This document shows positions 1-64,000 of a stretch of 64,000 nt of DNA, piece by piece. The stretch spans positions 4,402,001 through 4,466,000 of the forward strand of contig NZ_CP009451.1 of NCBI RefSeq assembly GCF_000757825.1. Reading direction: 5' to 3'. A program made the translations under genes and the position numbers. The notes under the pieces were generated by a model, which saw only the letters and a program-made list of their open reading frames with translations, was not told where the DNA came from and did not search any database. The DNA is from Cedecea neteri. GTDB taxonomy: Bacteria > Pseudomonadota > Gammaproteobacteria > Enterobacterales > Enterobacteriaceae. The number at the start of each line of letters is the position of its first letter. Within the stretch, counting starts at the first letter, position 1.

Positions 1-203
1 AGAAAATCATTCATCCGCCATTCATGTATCGCTGAAATGCTCACTTTGACACCTGCACAGATACTTTAGGGAGGCTTAACCTTAGCATTGTCTAAGAGAA
101 ATGATCAGAACTGAATCGGGCTGACTTCCAAAGATTGAACCGTTAGCGCTAAAGTACAACTTCCGCTCTTCGCTCAAAGCAGAAGCAAAGAATCAAAAGC
201 AAA

Positions 204-231
204 AGCCCGCTTAAGTTTCCTTAAGCGGGCT
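204..231 (-). terminator. Rho-independent terminator of tRNA-Asn copy 1
   Basis: A perfect 12-bp stem (AGCCCGCTTAAG / CTTAAGCGGGCT) with loop TTTC lies just 3' of the tRNA on the minus strand. It is followed on that strand by a T-poor but A/T-rich stretch. Nearly the same hairpin follows tRNA copies 2, 3 and 4. Confidence 0.75.
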
Positions 232-239
232 CTCGAATA

Positions 240-315
240 TGGCTCCTCTGACTGGACTCGAACCAGTGACATACGGATTAACAGTCCGCCGTTCTACCGA
301 CTGAACTACAGAGGA
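240..315 (-). tRNA. tRNA-Asn(GTT), copy 1
   Basis: The 76-nt minus-strand sequence begins TCCTCTGTAGTTCAGTCGG and ends with an encoded CCA. It matches enterobacterial tRNA-Asn. The anticodon GTT appears as AAC on the plus strand inside GGATTAACAGTCC. The T-arm GGTTCGAGTCC is intact. Three further copies in the window are identical over the tRNA body. Confidence 0.97.
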
Positions 316-333
316 ATCGTGTGAACGGGGCGA

Positions 334-362
334 ATATTAGCGGCGGCTCAGGGGCTTGTCAA
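334..362 (-). promoter_or_regulatory. Promoter of tRNA-Asn copy 1
   Basis: On the minus strand a perfect -35 TTGACA is followed after 17 nt by TAATAT. A GC-rich discriminator (TCGCCCC) follows, as is usual for stringently controlled stable-RNA promoters. It lies about 18 nt upstream of the mature tRNA. Confidence 0.8.
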
Positions 363-512
363 AGGCAAAATCTCACGGTGCGGTGCGTTTGCAGAAACTA
401 TCAACATCTTGTTGCCTTTTCAGGCAATCAGAGACAAAAAAATCCTTTGCAGGATAACGATTTGTCGCCCATTATTTGAAATGCCGTTTTATCTTTCCTT
501 GCAGGTCCTCGC

Positions 513-1967
513 TTGAACTTACATGCAGTCCTTCGCCAGACCGTGGCGAAAACGCCGTGGTACGCCAAACGTAAGAGTTATCGGGTGCTGTTCTGGCGAG
601 AGATAACGCCGCTGGCGGTGCCTATCTTCCTAGAAAACACCTGCGTGCTGCTGATGGGCGTACTCAGTACCTTCCTCGTCAGCTGGTTAGGGAAAGAGGC
701 GATGGCGGGCGTGGGACTCGCCGACAGCTTTAATATGGTTATTATGGCGTTCTTCGCCGCTATCGACCTTGGCACCACGGTGGTGGTGGCGTTCAGCTTC
801 GGCAGGCTGGATCCGGAGCGGGCGAGGGCGGCGGCCAGGCAGTCGCTGATCCTGATGACCATCGTGTCATTTATTATGGCCGCAGGCATTCACCTGGCGG
901 GCACGCATATCATCGATGTCATCGCCGGGAACGCCACGCCAGAAGTAAAAGGTCTCGCGCTTTCCTACCTGCAAACCACCGTCTGGAGTTACCCGGCGGC
1001 GGCCATCGCGCTTATCGGCAGCGGTGCGCTGCGCGGGGCGGGGAACACCAAAATCCCGCTGCTGATTAACGGCGGCATGAACATCCTCAATATCATCATC
1101 AGCAGCATTCTTATCTACGGCATCTTCGGCTGGGGCGGGCTGGGCTTTGTCGGCGCAGGCCTGGGGCTGACCATTTCCCGCTATATCGGCGCGGCGGGTA
1201 TTATTTTCGTGCTGATGATTGGCTTTAATCCGGCGCTACGCATTTCGCTGAAAAGCTACTTCACGCCGCTCAACTGGGGCATTTTATGGGAAGTGCTCGG
1301 CATCGGTATCCCGGCCAGCGTCGAGTCGGTGCTGTTCAACGGCGGCAAGCTGCTGACGCAGATGTTCGTCGCCGGGATGGGCACCAACGTCATTGCCGGG
1401 AACTTTATTGCCTTCTCCGTGGCCTCGCTGATTAACCTGCCGGGCAACGCCCTCGGGTCGGCGTCAACAATAATCGTCGGCAGGCGGCTTGGAAAAGGGC
1501 AAATCGGCCAGGCCGAGCGCCAGCTGCGCCACACGTTCTGGCTCGCCACGATTGGCCTGACGGTCATTGCCTGGGGAACCGCGCCGTTCGCCGGGCTGTT
1601 CGCCTCGTTCTATACCAGTGAAGATGACGTCAAAGAAGTCGTTAAAGTCCTGCTGTGGATGAACGCCGCGTTTATGCCTATCTGGGCCGCGTCCTGGGTG
1701 CTGCCGGCCGGGCTGAAGGGCGCGCGCGATGCCCGCTACGCGATGTGGGTGTCGATGGCGGGAATGTGGGGTTGCCGTGTTATCGCCGGTTACACGCTGG
1801 GGATTGTGCTCGGGATGGGCGTGGTGGGCGTCTGGCTGGGGATGTTCGGCGACTGGGCGGTGCGCGGCGCGTGCTTCTACTGGCGAATGATCAGCGGTCG
1901 CTGGCTGAAAAAATACCCACGACCGCCGAAAGAACCGCTTACGGTGCCAGAAGAAAGCGCCGTTTAG
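513..1967 (+). CDS. yeeO: MATE family efflux protein YeeO
   Basis: This is a 484-residue polytopic inner-membrane protein with about 12 hydrophobic segments, the length and layout of a MATE multidrug/flavin exporter. It matches E. coli YeeO as I recall it, including [13 protein letters not shown] near residue 28, [16 protein letters not shown] near 170 and [15 protein letters not shown] near 400. YeeO-type proteins export FMN/FAD and some drugs by cation antiport. The start is TTG at 513, with AGG 7 nt upstream and no in-frame ATG before it. Its 3' end overlaps the convergent mscM stop by 4 nt. In E. coli yeeO also sits between tRNA-Asn genes, so the position is conserved. Confidence 0.92.
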
Positions 1968-3205
1968 CGATCGAAAGCCCCGGCAATGGCACGCATGTCG
2001 TTGCCGGTTGGCGTCTGGTGAATACGCAGCCCAAACTCGTCCACCACGGCAAAAATGTGGTCGAAGATATCGGCCTGGATGCTTTCATACTCCGCCCACA
2101 CCACGGTGTTGGTGAAGGCATAAATTTCCACCGGCAGCCCTTCGCTTTCAGGGGCAAGCTGGCGCACCATCAGGGTCATGTCTTTGCGAATACGCGGGTG
2201 GCTACGCAGGTATTCATTCAGGTAAGCCCGGAAGGTGCCGACGTTGGTCATTTTGCGCTGGTTCAGCACCGAGTCGTCGGCGTGCTGCTGGTTATATTCG
2301 CTGATCTCTTTCCCGCGCTCCGCCATATACGGCTGCAGCAGCTTCGCCTTAAGGAGCTTCTCCTGCTCGTCCTGTGACAGAAAACGAATGCTGGTAGTGT
2401 CGATGTTCACGCTGCGCTTAATGCGTCGCCCGCCGGAGGCCGACATCCCGCTCCAGTTTTTAAAGGCGTCAGACACCAGGGCGTAGGTTGGGATGGTGGT
2501 AATGGTATTGTCCCAGTTGCGGACTTTCACCGTCGTCAGGCCGATGTCGATCACCGCACCGTCCGCGCCGTATTTCGGCATTTCAAGCCAGTCGCCCATC
2601 TTCAGCATGCTGTTGGCAGAGAGCTGGATCCCGGCCACCAGGCCAAGAATCGGATCTTTAAACACCAACATCAGCACGGCGGCCATCGCGCCGAGGCCGC
2701 TTATCAATATTGCCGGGGATTTCCCAATCAGCAGCGAAACCATCATGATGCCGACGACAATCGCGGCCAGCAGCTTCACGCCCTGGAAAATGCCCTTCAG
2801 CGGCAGTTGAGAAGCGAAAGAGGATTTACCCGACAGGCCGAAAATCACATCCAGCAGGGAGAAGAAGGACATCAGCGCGTAGAGCATCACCCACAGCTGG
2901 GCGCAGGTGGTCAGAATGGTCGCCGCGTCGCTGCCTTTTTGCAGCCATAACACAGCCTGAACGTTAACGATGATGCCCTGCAGCAGAAACGCCAGCCGGT
3001 GAAACAGCTTGTTCTGGGTGATTATCTGCAGCGAGAGGCTGGAGCTGGACTGTGCCCGCTTCTCAAAGGCCCGCAGTACAATGCCGTGCAGAATAAAATG
3101 CACGACCAGCGCGGTCAGAAAAATGATGCCGAAAATGACGATCAGGGAAGTGGTGTGGTTGGGTTCAATACCGTATTGCTCGAGGGCGGATATCAATTCC
3201 TGCAT
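1964..3205 (-). CDS. mscM: Miniconductance mechanosensitive channel MscM (YbdG)
   Basis: This 413-residue protein matches E. coli YbdG (415 aa). An N-terminal hydrophobic region is followed by the pore helix and beta domain ([57 protein letters not shown]) and a C-terminal cytoplasmic region with [16 protein letters not shown]. It is expected to form a heptameric MscS-superfamily channel in the inner membrane that relieves hypo-osmotic stress. In E. coli mscM neighbours nfsB. Here an nfsB-like gene lies about 18 kb away, so the pair is separated. The stop overlaps the yeeO stop codon by 4 nt. Confidence 0.93.
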
Positions 3206-3364
3206 AACGTCTCCTTTAAAAACAAGAGGACATCATGCCCTCTGAAGCCAGAGGTCGCAACCCGACCGTTCAATTTGTAAACATATTCACCGCCGATCCT
3301 TACAGAATTTTCTCGGGGCGGTTATGCTTAACGTATTCACGTCATGTTAACTAACAGGGAAATT

Positions 3365-4300
3365 ATGATTCGTTTCTCCACGCTGGCTTTTGCTCTGGCG
3401 GCGGTCACGCAAAGCGCGCTGGCCGTAACTTATCCTTTGCCGCCGGAAGGCAGTCGCCTGGTTGGCGCGCCGATCACGTTGACCGTGCCGGAGGGCAACA
3501 AGGAGCCGCTGGAACATTTTGCCGCCCAGTACGGGCAGGGCTTCAGCAATATGCTGGAGGCTAATCCGGGCGTCGATCCATTCCTGCCCAAAGTCGGCAC
3601 GCAATTGGTTATTCCCCAGCAGGTTATTTTGCCGGACACCGTGCGTGAAGGGATTGTGGTGAACGTGGCGGAAATGCGCCTCTACTATTATCCAAAGGAC
3701 AGCAACACGGTTGAAATCCTGCCGATCGGCATCGGTCAGGCCGGGCGTGAAACGCCGCGCAACTGGGTAACTCGCGTGGAGCGCAAGCAGGACGCCCCGG
3801 CCTGGACGCCAACCCCGAACACCCGCCGCGAATACGCCAAAGAAGGCAAAACGCTGCCTGCTTTTGTGCCGCCGGGGCCGGATAACCCGATGGGCCTGTA
3901 CGCCATTTACATCGGCAAGCTGTACGCCATTCACGGCACTAACGCCAACTTTGGCATCGGCCTGCGCGTCAGCCAGGGCTGTATCCGCCTGCGCAACGAC
4001 GACATTAAATTCCTGTTCGATAATGTGCCGGTCGGGACTCGCGTACAGCTGATTGACCAGCCGGTGAAGGCCACCACAGAGCCGGACGGCAAGCGCTGGT
4101 TAGAGGTTCACGAGCCGCTGTCGCGTAATCGCGCGGAGTTTGAGTCCGACAAAAAAGTCCCGCTGCCGATGACCACGGTATTGCGCAGCGAAACTCAGGC
4201 GTCGGATGTGCATGCTGCCGTCGTCAGCGAGGCGTTGAATCGCCGTTCCGGTATGCCGGTACAAATAAATGCAGCCGCTACGGAGTCCGGGCGGCTGTAA
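3365..4300 (+). CDS. ldtA: L,D-transpeptidase LdtA (ErfK)
   Basis: This is a periplasmic L,D-transpeptidase of 311 residues. ATG at 3365 is chosen over the upstream in-frame ATG at 3344 because it has an AGGGA ribosome site and begins a clean signal peptide ([20 protein letters not shown]). A LysM-like segment follows (about residues 35-90). The YkuD catalytic domain carries [20 protein letters not shown], with the SQGCIRL catalytic cysteine. It matches E. coli ErfK closely. This family attaches Braun lipoprotein to meso-DAP of peptidoglycan. In E. coli erfK is also near the tRNA-Asn cluster. Confidence 0.94.
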
Positions 4301-4317
4301 TTATCGGTAAGAAAAAG

Positions 4318-4342
4318 AAAAGCTCGCCATGCGCGAGCTTTT
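4318..4342. terminator. Bidirectional terminator between ldtA and the DUF1471 gene
   Basis: The stem AAAAGCTCGC / GCGAGCTTTT with a 5-nt loop has A-rich and T-rich flanks on both strands. It lies between the convergent ldtA and DUF1471 genes. Confidence 0.8.
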
Positions 4343-4344
4343 CT

Positions 4345-4605
4345 TTATTTGAATAATTCTGCCGTGGCGAAGAGCTTATTTTGCCCGCCTGCGGAGGTCA
4401 CTTTAAAAGAGGTTGCCCCGGCCTTATCGGCTTTGTCGGAAAGCTGATTAATAGCCTGGTCAAGCGTAGTTGCGCCGCTGGTTGAAATGGAGCCTATGCT
4501 TTGCCCGGCGCTTGCCTGCTGAACTTCAGTGGCGGCTAAAACCGTGCCGGTCAGGGCGGTAAATACGGTAAGGGCAAGGGCGGAAGTTATCATTTTACGC
4601 ATCAT
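4345..4605 (-). CDS. Periplasmic DUF1471 (YahO/BhsA family) protein
   Basis: This 86-residue protein has a signal peptide ending near TGTVLA (residues 1-24). It is followed by one small DUF1471 domain containing SIGSISTSGATTLDQAINQL and DKAGATSFKVTSAGG. DUF1471 proteins (YahO, BhsA, McbA, YdgH) are small enterobacterial envelope proteins, several of them induced by stress and linked to biofilm formation. The exact orthologue cannot be fixed; YahO is the closest by feel. It is a single-gene unit, convergent with ldtA and sharing its terminator. Confidence 0.85.
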   Translation of the reverse strand: MMRKMITSALALTVFTALTGTVLAATEVQQASAGQSIGSISTSGATTLDQAINQLSDKADKAGATSFKVTSAGGQNKLFATAELFK

Positions 4606-4841
4606 AATGAGTCTCTCAATGTGGGTAATAAGCGAGTCGTCGGTGAATGCGTTGCATGCTACGTTGCCGCCTGGTTAATTAATAGCAGGGGTTATTGATG
4701 AAGACTTTCAAAAATTCTGGCTGGTAATATCTGGGTGTTATTGACTGTAAATTAGCTTAAGCCGCCTTATATTTTCCTTAATTAATCTGCCGCAACGTGA
4801 AGTTTTCGCGGCGATAAAGCTTTGGGGCGTTAATAAAAAAA

Positions 4842-4867
4842 ACGCACGGAGGGATCGCTCCGTGCGT
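4842..4867 (-). terminator. Terminator of the puuDRCB operon
   Basis: A 10-bp stem (ACGCACGGAG / CTCCGTGCGT) with loop GGATCG is followed on the minus strand by a run of T (plus-strand AATAAAAAAA). It lies just downstream of the puuB stop. Confidence 0.85.
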
Positions 4868-4876
4868 CGGGTTTAT

Positions 4877-6157
4877 TTAAACCCCAAGGCGATCGCGAAG
4901 ACTGTAGTAAGCCGCGCCCATCGCGGTAAACGGAATACGGAACGTGCGCCCACCAGGGAACGGATAGTGCGGCAGGTTGGCGAAGGCGTTGAAGCGCTCG
5001 GCGTCACCGCGCAGCAGCTCTGCAATCAGGCGGCCAGCCAGATGGGTATAGGTGACGCCGTGCCCGCTGCAACCCTGGCTGTAGTAAATATTGTTATCCA
5101 GACGGCCCACCTGCGGCATGCGGGACAGCGTCAGCAGGAAGTTCCCGGTCCAGCTGTAGTCAATCTTCACGCCTTTCAGCTGCGGGAAGGTTTTCAGCAG
5201 GTTAGGCATCACCAGGCGCTCAATATCTGCCGGGTCACGCGCGCCGTAGACCACGCCGCCGCCGTACAGCAGGCGGTTGTCGGCCGTCAGGCGGTAGTAA
5301 TCCAGCAGGTAGTTACAGTCTTCCACACAGTAATTTTTCGGGATCAGCGAACGGGCAAGATCTTCGCCCAACGGCTCGGTGGTCAGCACCTGGGTGCCGC
5401 ACGGCATGCTACTTTTTGCCAGCTCTGGTTCGAGCTTATCGCCAAGGTAGGCGTTACCGGCCACGATCACGTACTTCGCCGTGACCTTGCCTTTCGCCGT
5501 GCTGACGACGGCCGGGCTGCCGTGCTGAATATGGGTCACCGCAGACTGTTCGAATACTCGGCCACCGTTGAGGCGAATGGCGTTAGCTTCGCCAATGGCC
5601 AGGTTTAGCGGATGAATATGGCCGCCGCTGTGGTCGAGCAGGGCACCCACGTAACGATCGCTGTTCACTTCGCGTTTGATTTCGCCGGCATCCAGCAGCT
5701 CCAACTGGGTATTGCCATAACGCTCCCAGTTAGCTTTCTGCTCTTCAAGCTTTTCCAACTGCTTGTGGTTCATCGCAACGAACAGGCCGCCAGGGCGATA
5801 GTCGCAGTCAATCTGATAGCGCTTAATGCGTTCGCGAATAATTTCTCCGCCTTCAAACATCATGCCGCCGAGCATTTTGGCCGCTTCCGGGCCATAGCGG
5901 CGCTCAATCACATCAATATCGCGGCTGTAGGAGTTAACCAGCTGCCCGCCGTTGCGCCCGCTGGCGCCAAAGCCGATGCGGGCGGACTCTAACAGCACCA
6001 CGTCATAGCCCATTTCGGAAAGATGTAGCGCAGAAGAAAGGCCGGTATAGCCGCCGCCGACCACGCACACGTCGCAGGTTACGGACTCGGTCAACTGCGG
6101 GAAGGGCTCATATTGATTGGCGCTGGCCGCGTAATAGCTGGTGGTATGTTCAGTCAT
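4877..6157 (-). CDS. puuB: Gamma-glutamylputrescine oxidase PuuB
   Basis: This 426-residue FAD-dependent amine oxidase of the DAO family oxidises gamma-glutamylputrescine to gamma-glutamyl-gamma-aminobutyraldehyde. The N-terminal dinucleotide-binding motif VCVVGGGYTGLSSALHL (residues 30-46) and the following FGASGRNGGQL are clear. The C-terminal GCSGHGVTYTHLAGRLIAEL is typical of the family. It is the last gene of puuD-puuR-puuC-puuB, and its start overlaps the puuC stop by 4 nt (ATGA), suggesting translational coupling. In E. coli puuE follows; here the operon ends in a terminator. Confidence 0.95.
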   Translation of the reverse strand: MTEHTTSYYAASANQYEPFPQLTESVTCDVCVVGGGYTGLSSALHLSEMGYDVVLLESARIGFGASGRNGGQLVNSYSRDIDVIERRYGPEAAKMLGGMMFEGGEIIRERIKRYQIDCDYRPGGLFVAMNHKQLEKLEEQKANWERYGNTQLELLDAGEIKREVNSDRYVGALLDHSGGHIHPLNLAIGEANAIRLNGGRVFEQSAVTHIQHGSPAVVSTAKGKVTAKYVIVAGNAYLGDKLEPELAKSSMPCGTQVLTTEPLGEDLARSLIPKNYCVEDCNYLLDYYRLTADNRLLYGGGVVYGARDPADIERLVMPNLLKTFPQLKGVKIDYSWTGNFLLTLSRMPQVGRLDNNIYYSQGCSGHGVTYTHLAGRLIAELLRGDAERFNAFANLPHYPFPGGRTFRIPFTAMGAAYYSLRDRLGV

Positions 6158-7647
6158 GATGAAGGCTCCAGGGCAATCCAGATGGTTTTCAGTTCGCTAA
6201 ATTTTTCGAGGGCATGCAGGGACTTATCGCGTCCGTTGCCGCTCTGCTTGTAGCCGCCAAACGGGACGGTCATATCGCCGTCATTGTAGTTATTGACGAA
6301 AACGGAACCTGCTTTAAGGCTGCGGCTCATACGGTGGGCTCGGGAAAGATCGCGGGTCCACACTGCGGCACCGAGGCCGTAGTCGCTGTCGTTGGCAAGC
6401 GATAGCGCCTGAGCTTCGGAGGTAAAGCGGGTGACGACGAGCACCGGGCCAAAGATCTCTTCCCGGCCGACTCGTGCATCCGCTGCGGTGTCGATGAAAA
6501 TCGTCGGGCCGATGGCCGCCGGGTGGCTGCCGTTACGCCCGTCGAGCGCCAGCTTGCCCTGGCTTTCGCCATCGCGAATAAAGCCGTGGACGTTGTCGGC
6601 GTGGGCGCTGTCGATAAGCGTGCCCATCGTCGTTTCAGGGTCCAGCGGGTTGCCTGGCTGCCAGTTTTTGGCCTGCTCTTTCAGCAGGGCGATAAACTCA
6701 TCGGCGATGCTTTCTTCTAACAGCAAGCGAGTACCGGCGATGCAGACCTGGCCCTGGTTATAGAAAATACCGGCGGCGGTGGTGGCGGCGGCCTTTTTCA
6801 GATCCGGGCAGTCGGCGAAAACGATATTGGCGCTTTTGCCGCCCGCTTCCAGCCAGACGCGCTTCATGTTGCTGTCGCCTGCATCTTTTAGCAGCTGTTT
6901 GCCGGTACGGGTGGAGCCGGTGAAGGTAATCACGTCCACGTCCGGGTGCTGAGCCAGCGCCTGTCCCGCTTCGTGACCAAACCCGGTCACGACGTTAAAC
7001 ACGCCGTCCGGCAGGCCCGCTTCTTTGGCCAGCGCCGCAAGGCGAATGGCCGACAGCGGTGATTTCTCCGAAGGCTTGAGGATGACGCTGTTGCCCGCGG
7101 CCAGCGCCGGGCCGAGCTTCCAGCAGGCCAGCAGCAGCGGGAAGTTCCAGGGCACAACGGCGGCAATCACGCCAACCGGTTCGCGCACAATCAGCGCCAG
7201 TTCGTTAACACCTGTGGTGGCGACTTCACCGTACACTTTGTCGATGGCTTCGGCGTACCAGCGAATGGCGCGGGCGCTGCCCGGAATATCATCACGCAGG
7301 CTATGGCGGATAGGTTTGCCGGTGTCGAGCGTCTCCAGCAGCGCCAGTTCCTCGTGATGCTGTTCCATTAAATCTGCCAGCTTGCCGAGCACGGCTTTGC
7401 GTTTTGCCGGGGACGCCTGCGCCCAGTCGCCACGCTCAAAAACACTGCGAGCTGCCCGAACGGCAACGTCCACGTCCGCTTTTTTACCACGGGCGACTTC
7501 GGCGAGATTGCGTTGCGCAAAAGGATCGACGGTACTGAATGTTTCGCCGTCTTTGGCAGAGCAATATTCGCCGTTAATAAACAGGCGGGTTTCCGGCGAG
7601 GCATTTTTTGCTTTTTCCTGCCAGTAATTAAGATGCTGAAAGTCCAT
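6154..7647 (-). CDS. puuC: Gamma-glutamyl-gamma-aminobutyraldehyde dehydrogenase PuuC
   Basis: This 497-residue aldehyde dehydrogenase oxidises the product of PuuB with NAD(P)+. Family motifs are present: VVPWNFPLLLACWKLGPALA (substrate/cofactor channel), FTGSTRTGK (cofactor binding), LEAGGKSANIVF (general-base Glu) and FYNQGQVCIAGTR (catalytic Cys near residue 302). The length equals E. coli PuuC. It lies between puuR and puuB, with a 138-nt gap to puuR that holds a hairpin. An alternative role on other aldehydes is known for this promiscuous family. Confidence 0.94.
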   Translation of the reverse strand: MDFQHLNYWQEKAKNASPETRLFINGEYCSAKDGETFSTVDPFAQRNLAEVARGKKADVDVAVRAARSVFERGDWAQASPAKRKAVLGKLADLMEQHHEELALLETLDTGKPIRHSLRDDIPGSARAIRWYAEAIDKVYGEVATTGVNELALIVREPVGVIAAVVPWNFPLLLACWKLGPALAAGNSVILKPSEKSPLSAIRLAALAKEAGLPDGVFNVVTGFGHEAGQALAQHPDVDVITFTGSTRTGKQLLKDAGDSNMKRVWLEAGGKSANIVFADCPDLKKAAATTAAGIFYNQGQVCIAGTRLLLEESIADEFIALLKEQAKNWQPGNPLDPETTMGTLIDSAHADNVHGFIRDGESQGKLALDGRNGSHPAAIGPTIFIDTAADARVGREEIFGPVLVVTRFTSEAQALSLANDSDYGLGAAVWTRDLSRAHRMSRSLKAGSVFVNNYNDGDMTVPFGGYKQSGNGRDKSLHALEKFSELKTIWIALEPSS

Positions 7648-7756
7648 GATGACTCCTTTTATTCAATCGGATAAATGGCCTTACTGGGTTCTTCAGGCAA
7701 ATTTGGGCTGCAAAAAGCCCCAGGAATTGAGTCCTGTTAAAAACGTGGTTTAAATA

Positions 7757-7777
7757 AGGCCTGAAAAACTCAGGCCT
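7757..7777 (-). terminator. Hairpin between puuR and puuC
   Basis: An 8-bp stem (AGGCCTGA / TCAGGCCT) with a 5-nt loop lies 9 nt after the puuR stop. On the minus strand it is followed by TATTTAAA. It may be a weak terminator or attenuator that lowers puuCB expression relative to puuDR, or an mRNA-stability element. Confidence 0.45.
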
Positions 7778-7785
7778 GAAAATAA

Positions 7786-8343
7786 TTAGAACGTGGTGGG
7801 GGTGTGGGCGCTGATAATGCGGCAAATACCTGCCGAGGTGTTGCTGAAGCTGTGCGGCATGCTGGTGTTAATCGCATAGCTTTGCCCCGCAACAAGGTGC
7901 CAGGTTTGCCCGTTTACGGTCAGAACCACTTCACCTTCCAGTATCGTGCCCGTCTCCTCACCCTGGTGTTTGATCCTCTCGCCGGTGGTTGTGCCCGGCT
8001 GATAGGTCTCAATGATCATCGCCAGCGTACGGTTAGGATTCCCATTGTGTATTAATTTCATTGAAACACCCTGACTGCCTATTTCAATCAGGTCGTCATA
8101 ATTAATAACCACCTGCGGCTCAACAGGTTTTTCCGGTTCCGCGAAGAACTCGGAGAGCGACAGCCCGTAGACTTTCAGCAGCTTTTGCAGCGTACTGATG
8201 GCAGGACTTACTTTGTCCTGTTCTATGGTGCTGATGGCGCTATGCGTTAATCCAGACAGTTCGGCGGCACGACGTTGAGAAAGACCCAGTTGCTGGCGGA
8301 TCGCTGACAAACGTTTACCCGGCGCCAGGCCGTCATCGCTCAT
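7786..8343 (-). CDS. puuR: Putrescine-responsive repressor PuuR
   Basis: This 185-residue repressor has an N-terminal XRE-type helix-turn-helix (IRQQLGLSQRRAAELSGLTH, about residues 14-34) and a C-terminal cupin domain (HQGEETGTILEGEVVLTVNG, about 120-140). PuuR represses the divergent puu promoters and is released by putrescine. It lies 25 nt downstream of puuD in the same operon. Two PuuR-like sites sit in the puuD-puuA intergenic region, consistent with autoregulation. Confidence 0.95.
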   Translation of the reverse strand: MSDDGLAPGKRLSAIRQQLGLSQRRAAELSGLTHSAISTIEQDKVSPAISTLQKLLKVYGLSLSEFFAEPEKPVEPQVVINYDDLIEIGSQGVSMKLIHNGNPNRTLAMIIETYQPGTTTGERIKHQGEETGTILEGEVVLTVNGQTWHLVAGQSYAINTSMPHSFSNTSAGICRIISAHTPTTF

Positions 8344-8368
8344 ATTGGCATTTCCTTAACAGTAGTGG

Positions 8369-9133
8369 TCAGAGCCGCTGTTTTTCAGACAGGTGCTTCT
8401 GACAGGCATTGATAAAACCTTCAAGCAACAAACGCGACAGGGCGTATTCGCTACTGTTCCATTCTGGGTGCCACTGAACGCCGAGGGCAAAAGGATGATC
8501 GTGAACGCTTGCCGCCTCCACCAGTCCATCCTGCGACCTTGCCTCTACGCGCAGCAGCGGGCCCACCGTTTTCGCTCCCTGGCCATGTAATGAGTTAACC
8601 CAAAACGTGTTGCAACCCGGTATTAAATGCGAAAGCAATCCTCCCTCCTGTACCTGAACTTCATGTGAAGGTGCGTACTGCTGCTCCACGGGAAGCTCGG
8701 GATCTTCACGGTGTTCCAGAAGCTGAGGCTGATCGCACAGGCGACGATACAGAGTCCCGCCTGTGGCGACAACCAGTTCCTGTAAACCCCGGCAAATGGC
8801 GAAAATGGGAATGCGCCTTTTGAGCCCGGCGGCGATAAGCGCCATGCTCAGTTCATCACGCCCTGGGTCGGCGTCAGGCTCATCGCCATTTTCACCATAG
8901 AGGTGCGGCTGCACGTTGCTGGGGCTGCCCGGCAGGAAGATCCCGTCCAGTTTTGGCAGCAGCGCATTCAGCAGTTCAGGCTCTGCCAGCGCGTGGGGAA
9001 GGGCTATCGGTAATCCGCCGGCGTTCAACACGGCATTCAGGTATTTTTCTTGCAACGTCTGGGTCAGATGACCCTTAAGCCTGTTCCTGCACATCACGAC
9101 ACCAATCACTGGCTTGTCAAATATATCGACCAT
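8369..9133 (-). CDS. puuD: Gamma-glutamyl-GABA hydrolase PuuD
   Basis: This class I glutamine-amidotransferase-like hydrolase (peptidase C26) releases GABA and glutamate from gamma-glutamyl-GABA. It has the nucleophile Cys in FAICRGLQELVVATGG and the His/Glu of LGVQWHPEWNSS. ATG at 9133 gives 254 residues, the length of E. coli PuuD, and has GAGG at good spacing. The longer in-frame start at 9178 lacks a ribosome site and would cover a PuuR-like operator. It is the first gene of the puuDRCB operon, divergent from puuA. Confidence 0.95.
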   Translation of the reverse strand: MVDIFDKPVIGVVMCRNRLKGHLTQTLQEKYLNAVLNAGGLPIALPHALAEPELLNALLPKLDGIFLPGSPSNVQPHLYGENGDEPDADPGRDELSMALIAAGLKRRIPIFAICRGLQELVVATGGTLYRRLCDQPQLLEHREDPELPVEQQYAPSHEVQVQEGGLLSHLIPGCNTFWVNSLHGQGAKTVGPLLRVEARSQDGLVEAASVHDHPFALGVQWHPEWNSSEYALSRLLLEGFINACQKHLSEKQRL

Positions 9134-9148
9134 GATCAACCTCACATA

Positions 9149-9166
9149 ATGGACTAAATTATTGCC
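9149..9166. promoter_or_regulatory. Probable PuuR operator, puuD side
   Basis: ATGGACTAAATTATTGCC resembles described PuuR sites (TGGACA followed by an A/T core). It lies 15 nt upstream of the puuD start, where a repressor would block transcription or elongation. Confidence 0.45.
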
Positions 9167-9285
9167 AAACGATTCCATGTTGCCCGTATCCGTTCAATAT
9201 TTTTTCAATCTAGCAGCGGTGTAACGTCCTTGCAAACTTAAATTAACATTTGACAAACATTTTGTTTCACACCATTGTCGATAAG

Positions 9286-9301
9286 TGGACATTATATTTA
9301 A
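9286..9301. promoter_or_regulatory. Probable PuuR operator, puuA side
   Basis: TGGACATTATATTTAA reads TTAAATATAATGTCCA on the minus strand. That is close to the E. coli PuuR consensus AAAATATAATGAACA as I recall it. It sits 44 nt upstream of the puuA start in the divergent region. Confidence 0.55.
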
Positions 9302-9345
9302 CGGTCGACATCAGCGACCGGCATCCAACGCAACGGCGGTGAATC

Positions 9346-10764
9346 ATGGAAACCAATATCGTAGAAGTTGAGAATTTTGTTCAGCATTCCGAAGAGAGAC
9401 GAAGTAGCGCGTTTGCACGCGAAGTGAATACCTTTCTTGAGCGTTATCCCAATACCCAATATGTCGATGTCCTGCTTACTGACCTGAACGGCTGCTTCCG
9501 CGGAAAACGTATTCCGATCGCCGGTCTGCGTAAGGTAGAGAAGGGCTGTTATTTCCCGGCGTCGGTGTTTGCCATGGATATCCTCGGCAATGTAGTAGAA
9601 GAGGCCGGGCTTGGGCAGGAACTGGGCGAGCCGGATCGCCGCTGTGTGCCGGTGCCGGGAACGCTGACGCCGTCGGCGGCAGATCCCGAGTTTATCGGCC
9701 AGATGATGTTAACCATGCTGGACGAAGATGGCGCTCCCTTTGACGTTGAGCCGCGGAACGTGCTGAACCGACTCTGGCAGCAGCTGCGCCAGCGCGGCCT
9801 GTTCCCCGTGGTAGCGGTAGAGCTGGAGTTCTATTTAATCGATCGCCAGCGCGATGCAGAAGGCTACCTGCAGCCGCCTTGCGCGCCGGGCACCGACGAC
9901 CGTAATACCCAAAGCCAGGTCTATTCCGTCGATAACCTGAACCACTTTGCCGATGTGCTGACCGACATCGACGATCTGGCTCGCCTGCAGCTGATCCCGG
10001 CGGATGGCGCGGTGGCAGAAGCCTCGCCAGGCCAGTTCGAAATCAACCTCCATCACACCGATAACGTGCTGGATGCCTGCGATGATGCGTTAGCGTTAAA
10101 ACGCCTGGTGCGAACTGTCGCAGAGAAGCATAAGATGCACGCCACTTTTATGGCGAAGCCTTACGAAGAGCATGCGGGCAGCGGGATGCATATCCACATC
10201 AGCGTGCTGAATAACAAAGGCGAAAACGTGCTGGCGGACGCCGACGGCGAAGACTCTGCGCTGCTGAAACGTGCGCTGGCGGGCATGATCCACCTGATGC
10301 CGTCTTCTATGGCGCTGCTGGCGCCGAACGTGAACTCGTGGCGCCGCTTCCAGCCGGGGATGTACGTCCCGACCCAGGCTTCATGGGGGCATAACAACCG
10401 TACCGTGGCGCTGCGTATTCCCTGCGGCGACAGGGACAACCACCGCGTGGAGTACCGCGTGGCGGGGGCGGATGCCAACCCGTATCTGGTGATGGCGACG
10501 ATCCTCGCCGGGATTTTACACGGCCTGGATACCGACCTGCCGCTGCAGGAAGAAGTTGAGGGCAACGGGCTGGAGCAGGAAGGGCTGCCGTTCCCGATTC
10601 GCCAGAGCGACGCGCTGTGGGAGTTCACTCAGAACGATAGTTTGCGCGAACTGCTGGGCGAGCGTTTCAGCCACGTGTTCCACGCGTGTAAGCACGATGA
10701 GCTGGTGCAGTTTGAGCGTTTAATCACGGAAACTGAAATTGAGTGGATGCTGAAAAACGCCTGA
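9346..10764 (+). CDS. puuA: Glutamate-putrescine ligase PuuA
   Basis: This 472-residue glutamine-synthetase-fold enzyme makes gamma-glutamylputrescine from glutamate, putrescine and ATP, the first step of the pathway. Visible family blocks are VELEFYLID (metal ligand Glu), EASPGQFEINLHHTD, HATFMAKPYEEHAGSGMHIH (ATP/Glu site) and NRTVALRIPCGDRDNHRVEYR. The length is as in E. coli PuuA. It is divergent from puuD, with puuP downstream after a 378-nt gap. Confidence 0.96.
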   Translation: METNIVEVENFVQHSEERRSSAFAREVNTFLERYPNTQYVDVLLTDLNGCFRGKRIPIAGLRKVEKGCYFPASVFAMDILGNVVEEAGLGQELGEPDRRCVPVPGTLTPSAADPEFIGQMMLTMLDEDGAPFDVEPRNVLNRLWQQLRQRGLFPVVAVELEFYLIDRQRDAEGYLQPPCAPGTDDRNTQSQVYSVDNLNHFADVLTDIDDLARLQLIPADGAVAEASPGQFEINLHHTDNVLDACDDALALKRLVRTVAEKHKMHATFMAKPYEEHAGSGMHIHISVLNNKGENVLADADGEDSALLKRALAGMIHLMPSSMALLAPNVNSWRRFQPGMYVPTQASWGHNNRTVALRIPCGDRDNHRVEYRVAGADANPYLVMATILAGILHGLDTDLPLQEEVEGNGLEQEGLPFPIRQSDALWEFTQNDSLRELLGERFSHVFHACKHDELVQFERLITETEIEWMLKNA

Positions 10765-10774
10765 TAGTGGCTCC

Positions 10775-10802
10775 TGCCCGGCGGAGCAAGCGTGGCCGGG
10801 CA
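10775..10802. repeat. REP-like palindrome downstream of puuA
   Basis: TGCCCGGC and GCCGGGCA form an 8-bp stem around a 12-nt loop. It begins about 10 nt after the puuA stop, the usual location of enterobacterial REP/BIME elements. A second GC-rich block follows near 10825-10850. It may protect the puuA mRNA 3' end. Confidence 0.4.
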
Positions 10803-10949
10803 AGCTGATAAATAAGTAGCATCATGCGGGCTGAGCGGAGCCAGGCCGGACGTTTTGCAGGGCAACCTGCCATTTCCCGAAGTCGCGTAACGGAGCGCAG
10901 GCGGCAACGGGTCTTCTGTTAACGACAATGTGTACGACGAGGAAATGAG

Positions 10950-11153
10950 ATGATGCAGACGCAAATGTTTAAATATCCGCACGGCGAGGGCGAACGCTGC
11001 TGCCGTATTGATAACGACGGGCCAGCGGCGTGCGTGAGTCCGATAACAATTCCCCGACAGTTACGATTAACCCCCAGGCTAAGCAGGTTTGCCCGAACGA
11101 AGAACGCTTCGCAAACCTGTATCCGCGTGGGGGGACATCGTCATGGCGACTAA
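10950..11153 (+). CDS. Small ORF in the puuA-puuP gap (67 aa), uncertain
   Basis: Tandem ATG codons at 10950 follow a strong GAGGAAATGAG ribosome site. The 67-residue product ([18 protein letters not shown]...) has no family I recognise. Its last 11 nt overlap the puuP start at 11143, so translation could couple to puuP. It may be a leader peptide controlling puuP, a decayed gene, or chance. The composition (many Arg and Cys) is not strongly protein-like. Confidence 0.3.
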
Positions 11154-12531
11154 TTCCTCCGTAGACATCGCTTCGCAGGCGGGTAAGCCGCAGCTGCGCA
11201 AATCTCTAAAACTCTGGCAGGTAGTGGTGATGGGGCTGGCCTATCTCACGCCAATGTCGGTGTTTGATACCTTTGGTATCGTGTCCGGCATCAGCGACGG
11301 CCACGTGCCTGCGTCCTATCTGCTGGCGCTGGCTGGCGTGCTGTTTACCGCCATCAGCTACGGCAAGCTGGTGCGCCAGTTCCCGCAGGCGGGTTCAGCC
11401 TATACCTATGCCCAAAAGGCCATTAGCCCGCACGTGGGTTTTATGGTGGGCTGGTCGTCGCTGCTGGATTATTTGTTCCTGCCAATGATCAACGTCCTGC
11501 TGGCAAAAATTTACCTTTCGGCGCTGTTCCCGGAAGTCCCGCCGTGGATTTGGGTGGTGGGCTTTGTTTGCATTCTGACGGCGGCCAACCTGAAGAGCGT
11601 TAACCTGGTGGCGAACTTCAACACCCTGTTTGTGCTGGTACAGGTCGCCATCATGGTGGTGTTTATCATTCTGGTGGTGCAGGGGCTGCATAAAGGCGAG
11701 GGCGTGGGGACCGTGTGGTCGCTGCAGCCGTTTATCAGCGAAAATGCACACCTGATCCCGGTGATTACCGGCGCGACGATAGTCTGCTTCTCGTTCCTCG
11801 GCTTTGACGCGGTCACCACGCTTTCGGAAGAGACGCCCGACGCGGCCCGCACCATTCCTAAAGCCATTTTTCTGACCGCAGCCTACGGCGGCATTATCTT
11901 TATCGTGGCGTCGTTCTTTATGCAGCTGTTCTTCCCGGACATCAGTCGCTTCAAAAACCCGGACGCGGCGCTGCCGGAAATTGCGCTGTACGTCGGTGGC
12001 AAGCTGTTCCAGTCGATTTTCCTCTGCACGACCTTCGTGAATACCCTGGCTTCGGGTCTTGCCTCTCATGCCAGCGTTTCACGCTTGCTCTACGTGATGG
12101 GACGCGACAACGTGTTCCCGGAAAAATACTTCGGCTACGTGCACCCTAAATGGCGCACCCCGGCGCTGAACGTGATCATGGTAGGCATTGTGGCGCTGTC
12201 CGCGCTGTTCTTCGACCTGGTGACGGCGACGGCGCTGATCAACTTCGGCGCGCTGGTGGCCTTTACCTTCGTTAACCTGTCGGTGTTTAACCACTTCTGG
12301 CGTCGCGAAGGCCGCAACAAAACCTGGCGCGAGAAACTGCACTACCTCATTCTGCCGCTGATCGGCGCGACGACGGTGGCGGTGCTGTGGGTGAACCTGG
12401 AAGTGACTTCCCTGACGCTGGGGCTGGTGTGGGCCGCGGTCGGCGTCCTGTACCTGACCTTCCTGACCCGCCGTTTCCGCAGGCCACCGCCGGTGTTTGA
12501 CGCCAGCAAGGCCGAGCGTGCCTGGGAGTAA
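11143..12531 (+). CDS. puuP: Putrescine importer PuuP
   Basis: This APC-superfamily permease of 462 residues has about 12 membrane segments. It matches E. coli PuuP along its length ([60 protein letters not shown]). It imports putrescine by proton symport. ATG at 11143 matches the E. coli start (MA.NS); the in-frame ATG at 11089 would add 18 unlikely residues. It is in the same direction as puuA and ends in a strong terminator. Confidence 0.95.
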
Positions 12532-12553
12532 AGCCAGGCCGCGTTAGAGACTA

Positions 12554-12586
12554 AAAAGCCCGCTTAAGAAGGTTAAGCGGGCTTTT
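12554..12586 (+). terminator. Strong terminator after puuP
   Basis: A 14-bp perfect stem (AAAAGCCCGCTTAA / TTAAGCGGGCTTTT) has loop GAAGG and ends in TTTT. It resembles the tRNA-Asn terminators in sequence. Confidence 0.9.
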
Positions 12587-12815
12587 CACCTTCGATCTTC
12601 TTCCGGCGCAGCCCGAATACGGAAGCTGCGCCGCATTTCGTTTATCCAAACCGCCATAATCCTTTGAACTGCAGAAAGAGTTTTCTATTATCGGCCTTCT
12701 TACTTGAAAAATGCCGGATCTGCCCTTCGATGGATTAAGACTTGCTTTACGCACTATTACGCTAAGGAAATCACAATGAATCTGATGAATAATTGTGCAT
12801 CCCTTACCGTGAATG

Positions 12816-12831
12816 TTATATTAAAATATAA
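12816..12831. promoter_or_regulatory. Inverted repeat at the toxin-antitoxin promoter
   Basis: TTATATT-AA-AATATAA is a 7-bp-arm inverted repeat ending 16 nt before the antitoxin start. It overlaps a plausible -10, with TTGTGC 17 nt upstream as -35. Autoregulation by antitoxin binding is usual for this class. Confidence 0.45.
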
Positions 12832-12847
12832 TATTCGGAGGTGCTCT

Positions 12848-13105
12848 ATGCATACAACTCGCCTTAAAAAGGTCGGCGGCTCTATCATGCTGGCGGTTCC
12901 TCCCGCCGTGCTGAAAACGTTGGAGCTGTCGACGGACAGCGAAGTGGGCATGACCATTGATAATGGCTGCCTGATTATTGAACCCCAGAAACGGCCTCGT
13001 TATTCGCTTGAGGAACTGCTGGCGCAGTGCGACCCGCACGCCGAAATGAGTGAAGAGGATCGAGAATGGATTGATTCGCCTGCGGTAGGCAAGGAGATCC
13101 TGTAA
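12848..13105 (+). CDS. ChpS/MazE-type antitoxin
   Basis: This 85-residue antitoxin has an N-terminal AbrB/MazE swapped-hairpin DNA-binding domain (TTRLKKVGGSIMLAVPPAVL). Its C-terminal toxin-binding tail is acidic and contains RYSLEELLAQCD, very like E. coli ChpS. ATG at 12848 has GGAGG at good spacing; the longer in-frame ORF from 12704 lacks this and would include the promoter palindrome. It is immediately followed by the toxin gene, with no gap. Confidence 0.85.
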   Translation: MHTTRLKKVGGSIMLAVPPAVLKTLELSTDSEVGMTIDNGCLIIEPQKRPRYSLEELLAQCDPHAEMSEEDREWIDSPAVGKEIL

Positions 13106-13438
13106 ATGGACAGAGGGGAAATCTGGCTCGTTTCACTGGATCCAATTGCCGGTCACGAGCAAAGTGGAAAGCGTCCGGTACTTATCGTCTCGAAGGCATC
13201 GTTTAACAAGCTGACCCGACTACCCGTTGTTGTTCCTGTCACCAGCGGAGGAAACTTTGCCCGTACAGCCGGTTTTACCGTTTCACTGGATGATGCTGAG
13301 ACCAAAACGACGGGTGTTATTCGCTGTGATCAACCGAGAACGATTGATATGGCGGCCAGAAATGGTAAGCGTCTGGAACGTCTACCCGAGGCTATTGTGA
13401 ATGAAGTGCTGGCAAGGCTGGACGCTATTCTGAGTTAA
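13106..13438 (+). CDS. ChpB/MazF-type mRNA interferase toxin
   Basis: This 110-residue PemK/MazF endoribonuclease begins with RGEIWLVSLDPIAGHEQSGKRPVLIV and contains PVTSGGNFARTAGFTVSL. These blocks match E. coli ChpB (GHEQ..G.RP, GGNFAR.AGF). It should cleave mRNA and inhibit translation unless bound by the upstream antitoxin. Its ATG directly follows the antitoxin stop. The pair lies between puuP and a tRNA-Asn, a common insertion position for mobile genes, so it is probably an accessory insertion. Confidence 0.88.
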   Translation: MDRGEIWLVSLDPIAGHEQSGKRPVLIVSKASFNKLTRLPVVVPVTSGGNFARTAGFTVSLDDAETKTTGVIRCDQPRTIDMAARNGKRLERLPEAIVNEVLARLDAILS

Positions 13439-13460
13439 TCTCAACACATACAAAAGCAAA

Positions 13461-13488
13461 AAGCCTGCTTAGTTTCCTAAGCAGGCTT
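13461..13488 (-). terminator. Terminator of tRNA-Asn copy 2
   Basis: The stem AAGCCTGCTTAG / CTAAGCAGGCTT follows the tRNA on the minus strand. T-rich sequence follows on that strand. Confidence 0.75.
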
Positions 13489-13496
13489 CTTAAATA

Positions 13497-13572
13497 TGGC
13501 TCCTCTGACTGGACTCGAACCAGTGACATACGGATTAACAGTCCGCCGTTCTACCGACTGAACTACAGAGGA
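13497..13572 (-). tRNA. tRNA-Asn(GTT), copy 2
   Basis: The 76-nt sequence is identical to copy 1, with anticodon GTT and encoded CCA. Confidence 0.97.
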
Positions 13573-13590
13573 ATCGTGTGAACGGGGCGA

Positions 13591-13619
13591 ATACTAGCGG
13601 GGTGAGTCTGGGTTGTCAA
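13591..13619 (-). promoter_or_regulatory. Promoter of tRNA-Asn copy 2
   Basis: TTGACA, 17 nt, TAGTAT on the minus strand, followed by the same GC-rich discriminator as copy 1. Confidence 0.75.
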
Positions 13620-13671
13620 AGGCTGTTTTGGTGAAATGCGTTCAACTGCCGATTAATCCAGCAAATCAATG

Positions 13672-13694
13672 AAAAAGGCCGCATTTCTGCGGCC
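13672..13694 (-). terminator. Terminator of the M24 aminopeptidase gene
   Basis: The stem GGCCGCA / TGCGGCC with loop TTTC is followed on the minus strand by TTTTT. It lies 9 nt past the stop at 13704. Confidence 0.85.
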
Positions 13695-13703
13695 ATTGAG
13701 CGG

Positions 13704-15485
13704 TTACCTGCGTCGCTGAACGCTGGCCGGTTCCGTAGCTGAAGCAAGCCAGCGACGGGTTTCTTCCCCAACGCGCGAAGAGAGCGTCTGGCGCACCTGC
13801 CGGTGGTAATCATCAAGCCAGGCTATCTCCTGGGTACTCAGCAAATCAAAATCTACCGCCGACAGGTCAATAGGGATAAGCGTCAGCGACGAGAACTTGC
13901 AGAAGCCCGGCCGGGAGGCAACCACCTCGACCTGGTTTTCGATGCGGATCCCGTGGCTATCCGCCAGGTAATAACCCGGCTCGATGGTGATGATGTTGCC
14001 CGGAAGCATCGGCCACGGGTTCACCTTCTTCGCCATGCGGTGCGGGTTTTCATGGATCATCAGCCGATGGCCGACGCCATGCCCTGTGCCGTGGTCGTAA
14101 TCCAGCCCAAGTTCCCAAAGCGGGCGACGGGCAAAGGCATCGAGCTGGTGGCCCTGAGTCCCCTGCGGGAACTGGAGTGAGATCAGCGCCAGGAAGCCTT
14201 TCAGCACGGCGGTGTAATGCAGGCGCCGGGTCGCGTCCAGCTCGCCAAAGCTGAGCGTGCGCGTGGCGTCCGTCGTGCCGTTGATATACTGCCCGCCGGA
14301 ATCATTCAGGTAGAACTGCTCGCCGGTGAGGGCGAAATTCGTTTCCGGTGAAGAGTGGTAATGGCACATTGCGGCGTTGCTGCCCGCTGCGGAAATGGTG
14401 CTGAAGCTCTGCTCGGTAAAAGTGGCACCTTGCTGGCGGAAGCTCAGCTGTTTTTCCTGGGCTTCCAGCTCGGTGACCGGGTTGCCTGCGGCCTCCCGCA
14501 GCGGCACTTCATGGGTTAGCCAGCTCAGGAAATTCACCCAGGCCACGCCGTCTTCGACGTGGCTGTCGCGGTAGCCCGCCAGCTCGGTTTCATTCTTATT
14601 GGATTTGATAAGGGTAATAGGGTCGGGTGCCCACAACACGCTGCCGCCACCTTGCTCGACGGCAAAGCGCACCGCGACCGGCGCAGAGTCAGCATCAATC
14701 AGAATACGTTTACCTGCCGCCGCCTGCTGGCAGCGGGCGAGGAATTCACCCATCGGGCTGTGAGAGATGCCGCTGAGCTGGGCTTTATCCAGATTGTGCA
14801 GTTTGCCCTCGGCGACAAACCACTCAATGCCGCCGTCGGCGCTCACCAGCGCGAAGGAGTGAGGCACCGGGTTCATCGCAATATCCGAACCGCGCACGTT
14901 CAGCAGCCAGGCGATATTGTCCGGCAGCGTCAGAGCCAGATAATCGGCCCCGGCTTTGTGTAGCGCCTGCGCCACACGATCGCGTTTTGAGGCAGAACTT
15001 TCGCCACTGATTTCGTCCGGCATGGCGCTGATTTCCCCGCAGGGTGCCGCAGGGCGGTCTGGCCAGATCGTGTCGAGCGGGTCGTCATCCACCGCCACCA
15101 GGTCACAGCCGCTGGTGCGCAGGCTTTCGTACTGGCTGTTAACCATCAGCAGCGGCTCGAAGGCGATGCGTTTGCCCGCAGGCAGGTTGTCCCGCAGCCA
15201 CAGGTGCAGCGGCTCCTCGTGCAGGTGATGAATCTCGAACTCCTGCAGGTTCACCTGATGGCGAGCCTGAACCTGGTAGCGCCCGTCCACGAACAGCAGG
15301 GCGCGGTCGGCGAGGATCAGCGCCAGCCCGGCGGACCCGGTAAAGCCGCTGATAAACGCCAGTTTATTATCATGAGCGGCACAATCTTCGCTCTGATGGG
15401 CGTCGGCACGCGGCACGATGATCCCATCCAGCTCGCGTTCTTTGAGTAGCGCACGCAGGGCGCCGAGTGATGAAGTGTGTTGCAT
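13704..15485 (-). CDS. Xaa-Pro aminopeptidase (M24B, three-domain type)
   Basis: This 593-residue cytosolic metallopeptidase has two N-terminal creatinase-like domains and a C-terminal pita-bread domain. The metal ligands are visible: the two Asp in YLNDSGGQYINGTTDATRT, the His in DHGTGHGVGHRLMIHENP, and the Glu residues in IITIEPGYY and GIRIENQVEV. The length fits the eukaryote-like three-domain aminopeptidase P rather than the 440-residue E. coli PepP. It should remove N-terminal residues before proline. It is codirectional with amn, 21 nt downstream, so the two are probably cotranscribed. Confidence 0.88.
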   Translation of the reverse strand: MQHTSSLGALRALLKERELDGIIVPRADAHQSEDCAAHDNKLAFISGFTGSAGLALILADRALLFVDGRYQVQARHQVNLQEFEIHHLHEEPLHLWLRDNLPAGKRIAFEPLLMVNSQYESLRTSGCDLVAVDDDPLDTIWPDRPAAPCGEISAMPDEISGESSASKRDRVAQALHKAGADYLALTLPDNIAWLLNVRGSDIAMNPVPHSFALVSADGGIEWFVAEGKLHNLDKAQLSGISHSPMGEFLARCQQAAAGKRILIDADSAPVAVRFAVEQGGGSVLWAPDPITLIKSNKNETELAGYRDSHVEDGVAWVNFLSWLTHEVPLREAAGNPVTELEAQEKQLSFRQQGATFTEQSFSTISAAGSNAAMCHYHSSPETNFALTGEQFYLNDSGGQYINGTTDATRTLSFGELDATRRLHYTAVLKGFLALISLQFPQGTQGHQLDAFARRPLWELGLDYDHGTGHGVGHRLMIHENPHRMAKKVNPWPMLPGNIITIEPGYYLADSHGIRIENQVEVVASRPGFCKFSSLTLIPIDLSAVDFDLLSTQEIAWLDDYHRQVRQTLSSRVGEETRRWLASATEPASVQRRR

Positions 15486-15506
15486 CCAGCTTCCTTATTA
15501 TTTTTG

Positions 15507-16961
15507 TTAACGGAACGGCGGCTCGTTGAAGGTACGCAGCTTGCGCGAGTGCAGCTTTTCGCCTTCTGCGCGAAGCAAATCAATGGCGCGAATGCCAATT
15601 TGCAGGTGTTCGGAAATCGCCCCTTCATAGAAGCGGTTGGCCTGGCCCGGCAGTTTGATTTCCCCATGAAGAGGTTTGTCGGAAACGCACAGCAGCGTGC
15701 CGTATGGCACACGGAAGCGGTAACCCTGCGCGGCAATGGTGGCGCTTTCCATGTCGATAGCCACCGCGCGGCTGAGGTTAAAGCGCAGCGCGGAGGCAGA
15801 ATAGCGCAGCTCCCAGTTTCGGTCATCGGTGGTGACCACCGTCCCGGTGCGCAGGCGTTGTTTAACTTCTTCGCCCGGCATGCCGCTGACCTGTTTGGTG
15901 GCGTCGTAAAGCGCACGCTGCACTTCGGCGATGCTTGGAATCGGGATATCCGGCGGCAGCACCGCGTCCAGCACGTGGTCATCGCGCAGGTAGGCGTGTG
16001 CCAGCACGTAATCGCCAATCTGTTGGCTTTCGCGCAGGCCGCCGCAGTGGCCAATCATCAGCCAGGCATCCGGGCGTAGCACCGCGAGGTGGTCGCAGAT
16101 AGTTTTGGCGTTTGACGGGCCCACGCCAATGTTAATCAGCGTAATGCCGCTGCCGTTTTTGTCGATCAGGTGCCAGGCAGGCATCTGGTGCTTTTTCCAC
16201 GCCAGATCGGAAATGGCTTCTTCCGGAGCTTCCGTTTCGGCGGTAAGCCAGGTGCCACCGGCGCAGGACAGGGCGATGTAAGGGCTGTCCGGGTCGAGTA
16301 TCTGCTGGCAGCCCCAGCGGACGAACTCGTCCACATAGCGGGTGTAGTTGGTGAACAGCACGAAAGGCTGGAAGTGTTCAACCGGCGTGCCGGTGTAGTG
16401 GCGCAGGCGTGCCAGCGAGAAATCCACGCGGCGGGCGTCAAAGTGCGACAGCGGCAAGGCTTCCGTCGGGTGGAACAGGCCGTCGGCGGTTTCATCGCCA
16501 ATCTGCGACAGCTCGGTGGTCGGGAAATGGCGTGTCAGCCCGGCGCTCATGGTGCGGTCGAGGTTCAGGCCGTCGAGCACGTAAGGGTAAGGGATCTCGT
16601 GCTGAGAAGGCCCAACCTCGATGTGGACGCCATAGTCTTCACACAACAGGCTCAGCTGTTCGTTCAGATAGTCGCGGAACAATGCGGGGCGAGTCACCGT
16701 GGTGGTGTAGCTGCCGGAGTGGGTAAAGCGGGCGTAGGAGCGGGTATTTTTGGGGCCACGGGGAACGCCGTCCCAGCTGACGCGCAGTTCAGGGTAGACA
16801 AACAGCCCGTCGGAGCGGGCGTCGACGTCCGGCAGCGTGCCTTGTTGAGTGTAAAGGGCAATCGCGTCGCGAAGGGCGGTTACCGAAGTTTCGTACAGGG
16901 CTTCCAGCTTATCCAGGGCCTCAGCAGGCGTCAGCCCCTGGCATACAGCGTTATTATTCAT
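15507..16961 (-). CDS. amn: AMP nucleosidase
   Basis: This 484-residue enzyme hydrolyses AMP to adenine and ribose-5-phosphate. An N-terminal AMN regulatory region is followed by a nucleoside-phosphorylase-like domain with INIGVGPSNAKTICDHLAVL, MIGHCGGLRESQQIGDY and AIDMESATIAAQGYRFRVP. The length equals E. coli Amn. In E. coli amn lies beside tRNA-Asn genes, as here, and is phosphate-regulated; no convincing Pho box was found in the upstream 200 bases. Confidence 0.96.
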   Translation of the reverse strand: MNNNAVCQGLTPAEALDKLEALYETSVTALRDAIALYTQQGTLPDVDARSDGLFVYPELRVSWDGVPRGPKNTRSYARFTHSGSYTTTVTRPALFRDYLNEQLSLLCEDYGVHIEVGPSQHEIPYPYVLDGLNLDRTMSAGLTRHFPTTELSQIGDETADGLFHPTEALPLSHFDARRVDFSLARLRHYTGTPVEHFQPFVLFTNYTRYVDEFVRWGCQQILDPDSPYIALSCAGGTWLTAETEAPEEAISDLAWKKHQMPAWHLIDKNGSGITLINIGVGPSNAKTICDHLAVLRPDAWLMIGHCGGLRESQQIGDYVLAHAYLRDDHVLDAVLPPDIPIPSIAEVQRALYDATKQVSGMPGEEVKQRLRTGTVVTTDDRNWELRYSASALRFNLSRAVAIDMESATIAAQGYRFRVPYGTLLCVSDKPLHGEIKLPGQANRFYEGAISEHLQIGIRAIDLLRAEGEKLHSRKLRTFNEPPFR

Positions 16962-17098
16962 TGATTCTCCTTTACCGGTTCAGGCCGGATTAGACATTCA
17001 GTATGTCATGCCGGGAGCAGAACGGAAGGGGAACCGGGCCCGAGTTGCGAGCCTCATAAAAAATTCATCACAAATAAATGAATACCCGCGCAAAGACT

Positions 17099-17106
17099 GC
17101 CGATAA
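17099..17106 (+). promoter_or_regulatory. Possible sigma-28 -10 element upstream of the chemoreceptor
   Basis: A perfect GCCGATAA lies 55 nt before the chemoreceptor start. The expected -35 position does not match TAAA; a TAAA occurs 5 nt too far upstream. It is therefore only a partial FliA site. Confidence 0.3.
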
Positions 17107-17161
17107 CCCCTTTGATACCCGAGATTGATGGGATAACGACAATAATGATGAGGGGAACAAC

Positions 17162-18799
17162 ATGGGGATGTTTAAGAATTTTACCGTACGCAGGGTGATG
17201 CTCACCGTGCTGGGGCTGTTCTGCCTGCTGTGGTCGGCCGTCGGCGTGTTTACCGTCTATTCACTGGCGAAGCTTGGGGACGGTAACGCCGTTGATCATC
17301 AGCTGGTGTCACAGATGACGATTCTCAGCAAAGGGAATGACCAGTACTTCCGCTTTATTACCCGCCTGTCGCGGGTGATGGAAGCGAAGGCCGCAGGCGA
17401 AACTGCCGAGTTTAAGCCCGTGCAGGAAGCGCTGGATAACATGAAAAGCGAGCTTGAGCGCCTGAAAAGCGTTTCACCGGGCCCGATGGACCCGCTGGTT
17501 TCCGCCGACGTGATAGCAAAATGGCAGCAGCTTTTGGATAACGGCGTGGCGGTACAGATGCAGCTTGCTCAGCAGGGGAGCGCGGGAGATTATCGCCAGC
17601 AGGCCACCCAGGTTACGCCGCCCCTGAGCAGGGCGTTTGGGGCCAGCAGCAGCAAATTTACCGCCGTGGCCGAAGAACGTCTGGACCGCACCCGAGTGGC
17701 CGTAGACTCGCTAACCCGGCTGATGAAAATCACCGTGCTGGTGGCGATTGTAATTGGGCTGCTGATCCTGCTGTTTACCGACCGCTACCTCGTGAACCTG
17801 CTGGTGAAGCCGCTGGATCGCATTCGTGAACATTTCTCGGTTATCGCAAAAGGCGATCTCAGCCATCCCGTGGAGGACTTTGGGCGCAATTGCGTAGGCA
17901 AACTGTTCCCGTTGCTTGCCGAGATGCAGGCCAGCCTTCGCGATGCGGTCAGCGCCATTCGCAGCGGCACGGAGAATATCTATCGTGGGTCGGCGGAAAT
18001 CTCCTCCGGCAACAACGATCTCTCTTCGCGCACCGAAGAGCAGGCCGCCGCGCTGGAAGAAACCGCTGCCAGCATGGAACAGCTGACCGCCACGGTAAAA
18101 TTTAACGCCGAGAACGCCCGCCAGGCCAGCAGCATTGCGGAGAAAGCGTCGCAAACCGCCAGCCGCAGCGGCAAGCTGGTTGGGGACGTGGTGGTCACGA
18201 TGGAAGGGATCTCCGACAGCTCCCGTAAAATCAGTGAAATCACCAGCGTCATCAACAGCATTGCATTCCAGACCAATATCCTGGCGCTTAACGCCGCCGT
18301 AGAAGCCGCCAGAGCAGGCGAGCAGGGCAGAGGTTTTGCGGTGGTGGCGGGTGAAGTACGCAATCTGGCCAGCCGTAGCGCGGGCGCTGCGAAAGAGATT
18401 GAAACGCTGATTGCCGATTCGGTGAACCGGGTTAACAGCGGTGCGGCGTTGGTCAACGAGGCGGGCAACACCATGAAAGAGGTGCTGAAGGCCGTCTCCG
18501 ATACTACGCAAATCATGAAGCAAATTGCCTCGGCGACCGACGAGCAGAGCAAGGGGATTTCGCAGGTGAGCGTGGCGGTCAGCGAAATGGACAGCGTGAC
18601 CCAGCAAAACGCCGCCCTTGTCGAGCAGATCTCTGCGGCTGCGGCGGCGCTCGAAGGCCAGACTGAAATGCTGCAAAAAGCGGTGGCGCGATTCCGCCTG
18701 TCCGGGCGTGAAGAACAGGCCGTGGTGGAAACGAAGGTAAAACCTCAGGCGAAAGTCGCCGCTGCTGGCGCGGCGGGGGATGACTGGGTAACGTTTTAA
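17162..18799 (+). CDS. Methyl-accepting chemotaxis protein, Tar/Tsr-like
   Basis: This 545-residue chemoreceptor has an N-terminal membrane helix (about 11-33), a periplasmic four-helix ligand domain, a second membrane helix (about 188-208), a HAMP domain and a methyl-accepting signalling domain. The hairpin tip [20 protein letters not shown] is exact. It ends in DDWVTF, resembling the NWETF tether that binds CheR/CheB in high-abundance receptors. The ligand is unknown. It is a single gene whose 3' end overlaps the convergent LysR gene by 4 nt. A partial sigma-28 element lies upstream. Confidence 0.9.
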
Positions 18800-19722
18800 C
18801 TTTCTATCGTGGGCAGGGTACGCATTGCGTTTTCGCAGCGCGCTTTGACCGCTTCGTGCAGTAACCGCACCGTGGCAGACAGCTGTTTACGGTGCGGGCA
18901 AATCATATTCAGCGGAATGCTATCCCCTTCGTACTGCGGCAGCAGCAGCTTCAGGCGGCCTGCCTGCACATCTTCGCTCACGTCCAGCCAGGATTTATAG
19001 GTAATGCCTTCGCCTTTGACCGCCAGGCGATGAATCACTTCCGCATCATCGCTCATCATCGTGCCTTTCACCGCCACCTGCTGCTCTTTGCCGTGCAGGC
19101 TAAACGACCAGCTATTGTGCACCCGCCCGCGCAGCACAAACGTGAGCGCGTTGTGCTGAGCCAGGTCGGCAAGGGTTTGCGGCTCGCCATTACGTTCAAG
19201 ATAGGCCGGAGACGCCACGAGCACGCGGCGATTTTCTGGCGCGACGGGCAGGGCGATGTAAGACGCATCATCGTTGTTGCCATAGCGAAAAGCCACATCC
19301 ACAGGGTCTTTAAACACGTCGGTTATCCTGTCGGAAAACAGAAGTTTCAGGCTCAGCGCCGGGTAAGTGCTGCGAAACTGACGGAAAACGTCGAGCAGCA
19401 AATTACGGCCCAGGTCGGAAGGGACGGCGATTTGCAGCGTACCTCGCACTTCGTCGCTGGGAGGCTGGATCTGCTCGTAGCCGGCATCAAGGGTTTGCAA
19501 TACCTGCATGGCATAGGGCAGCCACGCTTCGCCTTCCGGCGTGAGCCTCAGGCTGCGGGTAGAGCGGGCGAACAGGCGAATATTGAGGTTTTGCTCCAGG
19601 CGCTTAATGGCCGTGCTCACCTGGGCTGGCTGCAGGCCGGCTTCTCTGGCGGTATCGCTAAAACTGTTTAACGCCGCGGCCCTGACAAACAGGGTAAGGT
19701 CTTCCAGCCTGAGCATTTTCAC
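18796..19722 (-). CDS. LysR-family transcriptional regulator
   Basis: This 308-residue regulator has an N-terminal winged helix-turn-helix ([42 protein letters not shown]) and a LysR effector domain. It is divergent from the oxidoreductase/ABM/nitroreductase set with a 105-nt spacer, the classical arrangement for a LysR activator of the adjacent operon. Inducer unknown; quinone or electrophile stress is plausible from the targets. The 3' end overlaps the chemoreceptor stop. Confidence 0.88.
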
Positions 19723-19827
19723 TCTCCGAGTATAAGTGTTGTTTCCTGGCGCCTGTTTTTCAGCTTCCGCGCTCCTTGTACCATGATTTTACTCAATTGA
19801 TGAACCCATTACCTTATTGGAGCTGCT

Positions 19828-20835
19828 ATGAAAGCTATTGCTATTACCCGCGCCGCGAAAGACGGCAGCAATATTGACGCGCTGCAGGACATTACGCTGC
19901 CAAAACCTGTTGCTCAGGGCCACGACATCCTGGTGGCGGTGAACGCCATTTCCGTCAACCCGGTGGATACCAAAGTCCGCAGCGGCTTTAGCAGCGACAC
20001 GCCTCGCGTGCTGGGCTGGGATGCGATAGGCACCGTTGTGGAAACAGGCGAAGCCGTGACGCTGTTCAAACCAGGCGACGCGGTATGGTACGCCGGTTCG
20101 CTGACCCGCCCCGGCAGCAACAGCGAATATCAACTGGTGGATGAACGCATTGCGGCGCTTAAACCTCAATCCGTAGAAAATGCCGCAGCGGCCGCGTTGC
20201 CGCTGACGGCGATCACCGCCTGGGAAATGCTCTTTGACCGCCTGGGCATTCAGGAAAACGGCAGCGAAGGTGAAGTGCTGCTGATCGTCGGCGCGGCCGG
20301 TGGCGTGGGTTCTATCCTGACCCAGCTAGCCCGCAGGCTGACAAAAGTCACGGTCATTGGCACAGCTTCTCGCCCTGAAAGCCAGAAGTGGGTGACCGAG
20401 CTTGGCGCACACCACGTTATCGACCACAGCAAACCGCTGACCGAAGAGTTGCAGCGTATTGGCGTGAAGCACGTCACGCATGTTGCCAGCCTGACCAACA
20501 CCGAGGAGCATTATGCCCAGCTGATCGAAGCGCTCATTCCGCAGGGGAAATTTGCGCTGATTGATGACCCGGTCGCGCTGGACGTTCGCGCGCTCAAGGC
20601 CAAAAGCATTTCGCTGCATTGGGAGTTTATGTTTACCCGTTCGATGTTCGTCACCAGCGATATTATTGAACAGCACAACCTGCTGACGCGCGTGGCGAAG
20701 CTTATCGACCAGGGCGTGTTGAGAACCACGCTTGGCGAACATTATGGCACGATTAACGCGGACAACCTGCGCCGCGCCCACGCGCTGCTGGAAACCGGGC
20801 GTGCGGTGGGCAAAATTGTGCTGGAGGGCTTCTGA
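19828..20835 (+). CDS. Zinc-type alcohol dehydrogenase-like / quinone oxidoreductase
   Basis: This 335-residue medium-chain dehydrogenase/reductase has a GroES-like N-terminus (VAVNAISVNPVDTKVRSG) and a Rossmann NADPH motif LLIVGAAGGVGSILTQLARR (about residues 151-170). The zinc-ligand cysteines of true alcohol dehydrogenases are absent, as in the quinone-oxidoreductase/zeta-crystallin group. It probably reduces quinones or alpha,beta-unsaturated carbonyls with NADPH. It is the first gene of a probable three-gene operon with an ABM-domain protein (1-nt gap) and a nitroreductase. Confidence 0.85.
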   Translation: MKAIAITRAAKDGSNIDALQDITLPKPVAQGHDILVAVNAISVNPVDTKVRSGFSSDTPRVLGWDAIGTVVETGEAVTLFKPGDAVWYAGSLTRPGSNSEYQLVDERIAALKPQSVENAAAAALPLTAITAWEMLFDRLGIQENGSEGEVLLIVGAAGGVGSILTQLARRLTKVTVIGTASRPESQKWVTELGAHHVIDHSKPLTEELQRIGVKHVTHVASLTNTEEHYAQLIEALIPQGKFALIDDPVALDVRALKAKSISLHWEFMFTRSMFVTSDIIEQHNLLTRVAKLIDQGVLRTTLGEHYGTINADNLRRAHALLETGRAVGKIVLEGF

Positions 20836-20836
20836 T

Positions 20837-21142
20837 ATGGCGACGACGGAAACGCTGACCATTATTGCAATGCTGAAGGCGAAAGCCGGTCAGCAGGATA
20901 ATCTGAAAGCCGCGTTGAAAGCGCTGGTTGCGCCGAGCCGCCTTGAACCGGGCTGCCTCGATTACACGCTGTTCCAGCTTCAACAAGCGCCTGATACGTT
21001 TTATGTCCGCGAGTCGTGGCGGGGCCAGCAGGCGCTTGATCTGCACAATTCGCTGCCTCACTTCCAGGCATTTGTGCAGCAGATGGACGCCCTGCTGGCG
21101 GAACCGCTGAAGCTGGTGCCGCTGGACGAAGTTGCCGTTTAA
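20837..21142 (+). CDS. Antibiotic biosynthesis monooxygenase (ABM) domain protein, YgiN-like
   Basis: This 101-residue protein is a single dimeric ferredoxin-like ABM domain: [21 protein letters not shown], then [24 protein letters not shown] and [15 protein letters not shown]. Relatives such as E. coli YgiN act as cofactor-free quinol monooxygenases. The ATG at 20837 follows the dehydrogenase stop by 1 nt, so the two are translationally coupled. Together with the quinone-reductase-like and nitroreductase neighbours it suggests quinone or nitroaromatic detoxification. Confidence 0.85.
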
Positions 21143-21203
21143 CTTATATGCGCGGCGGCCAGGCAGGCCGCTGCAAAACACAAAGACTTATTCAGGAAAA
21201 ATC

Positions 21204-21857
21204 ATGAACATTATTGATGCTGCCTCCCGCCGTTATGCGACGAAAGCTTTCGATGCTGCTAAAAAAATTGCCGCCGAAGATGTGGATAAGATTAAAAATC
21301 TGCTGCGCCTCAGTCCTTCAAGCACCAACTCGCAGCCGTGGCACTTTATTCTGGCGAGCACGGATGAAGGCAAAGCGCGTATCGCGAAAGCGACCACCGG
21401 GCCTTACGCGGCAAACCAGCCCAAAGTGCTGGATGCTTCACATGTCGTGGTGTTCTGCGCGAAAACTACCTACGACGATGCTCACCTGCATACGCTGCTG
21501 CAAAAAGAGCAGGAAGACGGGCGTTTTGCCACCGAGCAGGCAAAAGAAGGGCAGCACAAAGGCCGCTCTTTCTATGCCAATAAGCACCGTTTTGACCTGA
21601 AAGATGCGCAGCACTGGATGGAGAAGCAGGTTTATCTCAACCTGGGCACGCTGCTGCTGGGCGTCTCCACCCTGAATATTGATGCCGTGCCGATTGAAGG
21701 GTTTGACGCCGCCGTGCTGGACGAAGAGTTTGGCCTGCGTGAGAAAGGCCTTACCAGCGTGGTGATGGTGGCGTTGGGCTACCGTAGCGTGGAGGACTTT
21801 AACGCCAGGCTGCCGAAGTCGCGCCTTGATTTTAGTCAGATCCTGACAGAGATCTAA
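21204..21857 (+). CDS. nfsB: NfsB-like oxygen-insensitive NAD(P)H nitroreductase
   Basis: This 217-residue FMN enzyme has the length and blocks of E. coli Nfs[46 protein letters not shown] and [17 protein letters not shown]. NfsB reduces nitro-compounds and quinones by two-electron transfer. ATG at 21204 with AGGAAAA upstream gives the E. coli length. In E. coli nfsB neighbours mscM, whereas here it follows the oxidoreductase and ABM genes. It could be a paralogue rather than the true orthologue. Confidence 0.85.
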
Positions 21858-21897
21858 GTGCGTGATGATAACGTGATTTAACTTTTATTTTCCCTGC

Positions 21898-21929
21898 GCG
21901 CAGGAATGGATATTAGGCCATTCCTGCGC
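21898..21929. terminator. Terminator downstream of nfsB
   Basis: A 12-bp perfect stem (GCGCAGGAATGG / CCATTCCTGCGC) with an 8-nt loop, 41 nt after the stop. The T-tract is weak on the plus strand (TTATTC). Confidence 0.6.
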
Positions 21930-22006
21930 TTATTCATCAGATTGGGGGCATTGAGGCGTGGAAAGAGGGGGGAAATGATCTATACTTTGCTCTCTTAATT
22001 CTACGG

Positions 22007-22717
22007 ATGGCCATGGTTGTGAAGGACACGTATTATAATGACAGCAAGGTAAATTCATTAATTCAGCGCGAACTTGATGAATTTATTCTGAATTACAAAC
22101 ATACGACCTATGCGTATGCTGTGATGAATAAGAAAGACCCTTCCCAGATGCGTATTATCAATAACAATCCGCAATGGTTTAACATCTATCTCGAAAATAA
22201 ATATCAGTTTATTGACCCGGTGATTGTCCGGTCTCTCAGCAGCCTCGAGGATTTCTCCTGGGACAGCGGCATGATGGTCTCTTCCGGGTATACGCTGAAA
22301 CGTATTTTTGACGAAGGCTCGCAGCACAACATCGTTCAGGGGCATACGTACCCGCTGCATGACTATGTTAATAACCTTGTGGTGCTCTCGCTGATCAGCC
22401 ATCAGCCTTCCGACGCTAACCTGACCGAAAACCGCGAAGCGGTGATTGCTTTCTTTATCAGGCTGCATCAAAAGATGCTGAATTTATACAGCGATATTCG
22501 GCAGAAAAAAAACGTCTTCCTGTCGCCGCGTGAGCAGCAAATTTTGCAGTGGGTTTATGCCGGTAAAACGTATGCAGAAATCGCCGTGATTCTCTCAATC
22601 ACCGAGCGTACGGTAAAATTCCACATGGGCAATGCCATGAAAAAGCTGGGCGTAAACAATGCCCGCCACGCGGTCAAATTAAGTATCGAACTCCGCTTGT
22701 TGGACCTGAACGCCTGA
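22007..22717 (+). CDS. LuxR-family quorum-sensing regulator
   Basis: This 236-residue protein has an N-terminal acyl-homoserine-lactone binding domain and a C-terminal GerE/LuxR helix-turn-helix (LSPREQQILQWVYAGKTYAEI through TERTVKFHMGNAMKKLGV). Conserved ligand-pocket positions are visible: W57, Y61, D70-P71 and W85. ATG at 22007 and ATG at 22013 are both possible and neither has a clear ribosome site. It is convergent with the luxI-type gene with an 8-nt gap, the arrangement of EsaR/YenR/CroR-type enterobacterial systems, many of which are repressors released by AHL. Confidence 0.9.
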   Translation: MAMVVKDTYYNDSKVNSLIQRELDEFILNYKHTTYAYAVMNKKDPSQMRIINNNPQWFNIYLENKYQFIDPVIVRSLSSLEDFSWDSGMMVSSGYTLKRIFDEGSQHNIVQGHTYPLHDYVNNLVVLSLISHQPSDANLTENREAVIAFFIRLHQKMLNLYSDIRQKKNVFLSPREQQILQWVYAGKTYAEIAVILSITERTVKFHMGNAMKKLGVNNARHAVKLSIELRLLDLNA

Positions 22718-22725
22718 CCGAAATA

Positions 22726-23361
22726 CTACAGGTGGTTGAGCTGTGTAAGCGTGTCGCGCAGCCATGCGCTGTTGTTGTCTTTATTGATAATGTCTTCGAT
22801 AATCTGTTGATTGGCGGGCATAAAAATATAATAAACCGCCTCGCCCTTCTCTGAGAGCCCTTTCTGAATCACCTCAACCTTCCAGTCTGCCTGACGGAAA
22901 ATGGCGTACATCCCACGACTGGTTACCGCGTGCATGCCGGGATAGCCGTTTTTAATGCAATACATAATCATCGCCAGGAATAAGGCTTTGCTGGCGGGCA
23001 GGGTGCGTAAATTACCGTCGTCACGACGTTCTTTGTCGAGGAATAATCGGGTGATTTCACAGCATGGAATATCTTTTGGTAAACTAATATTATTGAAATA
23101 TTGATGAAATATTTCATCGGTCATTGTCGGGTATTTAGCGTCAATAAAGCGCGCGCCACAAAACAATTGGCCTTCCGACATGCCCATTAAATAAGTTGTA
23201 TTCTCGTTATCGAACTGATCTCTTTCCAGATTATCTTCACATTTCACATCCCATTCGAGCCGTTCATGAAATGTTTTTTTGCGCAACGCATACAGCTCCC
23301 GGGCAAGACCTGGGTGTAAATCATTATGATGACTTATAAAAAATTCAATTGCAGAACACAT
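22726..23361 (-). CDS. LuxI-family acyl-homoserine lactone synthase
   Basis: This 211-residue enzyme makes N-acyl-homoserine lactones from S-adenosylmethionine and acyl-ACP. The invariant residues of the family are in place: R27, F31, W37 (LRKKTFHERLEW), D48 and D51 (RDQFD), R71 (CGARFI), and E102/R105 (CCEITRLFLD). The start has AGGGA upstream. The codons are more A/T-rich than those of most neighbours. It is convergent with luxR; the pair sits beside tRNA-Asn copy 3 and looks like an accessory insertion. Confidence 0.93.
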   Translation of the reverse strand: MCSAIEFFISHHNDLHPGLARELYALRKKTFHERLEWDVKCEDNLERDQFDNENTTYLMGMSEGQLFCGARFIDAKYPTMTDEIFHQYFNNISLPKDIPCCEITRLFLDKERRDDGNLRTLPASKALFLAMIMYCIKNGYPGMHAVTSRGMYAIFRQADWKVEVIQKGLSEKGEAVYYIFMPANQQIIEDIINKDNNSAWLRDTLTQLNHL

Positions 23362-23879
23362 AGCGTATCCCTGTATGTGGAAGTCCCCCTGTACTTAAAG
23401 ACAGCTTTTTTTTGCCTAAGGCCTTCTCTAAACTAAAAAAATCCTGACCGGCCGCGCCAACACGCAAACTGGTCAGGCGGTCAAAGACCTGAGCAACACC
23501 AAGGGAAATGTTCACAGATTATTATCTAGTACACCGATTTCCCGATGCACAAGATTGTAAGCACTTGTAATTTTACATTACGAAAAATAAAAATAAAGAA
23601 AATTAAGCCCTCGCTCATGCGGGGGCTTTTCTTTTATATCTCTCAGGATCGCTACACGTTCTCCGCCGTTCTCTACAATATGCCGCATTTCTTCGTGAAA
23701 ATTTACTAACATAACGGCCTGCAGGCGGAAAATTATTTTATAAAACAGAGGGCTTTGATCGCGCGAAAAGCGTACGGCACAGTTGAATAGTAGCCGACGA
23801 ATTAAAAAAGTGAATGCCTTGCGCGAGGGAAAAGTGAATTTTGTGAGGGCGTAAAGGCTGTATGAAAAATCCAGATGCA
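23362..23879. other. Long intergenic region upstream of luxI
   Basis: About 520 bases hold no convincing gene. It contains an inverted repeat CCTGACC...GGTCAGG (23443-23477) that could serve luxI regulation, an isolated terminator hairpin (23605-23628), and A/T-rich sequence. A 44-codon minus-strand reading frame from 23712 (FHEEMRHIVENGGERVA...) has no good ribosome site and runs through the terminator hairpin. Confidence 0.5.
23605..23628. terminator. Orphan terminator hairpin upstream of luxI
   Basis: A 10-bp stem (AAGCCCTCGC / GCGGGGGCTT, one G-T pair) has loop TCAT and TTTTCTTTTAT on the plus side and T-rich sequence on the minus side. No annotated gene ends here on the plus strand, so it may end a small RNA or act as a read-through barrier. 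Confidence 0.65.
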
Positions 23880-23881
23880 AA

Positions 23882-23911
23882 AAGCCCGCTTAAGTTTCCT
23901 TAAGCGGGCTT
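23882..23911 (-). terminator. Terminator of tRNA-Asn copy 3
   Basis: A 13-bp stem (AAGCCCGCTTAAG / CTTAAGCGGGCTT) with loop TTTC, followed on the minus strand by TTTTTG. Confidence 0.85.
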
Positions 23912-23919
23912 CTTAAATA

Positions 23920-23995
23920 TGGCTCCTCTGACTGGACTCGAACCAGTGACATACGGATTAACAGTCCGCCGTTCTACCGACTGAACTACAGAGGA
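23920..23995 (-). tRNA. tRNA-Asn(GTT), copy 3
   Basis: The 76-nt sequence is identical to the other copies, with anticodon GTT and encoded CCA. Confidence 0.97.
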
Positions 23996-24013
23996 ATCGT
24001 GTGAACGGGGCGA

Positions 24014-24042
24014 ATATTAGCGAGGGCGCTCTGGCTTGTCAA
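24014..24042 (-). promoter_or_regulatory. Promoter of tRNA-Asn copy 3
   Basis: TTGACA, 17 nt, TAATAT on the minus strand with GC-rich discriminator. Confidence 0.8.
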
Positions 24043-24186
24043 AGCCTGCAAGACATCTTTTGCATCGTTTGCCGATAAAACAATCAACCCCCGGCTAAAA
24101 TCAGTCCCCGACATAACTTTACAGCGCAAAGATTGCCAATCTTTCACCAGCCGCTAAGATAGGCCGGGTTAAACAGTGAGGGCCTA

Positions 24187-24552
24187 ATGGTAAAACAGCA
24201 GCGTATAGGAATATGGTTTCTTTGTCTGGCATGTGTCGTGGTACTGGTTTGTACCGCACAACGCATGGCGGGCCTGCACGCGTTGCAGATGCAAACCGTT
24301 GCCAGCGCCGTTGTTGCCCAGTCCGAAAGCCCACAGGCCGACAGTGACGCCCCGGTCACGCCCTGTGAGCTGAGCGCCAAATCACTGCTGAGCGTGCCGC
24401 CCGTATTATTTGACGGCGCCTTATTCGTATTCTGCCTGCTGCTTTCACTGCTGGCACCCGTGCGTTCCACGCGAATGCCGTTTTCCCCTCCAAGAGCGAC
24501 TTCACCTCCCACCCTCAGGGTGCATCTACGTTTCTGCGTATTCCGTGAATGA
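24187..24552 (+). CDS. scsA: Suppressor of copper sensitivity protein ScsA
   Basis: This 121-residue protein has an N-terminal membrane segment (GIWFLCLACVVVLVCTAQ) and a second one near LFDGALFVFCLLLSLLAPV, with a short periplasmic part between. It is recognised as ScsA by position as first gene before scsB and by resemblance to the Salmonella protein. Its biochemical role is unclear; it has been tied to copper and peroxide tolerance. scsB begins 48 nt downstream. Confidence 0.82.
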   Translation: MVKQQRIGIWFLCLACVVVLVCTAQRMAGLHALQMQTVASAVVAQSESPQADSDAPVTPCELSAKSLLSVPPVLFDGALFVFCLLLSLLAPVRSTRMPFSPPRATSPPTLRVHLRFCVFRE

Positions 24553-24600
24553 CAGACCGGCTGTTACCGACAGTTAGTTAATCATTTACGGAGAAAAAAC

Positions 24601-26487
24601 ATGTTTAATCGCTTCAGGCAGGCGCTGCTTTGCCTGCTTATGCTATGGCTGCCCGTATCCTGGGCGGCAGAGGCCGGCTGGCAACAATCACCGGATAACG
24701 ATCACGCCAGCGTCAGGCTGCGCGCGGACACCACAGCCAATAACGAAACTCGTCTTCTGCTGGACGTAAAGCTTGAGAAAGGCTGGAAAACCTACTGGCG
24801 CTCGCCGGGAGAAGGCGGCGTTGCGCCGTCTATTGCCTGGCAAGAGGATATGCCAAAGGTGGAATGGTTCTGGCCCACGCCTGCGCGCTTTGACGTCGCC
24901 GGAATAACGACCCAGGGCTATCACGACCGGGTCACCATCCCGATGGTTATTCATGGCCGTGCGCCGGAAACCCTTCGCGGCGTGCTGACGCTTTCCACCT
25001 GCAGCAACGTTTGCCTGCTGACCGATTATTCCTTTACCGTCACCTCTACGGCTGCGGACGCTACGTTTGCTCACGACTTCGCTCAGGCGATGGGGCAGGT
25101 GCCGGTTGAAGGCGGGCTGACGGATTCGCTAAAAGCGGGCTACCGCCAGGGAAGCCTGGTTATCGACGCCGTGCGTGCCGGAGGCTGGACGAATCCGGGG
25201 CTTTATCTTGACCCACCGGAAGATACGGATCTGGGCAAGCCGACCTTCCGCATCGACGGCGACACGCTGCAGGCGACGGTGCCGGTGAGCGACGGCTGGG
25301 GCGAGGGTGCGCCAGATCTACGCGGTAAATCGGTCACTCTGGTGCTGGCTGACAGCGGCATCGCCCAGCAAAACACGCTCACTATTGGTTCGGCTCCCGC
25401 CGCTGCTGGCGGAAACGACGCGTTCCCGCTCTGGCAGGTGGTGCTGATGGCGCTGGTGGGCGGTCTTATCCTGAACCTGATGCCGTGCGTGCTGCCCGTG
25501 CTGGGCATGAAGCTCGGGTCTATTCTGCTGGTTCAGCAAAAAGACAGAAGTCTGGTGCGCCGCCAGTTTTTAGCCTCGGTTGCAGGAATTATCGCTTCCT
25601 TTATGGTACTGGCCTTGTTGATGACCGCCCTGCGGCTGACCAACCAGGCGCTGGGCTGGGGCATCCAGTTCCAGAACCCGTGGTTCATCGGCTTTATGGC
25701 GCTGGTGATGCTGGTGTTCAGCGCCAATCTGTTTGGCCTGTTCGAGTTCCGGCTTTCCTCCAATATGAACACTCGCCTGGCTACCCAGGGCGGCAACGGC
25801 ATGGCCGGGCATTTCTGGCAGGGTGCTTTTGCCACGCTGCTGGCAACGCCGTGCAGCGCGCCTTTCCTCGGCACGGCGGTAGCCGTTGCGCTGACCGCTT
25901 CCTACCCGGTTCTGTGGGGGCTGTTCCTGGCATTGGGACTGGGCATGAGCCTGCCGTGGCTGCTGATTGCGCTTCGTCCCGGCCTTGCCATGCGCTTACC
26001 GCGTCCGGGGAAATGGATGAACTGGCTGCGCCGCGTGCTTGGCCTGCTGATGCTCGGGTCGGCTATCTGGCTGGCAAGCCTGCTGCTGGTGCATTTCGGG
26101 GTTTCTGGCGGCAAGCCCGCGCAGGAAAATATTGCCTGGCAGCCGCTCAGCGAACAGGCGATTCAGGACGCGCTGGCGCAGCATAAACGTGTGTTTATCG
26201 ACGTCACCGCCGACTGGTGTATCACCTGTAAAGCCAACAAATACAACGTGCTCAATAAAGAGGACGTGCAGGCCGTGCTGCAGGCTCCGGACGTGGTTGC
26301 CCTGCGCGGTGACTGGACGCTGCCGTCCCCGCAAATCACCGACTTTTTAAGAAGCCGCGGCCAGGTTGCCGTGCCTTTCAACCAAATTTATGGCCCAGGC
26401 CTGCCGGAAGGCAAAGTGCTGCCCACGCTGCTGTCTCGCGACTCGGTTCTGACGACCCTGGATGAAGCCAAAGGAACAACCCAATGA
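24601..26487 (+). CDS. scsB: Thiol:disulfide interchange membrane protein ScsB (DsbD-like)
   Basis: This 628-residue inner-membrane protein carries electrons from cytosol to periplasm. It has a signal sequence (to about 22), an N-terminal DsbC-like periplasmic domain with STCSNVCLLTDY, and a central polytopic domain with the two redox cysteines in LMPCVLPVLGMKLG and ATPCSAPFLGTA. It ends in a thioredoxin-like domain with DWCITCKANKYNVL. This three-module layout matches Salmonella ScsB, which reduces ScsC. The stop overlaps the scsC start by 4 nt. Confidence 0.95.
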   Translation: MFNRFRQALLCLLMLWLPVSWAAEAGWQQSPDNDHASVRLRADTTANNETRLLLDVKLEKGWKTYWRSPGEGGVAPSIAWQEDMPKVEWFWPTPARFDVAGITTQGYHDRVTIPMVIHGRAPETLRGVLTLSTCSNVCLLTDYSFTVTSTAADATFAHDFAQAMGQVPVEGGLTDSLKAGYRQGSLVIDAVRAGGWTNPGLYLDPPEDTDLGKPTFRIDGDTLQATVPVSDGWGEGAPDLRGKSVTLVLADSGIAQQNTLTIGSAPAAAGGNDAFPLWQVVLMALVGGLILNLMPCVLPVLGMKLGSILLVQQKDRSLVRRQFLASVAGIIASFMVLALLMTALRLTNQALGWGIQFQNPWFIGFMALVMLVFSANLFGLFEFRLSSNMNTRLATQGGNGMAGHFWQGAFATLLATPCSAPFLGTAVAVALTASYPVLWGLFLALGLGMSLPWLLIALRPGLAMRLPRPGKWMNWLRRVLGLLMLGSAIWLASLLLVHFGVSGGKPAQENIAWQPLSEQAIQDALAQHKRVFIDVTADWCITCKANKYNVLNKEDVQAVLQAPDVVALRGDWTLPSPQITDFLRSRGQVAVPFNQIYGPGLPEGKVLPTLLSRDSVLTTLDEAKGTTQ

Positions 26488-27113
26488 AATACGCCTTTAT
26501 TCTGATCCTCTCTCTGTTCTCCGGCCTGGCGCTGGCGGCAAAAGAAGAGCCCGCTCCGTTTTCCGCCGAGCAGCAAAAGCAGCTGGAAGTGCTGATTGAG
26601 CAGGCGCTGTTTAATGACCCGGCCAGCCCGCGCTTCGGCGCCAAAAAACCGGTATTAACCCTGGTGAACTTCACCGATTACAATTGCCCGTACTGCAAGC
26701 AGCTCGACCCGATGCTGGAGAAGATTGTGCAGAAATATCCCGATGTGGCGGTGATTGTGAAGCCGCTGCCGTTTAAGGGAGAAAGCTCCGTGCTGTCGGC
26801 GCGAACCGTGCTGACCACCTGGCGTCAGCATCCCGAACAGTTTCTGGCGCTGCATGAAAAGCTGATGCAGAAGAAGGGCTATCACGATACGGCGAGCATC
26901 GCGGTAGCCGTTGAAAAGAGCGGAGCAACCGCGGTAAAGCCGGATGAAAAAAGCATGGAAACCTTAAGCACCAACCTTCAATTAGCGCGCATCGTCGGCG
27001 TGCAGGGCACGCCAGCCACCATTATTGGCGATGAAATGATCCCCGGTGCGGTGCCGTGGGAAACGCTGGAAGAAGTGGTCAAAGAAAAGCTGGCGGCCGC
27101 CCGTGGCAAGTAA
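26484..27113 (+). CDS. scsC: Periplasmic thiol oxidoreductase ScsC
   Basis: This 209-residue DsbA/DsbG-like protein has a signal peptide ending LSGLALA (about 18 residues). Its thioredoxin fold has the CPYC active site in FTDYNCPYCKQLDP and the cis-proline loop VQGTPATIIG. An N-terminal helix (SAEQQKQLEVLIEQALF) may mediate oligomerisation, as in trimeric ScsC relatives. ScsC-type proteins bind copper and protect or shuffle disulfides under copper stress, with ScsB as reductant. It overlaps scsB upstream and scsD downstream. Confidence 0.94.
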   Translation: MKYAFILILSLFSGLALAAKEEPAPFSAEQQKQLEVLIEQALFNDPASPRFGAKKPVLTLVNFTDYNCPYCKQLDPMLEKIVQKYPDVAVIVKPLPFKGESSVLSARTVLTTWRQHPEQFLALHEKLMQKKGYHDTASIAVAVEKSGATAVKPDEKSMETLSTNLQLARIVGVQGTPATIIGDEMIPGAVPWETLEEVVKEKLAAARGK

Positions 27114-27606
27114 GCTGCGGCGCTGGCTGCGAGAAGGATTAATTCTGCTGGTGCTGCTGGCGGGCGTGATGCTGGTAATGGACTGGTGGCGCGCACCTCA
27201 GTCACCTCCCGCTTTTGACAGCACCCCGCTGTACACGCTAGACGGGCAAAACGTCACGCTCGGTGCGCTGAGTGCGGATCGCCCGCTGCTGGTTTACTTC
27301 TGGGCCAGCTGGTGCGCGGTGTGCCGTTTTACCACGCCGGACGTGGCGAAGCTGCAGGCCGAAGGGAAGAACGTGATAACCATTGCGCTCCGCTCCGGCA
27401 ATGAAAGCGAAGTTTCCCGCTGGCTGGCGCGTAAAGGCGTGAGCTTCCCGGTTATTAACGACGCCGACGGCGCAATATCCCGCAGCTGGAAGATTGACGT
27501 CACGCCAACGCTTGTCGTGGTGGATAAAGGCAAGGTGGTGTCTACAACCAGCGGCTGGACGAGCTACTGGGGAATGAAAATGCGCCTGTGGTGGGCCGGG
27601 ATGTGA
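27103..27606 (+). CDS. scsD: Membrane-anchored thioredoxin-like protein ScsD
   Basis: This 167-residue TlpA-like protein has one N-terminal membrane anchor (LILLVLLAGVMLVMDWW) and a periplasmic thioredoxin domain with WASWCAVCRF (CXXC) and VTPTLVVVD (cis-Pro). The GTG at 27103, inside the last codons of scsC (11-nt overlap), gives the length expected for ScsD; the ATG at 27046 would overlap scsC by 68 nt. It is the last gene of scsABCD and is followed by a terminator. Confidence 0.92.
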   Translation: MASKLRRWLREGLILLVLLAGVMLVMDWWRAPQSPPAFDSTPLYTLDGQNVTLGALSADRPLLVYFWASWCAVCRFTTPDVAKLQAEGKNVITIALRSGNESEVSRWLARKGVSFPVINDADGAISRSWKIDVTPTLVVVDKGKVVSTTSGWTSYWGMKMRLWWAGM

Positions 27607-27611
27607 ATAAC

Positions 27612-27634
27612 CGTGTCGGTTTATAACCGGCACG
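27612..27634 (+). terminator. Terminator of the scs operon
   Basis: A 10-bp stem (CGTGTCGGTT / AACCGGCACG, one G-T pair) with loop TAT, followed by CTGTTTTC, 6 nt after scsD. Confidence 0.75.
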
Positions 27635-27653
27635 CTGTTTTCAGTCTCAGAAA

Positions 27654-27670
27654 TGCACCCTCGTGGTGCA
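27654..27670. promoter_or_regulatory. NtrC (NR-I) enhancer site upstream of nac
   Basis: TGCACC-CTCGT-GGTGCA is a perfect match to the NtrC consensus (TGCACC-N5-GGTGCA). It lies about 135 nt upstream of the sigma-54 promoter, a normal distance for an NtrC enhancer. Confidence 0.85.
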
Positions 27671-27787
27671 TTCATACCTCTTATGGGGCATAAGCAAAAC
27701 CCCAGTTTCATTAATCATCCCCGAAGGCTTTATTAGTTTCTCTTATTATCCAGCCTGTTATCGTGTTTGTGCCGTAAACGAGAAATG

Positions 27788-27803
27788 TGGCAAGCATATT
27801 GCA
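27788..27803 (+). promoter_or_regulatory. Sigma-54 promoter of nac
   Basis: TGGCAAGCATATTGCA has the diagnostic -24 GG and -12 GC separated by 10 nt. It is 58 nt upstream of the nac ATG. With the upstream NtrC site it indicates induction under nitrogen limitation. Confidence 0.85.
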
Positions 27804-27861
27804 AAACCTTCTACGACATCACTGCCATGACTGGCGCTGGCATTCCGTAATAGGGGGCAAA

Positions 27862-28779
27862 ATGAATTTAAGACGACTGAAGTACTTCGTAAAAATCGTT
27901 GATATTGGCAGCCTGACCCAGGCGGCAGAAGTACTGCATATCGCACAGCCGGCGCTCAGCCAGCAGGTTGCCACCCTGGAAGGGGAGCTGGATCAGCAGC
28001 TGTTGATCCGCACCAAACGAGGCGTAACGCCGACGGAAGCGGGAAAAATTCTTTATGCTCATGCGCGGACCATTCTGCGCCAGTGTGAGCAGGCGCAGCT
28101 GGCGGTTAATAACGTCGGCCAGACCATTAACGGGCACGTCTCCATTGGCCTGGCGCCTGGGATGGCAGCCTCCTCTATTACCATGCCGCTGCTGCAGGCC
28201 GTGCGTGCCGAGTTGCCGGATGTGCAGGTTTATCTGCATGAAAACAGCGGGTCGCAGCTTAACGACAAACTGCTCAGCGGGCAGCTTGATATGGCCGTTC
28301 TGTATGACCGCACGCCAACGGCCGGGCTAACCAGCCAGCCGCTGCTGAAAGAAGATTTGTTCCTGGTGGGCACCCGTGACTGCCCGGGCACGACGATAGA
28401 TTTGTCTGACGTTGCCGCCATGGATCTTTTCCTGCCACGCGACTACAGCGCGGTGCGCAAACGGGTGGATGAGGCTTTTTCCCTGCGCCGCCTGACGGCA
28501 AAAATCATCGGCGAAATCGAGTCAATTTCGACGCTAACTGCGGCGATTGCCAGCGGTATGGGCGTGACCGTGCTGCCGGAATCTGCGGCTCGTTCGCTTG
28601 CCGATTCGGCCAGCGGCTGGATGGCACGCATCACCAGTCCGTCGCTAAATTTACCGCTGTCGCTGAACCTTTCCGCGCGTTTACCGCTTTCCCCTCAGGC
28701 CCAGGCGGTAAAAGAAATTCTTATGTCTCTGGTGACCCGCCCGGCGCTGGAAAATCGCGAGCTGATGCTGGTGGGTTAA
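27862..28779 (+). CDS. nac: Nitrogen assimilation control regulator Nac
   Basis: This 305-residue LysR-type regulator is closely similar to enterobacterial Nac (MNLRRLKYFVKIVDIGSLTQ, VATLEGELDQQLLIRTKRGV, FLPRDYSAVRKRVDEAFSLR). Nac links sigma-54/NtrC control to sigma-70 genes of nitrogen metabolism (for example hut, gdhA, cod) and needs no coinducer. ATG at 27862 has AGGGGGC upstream and matches the known start; the longer ORF from 27787 would begin inside the sigma-54 promoter. cbl follows in the same direction, as in E. coli. Confidence 0.97.
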   Translation: MNLRRLKYFVKIVDIGSLTQAAEVLHIAQPALSQQVATLEGELDQQLLIRTKRGVTPTEAGKILYAHARTILRQCEQAQLAVNNVGQTINGHVSIGLAPGMAASSITMPLLQAVRAELPDVQVYLHENSGSQLNDKLLSGQLDMAVLYDRTPTAGLTSQPLLKEDLFLVGTRDCPGTTIDLSDVAAMDLFLPRDYSAVRKRVDEAFSLRRLTAKIIGEIESISTLTAAIASGMGVTVLPESAARSLADSASGWMARITSPSLNLPLSLNLSARLPLSPQAQAVKEILMSLVTRPALENRELMLVG

Positions 28780-28885
28780 GTTCGCTTATTACTAAATGGA
28801 ATAGGTTGCTGGTTTTTATTATTTGTCCCGCCGGGGCTGTGACTTTAACAATGGTGTAAAGAACAGTCACGATCCCGGGGGCGAT

Positions 28886-29830
28886 GTGAACTTCCAGCAA
28901 CTTAAAATAATCCGCGAGGCGGCGCGGCGGGACTACAATCTCACCGAAGTCGCCAACATGCTTTTCACCTCTCAGTCCGGCGTCAGCCGTCATATTCGCG
29001 AGCTTGAAGAAGAGCTGGGCATTGAAATATTCATTCGTCGCGGCAAACGGTTATTAGGTATGACCGAACCGGGCAAGGCCCTGTTAGTGATCGCCGAACG
29101 CATTCTTAATGAAGCCAGTAACGTTCGTCGCCTGGCCGATCTCTTCACCAATGACACCAGCGGCGTGTTAACGATAGCCACGACCCACACCCAGGCTCGA
29201 TATAGCCTCCCGGTGGTGATCAAAGCCTTTCGCGCATTATTCCCCGAAGTTCGCCTCGAGCTTATTCAGGGTACGCCACAGGAAATTGAATCCCTGCTGC
29301 ACAGCGGGGCGGCTGATATCGGCATCGCCAGCGAACGCCTGAGCACCGACCCGCTGGTGGTCGCCTACCCGTGGTTCCGCTGGTATCACAGCCTGCTGGT
29401 GCCGCAGGGGCATCCGCTGATTCATACCAGCCCGCTGACGCTGGATGATATCAGCCGCTGGCCGCTGATCACCTACCGCCAGGGGATAACCGGCCGTTCA
29501 CGCATAGATGAGGCGTTTGCCCGCAGAGGCCTGACGGCTGATGTGGTGCTTAGCGCCCAGGACTCCGACGTGGTGAAAACCTACGTCGAGCTCGGCCTGG
29601 GGATTGGGCTGGTGGCCGACCAGGCCAGCGGTGAAGAAGGGAGTCTGGTACGCCTGGACACTCGCCATCTGTTTGACGCCAACACCGTGTGGCTTGGCAT
29701 TCGACGCGGGCAGCTGCAGCGAAACTATGTCTGGCGCTTTATTGAATTGTGCAACCCGGAGCTTTCGGTCGACGAAATTAAGCGCCTGGCGCTTGAGCCC
29801 GAAGAACCCGCCATCGATTATCAAATCTGA
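28886..29830 (+). CDS. cbl: Sulfur-assimilation LysR regulator Cbl
   Basis: This 314-residue LysR protein matches E. coli Cbl throughout (FQQLKIIREAARRDYNLTEV, VLTIATTHTQARYSLPVVIK, ITYRQGITGRSRIDEAFARR, ending AIDYQI). Cbl activates tau and ssu genes for sulfonate use under sulfate starvation. The start is GTG at 28886 with a GGGGGC ribosome site; the upstream ATG at 28823 gives extra residues absent from the family. It is downstream of nac with a 106-nt gap. Confidence 0.96.
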   Translation: MNFQQLKIIREAARRDYNLTEVANMLFTSQSGVSRHIRELEEELGIEIFIRRGKRLLGMTEPGKALLVIAERILNEASNVRRLADLFTNDTSGVLTIATTHTQARYSLPVVIKAFRALFPEVRLELIQGTPQEIESLLHSGAADIGIASERLSTDPLVVAYPWFRWYHSLLVPQGHPLIHTSPLTLDDISRWPLITYRQGITGRSRIDEAFARRGLTADVVLSAQDSDVVKTYVELGLGIGLVADQASGEEGSLVRLDTRHLFDANTVWLGIRRGQLQRNYVWRFIELCNPELSVDEIKRLALEPEEPAIDYQI

Positions 29831-29899
29831 TATGCCCATACCCTAATTGTGGTATTTGTGGCGTTGTTAATAAAATATTAAATAATTAAATAAAGCGGT

Positions 29900-29925
29900 G
29901 CGCGGTGAATTTATATTTACCGCGC
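29900..29925 (+). terminator. Hairpin downstream of cbl
   Basis: An 11-bp stem (GCGCGGTGAAT / ATTTACCGCGC, one G-T pair) with loop TTAT, followed by GCTTGCTGTATTTTT. Probably the nac-cbl terminator. Confidence 0.6.
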
Positions 29926-30084
29926 GCTTGCTGTATTTTTAAAAATAGTGTTGAGAAAGTTTCTCGCTGAGAAAAATAAGACAGAAAAACGCTCCCTATC
30001 GCAAATTATCGATCAATTGCGATTCAATTAATAGCTCTCAGCTATCTATGTGGCCTGACCATACGAAAAAACCGATCAAATTCA

Positions 30085-30111
30085 TAAAGTTAATCAGAAT
30101 ATATCCGATAA
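30085..30111 (+). promoter_or_regulatory. Sigma-28 (FliA) promoter of chemoreceptor gene
   Basis: TAAAGTTA, 11 nt, TCCGATAA matches the FliA consensus TAAAGTTT-N11-GCCGATAA at 14 of 16 positions with exact spacing. It lies 104 nt upstream of the ATG at 30216, so the gene belongs to the late flagellar regulon. It also shows that the longer reading frame from 30048 is not the true start. Confidence 0.85.
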
Positions 30112-30215
30112 GCCTGTACGAGGTGCTTCCATCCCTTTGTGCTATTTATTTTCTGCTGTTTCGACCGCAGAGGATTTTGCGCATTCATAAAAATACGCTT
30201 CCCAAGGGAGAAAAA

Positions 30216-31760
30216 ATGTCACTACATGATGTAAAAATTCGCAGCAAATTAACGCTGACGATCGCTATTTTTATTGTGCTGATGGTATTCAGCTCGGGGC
30301 TTTCTTTACTCAGCCTCAGCAGGGCAAATACCGGCATCCAGACCATTGTTAACAGTGATTACCCGACGACCGTTAAAGCCAACGACCTGATTGATAGTTT
30401 CCAGGAGTTTGTTAATACGCAGCAGCTGATGCTGCTGGACGAAGCGGGCGTCTTTCGTCAGAAGTCAGAAAAGCACCTGGCCGAAATTAGCGCGCACATT
30501 ACCGCGCTGCTGGCCGATTTAAACAAATCCAGCACCGACGCGGCTTCACAAAAAGCATTGCAGGAGCTGACTGGCATCCGTAAAGAGTATCTGGACTCGC
30601 GTTTTCGTATTTTACAGGCGGTGCAGCAGAACAACCGGGCCGGCGCGCTGCAGGAAATGATGGCCACTACCATTCAGATTCAGGAAAAATACAAAGATAA
30701 GGTGCAGGAGCTTATCGTCATCCAGAACCAAAAGATGGCCGCCGCCGGGCTGCAGGTGGATAAAGATTACCGATCCAACCGGCTCGTCACCGTCCTGCTG
30801 ACGCTGCTGAGCATTGCGCTGGGTACCCTGATTGGCATGTTCATCGTGCGCTCCATCACCCGCCCGCTGGTTCAGGCCGTTGAGTTTGCCGAGGCGATTG
30901 CGGAAGGTGACCTTACGGGCAGCATCACGGTGACCCATAAAGACGAAACAGGCGAACTGCTGCAGGCGCTGATGAGCATGAAAGTGCGCCTGCAAGAGAT
31001 TGTCCATCAGGTTCAGCAGGGCTCGGAAACTATCTCTTCTGCCGCCGCGCAAATCGTGGCCGGTAACCAGGACCTGGCGGCGCGTACCGAAGAGCAGGCC
31101 AGCTCGGTAGAGGAAACGGCTGCTTCTATGGAGCAGATTACCTCTACGGTGAAAAACACCTTTGACCACACCAACGAGGCAACCAAACTCTCATCCGAAG
31201 CCGCGTCGGTGGTGAAAAACAACGGCCAGATGATGTCTCAGGTCACCAGCAAAATGCGCGTGATTAACGAAACCTCTAATCGTATGTCGGACATCATTAA
31301 CCTTATCGATTCCATTGCGTTCCAGACCAATATTCTGGCGCTGAACGCGGCGGTGGAAGCGGCTCGCGCGGGTGAGCACGGCCGCGGTTTTGCGGTGGTG
31401 GCCGGTGAAGTTCGCCAGCTGGCGCAGAAAAGCGCCTCGTCCGCGAGCGAGATCAGAAGCCTGATTGAAAACTCGAGCACCCAGACCCGTGAAGGGATGG
31501 GCCTGGTGGAGAAAGCCAACGCGCAGATTGCCGGTATGATCGAAAACGTGCAGGAAATGAACACCATCCTCGGCGAAATCAAGCAGGCAAGCCAGGAGCA
31601 AACCGACGGCATTTCCCAGATCAACAGCGCCATTGGCATGATTGACTCAACCACCCAGCAGAACTCCGCGCTGGTGGAAGAGTCGGTGGCGGCGGCGGCG
31701 TCGCTTAACGACCAGGCAAAACAGCTGCGTGACCTGGTGCGCGTGTTCCGCCTGCAATAA
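30216..31760 (+). CDS. Methyl-accepting chemotaxis protein
   Basis: This 514-residue chemoreceptor has membrane helix 1 (about 14-34), a periplasmic four-helix sensor with long helices, membrane helix 2 (about 190-212, [20 protein letters not shown]), HAMP and signalling domains. The tip [20 protein letters not shown] is exact. It ends at [10 protein letters not shown] with no CheR-tether pentapeptide, unlike the other receptor in this window, so it behaves as a low-abundance type. ATG at 30216 has AAGGGAG upstream and sits behind a good sigma-28 promoter. Ligand unknown. Confidence 0.92.
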
Positions 31761-31777
31761 CCTTTCACCCCTTCTTT

Positions 31778-31801
31778 AAGCCAGCGCCCGCTGGCTTTTT
31801 T
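31778..31801 (+). terminator. Terminator of the chemoreceptor gene
   Basis: The stem AAGCCAGC / GCTGGCTT with loop GCCC, then TTTTTTC, 17 nt after the stop. Confidence 0.88.
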
Positions 31802-31848
31802 CATTTCTAGCGCCTGCTTTTTTCGCTTCCGGCATGACAACATTCATC

Positions 31849-31878
31849 ATTATTGTTATGTTATAACATATCAATAAT
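31849..31878. promoter_or_regulatory. Zur-type operator upstream of zigA
   Basis: This is a 30-bp palindrome with one mismatched pair. The core TATGTTATAACATA is perfect, and the flanks ATTATTG and CAATAAT are complementary. It resembles the Zur consensus (GAAATGTTATAnTATAACATTTC). A weak -35 (ATGACA at 31834) places the -10 inside the palindrome. Zinc repression by Zur is inferred. Confidence 0.75.
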
Positions 31879-31904
31879 AACGACATGGTCGGTAAGGAGT
31901 TGCA

Positions 31905-33125
31905 ATGTCATCGTTTACACAGGCCCACAAAGGGGCGAAAAAGCTGCCCGTTACCGTGCTGTCCGGTTTTTTGGGCGCCGGGAAAACCACGCTGCTGAAC
32001 CATATTTTAAACAACCGGGAAGGGCGCAGGGTGGCGGTGATCGTCAACGATATGTCCGAGGTGAACATCGACGCGGCGCTGGTGCGTGAGGGAGGCTCGA
32101 GCCTGACGCGCACCGACGAGAAGCTGGTGGAGATGAGCAACGGCTGCATTTGCTGCACGCTGCGCGAAGACCTGCTGGTGGAAATTAGCCAGCTAGCCAG
32201 AGAGGGCCGCTTTGATAACCTGGTGATTGAGTCAACCGGGATTTCTGAACCGCTGCCGGTCGCCGAGACGTTTACCTTTGTGGACGACAAGGGTGAGAGC
32301 CTGTCCGATATCGCGCTGCTCGACACCATGGTGACGGTGGTGGACGGATATAACTTCCTTCGTGACTATGAATCTTACGAGAGCATTCAGTCGCGCGGGG
32401 AATCGATGGGGGAAGAAGACGAGCGCACGGTGGTTGACCTGCTGATTGACCAGATCGAATTTTGTGATGTGCTTGTCCTCAATAAAACCGATCTTATTAG
32501 CGACGAAGAGAAGCGCCGCCTGATGTCCATGCTGCATTCCCTTAACCCGAGGGCAAAAATTATTACTTCGGCGTTTAGCGAGGTAAGCCTGGACCAGGTG
32601 CTGAATACCGGCCTGTTTGATTTTGACGCCGCCGCACAGGCTCCGGGCTGGCTCAAAGAGCTGCGCGGGGAGCACACGCCCGAAACGGAAGAATACGGCA
32701 TTCGCAATTTTGTCTTTCGCGCTCGTCGTCCCTTCCACCCGGCACGTTTCCAGATGGTGACCGACGGTGGGCTAAAAGGCGTTATTCGATCCAAAGGCTT
32801 TTTCTGGCTGGCGAGTCGCCCTCATCATGCCGGATCCTGGTCCCACGCGGGCGGCGTGATGCGTCAGGGGCTGGCGGGAATGTGGTGGGCTGGTATTCCC
32901 CGTGAACGGTGGCCGCAGGACCCAGAAAGTCTCCAGCACATTTTAAACAACTGGGAAGACGGCATCGGCGATGCGCGGCAGGAAATTGTCTTTATCGGTA
33001 TTGATATGGATGAGGCTGTTTTGCGTGAGAAGCTGGAATATGCGCTGCTCACCGATGCCGAGATGGCGGAAGGTCCCAAAGTCTGGGCACGCTATTACGA
33101 TCCGATAGATGCCTGGTTTGACTGA
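31905..33125 (+). CDS. zigA: COG0523/CobW-family zinc metallochaperone GTPase (ZigA-like)
   Basis: This 406-residue G3E GTPase has a P-loop [15 protein letters not shown] (about 21-35), the metal-binding CXCC motif in [13 protein letters not shown], a Walker-B/switch ESTGISEP and the guanine motif NKTD. The C-terminal CobW_C domain carries His-rich sequence ([14 protein letters not shown]). The length and N-terminus ([17 protein letters not shown]) fit the ZigA group rather than the shorter YjiA/YeiR. Such proteins deliver zinc to client enzymes during zinc starvation. The Zur palindrome 27 nt upstream agrees. Confidence 0.85.
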
Positions 33126-33132
33126 CCGAATT

Positions 33133-33160
33133 CCCGGCCGCTCGTTTGCAGGCGGCCGGG
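33133..33160. terminator. Terminator between zigA and thiY
   Basis: A 9-bp perfect GC stem (CCCGGCCGC / GCGGCCGGG) lies in the 44-nt gap of two convergent genes. No strong T-tract. Confidence 0.6.
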
Positions 33161-33169
33161 CTATCTGGC

Positions 33170-34102
33170 TTAGTGCAGTTCTACGGCGTAGTCGTCTACC
33201 GGCGTGATTTTCTTGATCAGCTTGTTATCAAACAGGAACTGTTCGTAAGCCTGGTAGCGTGCACGGTCCAGTTTTGCCGGGTCAGCGGCAAACAGCGGCA
33301 GGCTTGCCTGCCAGGCCTGTTTGTTCAGCTCGGTATTCAGCTCCGCGTGGGCTTTAGCAAAGGTCTGCCAGGTTTCCTGCGGATGCGCCTGCAGGTACTC
33401 GTTGCCTTTTTTCAGCGCGGCGAGGAATTTTTTGATTTTAGGCTCGTTGGCCGCGTTGCGGTTCGCCACGAAAATCAGCTCATCGTAGGCCGGGACGCCG
33501 TAGTCCTCGACGTTAAACACCGTCGGCGTTTTACCCTGAAGTTTAAGCTCCAGCGCTTCGATATTGCGATAGCCGCCGATCACCGCATCTACCTGGCCCG
33601 CCAATAGCGCGCTGGTCAGCTGGAAGTTGACGTTTATCAGCTTCATTTCTTCCGGCCTGATGTGCTCATGCTCAACCATGGTGGCAAGCGTCGCCTGCTC
33701 AATACCGCTCACGGAATACCCTATTTTTTTGCCCTTGAGATCCGCCGGCGATTTGATGTTTTGATCCAGCGTCATCACCGTATTCAGCGGCGAGTTTATC
33801 AGCGTGCCCACGCGCACCAGCGGCAGGCCCTGGTCGGCAAAGAAATGCAGCTGCGGCTGGTAGGTGATGGCCAGGTCGGCCTGCCCGGCGGCGACCAGGC
33901 GTGGCGGCAGGGCAGGGTCGGACGGCGGGATAATCTTCACATCCAGTCCCTCAGCTTTAAAAGCGCCTATCTGTTCGGCGACCATGATCGGCGCGTGATC
34001 GGGATTGATGTACCAGTCGAGCACCAGCGTCAGCTTTTCGGCGGCGGAGGCCTGGGCGGCAAAGGCAGCGGTGAGCAGCAGGCCACAAATCGTTTTTTTC
34101 AT
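33170..34102 (-). CDS. thiY: ABC substrate-binding protein for thiamine pyrimidine precursor (ThiY-like)
   Basis: This 310-residue periplasmic NMT1/THI5-like protein has a signal peptide (MKKTICGLLLTAAFAAQASA), then LVLDWYINPDHAPIMVAEQIGAF, the hallmark of ThiY/Thi5-type binding proteins. Later blocks are QADLAITYQPQLHFF and LKGKKIGYSVSG. The family binds formylaminopyrimidine or HMP precursors. It is the last gene of the tenA-ATPase-permease-binding protein operon behind a TPP riboswitch. Confidence 0.88.
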   Translation of the reverse strand: MKKTICGLLLTAAFAAQASAAEKLTLVLDWYINPDHAPIMVAEQIGAFKAEGLDVKIIPPSDPALPPRLVAAGQADLAITYQPQLHFFADQGLPLVRVGTLINSPLNTVMTLDQNIKSPADLKGKKIGYSVSGIEQATLATMVEHEHIRPEEMKLINVNFQLTSALLAGQVDAVIGGYRNIEALELKLQGKTPTVFNVEDYGVPAYDELIFVANRNAANEPKIKKFLAALKKGNEYLQAHPQETWQTFAKAHAELNTELNKQAWQASLPLFAADPAKLDRARYQAYEQFLFDNKLIKKITPVDDYAVELH

Positions 34103-34128
34103 TTTAATTGGTTCCTTAATTAAGACGG

Positions 34129-34899
34129 TTATTCAGTGTTTTCAGGCGACCAGGCGATCAACCGCCGCAGCAGGGCATCTACCGCCAGCCAAAGCAGAAC
34201 GGTCATCAGGACTAAAATAAACAGCGCGGCAAAACAGACGTCGGTTTGCATACGGGCGTTGGCGTTGAGCATGACGTAGCCCAGCCCTTCGGCAGAGCCG
34301 ACCCATTCGCCAATAATTGCCCCGATGGGGGCCACTGCTGCCGCCATGCGCAGGCCTGATCCAAAAGCAGGCAGCGCCGCCATCAGCCGCACGTGCCTCA
34401 GCTGTGCCCAGCGCGAAGCGCCCATGGTGCGGGCCAGATCCAGATAGTCGTTGTTCACCCGACGCAGCCCGTCAAAGAACGACGACACCACCGGGAAGAA
34501 GATAACCAGTACGGCCATCGCCACTTTGGCGCTCATGCCAAAGCCAAACCACAGCACCAGCAGCGGAGCCAGGGCGAAGACCGGGATTGCCTGACTGGTG
34601 AGCACCAGCGGCATTAGCCAGCGCTGCAGGCGGGGGGAAAACATCATGCCCAACGCCAGGCCTGCGCCGAACAGCACGCCGAGGACAAGGCCGCTGATAA
34701 TCTCTGAGGCGGTGACCAGCGTGTGCCAGACGAGATAGTCGCGGCCATGCCATAACGCCAGCGCCACCGCTGAAGGTGAAGGCAAAAGAAAGGCGGGAAT
34801 ATTGCCGAGGGTGAGCAGATACCAGAGCAGCAGCAACCCGGCGAAGACGGTCAGCCCCCGGCACAGGCGAGTAGCATGACTTTCTGAGGGTGACCTCAT
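34129..34899 (-). CDS. thiX: ABC permease for thiamine precursor (ThiX-like)
   Basis: This 256-residue BPD_transp_1 permease has about six membrane segments. The EAA loop is visible as LARTMGASRWAQLRHVRLMAALPAFGSG, where it contacts the ATPase. It overlaps the upstream ATPase gene by 4 nt and lies 26 nt before thiY. The family and its riboswitch context indicate uptake of a pyrimidine precursor; substrate specificity is inferred. Confidence 0.86.
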   Translation of the reverse strand: MRSPSESHATRLCRGLTVFAGLLLLWYLLTLGNIPAFLLPSPSAVALALWHGRDYLVWHTLVTASEIISGLVLGVLFGAGLALGMMFSPRLQRWLMPLVLTSQAIPVFALAPLLVLWFGFGMSAKVAMAVLVIFFPVVSSFFDGLRRVNNDYLDLARTMGASRWAQLRHVRLMAALPAFGSGLRMAAAVAPIGAIIGEWVGSAEGLGYVMLNANARMQTDVCFAALFILVLMTVLLWLAVDALLRRLIAWSPENTE

Positions 34900-35636
34900 T
34901 CTGCGGCCCTCATCAGCTGTTGCAGCAGGCTGGCCTGGCTTTTCAGCAGGTCAACATCGTCCGGCGCGCGAGGCGGTTGCCCGGCAATAACATGCGTATC
35001 ATCGAGGCCCGCAGGCCAGCGGGACAGCACCAGCAGGCGGTGGCTGAGCCGACAGGCTTCCATGGGATCGTGGGTGATCAGCAGCACGGTGTTTTTTACC
35101 AGCAGCTCCGCCGCCAGATCCTGAATCGCCGTTCGGGTAATGGCGTCCAGCGCCGAAAACGGCTCGTCCATCAGCACTATCGGCCGCCGTTCGTAGAGCG
35201 TTCTGGCGATGGCAGCGCGCTGCCTCATACCACCAGACAGCGCGGCGGGCAAAGCTTTGGCATAGCCCGCCAGCCCAACCTGCTCAAGCAAATGCGCCGT
35301 CCACTGGCGATCAACAGCCTCGCCACGCAGGCGCGAACCCAGGGCCACGTTCTGCTCGATGTTCAGCCACGGATAAAGCAAATCTTTCTGCCCCATCCAG
35401 GCTATGCGTCCGGCAACGGGCTGGTCGTCGCTGCAGGTCACGTTTCCGGCACTGGCCTGCGCCAGCCCGGCGATAATCTTCAGCAGGCTGGTTTTACCGG
35501 CACCGCTCGCGCCCAGCAGGGCAACGAAGCTCCCGCCAGGAATATCAAAATTCAGCCCTTCAAAAATGGTCTGGCTGCCAAACCGCAGGCTGAGATCGCG
35601 AACCTGAATGCCCGGCGAGACATGGCTTTCGGTCAT
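34896..35636 (-). CDS. thiZ: ABC ATPase for thiamine precursor (ThiZ-like)
   Basis: This 246-residue ATP-binding subunit has Walker A GASGAGKTSLLKI (about 42-54), signature LSGGMRQRAAIARTL, Walker B PIVLMDEPFSALD and the switch His in LLITHDP. The Q-loop (RIAWMGQKDLL) is intact. It overlaps tenA (4 nt) and the permease (4 nt), so all are one translationally coupled unit. Confidence 0.87.
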   Translation of the reverse strand: MTESHVSPGIQVRDLSLRFGSQTIFEGLNFDIPGGSFVALLGASGAGKTSLLKIIAGLAQASAGNVTCSDDQPVAGRIAWMGQKDLLYPWLNIEQNVALGSRLRGEAVDRQWTAHLLEQVGLAGYAKALPAALSGGMRQRAAIARTLYERRPIVLMDEPFSALDAITRTAIQDLAAELLVKNTVLLITHDPMEACRLSHRLLVLSRWPAGLDDTHVIAGQPPRAPDDVDLLKSQASLLQQLMRAAE

Positions 35637-36313
35637 GAGGCGTTCAGCCCCATTTGCCAGAAGGCGGATTCAAGCTGCGTTGCGGTGGTGAAAATTTGCG
35701 AAAGCTCGGCGAAGCGGCTCTCTGCCCCACGCTGACGCCCTACGTTTTCAAGTAGCTGAACAGCGGCCTGCACCCCGGCCAGGTAACCCTCATCGCCATA
35801 GTTACGGATCCAGGTGGCGTAGGGGTTGCCCTCCATTACCGTATCGGGGCTGTGCAGCAGGCCAAGTCCGATTTCGGCATAGCCAGCCACGCAAGGCAGC
35901 AGGGCGGCCAGCAGATCGAGCGCGTCACCTGAATGGCCGATATCCAGCACGTAGCGGGTGTAATTCATTGTTTCCGGTGCTTCCGCCTGGGCGGCCATCT
36001 GCTCCTCGTCTAAACCCCAGCTTGCACACCAGGCCACATGGAGCGGCAGTTCAGAGACTATTGCATTCAGAGAGGCGGTCGCGGCGCGCATTTCGGGCAG
36101 CGTGCGGAGCTTGCTCACCAGCAGGGCATAGGCACGGGCAAAGTGGATCAGGAAAAGGTAATCCTGGGTCAGATAGCGCTGAAATGCTGCTTTGGGCAAT
36201 GTTCCGACGGCAAGCTGCTGCAGAAAAGGATGATCGACGTAATCCTGCCAGTGGCGACCGGCCTGCTGACGCAGCCGTCCGTAAAGACCGTTTTCGAAAA
36301 GTGGGGTGTACAT
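35633..36313 (-). CDS. tenA: Thiaminase II / aminopyrimidine aminohydrolase TenA
   Basis: This 226-residue TenA-fold hydrolase converts aminopyrimidine breakdown products of thiamine to HMP. It keeps the catalytic cysteine in ALLPCVAGYAEIGLGLL (C141), so it belongs to the TenA_C group. The N-terminal HPFLQQLAVGTLPKAAFQRYLTQDYLFL is typical. First gene of the riboswitch-controlled salvage operon. The pairing with a ThiXYZ transporter fits salvage of formylaminopyrimidine-type compounds. Confidence 0.9.
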   Translation of the reverse strand: MYTPLFENGLYGRLRQQAGRHWQDYVDHPFLQQLAVGTLPKAAFQRYLTQDYLFLIHFARAYALLVSKLRTLPEMRAATASLNAIVSELPLHVAWCASWGLDEEQMAAQAEAPETMNYTRYVLDIGHSGDALDLLAALLPCVAGYAEIGLGLLHSPDTVMEGNPYATWIRNYGDEGYLAGVQAAVQLLENVGRQRGAESRFAELSQIFTTATQLESAFWQMGLNAS

Positions 36314-36385
36314 GGGACCTCCTGTGTAAGTGGAGATCCGGGCGCGCAGAGGTATGAACAGGCAATAACACAGGCGAAATTGCCG

Positions 36386-36472
36386 ACCGTCCCTTCGCTG
36401 GCATGACCCAGATCAGGTTCAAAGGGTTCGGCTTACGCCATCTCAGCCCATACAGGACACCCCTCGGAGGTG
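36386..36472 (-). ncRNA. TPP riboswitch (THI element)
   Basis: On the minus strand the leader holds the conserved blocks GGCTGAGATGG, GAACCCTTTGAACCTGATC and GGGTCATGCCAGCGAAGGGA in order, preceded by GAGGGGTG. These are the diagnostic THI-box parts (CUGAGA and the ACCUGAUCUGG...GCCAGCGAAGGGA 3' half). It ends about 70 nt upstream of the tenA start, consistent with control of translation initiation or early termination by thiamine pyrophosphate. Confidence 0.95.
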
Positions 36473-36636
36473 CCTGTTATACGACATTTACTTTTTGATT
36501 ACAATCGTCAGGCGCTGTGCCTGGCCCCGATCAAACCGGTGATTCGTTTAGTGCGGTATCTCAATATTTTGCTGGCGTTTGGGGCGAAACTTTTGTCACT
36601 GTAGGCCGATTACCCCGAGTCTAAGGACGATATCCG

Positions 36637-37659
36637 ATGAAAAAGATTGGCTTTCTCTCGTTTGGCCACTGGTCGCCCTCTGCCCAGTCTGGCACCCGCT
36701 CTGCGGCAGACACGCTGCTGCAATCTATCGACCTTGCCGTTGCCGCAGAAGAGCTTGGCGCGGACGGGGCTTACTTCCGTGTGCATCACTTCGCTCGCCA
36801 GCTTGGCTCGCCATTTCCGCTGCTGGCAGCCATTGGGGCAAAAACTAAACGTATTGAAATCGGCACTGGCGTTATCGATATGCGTTATGAGAATCCGCTT
36901 TATATGGTGGAGGATGCCGGTGCTGCCGACCTGATTTCCGGCGGACGTCTGCAGCTTGGGATAAGCCGCGGCTCTCCTGAGCAGGTGATCGACGGCTGGC
37001 GCTACTTTGGCTATGTGCCCGGAGAAGGGGAAACCGAGGCCGATATGGCTCGCCGCCATACTGAGGTGTTCCTCGAAGCGCTGAAAGGCGAAGGCTTTGC
37101 CGAGCCGAACCCGCAGCCGATGTTCCCCAATCCTCCGGGGCTGTTGCGCCTTGAGCCGTTTTCTGCCGGACTGCGCGAGCGAATCTGGTGGGGAGCAAGC
37201 TCCAACGCGACCGCTGTGTGGGCCGCGCAGTCAGGGATGAACCTGCAAAGCTCGACGCTGAAAACTGATGAAACCGGCGAGCCGTTCCATATCCAGCAGG
37301 CGAAGCAAATCCGCGCCTATCGTGCCGCCTGGAAAGAGGCTGGCCATGCGCGTGAGCCGCGCGTCTCCGTCAGCCGCAGCATCTTCGCGTTAATTGATCA
37401 GCGCGACCGCAACTACTTTGGCGGCAGCGGCAAAGAAGGCGACCAGGTGGGCTACATCGACCCACAAACAAGGGCTATTTTTGGCCGTAGCTACGCCGCT
37501 GAACCAGAACTGCTCATCAAGCAACTGGCGCAGGATGAAGCGATTGCCGAAGCCGATACGCTGCTGTTAACCGTGCCAAACCAGCTGGGCGTGGACTATA
37601 ACGCGCACGTGATCGAATCTATTCTGAAGCACATCGCGCCGGAACTGGGCTGGCGGTGA
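36637..37659 (+). CDS. Luciferase-like flavin monooxygenase (LLM class)
   Basis: This 340-residue TIM-barrel protein of the bacterial-luciferase family begins with KKIGFLSFGHWSP and contains AVAAEELGADGAYFRVHHF, LQLGISRGSPEQV and RIWWGASSNATAVWAAQSG. Such enzymes use FMNH2 from a reductase to oxidise small substrates. It resembles E. coli YhbW-type proteins, but substrate and partner are unknown. It is divergent from the thiamine operon with no clear functional link. Confidence 0.85.
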   Translation: MKKIGFLSFGHWSPSAQSGTRSAADTLLQSIDLAVAAEELGADGAYFRVHHFARQLGSPFPLLAAIGAKTKRIEIGTGVIDMRYENPLYMVEDAGAADLISGGRLQLGISRGSPEQVIDGWRYFGYVPGEGETEADMARRHTEVFLEALKGEGFAEPNPQPMFPNPPGLLRLEPFSAGLRERIWWGASSNATAVWAAQSGMNLQSSTLKTDETGEPFHIQQAKQIRAYRAAWKEAGHAREPRVSVSRSIFALIDQRDRNYFGGSGKEGDQVGYIDPQTRAIFGRSYAAEPELLIKQLAQDEAIAEADTLLLTVPNQLGVDYNAHVIESILKHIAPELGWR

Positions 37660-37735
37660 ACTTCGAAGATATTGTGCTGAGTGACGCGCTGAATAAAGAC
37701 CTGCATGATTTAAGCTGACGTCTGTATGTTTCCAG

Positions 37736-37768
37736 GCCTGCCGTGGGAGACCCGGCGGGCTTTTCTAT
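37736..37768 (+). terminator. Terminator after the luciferase-like gene
   Basis: The stem GCCTGCCG / CGGCGGGC (one T-G pair) is followed by TTTTCTATTTT. Confidence 0.8.
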
Positions 37769-37929
37769 TTTGGAAAAACAAAAGGCAGGTCTACTATTTT
37801 TGGTAGGTTATGGTTTTTATTTAGCGGCATTGAATCGTATTAGAAGAGGTTATTATATACGGCGCATTACCGTACTGAATAAGCCAGATAACTGGCGTTT
37901 ACATATAAACATTATAAAGGGATAGCGTT

Positions 37930-38232
37930 GTGTTGAAGAGACTGGTCACGGGGCAACTCAGTTTGCCGATGACGTTTTGGGGATGGGGTTTTTGCGGGGG
38001 ATTTCTTCTTGGGCTCGTAGGTATCGTCGGGATACATGCCAACCTCCCTGCTCTGGTGCCGCTGAGCTATCTGCTTAAAATAGTGCTGTTTAGCGCGGTA
38101 TTATCCGGCGTGACATGCATTCTTCGCAGAAAAATCACCGTATTTGGCGTGCTCGCATTTCTGGTTGTCCTCGTGCAGGTCGTCATGGGCGTCGTGATGG
38201 CCGTTGGGCTTTCTTCTTTGTTATTCAAATAA
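37930..38232 (+). CDS. Small hydrophobic membrane protein, unknown
   Basis: This 100-residue protein has about three hydrophobic stretches (TFWGWGFCGGFLLGLVGIVG, LSYLLKIVLFSAVLSGV and VFGVLAFLVVLVQVVMGVVM). The start is GTG at 37930 behind AAAGGGATAGC. No family recognised. It is convergent with the cyclotransferase gene and overlaps it by 8 nt. A single gene, probably in the inner membrane. Confidence 0.6.
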   Translation: MLKRLVTGQLSLPMTFWGWGFCGGFLLGLVGIVGIHANLPALVPLSYLLKIVLFSAVLSGVTCILRRKITVFGVLAFLVVLVQVVMGVVMAVGLSSLLFK

Positions 38233-38557
38233 CCCGTGGCTGTAGCTGATAAATCCAGGCGGTCACCGTCCTGCCATCAAGCGTGGTGACATCAATCTCT
38301 ACACGATCGTAACCGGCCTCGAACTCATCCAGCATCGGCCAGTGTTCGTGCAGGTTGGGAGATATAAACAGATAGCCGTGCACCTCCGGGCCGTTCTTGT
38401 CCAGCAAGATGCCGGGAAAATCGGCGGCGGCTCCCCAACCTTTTTCATAAAAAGTCCCGTTCACGTAGCCAGGCCGCCACTCTCCGCCGATGTTCTCCAT
38501 GATATGTGCATTAACATGGCCAGGCCGAAGCGTGCCGTAGACAAACAATGATTCCAT
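38225..38557 (-). CDS. Gamma-glutamylcyclotransferase-like (AIG2/GGCT) protein
   Basis: This 110-residue protein starts MESLFVYGTLRPGHVNAHIM, the substrate-binding YGTLRPG loop of the GGCT fold. It contains VHGYLFISPNLHEHWPMLDEFEAGYDR with the expected acidic residue. It may cleave gamma-glutamyl-linked compounds; true activity is unknown. Its 5' end and ribosome site are duplicated, with an internal deletion, at 44472-44556. It lies just outside the decayed island. Confidence 0.8.
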   Translation of the reverse strand: MESLFVYGTLRPGHVNAHIMENIGGEWRPGYVNGTFYEKGWGAAADFPGILLDKNGPEVHGYLFISPNLHEHWPMLDEFEAGYDRVEIDVTTLDGRTVTAWIYQLQPRVI

Positions 38558-38565
38558 TTTTCCTC

Positions 38566-38579
38566 TGGCTCCTCTGACT
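38566..38579. repeat. 14-bp tRNA-Asn 3'-end repeat (island distal attachment site)
   Basis: TGGCTCCTCTGACT is identical to the 3' end of tRNA-Asn, in the same orientation as copy 4 at 44692. Weaker similarity continues to about 38600 (TGGA, TCGA, CCAGT, AAC in order). It fits the distal direct repeat left by integration of an element at tRNA-Asn. Confidence 0.65.
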
Positions 38580-39213
38580 TGGATCGACTTGCCAGTAACT
38601 GGCTAATAAATAAGCTAAACCTGAATTTCCCTTCCGTCAAGACTACCAGAATGACCACCAATAGTTGTAGTTTACATAAATCTGGATTGAGTGAACCTTG
38701 GGTATTCGAGCTTTGCGTTCGGCTAAACAAGCGTGTGGGTTCAGTCCAGTTGTAGGCGCTGAAGTTTTCTGTGCACCAGCAGGCAACATTAAATCCCTAT
38801 AGCGGCTTCAGTAACTGACGAAATGTCTTTTTATCTCAACAACCAAAAGCATGTTCAACACCGTCAATACTTGACCCTACTCTATTTAACTATAGAGAGT
38901 AAATAGCAATAAACTTGGGATTATTGTTCAGCCACTTCGACGTTTTTTGCTCTTGTAAATGATGTAATTATAAACAATTAACGTTATTGTTTTTGCTGAC
39001 CTTTTTTCGGCCAGTAAGCACCATTTCCATGCTCGGAAAAGACGGAGTAGTCAGTATAATTTTTCCTAATACTTAATTGAAGCTGGTTTTTCCTCTTTAC
39101 GAGGATCGCGGATATGCAATATCGGGGCGCCCTAATAGTACATTTTAGTACTATTAGGCTTCACTTCCTTATTGTATAAATGATCATGGAACCACTAAGT
39201 ACGAGCAAATCGG
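38580..39213. other. Gene-poor left end of the decayed island
   Basis: This stretch has no intact gene. On the minus strand about 38740-38900 translates, with stops and shifts, to pieces such as DKKTFRQLL and TENFSAYNW that faintly resemble an IS1-type transposase. The rest is A/T-rich. A hairpin (39131-39158) precedes the surface-protein gene end. Confidence 0.4.
39131..39158 (-). terminator. Hairpin downstream of the Ig-repeat gene
   Basis: A perfect 11-bp stem (CCTAATAGTAC / GTACTATTAGG) has loop ATTTTA, 56 nt past the stop at 39214. No clear T-tract, so its termination role is uncertain. Confidence 0.4.
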
Positions 39214-41568
39214 TTAAATGACAGGTGGAAAGGTATAATGATAACTATTTATATCTAAAACTTGATCCGTTTGTCTATCAACCGAACGAATTTGAAAATC
39301 TAAAGTATTTTCAGCGCTATAGAATTCTTTGTTATCAAATAACCAAGATAAATTATTCATATCTCTTTTACTATAAAGAAGATCGCCGATAGCTGTTTCA
39401 TTTTCATATGACGTTCGAGTTGAAATCATAAACGTAGCATCATTTTGTGATACTAAGTGATCTATGTATTTCCCAGGAAAGTCTTTCTTCATTGCGCCAA
39501 GATAGTTTTTAGCATTAAAAATATCATTAATATAGCCATCGGAAAAATAAAAAAGAATATCTCCATCAGCAGAAACTCGCATTGCTGCAGTTGCCCATCC
39601 TGTGGCTTCATCACCTGTTAACAATTTAACTCTCAGATGATCCTCGTATGACATACCAGTCCTGATTCTTATGCTATCCTCTTCAATAAAGATACCTGGG
39701 TATAATTTTTTATTACCATCACCAAAAACATTCAATCGAATTCCTATATAACCCCCATTGCTTGAAAAATCACGGTAAAAATGTGCAACAAAAGAAGGTT
39801 CATCAGCGGAAAGCCATTTTGGACCTACCATAAAAAAATCATCTTGCAATTCTGAATCTTGATTTTTATATGTGCTTGATCCGCTCGCTTCGGGGTGTTT
39901 TTGATACCATTCACTGTCACGATCAGCAGATGAATAAACTAATGCTTGTCTTCCATTGAAATTACGAATTTCAATATTCTCAGGAGCACCACGTTGAGTC
40001 CCAGTTAACCCAAACCCATTACCAGCCCAACCCAGTGCATAATTGAAAGATTTACCTTGCCAATCAGATTGTGAGTAATTAATTTCTCGCTGAATTACAC
40101 TATTATAATCAATGTTTATTTCTTGCCATATTTTCCCATTGTCAGTCGAAATCTCTAGCTTTTTATTATAATCGAATGATTTATCGAGTATTCCATTTAT
40201 TTTTAAGCCCCACTTACCAGTGCCGCTATCAAATGTAGGTGTAAGAGAAATGTTATTATAAGTTTCATCGACAGAAACCCAATAAGTTGATGTTGATTGA
40301 GAGGTATTACCTGCAGCATCAGTAACACGCGCGGTATAAGAGGGCGTTGCACCGTTTGTCAGTATCCGAATATCGGTATAGGACCAAATCTTGTTGATAC
40401 TGTCAACAGTCGCCATACCAAGAAAAGTGGTGCCGTCATAGACACGCACGGACTCGCCTGTTGCCGGGGAAGCGCTGAGTGTCCCGGAAATAACCAGATT
40501 GGTGTCATCGGTAGTACCGCCGTTTGCCACGTTGCCGGTGACAGCACCCACGTTATCCGTTACTCCGGTAACAGTAGCTGTCGTGGCAGGGACAGTCGTA
40601 TCTATGGTGACGCTATAGGACGTACCTGCGTCAGACATATTTCCTGCTGCATCAGCAACTCGTGCTGTATAAGAAGGCGCTGCGCCGTTTTTCAGGCTTC
40701 GCGTGTCTGCATAACGCCAGGTATTGTGGCTTAAATCAACGGTAGCAATGCCCAGGAAGATGGCGCCATCATAAATGCGAATGGTCTCTCCGTTTTCTGC
40801 TGCGGCGCTAAGCGTACCTGAAATAACCAAACTGGTGTCGTCAGTTGTTCCCCCGTTAGCAACATTACCCGTGATGACCCCAGCGTCGTCAGCTACGCCG
40901 GTGACCATTGCTGAGGTAGTTGGGACAGAAGTATCAATGGTTACGCTATAGGGCGCACCTGCAGCGGACTGATTTCCTGCGGCATCGGTAACTCGCGCGG
41001 TATAGGACGGATTAACACCATTCTTCAACGATCTGGTATCAGCATAACGCCAGGTCAGGGTGGCAGCATCGAAAGTGGCATTGCCGAGGAAATTACCGTT
41101 GTCGAATATGTTTATGGTTTGTCTGGCGGTGAGGGGGGCTGTGGTTTTGCCTGTTAATATAGGATTTGCATCATCTGAAATTCCACCTCTTGTAATATTC
41201 CCGATAATGGGGCCAACATTATCATCGATCGCGGTAATTTCTGCGCCGGGTATCGCCGTCACACCTTCAGGCGGCGTTGGCCTGGCTGGCAAGTCAGGGC
41301 GTGGTTCATCTCCTGAACTATGACCACCCAATATCGCTGCCGTAACGCCACCCAGCGCGCCAATACCCAGAGCCCACCATCCAAGTTTTTTATAGCCCTC
41401 GTGATCATCTTTATTCTCAGCGTTTTTTTTTGCTTCACGGGTTATCAGATGAGAGCCAGGGGTAACGGTGGCTTGTCCTGCCCCCGAACCTGATGTGATC
41501 TGTTCCTGGCTATTCTTAGTGGGATTTTCAATTGATTCTTTATGGCGGGCTGAATATGTTTTCTTCAT
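39214..41568 (-). CDS. Large Ig-like repeat protein with single membrane anchor, unknown
   Basis: This 784-residue protein has a polar N-terminus and one hydrophobic segment (residues 63-82, GWWALGIGALGGVTAAILGG). Three tandem Bap-like bacterial Ig repeats of about 111 residues follow (about 109-440; shared YADTRSLKNG, PSYTARVTDAAGN, GNVANGGTTDD). The ~345-residue C-terminal domain is of no family I know. No cleavable signal peptide is seen, so secretion is unclear. ATG at 41568 is preferred (GGAAG 11 nt upstream); the frame opens at 41682. The C-terminal third is markedly A/T-rich. It may be an adhesin or a type I secretion substrate, but no exporter gene is nearby. Confidence 0.7.
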   Translation of the reverse strand: MKKTYSARHKESIENPTKNSQEQITSGSGAGQATVTPGSHLITREAKKNAENKDDHEGYKKLGWWALGIGALGGVTAAILGGHSSGDEPRPDLPARPTPPEGVTAIPGAEITAIDDNVGPIIGNITRGGISDDANPILTGKTTAPLTARQTINIFDNGNFLGNATFDAATLTWRYADTRSLKNGVNPSYTARVTDAAGNQSAAGAPYSVTIDTSVPTTSAMVTGVADDAGVITGNVANGGTTDDTSLVISGTLSAAAENGETIRIYDGAIFLGIATVDLSHNTWRYADTRSLKNGAAPSYTARVADAAGNMSDAGTSYSVTIDTTVPATTATVTGVTDNVGAVTGNVANGGTTDDTNLVISGTLSASPATGESVRVYDGTTFLGMATVDSINKIWSYTDIRILTNGATPSYTARVTDAAGNTSQSTSTYWVSVDETYNNISLTPTFDSGTGKWGLKINGILDKSFDYNKKLEISTDNGKIWQEINIDYNSVIQREINYSQSDWQGKSFNYALGWAGNGFGLTGTQRGAPENIEIRNFNGRQALVYSSADRDSEWYQKHPEASGSSTYKNQDSELQDDFFMVGPKWLSADEPSFVAHFYRDFSSNGGYIGIRLNVFGDGNKKLYPGIFIEEDSIRIRTGMSYEDHLRVKLLTGDEATGWATAAMRVSADGDILFYFSDGYINDIFNAKNYLGAMKKDFPGKYIDHLVSQNDATFMISTRTSYENETAIGDLLYSKRDMNNLSWLFDNKEFYSAENTLDFQIRSVDRQTDQVLDINSYHYTFPPVI
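40258..41244 (-). repeat. Three tandem Ig-like coding repeats
   Basis: Three units with a period of about 333 nt encode the Ig-like modules. Units 2 and 3 are the most alike (GNVANGGTTDDT.LVISGTLSA). The first is more diverged. Such repeats favour unit gain or loss by recombination. Confidence 0.8.
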
Positions 41569-41935
41569 GGAAAAATACACTTCCATATGATTAGAGAGAA
41601 GTTGGCGGATTTTGGAGTTGTAGATACTGAATAAATCCAAAGTATTATTTATTAATTTTAACTCAAAACAAATGTTAAACAATTAATGAATCAGTGACCA
41701 TCCTGGTGATTAGCCTTTTTGTCTTAAGCTATGTGTACTAATGCAGTGTTTTTTAAATCAAAAACCCTTTTTTAACATAGTGTTGTGTCGTTCTGTTAAG
41801 GCTCTTTTTACACAGATATAATCTCGTTTTGTGTAATATTACTTATTCATCTCGAACTGGCTAGGCGTTTTCTTGTCTGTAAAATTATAATAATGCTCAC
41901 TGTTGTTAAACATCACATATATTAGTGTCAAATAA
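41569..41935. other. A/T-rich intergenic region upstream of the Ig-repeat gene
   Basis: About 370 bases of low GC content hold no credible gene. They should contain the promoter of the minus-strand surface-protein gene. No operator was recognised. Confidence 0.5.
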
Positions 41936-42139
41936 GCGTATCAACCGCTCGAACAGAAGAGGATCGAGAAGGTCAGGGCTGAAGCCCTGCAGCTCGGTGA
42001 ACAACTCGGTATCGAAAAAGGCCGCAACGAAGGCAAACTGGAAGTTGCCCGTGCCATGCTGCAGAACGGTATTGAACGCAATGCTGTTATGAAAATGACC
42101 GACCTGACTGAAGGTTACCTGGCGCAAATCCGCCACTAA
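41936..42139 (+). pseudogene. C-terminal remnant of an Rpn-family nuclease/transposase
   Basis: An open frame with no start encodes EQKRIEKVRAEALQLGEQLG, then GIEKGRNEGKLEVARAMLQN and ERNAVMKMTDLTEGYLAQI to a stop at 42137. This Glu/Gln-rich repeat followed by a short helix-turn-helix is the usual tail of Rpn (YhgA-like, PD-(D/E)XK) recombination-promoting nucleases. The catalytic N-terminus is missing. Confidence 0.7.
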
Positions 42140-42169
42140 TGTTAATTATCCAATGAAGGTGAACGCGGC

Positions 42170-43057
42170 ATGATGAGTAATTATCTGGCAGAAAATAATA
42201 AATTACATTTCGTAGCGATTATTGGCTCCGGAATGCTGGGACGGCGTATTGCCTTGATGATGGTGGCACATGGCGCGACGGTATCTATTTATGATAACAA
42301 TCCTCAGGTTGTCATCTCGGCGTCTGAATACGTCCATGAGCAACTTCCGGCGCTGTGGGAGAAAACCGGCAACAAGAACGGAAAGCTGAAAGTGTGCGAT
42401 AGCCTTACCGAGGCGGTTACACAGGCCGGACTGGTTATTGAGGCCATACCTGAAGTACTGGCCCTTAAGCAGGCCCTGTTTGCCGAATTGGAGCAGAAGA
42501 CGGATACAACGTGTATTTTGTGCAGCAACTCCTCGTCTTACCCTATCCGTCAGATAGCTACCAGCATGACGCCAGAGGGACGCAAACGCGTGGCGAACAC
42601 CCACTTTTATATGCCACCCGTACAGAATCCGGTGGAAGTGGCCAGTAGCGGTGAAACGGATGCCGCGGTGATTGATGCGCTAATGCGCACGCTGCCTGAA
42701 TTTGGCTTTGTTCCTTTCTGCGTTAAAAAAGAGAGCGTCGGTTTTATTTTTAATCGCGTCTGGGCGGCGGTGAAGCGTGAGTGTCTGGAGGTGGTCGCGA
42801 CAGGCGTGGCCGCACCTGAAGACGTTGATGGTATTTACCGTGCGAATCTCGGTGCACCCGTGGGGCCGTTTGAATTAATGGACAGAATCGGCCTCGATGT
42901 GGTTTACGATATCGAAATGCACTACACAAAAATTAATCCGCAGCTTTCACCAGAACCGGGACTATTGTTAAAAGCGTATATCAATAATGGATTGCTGGGC
43001 GTGAAAACGGGCAAAGGTTTTTACTCTTACGATGAAAAGGGACGGAAAATAGGATGA
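42170..43057 (+). CDS. 3-hydroxyacyl-CoA dehydrogenase family protein
   Basis: This 295-residue NAD-dependent dehydrogenase has the Rossmann motif VAIIGSGMLGRRIALMMVAHG, the catalytic His/Glu region NTHFYMPPVQNPVEVASS, and a C-terminal 3HCDH domain (VGFIFNRVWAAVKRECLEVV, KTGKGFYSYDEKG). The family oxidises 3-hydroxyacyl-CoA, carnitine or similar hydroxy-acids. Its stop overlaps the next gene's start by 4 nt, so it functions with the hydrolase. It is inside the island; substrate unknown. Confidence 0.82.
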   Translation: MMSNYLAENNKLHFVAIIGSGMLGRRIALMMVAHGATVSIYDNNPQVVISASEYVHEQLPALWEKTGNKNGKLKVCDSLTEAVTQAGLVIEAIPEVLALKQALFAELEQKTDTTCILCSNSSSYPIRQIATSMTPEGRKRVANTHFYMPPVQNPVEVASSGETDAAVIDALMRTLPEFGFVPFCVKKESVGFIFNRVWAAVKRECLEVVATGVAAPEDVDGIYRANLGAPVGPFELMDRIGLDVVYDIEMHYTKINPQLSPEPGLLLKAYINNGLLGVKTGKGFYSYDEKGRKIG

Positions 43058-43863
43058 GTGAACTGGCGAAAATAAAGAGAACCTCATTGAACTATATTGA
43101 TGTAGGGTCTGGCTTTCCTCTATTGTTGGGACACAGCTATCTTTTTAGCGGTGAGATGTGGTCAACGCTGCTGCCAGCATTAGTCGAGCACTATCGGCTG
43201 ATTATCCCCGACCTGTGGGGGCATGGAGGTTCTCCTGAGCTGCCTGACGGGCACAGTAGCTTGTCAGACATTGCTAACGATCACCTTGCGCTAATGGATG
43301 ACTTAGGAATTACGGAGTTCGGCATTCTCGGCATTTCGGTCGGGGGCATGTGGGGCGCTGAGCTGGCGGCCCTTTATCCCAGGCGGATAAAGTTGCTGGT
43401 GCTGATGGGCACCTTTGTGGGCATTGAGCCGTCGGAAAAAAAAACGCACTACTTCACCTTGCTCGATAGCATTGATGCGGCCGGTGCCGTGCCTAAGCCA
43501 TTCCTCGAGTATGTTGTGGGCCAGTTTTATTCGGATGAGGCTCCCGAGAGCCTGCTGTCGCCGTTAAGGCACCGATTGCAGACTATTACCTCCGAGCGTT
43601 ACCGACAGAGCATCGTCCCGCTAGGGAAAATGATCTTTGGTCGAAAGGACAATTTACCGTTGCTGGGGCAGATCCGCTGCCCGGCGCTGGTGCTCACCGG
43701 TGAGCAGGATAAACCACGGCCGCCTGAGGAGGGTAAGCTGATGGCATCGCTGCTACGCTGCGAGCATGTGGTGGTGCCAGGTGCCGGGCATATAAGCGTG
43801 CATGAAAACCCGGAATGCATTGTTGGCGTCCTGCTGTCATTTCTGCAACAACACGCCAGTTGA
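43054..43863 (+). CDS. Alpha/beta hydrolase
   Basis: This 269-residue alpha/beta-hydrolase has the oxyanion region LLLGHSYLFSGEMW, nucleophile elbow GISVGGMWGAELA (Ser), the acid in LVLTGEQDKPRPPEE and the terminal His in VPGAGHISVHENPE. It is translationally coupled to the upstream dehydrogenase (ATGA overlap). The pair might degrade a small ester, lactone or hydroxy-acid compound; this is inference from families only. Confidence 0.82.
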   Translation: MSELAKIKRTSLNYIDVGSGFPLLLGHSYLFSGEMWSTLLPALVEHYRLIIPDLWGHGGSPELPDGHSSLSDIANDHLALMDDLGITEFGILGISVGGMWGAELAALYPRRIKLLVLMGTFVGIEPSEKKTHYFTLLDSIDAAGAVPKPFLEYVVGQFYSDEAPESLLSPLRHRLQTITSERYRQSIVPLGKMIFGRKDNLPLLGQIRCPALVLTGEQDKPRPPEEGKLMASLLRCEHVVVPGAGHISVHENPECIVGVLLSFLQQHAS

Positions 43864-44157
43864 CACATTCGTCAGTTGGCTAAGCGAGAAACACGCTGTC
43901 CTCTGAGCGCAGCGTGTTGACTGAGTCCCGAGTTGTCATTCTTTATGTATCCGGAATCTGATAGTCGTCCTGGAACACATGAGGCCAAGACTGGTCACCA
44001 TCCGTATGGGGCTGGGTAAGAAAGGGGGGAACTATGCTGATATAGGGAGAGAACAGGGGTTAACGTTGGGCCAGAATGTGCAGTTGCCGACATTGACATG
44101 CCAGATAACCTGTCCCCAGGAACAGATACCATTCTTACTGTAAAACTGTGGCCAGTA
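43864..44157. other. Gene-free stretch in the island
   Basis: This region has no recognised gene. A 54-codon frame (43979-44143) with no ribosome site and no known similarity is present. It probably represents decayed mobile-element sequence between the hydrolase and the integrase fragment. Confidence 0.4.
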
Positions 44158-44471
44158 TTACTTGACCACTACATGATCTATGGCGGGCGGGATCGTAATA
44201 CCATCAAGGTTAATTGCTGGGTTGCTGTCGATAAATCCCTGATGTACAGCGTAACGCATGATGTTGCGCAGGTGTTGACGCGTGCGGGACGTGACTTCCA
44301 GCAGCACTTTCTCCTTGATGCCTTTTAATAATTTAATGAAATAACGGGTTTTAATTTCCGTTACTGAGCGATGGCCGATAACCCGAAAGATGTGCTTGCT
44401 CATACTGGAAAGCAAGCGGCCAGCGGTAGTCTGTGACAATTTTTTATTGTTTTTATGCCACTCCAGCGCCA
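44158..44471 (-). pseudogene. Tyrosine integrase fragment (P4-type)
   Basis: About 104 residues match the core-binding part and start of the catalytic domain of P4-type integrases: ALEWHKNNKKLSQTTAGRLL, FRVIGHRSVTEIKTRYFIKL and RNIMRYAVHQGFIDSNPAIN. The N-terminal arm-binding domain and the catalytic RHRY residues are missing. The present ATG comes from the fused cyclotransferase remnant. It lies beside tRNA-Asn copy 4, as expected for the integrase of an element at that tRNA. Confidence 0.8.
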
Positions 44472-44556
44472 GCTCCCCAACCTTTTTCATAAAAAGTCCC
44501 GTTCACGTAGCCAGGCCGAAGCGTGCCGTAGACAAACAATGATTCCATTTTTCCTC
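44472..44556 (-). pseudogene. Truncated duplicate of the gamma-glutamylcyclotransferase 5' end
   Basis: These 85 bases equal 38430-38565 except for loss of 51 bases between two GCCAGGCCG direct repeats. They carry the ribosome site and first codons (MESLFVYGTLRPG), then run into the integrase fragment and stop after 31 codons. Confidence 0.85.
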
Positions 44557-44656
44557 CTCGTGCAGAGCAGCTAAATCAGGGGTGGGGAAGGGGATTTAAC
44601 ATACGGCGTAATTGGGCGGCTGGCAACGGGAAAGCGGGGTATTTAGAAAAGCAAAA

Positions 44657-44684
44657 AGCCCGCTTAGTTTCCTAAGCAGGCTTC
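44657..44684 (-). terminator. Terminator of tRNA-Asn copy 4
   Basis: The arms AAGCCCGCTTAG / CTAAGCAGGCTT have one C-A mismatch. It looks like a mix of the copy 1/3 and copy 2 terminators. Confidence 0.65.
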
Positions 44685-44691
44685 TCAAATA

Positions 44692-44767
44692 TGGCTCCTC
44701 TGACTGGACTCGAACCAGTGACATACGGATTAACAGTCCGCCGTTCTACCGACTGAACTACAGAGGA
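44692..44767 (-). tRNA. tRNA-Asn(GTT), copy 4
   Basis: The 76-nt sequence is identical to the other copies. It forms the right border of the decayed island. Confidence 0.97.
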
Positions 44768-44785
44768 ATCGTTTGAACGGGGCGA

Positions 44786-44814
44786 ATATTAGCTTTAGCC
44801 ATAAAAACTGTCAA
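44786..44814 (-). promoter_or_regulatory. Promoter of tRNA-Asn copy 4
   Basis: TTGACA, 17 nt, TAATAT on the minus strand. The spacer differs from the other copies and is A/T-rich. Confidence 0.8.
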
Positions 44815-44867
44815 CAGTAAAAGTAACGCATTAATTCATATGATTAAATTTAAGCCGCGTTGCTGAT

Positions 44868-45665
44868 TTAATGCACCGTATTTCCGGCAATGCCGGGTGA
44901 GTTTTCGCGCTCAACCAGACGTTGTATTGGATCTTGCCCGTAGAACTGGCAAAAACGTTGGTAAAGTGAAGCGAAACGCGGCGTGAAAAGCTGCGGGGCG
45001 CTGAAAAAATATTCTGAAAGCACGGCAAAACATTCTGCCGGGTCGGTGGCGGCATAGGCGTCGATGCTGGCGGCATTTTCGCCAACCATGTCGATTTCAT
45101 CCTGAATGCTGTCCATCGCGGCGTGGAGGTCATGTTCCCAGCCCGCAACGTCGCGCAAAGCAATCAGGGGAACGCCGCTGGCGCGGTCGCCGTTACGGCT
45201 GTCCAGTTTATGGGCAACTTCGTGAACAATCAGGTTAAACCCGGACGCGTCGAAGGAGTCCTGCACGTCGAGCCAGTTCAGGACGATGGGGCCCTGCTGC
45301 CAGCTTTGCCCGGACTGCACCACGCGCTGGCTGTGCACCAGGCCGAAGTCGTCCTGCCATTCGTCATCAACGATAAACGGCGCGGGGTAGAGCAGAACTT
45401 CGTGGAAACCGTCCAGCCACTCGATGCCCAGCTCAAGCACGGGCAGGCAAAACAGCAGCGCAATACGAGTGGACTTCAACTCATCCAGTTCAAAACCCTG
45501 CAACGGCACCAGCCGTTTTTGCTGTAAAAACCTTTCCGCAAGGCTAACTAATTTCTGCTGCTCGGTTTCACTGAGGGATGCCAGAACGGGAATAGCTAAC
45601 GCCTGTTCCCACGGCAAAGCGGGGTCAGGGCTTGAATCACTTGCTTTCCAGGGCCACTTAATCAT
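44868..45665 (-). CDS. mtfA: Mlc titration factor A, metallopeptidase MtfA
   Basis: This 265-residue cytosolic zinc metallopeptidase binds the glucose repressor Mlc and so derepresses ptsG. The zinc motif HEVAH is in [19 protein letters not shown]; a further Glu ligand is likely in [14 protein letters not shown]. The start at 45665 (MIKWPWK) matches E. coli MtfA; the longer frame from 45749 adds 28 unrelated residues. In E. coli mtfA also lies between serU and a tRNA-Asn. Confidence 0.95.
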
Positions 45666-45759
45666 GTTACTTGCTCGCAAAGTCATCGTTTGAACTGAAA
45701 CGAAAGAACCCAGACTGTTAAAATGCCGCATAACCTGGCATGATGGCAACCACCAGAAC

Positions 45760-45849
45760 GGAGAGATGCCGGAGCGGCTGAACGGACTAGTCTCGAAAAC
45801 TAGAGTAGGGGCAACTCTACCGGGGGTTCAAATCCCCCTCTCTCCGCCA
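45760..45849 (+). tRNA. serU: tRNA-Ser(CGA)
   Basis: A 90-nt class II tRNA running from GGAGAGATGCCGGAGCGGC to CTCTCCGCCA, with anticodon CGA in GTCTCGAAAAC, a long variable arm and encoded CCA. It matches E. coli serU. Confidence 0.96.
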
Positions 45850-46026
45850 ATTATTCAAGCACTAATCGCATTAAATTTCAGTGACCTACCTCTCGCTCCC
45901 GGAAGTCGGGCGCAACCATTCTGCATGACACAAAGCTTAACGAGCCCGTGATTTCCCCGTTGTTGAAATTCCGCGCCTCATTAAGTTCTATACTCTCCCG
46001 AGGATTTTATACAACGGGAAAAAAAG

Positions 46027-46362
46027 ATGCTTAATACTTACGTTATCCTCGCCATCTCTATCTGCGCTGAAACGCTGGCCACAACCATGATGAAAGCCTC
46101 CGACGGGTTTAGCCGGCTGGTTCCCAGCGTGGTTGTCGTCGTGGGCTATGCGATTTCATTCTACGGTCTTTCCCAGGTGGTAAAGACCATGAATATTGGT
46201 ATTGCCTATGCAATTTGGGCCGGAATGGGGATCTTCCTGGTTTCGGTGATGTCATTCCTGTTTTATAAGCAGAAACTCGATCTGCCGGCTATCGCAGGCA
46301 TGCTGTTTATTGCCGTGGGCATCATAATTATTCAGCTTTTCTCAAAGTCTGTTACCCACTGA
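46027..46362 (+). CDS. Small multidrug resistance (SMR/EmrE-like) transporter
   Basis: This 111-residue four-helix inner-membrane protein has the essential membrane glutamate in ISICAETLATTMMKAS (E14) and the helix 3 motif YAIWAGMGIFLVSVMSF. The length and motifs fit proton-coupled export of quaternary cations by an antiparallel dimer. It could be an EmrE or QacE relative. A single gene, convergent with the HdeD-like gene. Confidence 0.92.
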   Translation: MLNTYVILAISICAETLATTMMKASDGFSRLVPSVVVVVGYAISFYGLSQVVKTMNIGIAYAIWAGMGIFLVSVMSFLFYKQKLDLPAIAGMLFIAVGIIIIQLFSKSVTH

Positions 46363-46370
46363 CTGGCGCG

Positions 46371-47696
46371 TTATTCCCCGGCCTTTCTGTCGTCGCGCCA
46401 TTTGAAGGAGAAGCGTTGATACCAGGGCTCGGGGACAGGGTGAACGATGCTGCGCAGCGCTCTGGCGTAATCCATCACCAGTCCCGGTGTCCAGGCCATA
46501 GAAATGGCGCGTTTGCGTACCTGAGCGGCTATCCAGAGTTCAGGCATGGCGAGCGTTCGGAGTATCGATAGCCCGCTTTTTGTACGTTTTGAGAGCACGC
46601 CATCCAGCGACGCTTCCAGGGCGTAGGCAACGCTGCTGGAGCAATTGCGATAGGTCAGGTTATAGGTTTTCGTCAGCTTGTAGGCGCTCCAGAAACGCTG
46701 CAACGCTTTGCCGTTGTACTGGTGGAAGTAGATTTTGCGATCTGACTGGCACCACTCTGCCGCCTCGGTGGCATAGTCAGGCTGGAACGTCCCCGGCACG
46801 TCGTTATCGCGCGTGGCCTTCAGCGTGTTCAAAAACTCGGCCGGCGAGCGGTCGATGTCTTCTGCAGGATAAAGGCTGATGTAGAGGCCGGGCGGGACTT
46901 CAAGCGCGGCGTGGCCCGTCGATATAACCCCTTCTGAGTCCACTGCGGCGATATAGCGATTGATCACCGGGCGCGGAATGGTCGACGCGCTGGCGGTGCC
47001 TTCCGGGGTCCAGATGTGTACGGTTAGCGGCTCACGAAAATCAGCGTGCTCCGGCTCTGCGACCTTCGGCTTTGCGTCAGCCCCTTTTTTCACTTCAAAA
47101 CCGATTCCAGCAGGCACCAGGAGATCGAAGACCGAGGTGCCTTCCCGCAGCCTCGCCACGCGAAGCGCAAGCCGGACGGTATGAATACCGCTGAAAATCA
47201 TCAGCGTGCCCAGGAAGAACGAAACCGTGGCTTTATAATGGGTTGGCCATGGGCTGAACATAAAAAAGGCGAATATAATTTGCGCTAAACCGGTCGCCAG
47301 GGTGCTCTTCCAGTGAGGGAAACGCACAATCCACGCCGAGAAAATAACGAACAGGCCAATGACGAAATAGGCAAAACCAAAGACGATGGCCAGCAGTAAA
47401 TTACTGTAGGACTGGTTGGATAATATAAGCAGCGAGACGAAACAAAAAATGCCGCCCTTAAAGTAGAGCACAGCTTTTTGCGCCCCGACGCCGCCGGAAG
47501 CAATACTGAGCGTCACCAGGCTTTCCAGCAGCAAAAGCAGGCCAAAAAAGCGCAGGGGGAAGTAGGTCACGCCGTCCAGACCATCGAGGAAAATAGCCAG
47601 CCCGAGCAGGCTCCACAGGCTGCCAAGCAGGATCAGGTATTTGACCCTGGAGCGCATAAAGTCGACGCCGAACAGTAACAACGCAATCTGAATCAC
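46371..47696 (-). CDS. HdeD-like membrane protein fused to a papain-like domain
   Basis: This 441-residue protein has six to seven N-terminal membrane segments of DUF308/HdeD type (about 14-190). The ~240-residue soluble C-terminal part carries EGVISTGHAALEVPPGLYIS (His) followed about 100 residues later by LTYRNCSSSVAYALEASLDG (Cys). His-before-Cys order suggests a circularly permuted papain-like (NlpC/P60-type) hydrolase; the activity is inference. GTG at 47696 with GGAGAG upstream is chosen; the frame extends to 47828 but would overlap the next gene. It is codirectional with the MASE1-PAS gene, 43 nt downstream of it. Confidence 0.65.
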   Translation of the reverse strand: MIQIALLLFGVDFMRSRVKYLILLGSLWSLLGLAIFLDGLDGVTYFPLRFFGLLLLLESLVTLSIASGGVGAQKAVLYFKGGIFCFVSLLILSNQSYSNLLLAIVFGFAYFVIGLFVIFSAWIVRFPHWKSTLATGLAQIIFAFFMFSPWPTHYKATVSFFLGTLMIFSGIHTVRLALRVARLREGTSVFDLLVPAGIGFEVKKGADAKPKVAEPEHADFREPLTVHIWTPEGTASASTIPRPVINRYIAAVDSEGVISTGHAALEVPPGLYISLYPAEDIDRSPAEFLNTLKATRDNDVPGTFQPDYATEAAEWCQSDRKIYFHQYNGKALQRFWSAYKLTKTYNLTYRNCSSSVAYALEASLDGVLSKRTKSGLSILRTLAMPELWIAAQVRKRAISMAWTPGLVMDYARALRSIVHPVPEPWYQRFSFKWRDDRKAGE

Positions 47697-47739
47697 AAGC
47701 CTGTCTCTCCTTAAAAAGTCATCACGTCCGTGTTTAGAT

Positions 47740-49008
47740 TTAGATAGCCAGATCGTAATGGCTGGCCTGCCAGTTTCCGACAATAATGCGCTTGCCGCCG
47801 TTTGACATGGCAACGCCGCCGCTGTCAACCAGCGTTAGCCACTCATCGTCATTCGTCTTGATACGAAATATCAGGGGCTTGTGTTTGTTCTGAACGGGGG
47901 CGAGCCAGTGCTGCCTGAGTTTTTCCCGATCTGAAGGATGTACATAGCCCAGCACTCGCTCGACGGTGTCAAACACTGCCGGGTAACCCGCGCCCAGCAG
48001 TGACGAGAGATCGTTTTCCCAGCTGAATACGCCGGTTTCAGGCTCCAGTCGATAAAGTATGCCGTTACCCGCAAGCCTGCCGGTATCCGGGTTAAAACGG
48101 GTCGTCGAGCGCCTTAACACACGGACAAATACGATAAGCAAGGCGGTCGCCGAGAGGTAACTCAGTGCCAGCAGTAGCGATTCGGTAAAGCTAAGGCCGT
48201 GAAGAAAGAAAGGCCCTTGATGCCGGTCGGTAAAGTGGATGACGATGGCGCCCAACGCCAGCAGGCCGATGGAACCTCCACGATTGCCCCAGACCAGGGA
48301 AAGCATCATCGTCAGCACAATCGGCAGGCAAGAAAGGGCAAAATAGAGCGCGGCGGCCTCGGTTTTGAGCCAGGTTCCGCTGTAGTCGAAGATAAATACC
48401 GTTGCTGCACAAATCAGCAGCAACAGCGCCAGACCTGCCAGGCGGGTCGACCAGGCGAGAGCGGCCCGGGGACCTCGTTTATTCACGAAGCCCATGACGA
48501 CGGTCGTCGCGAAGAAGATCCCGGTCACATCGGCAACGAACCCGTTCGAGATAGTCTTCGCCACTGGCTGGTCGGTGAAAAATGCATAACCCCCTCCGAC
48601 GATAAGCGCATCGAACACGCTGACGACAAAGGTGGCGCAAATCCACAGCAGGATGACGTGCAGGTCGTCATTTGGCCGCGAGAAACGGCGCACCAGCCAG
48701 GCAATGAGAACGTTGGCGGGCATCGCCAGCAGCGAATAACCCAGCGTGGTTAAAAAAAGTGGAATACTCTGCCAGGCTTCGTCCAGCAGTACGCTTGCCA
48801 GCGCGAAGATAAGGATAAGCGCAGGGTAGTCTCGCCAGCGGGCGGACAAAAAAGCCGCTACGGCGACGCCCGATGGGAACCAGACAATCGCTATGGCAGA
48901 GTTTGGGTCGTCAAATTTTAATGAGATAAGCCCGGACAGATAATAGACCAGCCCCCACAAAAGCAGGATAGCGGTTTGCTGCAGCCAGGAAGGGAAATAC
49001 GTTTTCAT
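47740..49008 (-). CDS. MASE1-PAS sensor protein without output domain
   Basis: This 422-residue protein has an N-terminal MASE1 integral-membrane sensor (about eight helices, 10-300; FPSGVAVAAFLSARWRDYPA, NGFVADVTGIFFATTVVMGF). A PAS_3-like domain follows (about 315-420; YRLEPETGVFSWENDLSSLL, YVHPSDREKLRQHWLAP, ending SHYDLAI). MASE1 usually precedes GGDEF, EAL or kinase domains, but the protein stops after PAS. It may signal through a partner or be truncated. Transcribed with the HdeD-like gene. Confidence 0.8.
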   Translation of the reverse strand: MKTYFPSWLQQTAILLLWGLVYYLSGLISLKFDDPNSAIAIVWFPSGVAVAAFLSARWRDYPALILIFALASVLLDEAWQSIPLFLTTLGYSLLAMPANVLIAWLVRRFSRPNDDLHVILLWICATFVVSVFDALIVGGGYAFFTDQPVAKTISNGFVADVTGIFFATTVVMGFVNKRGPRAALAWSTRLAGLALLLLICAATVFIFDYSGTWLKTEAAALYFALSCLPIVLTMMLSLVWGNRGGSIGLLALGAIVIHFTDRHQGPFFLHGLSFTESLLLALSYLSATALLIVFVRVLRRSTTRFNPDTGRLAGNGILYRLEPETGVFSWENDLSSLLGAGYPAVFDTVERVLGYVHPSDREKLRQHWLAPVQNKHKPLIFRIKTNDDEWLTLVDSGGVAMSNGGKRIIVGNWQASHYDLAI

Positions 49009-49122
49009 TTCTCGTCCATTTTTGATTCAGGAAAGCGCGCAGCATTCTGCTGTCGGGCGTTATTTTACTTAGAGGCTAACAACCCTTTGCTGAAAAGACA
49101 AAGCAGGACCGTTTATGCCCCG

Positions 49123-49770
49123 TCAGACGGCATGGCGTGCATCGATTTTCTCTGGTGAGAAAATGCCCCTAAGGCTTGCCCCTGACGGTTGAATTTGCCC
49201 TTCATACTGATGATTCTCTTCAATAGCTTGTTCCGGGGGTTGTCCATGCGATCCGGCTTCTGCCACGATGCTTTGCTTATAAATATTGGGTTGTTCTTCC
49301 GTCCCGGGGCGTAAGCAGCGTGAAGCGGGAGAGGGAAGCAAAGCGATGCGCAGAGACTCCCTAAGTTCTCTTTGCACCCATTTCATGGCCTTATTTGGCA
49401 TGGCTGAGACGGACATTTTACCCGCCAGAAGGTCGGGTTTCACGTTCCAGACCATCAATAAAATGTCCTTGCGGGTCCCCGCATCCGCCGAATGGAAGAT
49501 TTTCGCGGACGTCAGGTGCGAGCTGGCCTCCGCCTCCCAGCTATAAACCAGTAAAGCAACAGGATCTCTTCTGTCATCCAGCGGCTTTCCAGCGGGTTTG
49601 AAAATGGCGATGACAATCAGTGCGGCCAGCATGCTAAGCAGTAAGCCACTGCACAACAATAGCAGGCGTTGGCTGTTTTTATTAAGCAAAAATAAGCGTG
49701 TTTTGAACCCGGACATCCCTACCAACCCCAGGGCTAAATCGGTCGTTTTCAATAAGAAAATGACCCTCAT
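49123..49770 (-). CDS. Hypothetical single-membrane-segment protein
   Basis: This 215-residue protein (or 197 from ATG at 49716) has one membrane helix (RLLLLCSGLLLSMLAALIVIAIF). A soluble part follows with DPVALLVYSWEAEASSHLTS and DILLMVWNVKPDLLAGKMSV, and a polar tail. No family recognised. It is codirectional with the MASE1-PAS and HdeD-like genes (114-nt gap), so a role with them at the envelope is possible. Start uncertain; neither ATG has a strong ribosome site. Confidence 0.5.
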   Translation of the reverse strand: MRVIFLLKTTDLALGLVGMSGFKTRLFLLNKNSQRLLLLCSGLLLSMLAALIVIAIFKPAGKPLDDRRDPVALLVYSWEAEASSHLTSAKIFHSADAGTRKDILLMVWNVKPDLLAGKMSVSAMPNKAMKWVQRELRESLRIALLPSPASRCLRPGTEEQPNIYKQSIVAEAGSHGQPPEQAIEENHQYEGQIQPSGASLRGIFSPEKIDARHAV

Positions 49771-50075
49771 CTAACCCGTATTTAATAAGCTAAACAGCAA
49801 AACCCTTATGTAATAATTAGATTAATTTATTGTGAATGAAATGTTTTGAAAGCAGGGCGTTATTACTATTAATCCTCCACGATCATCCTCCTTAAGAGTA
49901 AATAATGGCTCAACGATAAGGAATAAACCCATATTTACACTGGTTATTTGCCGCTGCCCTTTCCGTTTTTGGGGTTAATGATTTAAATAATGATATTTTT
50001 AAGGATTAAATTCTGTTGGTTTGCTGTTGCGTCACATATGTTCGCTGGTTTTTTCCTGCAGACGCTACGCAGCGT
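49771..50075. other. A/T-rich intergenic region
   Basis: About 305 bases of low GC content before the ArgE-like gene end. No gene, and no clear terminator with a T-tract; ACGCT/AGCGT near 50062-50075 forms only a short hairpin. Confidence 0.5.
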
Positions 50076-51239
50076 TCAGGCACTCATCCACTGGCGCAGG
50101 TTGTCCAGCATCGCCATGCATTTGTGCAGCTGTTCTTCGGCCACAAACTCATCGGGTTTGTGCCCTTGATCCATGCTGCCGGGGCCACAAATCAGCGTGG
50201 CTATCCCGGCTTCATCAAAAAGCCCGCCCTCGGTGCCAAATGCCACCGTGCTGTACTCATCGCTGCCGCACCACTGCGCCAGCCAGCCGGCAAATTCGGA
50301 CTGAGCGTCCGTCAGCAGGCCGGGATAGTGGCTCAGGGGAACAAACCGAATCGCGCCTGTCGGGGAAACGCGCTGCATGGCGGGTTCCAGCGTTTGCCGC
50401 GCATAGCGTTGAATGTCATCAACTACCGCGGCGGCATCAACCTCCGGCAGGTAGCGGATTTCAAAATCAAACTGGCACTCCTGGGGGACAATATTTAATG
50501 CGCTGCCGCCACGGATCGTTCCCACCTGCAGGGTGCTGAACGGAGGATCAAAGCGGACATCCGTCGTTTGCGTTAACGCCTCGCGAGCCTCGCCCAGCTT
50601 GCCGATGAGCCGGGCAGCATATTCAATGGCGTTCACGCCCTGCGGCGCATAGGCGGAATGACAGGCGTGGCCGTGCACTTCGCAGCGCAGGGCTATTTTG
50701 CCTTTATGCCCGTAAACCGGGCGCATTTCGGTCGGCTCGCCCACGATGCAAAGCGCGGGTTTTTCTTTTGAGGCGCGCAGATACTCCACCAGGCTGCGCA
50801 CGCCGAGGCAACCAACTTCTTCGTCATAGGAGAAGGCCAGGTGCAGCGGCATTCTCAGCGGTTGTGCGAGAAACGCCGGCACGGAGGCCAGCACGCAGGC
50901 GATAAAGCCCTTCATGTCCGCCGCGCCGCGCCCGTAGTAGCGGCCATCCCGGTAGGTCATGTCGAAAGGGGGAACGCTCCACGGCTGCCCGTCTACCGGC
51001 ACCACGTCCGTATGCCCGGACAGCATTACGCCGCCGCCACCTGAGGGGCCAATTACCGCATAAAGATTGGCCTTGCGTCCGTCCTCGCTGTAAAACAGGT
51101 CTGCGTCGATGCCCCACCCGGCAAGGTAATCGCGAATATCCTCGATCAACGCCAGGTTCGACTCGCGGCTGGTGGTGTCCCGCGCCAGCAGCTTTTGCAA
51201 TAAGGGAAGCAGCCGTTTATTCATCGCCGGGTACGCCAT
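50076..51239 (-). CDS. ArgE-like M20 deacylase
   Basis: This 387-residue M20 metallopeptidase is of the acetylornithine deacetylase/succinyl-diaminopimelate desuccinylase type. Metal ligands and catalytic residues are visible: SGHTDVVPVDGQPW (His, Asp), GRGAADMKGFIA (Asp), SYDEEVGCLG (Glu-Glu), IVGEPTEM (Glu) and near the end GPGSMDQGHKPDEFV (His). ATG at 51239, or at 51224 with an 8-nt overlap of the DUF1028 stop. As last gene of the RidA operon it probably removes an N-acyl group from a catabolic intermediate; true ArgE in arginine synthesis is less likely here. Confidence 0.85.
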   Translation of the reverse strand: MAYPAMNKRLLPLLQKLLARDTTSRESNLALIEDIRDYLAGWGIDADLFYSEDGRKANLYAVIGPSGGGGVMLSGHTDVVPVDGQPWSVPPFDMTYRDGRYYGRGAADMKGFIACVLASVPAFLAQPLRMPLHLAFSYDEEVGCLGVRSLVEYLRASKEKPALCIVGEPTEMRPVYGHKGKIALRCEVHGHACHSAYAPQGVNAIEYAARLIGKLGEAREALTQTTDVRFDPPFSTLQVGTIRGGSALNIVPQECQFDFEIRYLPEVDAAAVVDDIQRYARQTLEPAMQRVSPTGAIRFVPLSHYPGLLTDAQSEFAGWLAQWCGSDEYSTVAFGTEGGLFDEAGIATLICGPGSMDQGHKPDEFVAEEQLHKCMAMLDNLRQWMSA

Positions 51240-51891
51240 AGCTGGGGGCTTCTCGCGGGTCGAGTGCGCGGATCAGGTAATCCTGCATTTGTGGTTTATA
51301 GGCCAGCCAGAGCGAATGCAGTTCGGCTATCGGGCTCTTGTCCGCCCAGTCCACGCGCAGGTCGATAACCGGCCAGGCGACGGTATCCACGACTTTTAAC
51401 GCCGCCGAATGCACCGGTCCGGCTTCGCCGCCTTTTTCCAGCGCCGCCTCAAGCGCGGCAATCAGCCGGTCTGCCAGCGTGCCGCTGCTTTTTTCGAAGC
51501 GCTCAATCATGGCGTTAATCACCGTTTTATCGGCCAGCATATTGCCTGCCGCCACGCAGTTATCCCCCTCCACGGCGTGATAAATACCCAATGATTTCTC
51601 GCCGCTGTGACAGGCGGTTTTGCCGTTGCTGTCGATGACTGTCACCTGCCGGTAGTCGCCGTGCAGATGCTCGCTGACGACCCGCTTTATAGCCTCCTGC
51701 GGCGCAACACCTTCGCCCAGCTTCGACAGCACCATCGGCCCCAGCGCGGGCAGCGTTATATTCTGGCTCGACACCGCCCCGACGCCCGGTACCAGCCACG
51801 GGCAGCGTGCGCCAACCGCGATGCTGGATGAGCTAATGGCGATGCCAAGCTGGCCGGTTTCCTGGCAGCGTGCGGCGATAGAAAATGTCAT
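51217..51891 (-). CDS. DUF1028 family protein (Ntn-hydrolase-like)
   Basis: This 224-residue protein opens with MTFSIAARCQETGQLGIAIS and includes GARCPWLVPGVGAVSSQN and GAYHA-like DNCVAAGNMLADKTVINAM, the signature of DUF1028. The family is predicted to be Ntn-type hydrolase. It often accompanies RidA and amidohydrolase genes. It overlaps ridA by 4 nt and the ArgE-like gene downstream. Reaction unknown. Confidence 0.85.
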   Translation of the reverse strand: MTFSIAARCQETGQLGIAISSSSIAVGARCPWLVPGVGAVSSQNITLPALGPMVLSKLGEGVAPQEAIKRVVSEHLHGDYRQVTVIDSNGKTACHSGEKSLGIYHAVEGDNCVAAGNMLADKTVINAMIERFEKSSGTLADRLIAALEAALEKGGEAGPVHSAALKVVDTVAWPVIDLRVDWADKSPIAELHSLWLAYKPQMQDYLIRALDPREAPSYGVPGDE

Positions 51892-52316
51892 TTTTTCCCC
51901 TCGGCATCGTCAGGGATCACCGCAATGACATCGATTTCCATCAGCCACTGCGGCTGGCCGAGGGCAGAAACCACGAGGCCGGTGGAGATTGGAAATACGC
52001 CTTTCAGCCATTTGCCCACTTCCTGATACACCGGCTCACGGTAGCGCGGGTCGATAATATAGGTGGTGGTTTTGACGATGTGGGAGAGGTCGCTCCCGGC
52101 TTCCTCCAGCAGTTGCTTAACGTTCTTCATCGCCTGTTCGGCCTGCGCCTGCGGGTCGCCCAGCCCAATCAGCTTCCCTTCAAAATCCGTTCCGACTTGG
52201 CCGCGAACATAGACGGTGTTACCGGCGCGCACCGCCTGGCAGAGGTCGTTGTTCAGCGACTGGTTAGGGTAGGTTTCTTTGGTGTTAAACATGCGAATAC
52301 GAGTATGTGTCGGCAT
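51888..52316 (-). CDS. RidA-family (YjgF/UK114) protein
   Basis: This 142-residue Rid protein has AVRAGNTVYVRGQVGTDFEG, AMKNVKQLLEEAGSDLSHIV and EPVYQEVGKWLKGVFPISTG. RidA proteins hydrolyse reactive enamine/imine intermediates. The usual Arg/Glu active-site positions of archetypal RidA are not fully preserved, so it may be a Rid1-7 subfamily member with another substrate. Start 52316 has AAGGA upstream. Second gene of the monooxygenase operon. Confidence 0.86.
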   Translation of the reverse strand: MPTHTRIRMFNTKETYPNQSLNNDLCQAVRAGNTVYVRGQVGTDFEGKLIGLGDPQAQAEQAMKNVKQLLEEAGSDLSHIVKTTTYIIDPRYREPVYQEVGKWLKGVFPISTGLVVSALGQPQWLMEIDVIAVIPDDAEGKK

Positions 52317-52341
52317 CGGTCAATTCCTTGTTGGCAAGAGG

Positions 52342-53607
52342 TTAGCGCTGGGAAGCGTCGGAATAGCGGCTGTAATTGCGCTGGGTTTCAATGTGGTCGG
52401 CAATGTATTTCGCGTCATGCCACACGCCCCAGATAAACGTTGATCCCCGGCGGGACAGCCACGGCAGCCCCAGGAAATAGACGCCAGCCTCGCTGGAAAC
52501 GCCGCGCTGGTGACGGGGTTTGTCCTGGGCATCAAAAGCGTCCACCTGCAGCCAGCCGTAATCCGGCGCATAGCCGGTCGCCCAGATAATCGAGGCGATC
52601 CCCGTCTCGGCAAGGTTCAGCTCAAGCGTGGGCTGGGTGACGCAAAGCGGATCGGCCGGGAAGATGCGGGCCTGCGGCTCCTCGGGCAGATCAAGGCCGT
52701 TGCGGGCAATCCAGGCATCGGCGGCGTCCAGCAGGGCAAGGTAGCTTTCATCGCCCTGGCGGATATTGTGCGCGAGGTTATCTTCAAAAAAGACCTTCCC
52801 ATCTGCAAAGCGTTGGGTCAGGCCGACGAGGTGAATGCCCTGATGTGCCAGGGCGCGAAAATCAACTGTGTGGCCGCCGCGAGCGCCGCTCACCGCAATG
52901 GTGACGTGCTCTTTGCCGGGCTGATTGGCCGCCGCATCCCACAGCCCCAGCACGCCCAGCCACCAGCAAAAATCACGATTGCGGTAAGCGCGAGGCGGGC
53001 GGTCGTGCGCGCCGACGGAGAGATAAACCTGCTTACCCGAACGCTGGATCTCGTCGGCAATTTGTACCCCGGATGAGCCTGCGCCCACCACCAATACGGC
53101 TCCGGCAGGCAGCTGCGCCGGGTTTTTGTAGGCAGCGGAATGTATCTGGTAGAGCCTGCCATCTTCCGGAGCAATGGCCGGTACGACCGGGCGCTGGAAA
53201 GGCCCCGTTGCGGCGACGATATGCTTCGCTTCTACAATGCCGTCGCTGGTTTCCACGGTGAAACCCGGCCTGCCGTGATTGCGCGTCACGCTTTTCACCT
53301 CAACGCCCGTTTTTACCGGAGCCTCAAACTTGCGGGCGTAATCTTCAAAGTAGTTAGCTACCTCGTCTTTAGGGATAAAGCTGTCCCGATCGGCCTGGCT
53401 GAATTCCAGCCCAGGGAAACGGTCATGCCAGGCCGGGCCGTTCGCCACCAGCGAATCCCAGCGCCCGCTGCGCCAGGCTTCGGCAATGCGGTTTTTCTCC
53501 AGCACCAGATGCGGAATACCGAGGCGTGTCAGGTGCTCGCTCATGGCGATCCCGGCCTGGCCGGCGCCAATCACTAGAGTGTCTGTTTGTGTTTTTATTA
53601 CGGTCAT
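52342..53607 (-). CDS. Flavin-containing monooxygenase
   Basis: This 421-residue FAD/NADPH-dependent monooxygenase has the FAD motif VIGAGQAGIAMSEHLTRLG (about 12-30), the NADP motif VLVVGAGSSGVQIADEIQRS (about 169-188) and IIWATGYAPDYGWLQVDAF near the C-terminus. Such enzymes hydroxylate nitrogen or sulfur atoms. First gene of the operon with RidA, DUF1028 and an M20 deacylase. N- or S-oxygenation of an amino-acid-like substrate followed by hydrolysis is a reasonable model, but unproven. Confidence 0.88.
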   Translation of the reverse strand: MTVIKTQTDTLVIGAGQAGIAMSEHLTRLGIPHLVLEKNRIAEAWRSGRWDSLVANGPAWHDRFPGLEFSQADRDSFIPKDEVANYFEDYARKFEAPVKTGVEVKSVTRNHGRPGFTVETSDGIVEAKHIVAATGPFQRPVVPAIAPEDGRLYQIHSAAYKNPAQLPAGAVLVVGAGSSGVQIADEIQRSGKQVYLSVGAHDRPPRAYRNRDFCWWLGVLGLWDAAANQPGKEHVTIAVSGARGGHTVDFRALAHQGIHLVGLTQRFADGKVFFEDNLAHNIRQGDESYLALLDAADAWIARNGLDLPEEPQARIFPADPLCVTQPTLELNLAETGIASIIWATGYAPDYGWLQVDAFDAQDKPRHQRGVSSEAGVYFLGLPWLSRRGSTFIWGVWHDAKYIADHIETQRNYSRYSDASQR

Positions 53608-53783
53608 GTCTGTTTCCTTGGGGCCGGGAAATAAGATTCAGCGCAGCTTCGCTATGGCACAAGGTTATTGAGCGGCAGACATTCCGTAAAATATTATAAA
53701 TCTAGGGATAAGGCATAAATAAATTAGCCTCAATCTACAGGCTATGAATTTCCTGTATTTTAAGGCTACGCTTCACGCCTTTT

Positions 53784-54707
53784 TTACTCTTCAATCACGC
53801 CCTCCGGCATCAGTTCAAAAGTACGGCAATAATCCATAAATAAACGCGTCGGGCGCGTCGGTTCGTTATGGCGTAAATAAGCCATCACCAGCGTTGAGGC
53901 GGCCATATCATCGACTATTTCCACCTGCGTAACGCGCTGGCCGTCATAGGTCACGTCGGTGCAGGGGCGGGTGACCAGCACCGAGAACCCCATTCCCTGG
54001 CCGACCATGCAGCGCACCATTTCTATCGACGGCGAACTGTAGGCCACCTCAGGGTGCAGGCCTTTGTCGGTGAAAATATTCATGAAGTAGCTTTTGCTGG
54101 GGATGACGTCCAGCAGGATCATCGGTTCACGGCTGAGTTCTTTCAGCGTCACGGACGTTTTCTTCGCCAGTGGATGAGCCGCAGGCAGCAGGGCATAAGG
54201 CTTCTGCGGGGCGTTCAACTTTTCGGTGTGCAGCGTGCTTTCCAGCTCGAGGTTGTACATAAACGCCAGGTCAAAGCGCCCGCGATGCAGCCCGTGGGTC
54301 AGCTCATTCTGTTCGCCGTCGTACAGCCGGATGGTTATTTCAGGGTAAATCTTGCGAAACCCGGCGATAAGTCTCGGCAGATAAAGCGGGGCTGCGGATT
54401 CGAAGCAGCCGATGGCGATGGTGCCGGACACAAGGTCGTTATCCGCCTTGGCATTTTGCTCAAACTGGTATGAAAGCCGCAGCAGCTCGCGGGCTTTTTC
54501 ATAAAACCGCAGCCCGCCGGGCGTGAGGGAAACGCCCTGCGCGTGGTGGCGGATAAAAAACTGCTGCTCAAAGGTGTCTTCCAGGTTTTTGATGGCAATG
54601 GAAACCGATGGCTGGGCGATATGCAGCTGCCTTGAGGCTTCGGCGATGCTCTGCGCTTCAACGACGGTGACAAAGTACTTGAGCTGCTTGAGCGTGAAAT
54701 GTGTCAT
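53784..54707 (-). CDS. LysR-family transcriptional regulator
   Basis: This 307-residue LysR protein begins MTHFTLKQLKYFVTVVEAQS with helix-turn-helix SIAEASRQLHIAQPSVSIAI and a typical effector domain (GTIAIGCFESAAPLYLPRLI). It lies between the monooxygenase operon (176 nt downstream, same strand) and the divergent ABC transporter genes (536 nt), so it is the obvious regulator of both. Confidence 0.88.
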   Translation of the reverse strand: MTHFTLKQLKYFVTVVEAQSIAEASRQLHIAQPSVSIAIKNLEDTFEQQFFIRHHAQGVSLTPGGLRFYEKARELLRLSYQFEQNAKADNDLVSGTIAIGCFESAAPLYLPRLIAGFRKIYPEITIRLYDGEQNELTHGLHRGRFDLAFMYNLELESTLHTEKLNAPQKPYALLPAAHPLAKKTSVTLKELSREPMILLDVIPSKSYFMNIFTDKGLHPEVAYSSPSIEMVRCMVGQGMGFSVLVTRPCTDVTYDGQRVTQVEIVDDMAASTLVMAYLRHNEPTRPTRLFMDYCRTFELMPEGVIEE

Positions 54708-55243
54708 GGTGCTAACCCCGGTTTTTTATTGGCAGTGGACCTTGCAAGATAGTTTCAGGCTATCCAGTTATTTCTGTTAGTAGCAAAGCCTGTGCCAGAT
54801 GCCGCCGTGGTAGGCGTTAACGGTAAAAATGATGCTCAGAAAAAATATTTTCATTTTTATTGGTCACGAATAATCCCCAAAAAGTGGCAATAAAAAAATA
54901 AGCTGCACTTTTTTGGTGCGGATAAATATTTTATATCGCTATTATCTGTCTGAAATATGTCTCTATTCGCTTTCCTGTTGGGAATTAAAGTATTGCGCTG
55001 CGCTGGTGCAAAAAAATAGCCATTGCCTTAAAACAATTTTTTATAGAGGTAAGGCATATTTTTCGTCCTTTATCCCCGTGCCTTTCTCCTGCAGCATGGC
55101 TCAATCGCAAACGCTCACCGAATGATTATCGTCCTGGCGAATATATTGCAAGGCAGTAGCCAGGGCGAAACCATAAGCTGTGAAAAGCGCCTCCGTTACG
55201 GAGCCAATAAAAAATGTTTTATCACCTGCACTGGAGTCATCGC
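54708..55243. other. Divergent regulatory region between LysR and ABC transporter
   Basis: About 536 bases, A/T-rich. Short frames at 54913-55125 and 55122-55334 have no support. It should carry LysR binding sites and the transporter promoter. A small hairpin CTCCG-TTA-CGGAG lies at 55191-55203. No specific operator could be assigned. Confidence 0.5.
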
Positions 55244-56071
55244 ATGTTTACATCTTCACATAGCAAGGCGTTATTCACCTGCATGGCGGCGGCGCTGCCT
55301 TTACTGCTCAGCGGCGGGGCTCAGGCCGCCGTGATGACCCCCGGCCAGCTTACGGTGGGGAGCGACATTACCTTCCCGCCTTACGAATACCTCGACGGCA
55401 AAACGCCCGCAGGTTTTGATATTGAATTTATCAACGGCGTTGCCGGGGCGATGAAGCTCAAACCTGATTATGTGGATACCCGCTTTACCAGCCTGATCCC
55501 CGGCCTGCAGGCGAAGCGCTTTGAACTGATTGCCTCCGCGCTGTTTATCACCCCCGAGCGCCAGAAGGTTATCGACATGGTGCCATACCTGAAAACCGGC
55601 GAATCGCTGCTGACCCTCAGCAACGCCAGCTTTAAGCCAACCAAACCGGAAGAGCTTTGCGGGCATAAAGTCGGGTCGATGCAGGGGACTTACTGGCTGG
55701 AAAAACTGCACACGCTGTCGGCCGACTACTGCGTCAAGCAGGGGCTGAAGCCGATTGCGGTGAGCGAGTTTTCAACCGACCCGCAAACCACCCAGGCATT
55801 GCTTTCCCACGCGGTAGAAGTACAGATGACCGATGCCGCCGTGGCAAGTCAGGTGGTGGATAAAATGAAAGGGCGGCTGGCGGTGACCTCGACGGAACTG
55901 CTGTACCCGGTGCTGGTGGGCCTGGGGGTGAGCAAAACCAACCCTGAGCTGAAAAAAGAGCTGAACGACGGGATTGCGGCCTTTAAGGCCAGCGGCAAGT
56001 ACTCGGCCTTAGTGAAAAAGTATCACCTGGCGGAGCCGTCCGAAGCCGAAATTCAGGCCAGCAGTTTGTAA
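55244..56071 (+). CDS. Polar amino-acid-type ABC substrate-binding protein
   Basis: This 275-residue periplasmic protein of the SBP_bac_3 family has a signal peptide ending GGAQAAV. It is followed by LTVGSDITFPPYEYLDGKTPAGFDIEFING, the family's opening block, and later LIPGLQAKRFELIASALFIT. The ATG at 55244 has GGAG at good spacing; the ATG at 55214 is less likely. It should bind an amino acid or derivative. It precedes the fused permease-ATPase gene by 24 nt. Confidence 0.9.
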   Translation: MFTSSHSKALFTCMAAALPLLLSGGAQAAVMTPGQLTVGSDITFPPYEYLDGKTPAGFDIEFINGVAGAMKLKPDYVDTRFTSLIPGLQAKRFELIASALFITPERQKVIDMVPYLKTGESLLTLSNASFKPTKPEELCGHKVGSMQGTYWLEKLHTLSADYCVKQGLKPIAVSEFSTDPQTTQALLSHAVEVQMTDAAVASQVVDKMKGRLAVTSTELLYPVLVGLGVSKTNPELKKELNDGIAAFKASGKYSALVKKYHLAEPSEAEIQASSL

Positions 56072-56095
56072 TCACCATCGCCGGGGAGTGCGGAT

Positions 56096-57628
56096 ATGTC
56101 TTTTGACTGGAACTATTTATTCAGCCTGTTCAGCAACGCTGATTTTTGGCAGGCGACCTGGACCGTGATTAAGCTGAGCCTGCTGAGCTGGATAATCAGT
56201 ATTGGGTTTGGCTTTCTTCTGGCGCTGGGCAAACAGGCCGCCTCTCCCTGGCTCTCTTTACCGGCGCGGGCCTATATCTGGCTGTTCCGCAGCCTGCCGC
56301 TGCTGGTGCTGCTTATCTTTGTTTATAACCTGCCCCAGGCGCTGCCGGGCAGCTCGGCCCTGCTGAGCGACCCTTTCTGGGCGGGGCTCATAGCGCTGGT
56401 TTTGAGCGAAACGGCCTATATTGCGGAGATCCACCGCGGCGGCCTGTTGGCCATTCCTCGTGGTCAGCGTGAGGCCGCCCGCGCCCTGGGGCTGCGCTAC
56501 GCAGGCATTCAGTGGCTGGTTATCGTGCCGCAGGCGCTGCGGGTGGCGCTGCCGTCGCTGGCCAACGAATACATCTCCATCGTGAAATTAAGCTCGCTGG
56601 TTTCGGTGATTTCGCTGACCGAGATCCTGATGGTCGGGCAGCGGCTTTATTCGCAAAACTTCCTGGTGATGGAAACCATGGCGGCGGTGGCTTTCTATTA
56701 TGTGTTTATCGTGACGGTCTTTGACTTCTTGCTGAAGCTGCTGGAAAAACGGCTGGATGTCACCCAGCGCAAAACCGCCCGCCTGCCGGAAGCCGAACTG
56801 GAAGCGATGGCCGCGCAGGAAAGCGGGCTGGTATCACGCGCGCCGCTGGCGTCAGACGTTCCCGCGCTGCAGGCTCGTAAGTTACATAAAGCTTATAACA
56901 ACGTGGAGGTGCTTGGCGCGGTTAACCTGGATATTAAGCCTGGGGAAGTGGTGTCGGTGATTGGCCCGTCCGGCTCCGGGAAAACGACGCTTATCCGCCT
57001 GCTGAATGGCCTGGAACAGCTGGATAACGGGGAGATCCTGATTAACGGGCAGCCGTTTATTCGCCTGGAAAAACAGGGGGCTCAGAAGCCTCAGTACGTG
57101 GAAAACGCCGCACACCGGCTGAATATCGGCATGGTTTTCCAGGGATTTAACCTGTTCCCGCACTTAACGGTAATGAAAAACCTGATGCTGGCGCCGCACT
57201 ACCATCGCCTGGCGACGGATGCAGAGCTAAAGCGTGAGGCCTGCGTATTGCTGCGGAAGGTCGGGATGCTGGAGCACGCTCACAAATATCCTCATCAGCT
57301 TTCCGGCGGGCAGCAGCAAAGGGTGGCTATCGCCCGGGCCCTGATGATGCGCCCGCAAATTATGCTGTTCGATGAGCCTACCTCAGCGCTCGACCCTGAA
57401 AAAGTGAATGAGGTGCTGCAGGTGATCGAGAACCTGGCGGGCGAGGGGATAACGATGGTGATCGTCACCCACGAAATGAACTTCGCGTTCAGCGTGTCGG
57501 ACAGAATTGTGTTTATGGAAAAAGGACGAGTGGTTTGCGATGACTCCCCGCAGGCGCTGCGCAGCGGAGAGAATCCGCGTATTACCGAGTTCCTGAAAGA
57601 CGTGAACCTTGCGCCCGTCACGGCATAA
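56096..57628 (+). CDS. Fused ABC permease-ATPase of amino-acid type
   Basis: This 510-residue protein combines a HisM/GlnP-like permease (about 1-225; EAARALGLRYAGIQWLVIVPQ is the EAA loop) with a GlnQ-like ATPase (about 262-505; Walker A GPSGSGKTTLIRLLNG, signature LSGGQQQRVAIARAL, Walker B IMLFDEPTSALDP). The two are normally separate genes. With the upstream binding protein it forms a complete importer as a homodimer of the fusion. It probably imports the substrate of the monooxygenase/RidA/deacylase pathway. Confidence 0.92.
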   Translation: MSFDWNYLFSLFSNADFWQATWTVIKLSLLSWIISIGFGFLLALGKQAASPWLSLPARAYIWLFRSLPLLVLLIFVYNLPQALPGSSALLSDPFWAGLIALVLSETAYIAEIHRGGLLAIPRGQREAARALGLRYAGIQWLVIVPQALRVALPSLANEYISIVKLSSLVSVISLTEILMVGQRLYSQNFLVMETMAAVAFYYVFIVTVFDFLLKLLEKRLDVTQRKTARLPEAELEAMAAQESGLVSRAPLASDVPALQARKLHKAYNNVEVLGAVNLDIKPGEVVSVIGPSGSGKTTLIRLLNGLEQLDNGEILINGQPFIRLEKQGAQKPQYVENAAHRLNIGMVFQGFNLFPHLTVMKNLMLAPHYHRLATDAELKREACVLLRKVGMLEHAHKYPHQLSGGQQQRVAIARALMMRPQIMLFDEPTSALDPEKVNEVLQVIENLAGEGITMVIVTHEMNFAFSVSDRIVFMEKGRVVCDDSPQALRSGENPRITEFLKDVNLAPVTA

Positions 57629-57634
57629 AACAAT

Positions 57635-57667
57635 CGGGCTGCGGTAACTGAAACATGCCGCAGCCCG
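57635..57667. terminator. Terminator between ABC fusion gene and DUF2493 gene
   Basis: A 10-bp stem (CGGGCTGCGG / CCGCAGCCCG) lies between convergent genes, with ATTGTTTTAT following on the minus strand. Confidence 0.75.
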
Positions 57668-57673
57668 TCTGCA

Positions 57674-58015
57674 TTAAATCTCGATAACCTTCACGCCGGA
57701 ATTGTGCGCCATTCTTATGCACTCCGCCGTGTCTTCTCCCCCAGGAAAAGCCAGTAGAACGTCAGGGCGGCTGTCTTCCAGCATAAACAGGTTGCGCCTG
57801 GTTTCCGCATATTTGCCGTGCAGCGCCCAGTTGGCCGGGTAGCGAATGACGTGCACGTCGATACCGCGCGCCCAGTTTTCTATCGCGCCGCCCAGCGTCT
57901 GGTGCCCCCCGTGAATCAGCACGTTGATAGTCTGCGTGCGGGCATATAAATCCAGCACGTGGGTAATGGTATGGGTGTCGGCATAAAACCGACCTGAGCA
58001 GATTAAAACTCTCAC
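57674..58015 (-). CDS. DUF2493 (SLOG-fold) protein
   Basis: This 113-residue protein starts VRVLICSGRFYADTHTITHV and contains INVLIHGGHQTLGGAIENWA and RPDVLLAFPGGEDTAECIRM. This is the DUF2493 pattern of the SLOG nucleotide-binding superfamily, often found on phages and plasmids. GTG at 58015 with AAGG upstream is the best start. Function unknown; nucleotide-derivative sensing or hydrolysis is possible. Confidence 0.8.
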   Translation of the reverse strand: MRVLICSGRFYADTHTITHVLDLYARTQTINVLIHGGHQTLGGAIENWARGIDVHVIRYPANWALHGKYAETRRNLFMLEDSRPDVLLAFPGGEDTAECIRMAHNSGVKVIEI

Positions 58016-58082
58016 TTTTCTGTACCTTAAAGTTGCTTTCCTTGAAAAAACTCTCGCCCGCGCGACGGCGGTTATTGTTTTT

Positions 58083-59735
58083 TTAAACGTCCGGCGGCGT
58101 GTCGATAAACAGCAGGGATTTATCGCCCAGTCGGTCAATGACCGGGTAGGCCACGGCGGCGATGTGGTGATGCACGCGACGGTAGTCCCGCAGTACCCGC
58201 TGGAAGATGTCGCCGGATTCCGCCCAGGCATTTTTGTCCTCACGCAGCTTTTTGAAATGCTCGCGGCTGGCGGAGGCCTCGAGCTGGCGAATGGTTTCTT
58301 TGCGCTGCACCAGCTGGTGGGCAGCAGACAGGTCTTCACGCATGAACGCGGCAATCGCCAGGCGCAGGCTGGTGAGTATTTCCGCGTGCAGCAGGTGAAT
58401 ATTGTGTAACTCAAAGTCGTTAAACAGCTCGCCCCGGCGTGCGCGACGCGTTGCCAGCTGGGTCAGGTTGCTGGAGAGAATGTCGCCCGCGTGCTCAAAA
58501 TTGATGATGAACATCAGAATTTCCTGCGCGCGATCGGCATCCGCGTCATTCAACCCGTCCTGACCGATGTCGGCGAGATAGGCGCGAACCGCCGCGCTAA
58601 GCAGATCCACAGACTGGTCAAGCTGGCGAATCTCGTCGGCAGCCTGTTTTTCCTGGGTGACAAACAGAACCAGCAGGCGATCGAGCATGATGGTTAGCAT
58701 GTCGGCGGCGCGCAGCGATTCGCGAACCGAATTCGACAGGCCGATATAAGCGACCTCGAGGCCTGCATCGTCGAGATACATCGGCATGCCCGGGTCGCCC
58801 ACGCGCTCTTCTTCCGGGAACAGTCGCTCGAGGAACCGGGCCATCGGCGCGGTCAGGCTGATAAACAGCAGCGCAAGCACTGCGCTAAAGGCCGTGTGGA
58901 ACCACACCACCAGCTGCGGCGTGTTCAGCCCGGATTTCTGTGCGATATCCGTCAGCAGAGGCAGCAGCAGTAGCGCCAGCGCGCAGCCGGACAGGCGAAC
59001 TATCAGGTTGCCCACCGGCAGGCGGCGAGCTACGGCGGACCCGGCGTTAAGCACCGGCGGTAATGCGCCGCCAATGTTTGCCCCAAGCACCAGTACCAGC
59101 GCGGTAGCTGGCGTCATCGCGCCGGTAGCCGCGAGGGAAGCGATCAGCAAAATAATCGCCACGCTGGAGTGGCACAGCAGCGTCAGGAGAGCCGCCACCA
59201 GCAGGGCGATTAATACGTCTCCCTCCAGCCCCTGCATGACGGCATGAAATACCGGCGTGACTTCGATGTCCGCCAGCGTGCCGCTGAGCAAATGCAGCGC
59301 AAGCAGCATCAGGCCGAGGCCAATCAGGGCGCAGCCCACGCTCTCAAAGTTGGAATGGTCCCGCAGCTTAAAGACCACAAACCCGGCCAGCAGAAGCAGA
59401 GGAATGGCGATTTCCATGTTAAAGCTCATCAGCTGCACCACCAGCGTGGAGCCGATATTCGCGCCGAGCATCACCGCCAGAGCGGGGGCAAGGCTCAAGG
59501 TGCCGGCGGCGGTAAACGACGTTGCCATCATGCTCACCGCGGTGCTGCTTTGCAGGACGCCGGTAATGCCAATGCCGGCAAGCAGGGCGGTCCAGCGGTT
59601 AGTGAGGTGGCGTCCCATCCAGTTGCGCAGCGGCGTGCCGAAGCCGCGCTGCAGCGCCGTTGAAATCATATGGCTGCCCCAGAGCAGCAAAGCGATGGCG
59701 CCAGCCAGGTTAATTAACAGAGTAGTTCCGGACAT
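58083..59735 (-). CDS. yjbB: Na+/phosphate symporter family protein YjbB
   Basis: This 550-residue protein has two Na/Pi-cotransporter repeats (GVLQSSTAVSMMATSFTAAG and LLCHSSVAIILLIASLAATG, each with the QSS/HSS motif). A C-terminal PhoU-like helical domain follows (about 330-545). This is the layout of E. coli YjbB, which exports phosphate when cytoplasmic phosphate is high. It starts 2 nt after the stop of the small ORF upstream. Confidence 0.93.
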   Translation of the reverse strand: MSGTTLLINLAGAIALLLWGSHMISTALQRGFGTPLRNWMGRHLTNRWTALLAGIGITGVLQSSTAVSMMATSFTAAGTLSLAPALAVMLGANIGSTLVVQLMSFNMEIAIPLLLLAGFVVFKLRDHSNFESVGCALIGLGLMLLALHLLSGTLADIEVTPVFHAVMQGLEGDVLIALLVAALLTLLCHSSVAIILLIASLAATGAMTPATALVLVLGANIGGALPPVLNAGSAVARRLPVGNLIVRLSGCALALLLLPLLTDIAQKSGLNTPQLVVWFHTAFSAVLALLFISLTAPMARFLERLFPEEERVGDPGMPMYLDDAGLEVAYIGLSNSVRESLRAADMLTIMLDRLLVLFVTQEKQAADEIRQLDQSVDLLSAAVRAYLADIGQDGLNDADADRAQEILMFIINFEHAGDILSSNLTQLATRRARRGELFNDFELHNIHLLHAEILTSLRLAIAAFMREDLSAAHQLVQRKETIRQLEASASREHFKKLREDKNAWAESGDIFQRVLRDYRRVHHHIAAVAYPVIDRLGDKSLLFIDTPPDV

Positions 59736-59737
59736 AA

Positions 59738-59974
59738 TTAATTCCCCCTCTTAAGGGCGGGTGGTGTAACAAAACGCAGTAACCTGATCGAAAAACGATG
59801 TATGGCGCTGGCGAGGTTCAGTAATGCTTTGGTGTGTCGATAGTTAATTTTCCCTCCGGCGAACCATGCCAGGGCACGGACGCGAAGGACGCGGGTTATT
59901 TTCATTAAAAATAAGACAACCAACGCGATGGTCTTATTTTTAATCAGGAAAATAATGGAATGTTGCTTTTCCAT
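59738..59974 (-). CDS. Small membrane ORF between mgtA and yjbB (78 aa), uncertain
   Basis: ATG at 59974 has GGAAAG at good spacing and encodes a protein with one hydrophobic stretch (SIIFLIKNKTIALVVLFLMK) and a basic C-terminal half. Its stop is 2 nt before the yjbB start, whose ribosome site lies in its last codons. No family recognised. Position just after mgtA suggests a possible link to magnesium or phosphate transport, but it may be a non-coding spacer. Confidence 0.35.
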   Translation of the reverse strand: MEKQHSIIFLIKNKTIALVVLFLMKITRVLRVRALAWFAGGKINYRHTKALLNLASAIHRFSIRLLRFVTPPALKRGN

Positions 59975-60006
59975 AATGCTTTCCAGCTTGTGTTGCCTGC
60001 CTGAAA

Positions 60007-60026
60007 GGTGCCGCCGAAGCGGCACC
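60007..60026 (-). terminator. Hairpin downstream of mgtA
   Basis: An 8-bp stem (GGTGCCGC / GCGGCACC) with a TTCG tetraloop on the minus strand, 24 nt past the mgtA stop and followed only by TTTC. Partial terminator or stability element. Confidence 0.5.
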
Positions 60027-60049
60027 GAATTACCGTACTTAACGCAGAG

Positions 60050-62743
60050 TTAGTGCCACTGTTTGAAGCGACGCATGTAGAACGTTTTCATCGCCTGAGC
60101 CACGCAGCAGTAGGCCAGCAGGGTGCCGACCAGCCACGGGAAGTACTGCCACGGCAGTGCCTGCAGCCCAACCAACGGCCCGAGCGGAGAGAACGGCACG
60201 TAAATCCCTACCGCCATCACCAGGCCGGTCATCATCATCACCGGCCAGGCGGCAGTGCTCTGAATGAACGGGATCTTCTGGGTACGCAGCATGTGCACCA
60301 CCAGCGTTTGCGACAGCAGGCCTTCAACGAACCAGCCGGACTGGAACAGGGTCTGCATGTGCTCGCTGTTGGCGCTGAACACAAACCACATCAGGGCAAA
60401 GGTGGTCATGTCAAAAATGGACGACGTCGGGCCAATCCAGACCATGAAGCGGCCGATGTTTTTGGCATCCCATTTGCGCGGCTTGCTCAGGAACTCTTTG
60501 TCCGTTTTGTCCCACGGCAGCGCGAGCTGGGAGATGTCGTACATCAGGTTTTGCAGCAGCAGCTGAATGGCGAGCATCGGCAGGAACGGGATGAACGCGC
60601 TGGCAACCAGCACCGAGAACACGTTGCCGAAGTTGGAGCTGGCGGTCATGTTCAGGTACTTCATGATGTTGCCAAAGGTCTCGCGGCCTTTTATGACGCC
60701 TTCTTCCAGCACCATCAGGCTCTTTTCCAGCAGGATGATGTCGGCGGATTCCTTGGCGATATCGGTGCCGCTGTCGACCGAGATACCAACGTCGGCATCA
60801 CGCAGGGCAGGGGCATCGTTAATCCCGTCGCCGAGGAAGCCGACGGTATGGCCGTTAGCCTGCAGCGCCTTCAGCACGCGAGACTTCTGCAGCGGCGTCA
60901 GCTTGGCGAACACGGTGCGCTCTTCCACTAACTGTTGCAGGGAAGCGTCGCTCAGTTGCTCAATCTGCGGGCCGAGCACCGGCTCGCCCGGCTCCAGCCC
61001 AACCTGACGGCAAATGCGCGTGGTGACAATGGCGTTATCGCCGGTCAGCACTTTCACCGCCACGCCGATGTCCATCAGGGCGGCAATCGCCGGGCCTGCG
61101 CTCTCCTTCGGTGGATCGAGGAAGGTGAGGAAGCCACGGATGATCAGGTCGTGTTCATCGTCGGTGCCGTACTGCTTTTTCGCTTCGGCTTTAGGAATGT
61201 CACGGGTGGCCACCACGAGGACGCGGAAACCGTCTTTGTTGTAGTCGTTGGTCATTGCCAGCATCGCCTCACGACGCTGCTCGTCCAGGGCGATAACCTT
61301 GCCGTTCTCTTCCATGTGGGTGGCGATGCTCAGCATCTCTTCCACCGCGCCTTTGCACACCAGCAGGTGATTGCTCTGGCTGTCTTTCACCACAATCGAC
61401 AGGCGACGGCGCACGAAGTCGAACGGCATTTCATCGACCTTGCTGTAACCCTGCGGTTTCACAAATCCCGGCTCATTTTCAGAGAAGTAAATGACCGCCT
61501 GATCCATCAGGTTTTTGATGCCGCTTTGGTGGTGGCTGTTGAGCCAGGCCAGTGCCAGCACGGACTCATTTTTCTGACCGTGCGTGTCGACGTGGTGCTC
61601 CAGAATGATTTTGTCCTGCGTCAGCGTGCCGGTTTTATCGGTGCACAGCACGTCCATCGCGCCCAGGTTCTGAATCGCGTTGAGACGCTTAACCACCACT
61701 TTACGCTTCGCCATAGCCACCGCGCCTTTGGCGAGGTTGGCGCTGACGATCATCGGCAGCATTTCCGGCGTCAGGCCCACGGCGACCGCCAGGGCAAACA
61801 GCAGGGCATCCCACCATTCGCCTTTCATCAGGCCGTTGATCAGGAACACTACCGGCACCATCACCAGCATAAAGCGGATCAGCAGCCAGCTGACGCTGTT
61901 CACTCCCCGGTCAAACGCCGTTTGCGCCCGGGTACCGACAATGGCTTTTGCCAGCGAGCCAAAGTAGGTCCGTGGCCCGGTCGCCACTACTACCGCCTGC
62001 GCGGTGCCGCTGACAACGTTGGTGCCCATAAAGCAGATGTTAGGGATATCCAGCAGGTTCTCGCTGTCGATCGCCTTGTCGTGCGCGGATTTTTGCGCCA
62101 CATCGCCCAGGGTGTCGTATTTCTCAATCGGCAGCGCTTCACCGGTCAGCACGGCCTGGCTGATAAACAGGTCGCGAGACTCAATGAGGCGCACGTCTGC
62201 CGGGATCATATCGCCCGCATAGAGCTGTACGATATCGCCCACGACCAGCTCGCGCATCGGGATTTCACGCGGGGTTCCTTTTTGCCCTGCATGTTCACGA
62301 CGAACGACCGTGGCGGTGGTGCGCACCATTGCTTTCAGCGCTTCGGCGGATTTAGCCGAGCGGTGTTCCTGCCAGAAGCGCACCAGGCCGCTGAGTGCCA
62401 CCATGGTGCCGATGATGATCACCGTCGTCAGGTCACCGTCTTCGCCGTGGCTGGTAGGCAGCCAGTAGTCGGTAAAGAAGCTGATGCTGGCGAGAATAGC
62501 GAGCACGTAGATAAACGGGTTGTTAAACGCCATCAGCAGCTGGATCAGCGCGTGAGGCGGCTTGTCATGAGCGACTTCGTTCAGGCCATCCCGCTCCAGC
62601 CGGGCATTCGCATGGGCTTCCTGCAGTCCTTCCCGGGTGGTGTTGAGGTTGACCAGGGTTTCTGCGATGCCGTTTTTGGCTTCCTGGGCGGCGCGCATAG
62701 ACAGCGTGCTTTTTTTATTACGGTTCTTGGTTTGTACAGTCAT
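60050..62743 (-). CDS. mgtA: Magnesium-transporting P-type ATPase MgtA
   Basis: This 897-residue P3B-type ATPase imports Mg2+ into the cytoplasm. It has an N-terminal cation-ATPase domain, the actuator motif VLTGEALPIEK, the phosphorylated Asp in DVLCTDKTGTLTQDK, the hinge VGFLGDGINDAPALRDADVG and about ten membrane helices. The length equals that of MgtA/MgtB; synteny does not separate the two, and MgtA is preferred because no mgtC is present. Expression is usually under PhoPQ with leader control. A long upstream region with small ORFs is present here. Confidence 0.93.
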   Translation of the reverse strand: MTVQTKNRNKKSTLSMRAAQEAKNGIAETLVNLNTTREGLQEAHANARLERDGLNEVAHDKPPHALIQLLMAFNNPFIYVLAILASISFFTDYWLPTSHGEDGDLTTVIIIGTMVALSGLVRFWQEHRSAKSAEALKAMVRTTATVVRREHAGQKGTPREIPMRELVVGDIVQLYAGDMIPADVRLIESRDLFISQAVLTGEALPIEKYDTLGDVAQKSAHDKAIDSENLLDIPNICFMGTNVVSGTAQAVVVATGPRTYFGSLAKAIVGTRAQTAFDRGVNSVSWLLIRFMLVMVPVVFLINGLMKGEWWDALLFALAVAVGLTPEMLPMIVSANLAKGAVAMAKRKVVVKRLNAIQNLGAMDVLCTDKTGTLTQDKIILEHHVDTHGQKNESVLALAWLNSHHQSGIKNLMDQAVIYFSENEPGFVKPQGYSKVDEMPFDFVRRRLSIVVKDSQSNHLLVCKGAVEEMLSIATHMEENGKVIALDEQRREAMLAMTNDYNKDGFRVLVVATRDIPKAEAKKQYGTDDEHDLIIRGFLTFLDPPKESAGPAIAALMDIGVAVKVLTGDNAIVTTRICRQVGLEPGEPVLGPQIEQLSDASLQQLVEERTVFAKLTPLQKSRVLKALQANGHTVGFLGDGINDAPALRDADVGISVDSGTDIAKESADIILLEKSLMVLEEGVIKGRETFGNIMKYLNMTASSNFGNVFSVLVASAFIPFLPMLAIQLLLQNLMYDISQLALPWDKTDKEFLSKPRKWDAKNIGRFMVWIGPTSSIFDMTTFALMWFVFSANSEHMQTLFQSGWFVEGLLSQTLVVHMLRTQKIPFIQSTAAWPVMMMTGLVMAVGIYVPFSPLGPLVGLQALPWQYFPWLVGTLLAYCCVAQAMKTFYMRRFKQWH

Positions 62744-63056
62744 GGTGGTGCTCCTGTCGCCGGGCGGCAGCAGGCTTTTTACGGTAAATGCCGGATTAAA
62801 GGCGGCCGAAAATAGCCCGATGCCGCATGAGCGATCGGTTTTGAATTAATTTCGCAGGGCTCCACGCTATTTATTTTTTAAAATAAACAGGCGAGAAATT
62901 TATATTTTCTTTTATTTGGACGTGGTTATTCCTGCCGATGTACAGGGATGCCTGCATCAGGGAATAAACAGCTACCAATAGTGACGTAACTCAGCGTGGC
63001 GCACGGAAGCGGGCTGCGGCATAGCGCGCAGACGAACCTACGGCGTAACGGCTGAA

Positions 63057-63302
63057 TCAGGCTACGAAGGGTCGACTTTGTGGGTCTTCGCCGTCAGAGA
63101 AGCTGCAACGACGCTCCAGCTGGCCGGTGACAGGACTGACACGCCAGTTAGTGATGCGTTGATTCAACTCACTGATTTTCGAAGAGAAAATTGAGTTTTT
63201 CTGTTTTTTACGTGCGGACAATACCCGATCGCGGGGCGGCCGGACACGCAGCGTTGATGTCACTGTTTTGACACCAGGAAAAAGGGTAGATTTGAAGTTC
63301 AT
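63057..63302 (-). CDS. Small ORF upstream of mgtA (81 aa), unknown
   Basis: ATG at 63302 has an excellent GAGGTG ribosome site at 6-nt spacing. The basic product begins MNFKSTLFPGVKTVTSTLRV and includes KISELNQRITNWRVSPVTGQ and ends SRPFVA. No family recognised. Together with the 37-aa ORF it follows the promoter at 63516-63544. The frame is open further upstream to 63374, but the ribosome site favours 63302. Confidence 0.45.
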   Translation of the reverse strand: MNFKSTLFPGVKTVTSTLRVRPPRDRVLSARKKQKNSIFSSKISELNQRITNWRVSPVTGQLERRCSFSDGEDPQSRPFVA

Positions 63303-63355
63303 AACACACCTCGGGACCGTGAAAACCCTGGTCGAGGTGGGACAACACGAGAGCA

Positions 63356-63469
63356 TCAGGCTCCGGCGAGACACACCAAAACGAAGAAGTGATCACAATC
63401 GATTTCATGTTTACTTTCCCGAACCGCCATTAAGGCAACGTTCGGGCAGCTACTAAATTCAGTATCCAT
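63356..63469 (-). CDS. Small ORF (37 aa) after the promoter, possible leader peptide
   Basis: ATG at 63469 follows AAGAGACTA and encodes MDTEFSSCPNVALMAVRESK followed by a hydrophobic end (FFVLVCLAGA). It is the first ORF after the predicted transcription start (about 63509). It is separated from the 81-aa ORF by 53 nt. Leader-peptide or small-protein function is inference. Confidence 0.3.
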   Translation of the reverse strand: MDTEFSSCPNVALMAVRESKHEIDCDHFFVLVCLAGA

Positions 63470-63515
63470 TAGTCTCTTATGTCAGGTTAGGAAAGGCCGC
63501 AACTTCGGCCCGTGA

Positions 63516-63544
63516 AATCTACCCATGAGCAATACTATTGTCAA
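63516..63544 (-). promoter_or_regulatory. Strong sigma-70 promoter on the minus strand
   Basis: A perfect -35 TTGACA (63539-63544) is followed after exactly 17 nt by TAGATT (63516-63521). It would start a transcript near 63509, reading toward the small ORFs and mgtA. Confidence 0.65.
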
Positions 63545-63599
63545 CCCGGCAATGTAAATTAAATTCGTTCGTTTATATTTCAGTGAGGAAATATTGAGT

Positions 63600-63951
63600 G
63601 AAGAGAATAAAGGGTATTTTTATCTCTCTTCCCGAGCAGTTTCTTTTCTTAAGCAAGAGGCTGTCTCTTGGTCATAAATACAGGGTTTTAAGTAGGTTCG
63701 GTAAAGGTTCCGTTCACTTCCAGAGCTGCTTCATATGTCACCACCGAACCGGTGAACGACTCGGGGAAGTCACCGTCACTTCCCCGAGACCCCGGACTCC
63801 CGGCTAAATAAATCGCCGCAAGCGGCAGACCTCCGTTTTATCTCCCAGTCCTGGGTCGGCTGAGATGCGTTCCCGACGCTCTCAGCCTCCGGTCGTTCCC
63901 GACGCCCGGACCCTGGCCAGTCGGAGAGAAAACGGAGGCGATTTAAGCCGG
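63600..63951. other. Densely structured DNA/RNA element, unidentified
   Basis: Nearly every part of this stretch is paired. Hairpin 63600-63631 (GAAGAGA/TCTCTTC with inner ATAAA/TTTAT). Hairpin 63654-63670 (CAAGAG/CTCTTG). Crossed pairs GGTTCGGT/ACCGAACC and CGTTCAC/GTGAACG at 63695-63758. An 11-bp hairpin CTCGGGGAAGT/ACTTCCCCGAG at 63760-63788. A nested palindrome 63800-63951 closed by CCGGCT/AGCCGG and CCTCCGTTTT/AAAACGGAGG, holding two inner hairpins. No conserved ORF or reverse transcriptase is seen. The coding strand is unknown. It may be a structured non-coding RNA, a mobile-element end or the leader of a gene beyond the window. Confidence 0.55.
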
Positions 63952-64000
63952 AACCGAGCCTCGCTTCAAACCCGCAGCTACACAGAACGTTACAGCTGCT

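Follow-up and report, generated by a model that had tools for sequence, protein, structure and literature searches.

A palindrome at the edge of a Cedecea neteri sequence as the probable module of a dispersed, MITE-like element with inverted RNA modules of putative CsrA type

Introduction

A nested palindrome lies at the right edge of the window, the whole stretch of 64,000 nucleotides of the Cedecea neteri genome that was analysed, and raises the question of whether it is an RNA of the adjoining gene, a DNA structure or part of something larger. The initial annotation, made from the letters of the sequence, described arms that begin with CCGGCT at 63800 and end with AGCCGG at 63951, an arm CCTCCGTTTT-A-TCTCC (63830-63845) pairing with GGAGA-G-AAAACGGAGG (63923-63938), and two inner hairpins (Table 1), each with the shared word GTTCCCGACGC. 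All of these are present at those positions.

The analysis led to the RNA family TwoAYGGAY (RF01731, clan CL00106). In the available text of a 2010 list, this family is a probable RNA that is probably not cis-regulatory (PMC2864571); Rfam, unlike that list, types it as Cis-reg. It was predicted in 2014 to bind CsrA, with Clostridia in mind as far as the accessible part of the source goes (PMC4333381), and the accessible part of a 2025 preprint describes it as still relatively unexplored. No description of TwoAYGGAY as a mobile or inverted-dimer element was found in the accessible passages of the open-access literature.

Folding and limits of the palindrome

Folded as RNA, positions 63800-63951 are far more stable than dinucleotide-shuffled sequence on both strands, with a minimum free energy of -78.7 kcal/mol on the plus strand (z -6.55) and -79.4 kcal/mol on the minus strand (z -5.35); on either strand, none of 200 shuffles was as stable. 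Two pairings that had been read as possible alternative states need not compete: the consensus fold contains both AATC/GATT (helix 6) and the CCTCCGTTTT arm (helix 7). The 152-nt palindrome is not the whole unit either: it is module A of a larger element that extends from 63661 to about 64130 in window numbering, past the end of the window. The view of this site as a structured element stands, while its repetition across the genome in at least 42 pieces and its true limits outside 63800-63951 had been overlooked. The single palindrome that was described likewise lacked the usual second, inverted module and the Tn5/IS50-like outer ends.

No Rfam family reaches its gathering score at the palindrome, which agrees with the earlier description of a structure matching no riboswitch, rRNA, tmRNA or retron, and which speaks against a riboswitch, a tRNA-like structure, a retron or another Rfam RNA at this place. 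A permissive Rfam scan of a complete copy from the same genome gave nothing credible, the best match being MIR8622 (E 0.03, 24.3 bits, cut-off 197). A link to TwoAYGGAY on the other strand, by way of intermediate genomes, had also been overlooked.

Elsewhere, the window contains a TPP riboswitch (RF00059, 73.3 bits) at 36373-36474 on the minus strand. Four tRNA matches, all of 72.6 bits and on the minus strand (243-315, 13500-13572, 23923-23995 and 44695-44767), span 44 kb and are possibly copies of one gene.

Architecture of the element

Table 1. Parts of the element in the window copy, in window numbering
Feature	Position	Strand	Remarks
Left outer end CTGTCTCTTGGTCATAAAT, Tn5/IS50-like	63661-63679	+	Same end type on other copies and on real NF033590-type insertion sequences
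Inner end TTCCGTTCAC	63708-63717	+	Partner GTGAACGGAA beyond the window, at 64121-64130
GTGAACG arm and side hairpin CTCGGGGAAGT/ACTTCCCCGAG	63752-63788		Helix 4
Module A, three-way-junction RNA	63799-63951	-	Predicted from folding, covariation and covariance model R1
Hairpin 1	63858-63887	-	Minus-strand loop CGGGA, GGA at 63873-63871
Hairpin 2	63888-63910	-	Minus-strand loop CGGGA, GGA at 63899-63897
Start of variable spacer	63952-64000		Most of module B deleted; element continues to about 64130

Alignment of 24 copies from the C. neteri genome, together with segment mapping, gave the order of parts. An outer end like CTGTCTCTTAGTCACAAAT is followed by the inner end TTCCGTTCAC, the GTGAACG arm with its side hairpin, module A and a variable spacer, and then by module B, a matching side hairpin, GTGAACGGAA and the right outer end. 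Module B is related to module A and lies on the opposite strand; such paired inverted modules are seen in the C. neteri copies, in Buttiauxella and in other genera. Both inner ends are found in 69 copies among the loci examined, and the commonest intact form measures about 572 nt between them, with Buttiauxella copies ranging from 539 to 588 nt between TTCCGTTCAC and GTGAACGGAA. In the window copy, module A is kept but most of module B is gone; its counterpart at this site in a related genome (G002, locus L139) is complete.

In a complete C. neteri copy (L004), open reading frames reach at most 94 codons, apart from one of 329 codons that touches the left edge only, and none gives any sign of being a gene. 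A crude scan for an internal promoter in the complete copy found none. The element is short, has no coding capacity and is present in many copies, as expected of a MITE.

The spacer of some copies contains REP-like hairpins. Many copies have hairpins of the form CCCTCTCCC..GGGAGAGGG..GGTGAGGG within them (the spacers of L012, L015, L016 and L018-L020), and hairpins of this form also stand at the corresponding sites of species without the element (intergenic regions L153-L159). Of 39 C. neteri copies, eight (L016, L028, L030, L034, L035, L036, L037 and L040) have next to them or inside them an IS110-type transposase gene, the product of which starts with MTLTSVGVDIAKLKFDVAV. This gene apparently inserts into the REP-like spacer hairpins; entry of IS110-family elements into REPs is already known from the accessible part of an earlier report (PMC1525189).

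Copy number and distribution

A 171-bp query from this site matched at least 42 pieces in the 4.88-Mb genome, at least 23 of which are full-length or nearly so, at 94-100% identity and with the window copy included; both numbers are lower bounds, drawn from the best 40 of 57 first-look candidates. At the DNA level, 10 of 118 relatives carry the element, and these include every one of the eight genomes of the genus in the set (the C. neteri genome counted); two genomes (G005 and G018) gave short DNA matches only. Scanning named genomes with an exact pattern located 63 stretches, which belong to Cedecea davisae, Enterobacteriaceae bacterium RIT693, Enterobacter sp. Ag1 and Cy-643, and Buttiauxella species. 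A distant-mode search of E. coli genomes, plasmids and phages gave no match, and viral contigs contained no exact-pattern match; on these grounds, an origin from a phage, a plasmid or E. coli was rejected.

With the covariance model R1, which describes module A, the module was found in 22 of 295 genomes of the family and in 12 of 154 genera, and many of the positive loci carry a plus/minus pair of modules. Counts per genome are lower bounds, being based on the best 10 matches for R1 and the best nine for RF01731. Two genomes of another genus (G119 and G241) have copies of about 700 bp that are 92-97% identical and carry Tn5-like ends, with no clean flank duplication as judged by eye. In G009, two loci (L210 and L211) hold several RNA modules close together and repeated ATTCCGTTCAC units, L210 combining two R1 matches with one RF01731 match; these clusters possibly reflect tandem growth.

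Covariation and conserved loops

From the 69 copies with both inner ends, 56 full copies of the Cedecea type and from Buttiauxella were aligned, giving a consensus fold of 124 pairs that are formed in 98.7% of cells; a second alignment took 42 of 78 cores. Among the 124 pairs, 29 are changed on both sides; shuffling, repeated 500 times, gives 10.1 ± 2.2 such pairs, and slid controls give 2-10. Derivation from the same alignment favours the structure over its slid versions, and related copies inflate the shuffle tests. Both the folding energy and the many compensatory changes thus bear out the initial annotation on conditions that it had set for its own refutation. In helix 4, eight of nine pairs are changed on both sides across the 56 copies, and one example reads GC in 30 copies, AU in 23 and GU in one, with few intermediates. 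In the wider R1 set, whose alignment was fitted to the structure, double changes affect 34 of 44 pairs, in 362 cells compared with 100 in shuffles.

The loops behave differently from the stems. Central hairpin loops of the minus-type strand contain GGA in 72 of 75 cases (36 modules, nine genera). On the opposite strand it is present in 2 of 76, and the remaining loops of the minus-type strand have it in 1 of 34. For this tally, the modules were hand-picked from 61 R1 matches, leaving out near-identical copies from G119, G241 and C. neteri, duplicate records and weak partial reverse matches of module A. R1 was built from sequences with a TCC loop word, so the search is biased to such loops, though few bits came from it. 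Module B entered the alignment of 56 copies without selection by its sequence. Here the four loops have 12 GGA columns, all of them invariant (55 or 56 letters each), compared with 21.4% of the 280 unpaired columns. The pairs that close the GGA loops show compensated changes, and the base preceding GGA is variable in all four loops, the change being confined to a single copy in three of them. The distance from GGA to GGA is 23-30 nt in all eight modules measured.

On the GGA strand, G-U pairs outnumber A-C pairs by 22 to 7 cells, a small excess in small numbers from related copies, which leans towards this strand as the RNA strand. If an RNA is made, the strand that matters is more likely the minus strand, whereas the initial annotation had read the plus strand.

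Relation to TwoAYGGAY

Matches to RF01731 (gathering score 43 bits) occur in 50 of the 295 family genomes at E 0.01, often in several copies; 21 genomes have matches above the cut-off, and none of 14 control genomes was matched. There is no match in four genomes of the genus Cedecea that were searched, in the window, in the complete copy L004 (nothing at E 1 or better) or in the C. neteri genome (G000). The two families meet elsewhere: RF01731 overlaps an R1 match on the opposite strand at L218 (51.9 bits; R1 E 5e-8) and L233 (43.2 bits; R1 E 6e-9), and at L216 and L219 RF01731 matches at or above the cut-off overlap weaker R1 matches (E 2e-4 and 3e-3). The GGA strand of L209 scores 38.4 bits, below the cut-off of 43, and is absent among the matches listed in the larger search. 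One TwoAYGGAY match (L222, G016) has the gene for the sRNA DsrA (Rfam RF00014) at a distance of about 750 bp.

Given the overlaps in these intermediate loci, the modules are most likely homologous to TwoAYGGAY. They form a divergent lineage related to it, arranged here as a MITE-like inverted dimer. Both have two GGA-loop hairpins in one structured domain and occur in several copies in many genomes. However, the copies of the genus Cedecea do not score with RF01731, the C. neteri copies have CGGGA rather than AYGGAY in their loops, and the element here is an inverted dimer with Tn5-like ends.

Features expected of CsrA sites

The host genome encodes CsrA. The CGGGA loops of the C. neteri copies lack the strict AYGGAY and are farther from the CsrA consensus, while distant loops read ACAGGGAUGU or ACAAGGAUGU and agree exactly with the core of the SELEX consensus RUACARGGAUGU, as given in the available text (PMC7652899). 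Exact ACARGGAUGU occurs in nine of the 36 modules and never on the opposite strand, with 0.01 expected by mononucleotide shuffling, the nine being non-independent. Most SELEX ligands have four or fewer contiguous pairs according to the same available text (PMC7652899), unlike the long stems of the element. A single CsrA dimer reportedly spans two sites at distances of 10-63 nt, best at more than 18, and the element has paired GGA hairpin loops whose spacing of 23-30 nt falls inside this range. The paired hairpins therefore look like CsrA docking sites and may be bound by CsrA.

Ends, target duplications and transposase

The outer ends resemble those of Tn5/IS50, clearly on some copies and in decayed form on many, the left-end score being below 11 of 16 in 46 of 99 copies. 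Four insertion sequences of the NF033590 type (one in G073 and three in G084) begin with CTGACTCTTATACACA or CTGTCTCTTGATCACA, have Tn5-like right ends and are flanked by direct repeats, which measure 9 bp in three of them and 10 bp in the fourth. The element shares with this type ends that begin CTGTCTCTT. One copy, L104, which is inserted inside a REP-like hairpin, has a perfect 9-bp duplication, CCCTCTGGG; a second locus (L008) has a duplication matching at 8 of 9 positions. In the test, which took in 53 of the 99 copies, these two duplications compare with a mean of 0.13 and a maximum of two in 200 shuffles. The absence of a duplication from the other 51 fits age, inversion or recombination, and is also evidence against recent movement.

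Unlike the insertion sequences, the element has no transposase gene, and the NF033590 transposase was found in none of the eight Cedecea genomes and in none of three further genomes (G119, G008 and G009). A search of 59 relatives found seven with any match and two over the cut-off, compared with three of 14 control genomes matched and none over it. At distant loci, Tn5-like ends were seen at one of 27 (L230, with one mismatch) and at none of the other 26, so such ends appear to be confined to one lineage, and the inner end TTCCGTTCAC also occurs beside several distant TwoAYGGAY-related loci. The element was probably once mobile and may have been transposed by a Tn5-type enzyme. Clean empty sites were sought at the positions of L003 and L012, where other species have REP-like hairpins or unrelated sequence, so the limits of the element and its duplications cannot be read from them. 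The window's own site in G006 has no obvious element by inspection of the unaligned sequence.

Orientation and gene context

At 27 sites, the flanks of a copy in RIT693 match those of a C. neteri copy. Relative to these flanks, 10 of the 27 elements are reversed and 17 keep their orientation, as expected if orientation is immaterial; eight of the ten inverted sites match on both flanks and two on one, and 12 further RIT693 copies have no flank match. Eight pairs compared directly, six from the RIT693 set and two from other genomes, have colinear flanks around a reversed element, with L037, L030 and L014 matched on one flank only. At the site of the window copy, G007 has the element in reverse (L001/L042). 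Such inversions could have arisen by recombination between the inverted arms or by conversion from another copy.

Of the 31 C. neteri copies without an IS110-type gene, 20 lie between convergent genes, nine between tandem and two between divergent genes by a crude ORF caller; among 18 related loci, 12 are convergent, five tandem, none divergent and one undetermined, and both sets of counts stand without a genome-wide background comparison. The window copy is one of the two between divergent genes and is therefore ill suited to a study of the proposed function. Copies with a single module in a tandem context divide three to two in orientation, with no readable bias.

Discussion

The palindrome is probably module A of a non-autonomous, MITE-like dispersed element with Tn5/IS50-like ends and inverted CsrA-type RNA modules. 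Direct support for this comes from the repetition, the two-module architecture, the ends, one clean duplication, the covariation, the invariant loop GGA and the overlap with RF01731 elsewhere; transcription, CsrA binding and its effect are predicted from these features. A complete copy carries two related RNA modules, inverted, inside its Tn5/IS50-like ends, and because of this arrangement a transcript from either side would hold one sense module. The sense module, here the minus strand, is predicted to fold into a three-way junction with two GGA-loop hairpins about 23-30 nt apart, whose GGAs may bind a CsrA dimer, as proposed for the Rfam TwoAYGGAY motif. At most copies one or both flanking genes read towards the element, so that read-through would make the module RNA a 3' tail, through which the element might be coupled to the read-through transcripts or to the pool of free CsrA.

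The main competing reading is a DNA-level palindrome, REPIN-like or cruciform, whose hairpins serve a mobility or recombination machinery and whose compensatory changes arise by template switching (quasi-palindrome correction) rather than by selection on RNA. Both strands fold nearly equally well, the double changes of helix 4 with few intermediates are what arm correction would yield, inversion at 10 of 27 orthologous sites indicates that the palindrome recombines, and copies adjoin REP-like hairpins. However, arm correction accounts for the stems and not for an unpaired loop GGA that stays invariant amid changing neighbours, and it leaves over the strand asymmetry of the loop word (72/75 versus 2/76). 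With the overlap with an RNA family, RF01731, and the excess of G-U over A-C pairs (22 versus 7) leaning towards RNA, this reading is judged unlikely.

It is improbable, too, that the element is a plain MITE whose stable RNA protects 3' ends, terminates transcription or insulates convergent genes without CsrA. The convergent placement of 20 of 31 C. neteri copies and 12 of 18 related loci would suit such a role, but it may instead reflect an insertion preference, as Tn5 has a preference for targets that are palindromic and supercoiled, and convergent genes often have REPs between them, according to the accessible part of the source (PMC1525189). A terminator scan found one site in the complete copy versus 0.8 expected, and the conserved loop triplets would be left unexplained. 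A regulatory RNA belonging to the single locus of the adjoining P-type ATPase gene (mgtA-like by sequence reading), left of the element, is hardly credible: the element lies upstream of this gene in C. neteri and G002, but the repeat distribution, with at least 42 pieces in the genome, already contradicts such a role, and at this site G007 has the copy in reverse, while G001, G003 and G004 have altered or decayed versions of it.

Several known systems resemble the proposed MITE-like element in part. Like CsrB, CsrC and RsmY-type sRNAs, it has paired hairpins with GGA loops; in contrast to them, it has no promoter that was found, many dispersed copies, two hairpins per module and no Rfam match. 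ERIC and REP/BIME/REPIN sequences are also dispersed intergenic palindromes of enterobacteria, and presumably differ from it in size, ends and sequence. The Coxiella element QMITE2 is likewise a MITE, with about 50 copies mostly in 3' UTRs or intergenic regions, a source of sRNA, and contains a REP entered by IS1111-type elements; it differs in its size of 150-190 bp, and the accessible text neither mentions CsrA nor describes an inverted pair of GGA modules (PMC5896051).

That TwoAYGGAY relatives form inverted dimers scattered through genomes, with transposon ends in one lineage, and that the loop GGA stays fixed while the stems change, turns a loose prediction of CsrA binding into one that can be tested directly. 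A wider view can be offered tentatively: a dyad-symmetric mobile class, present in many genera, may carry CsrA docking sites to gene 3' ends, giving one two-site module to each convergent transcript whichever way it is inserted or flipped, and its tens of copies per genome may act as a distributed CsrA sponge, with TwoAYGGAY as its RNA face. If this is true, the symmetry of the element would explain why inversions are tolerated at orthologous sites, and a transposable element would be a vehicle for rewiring a global post-transcriptional regulator.
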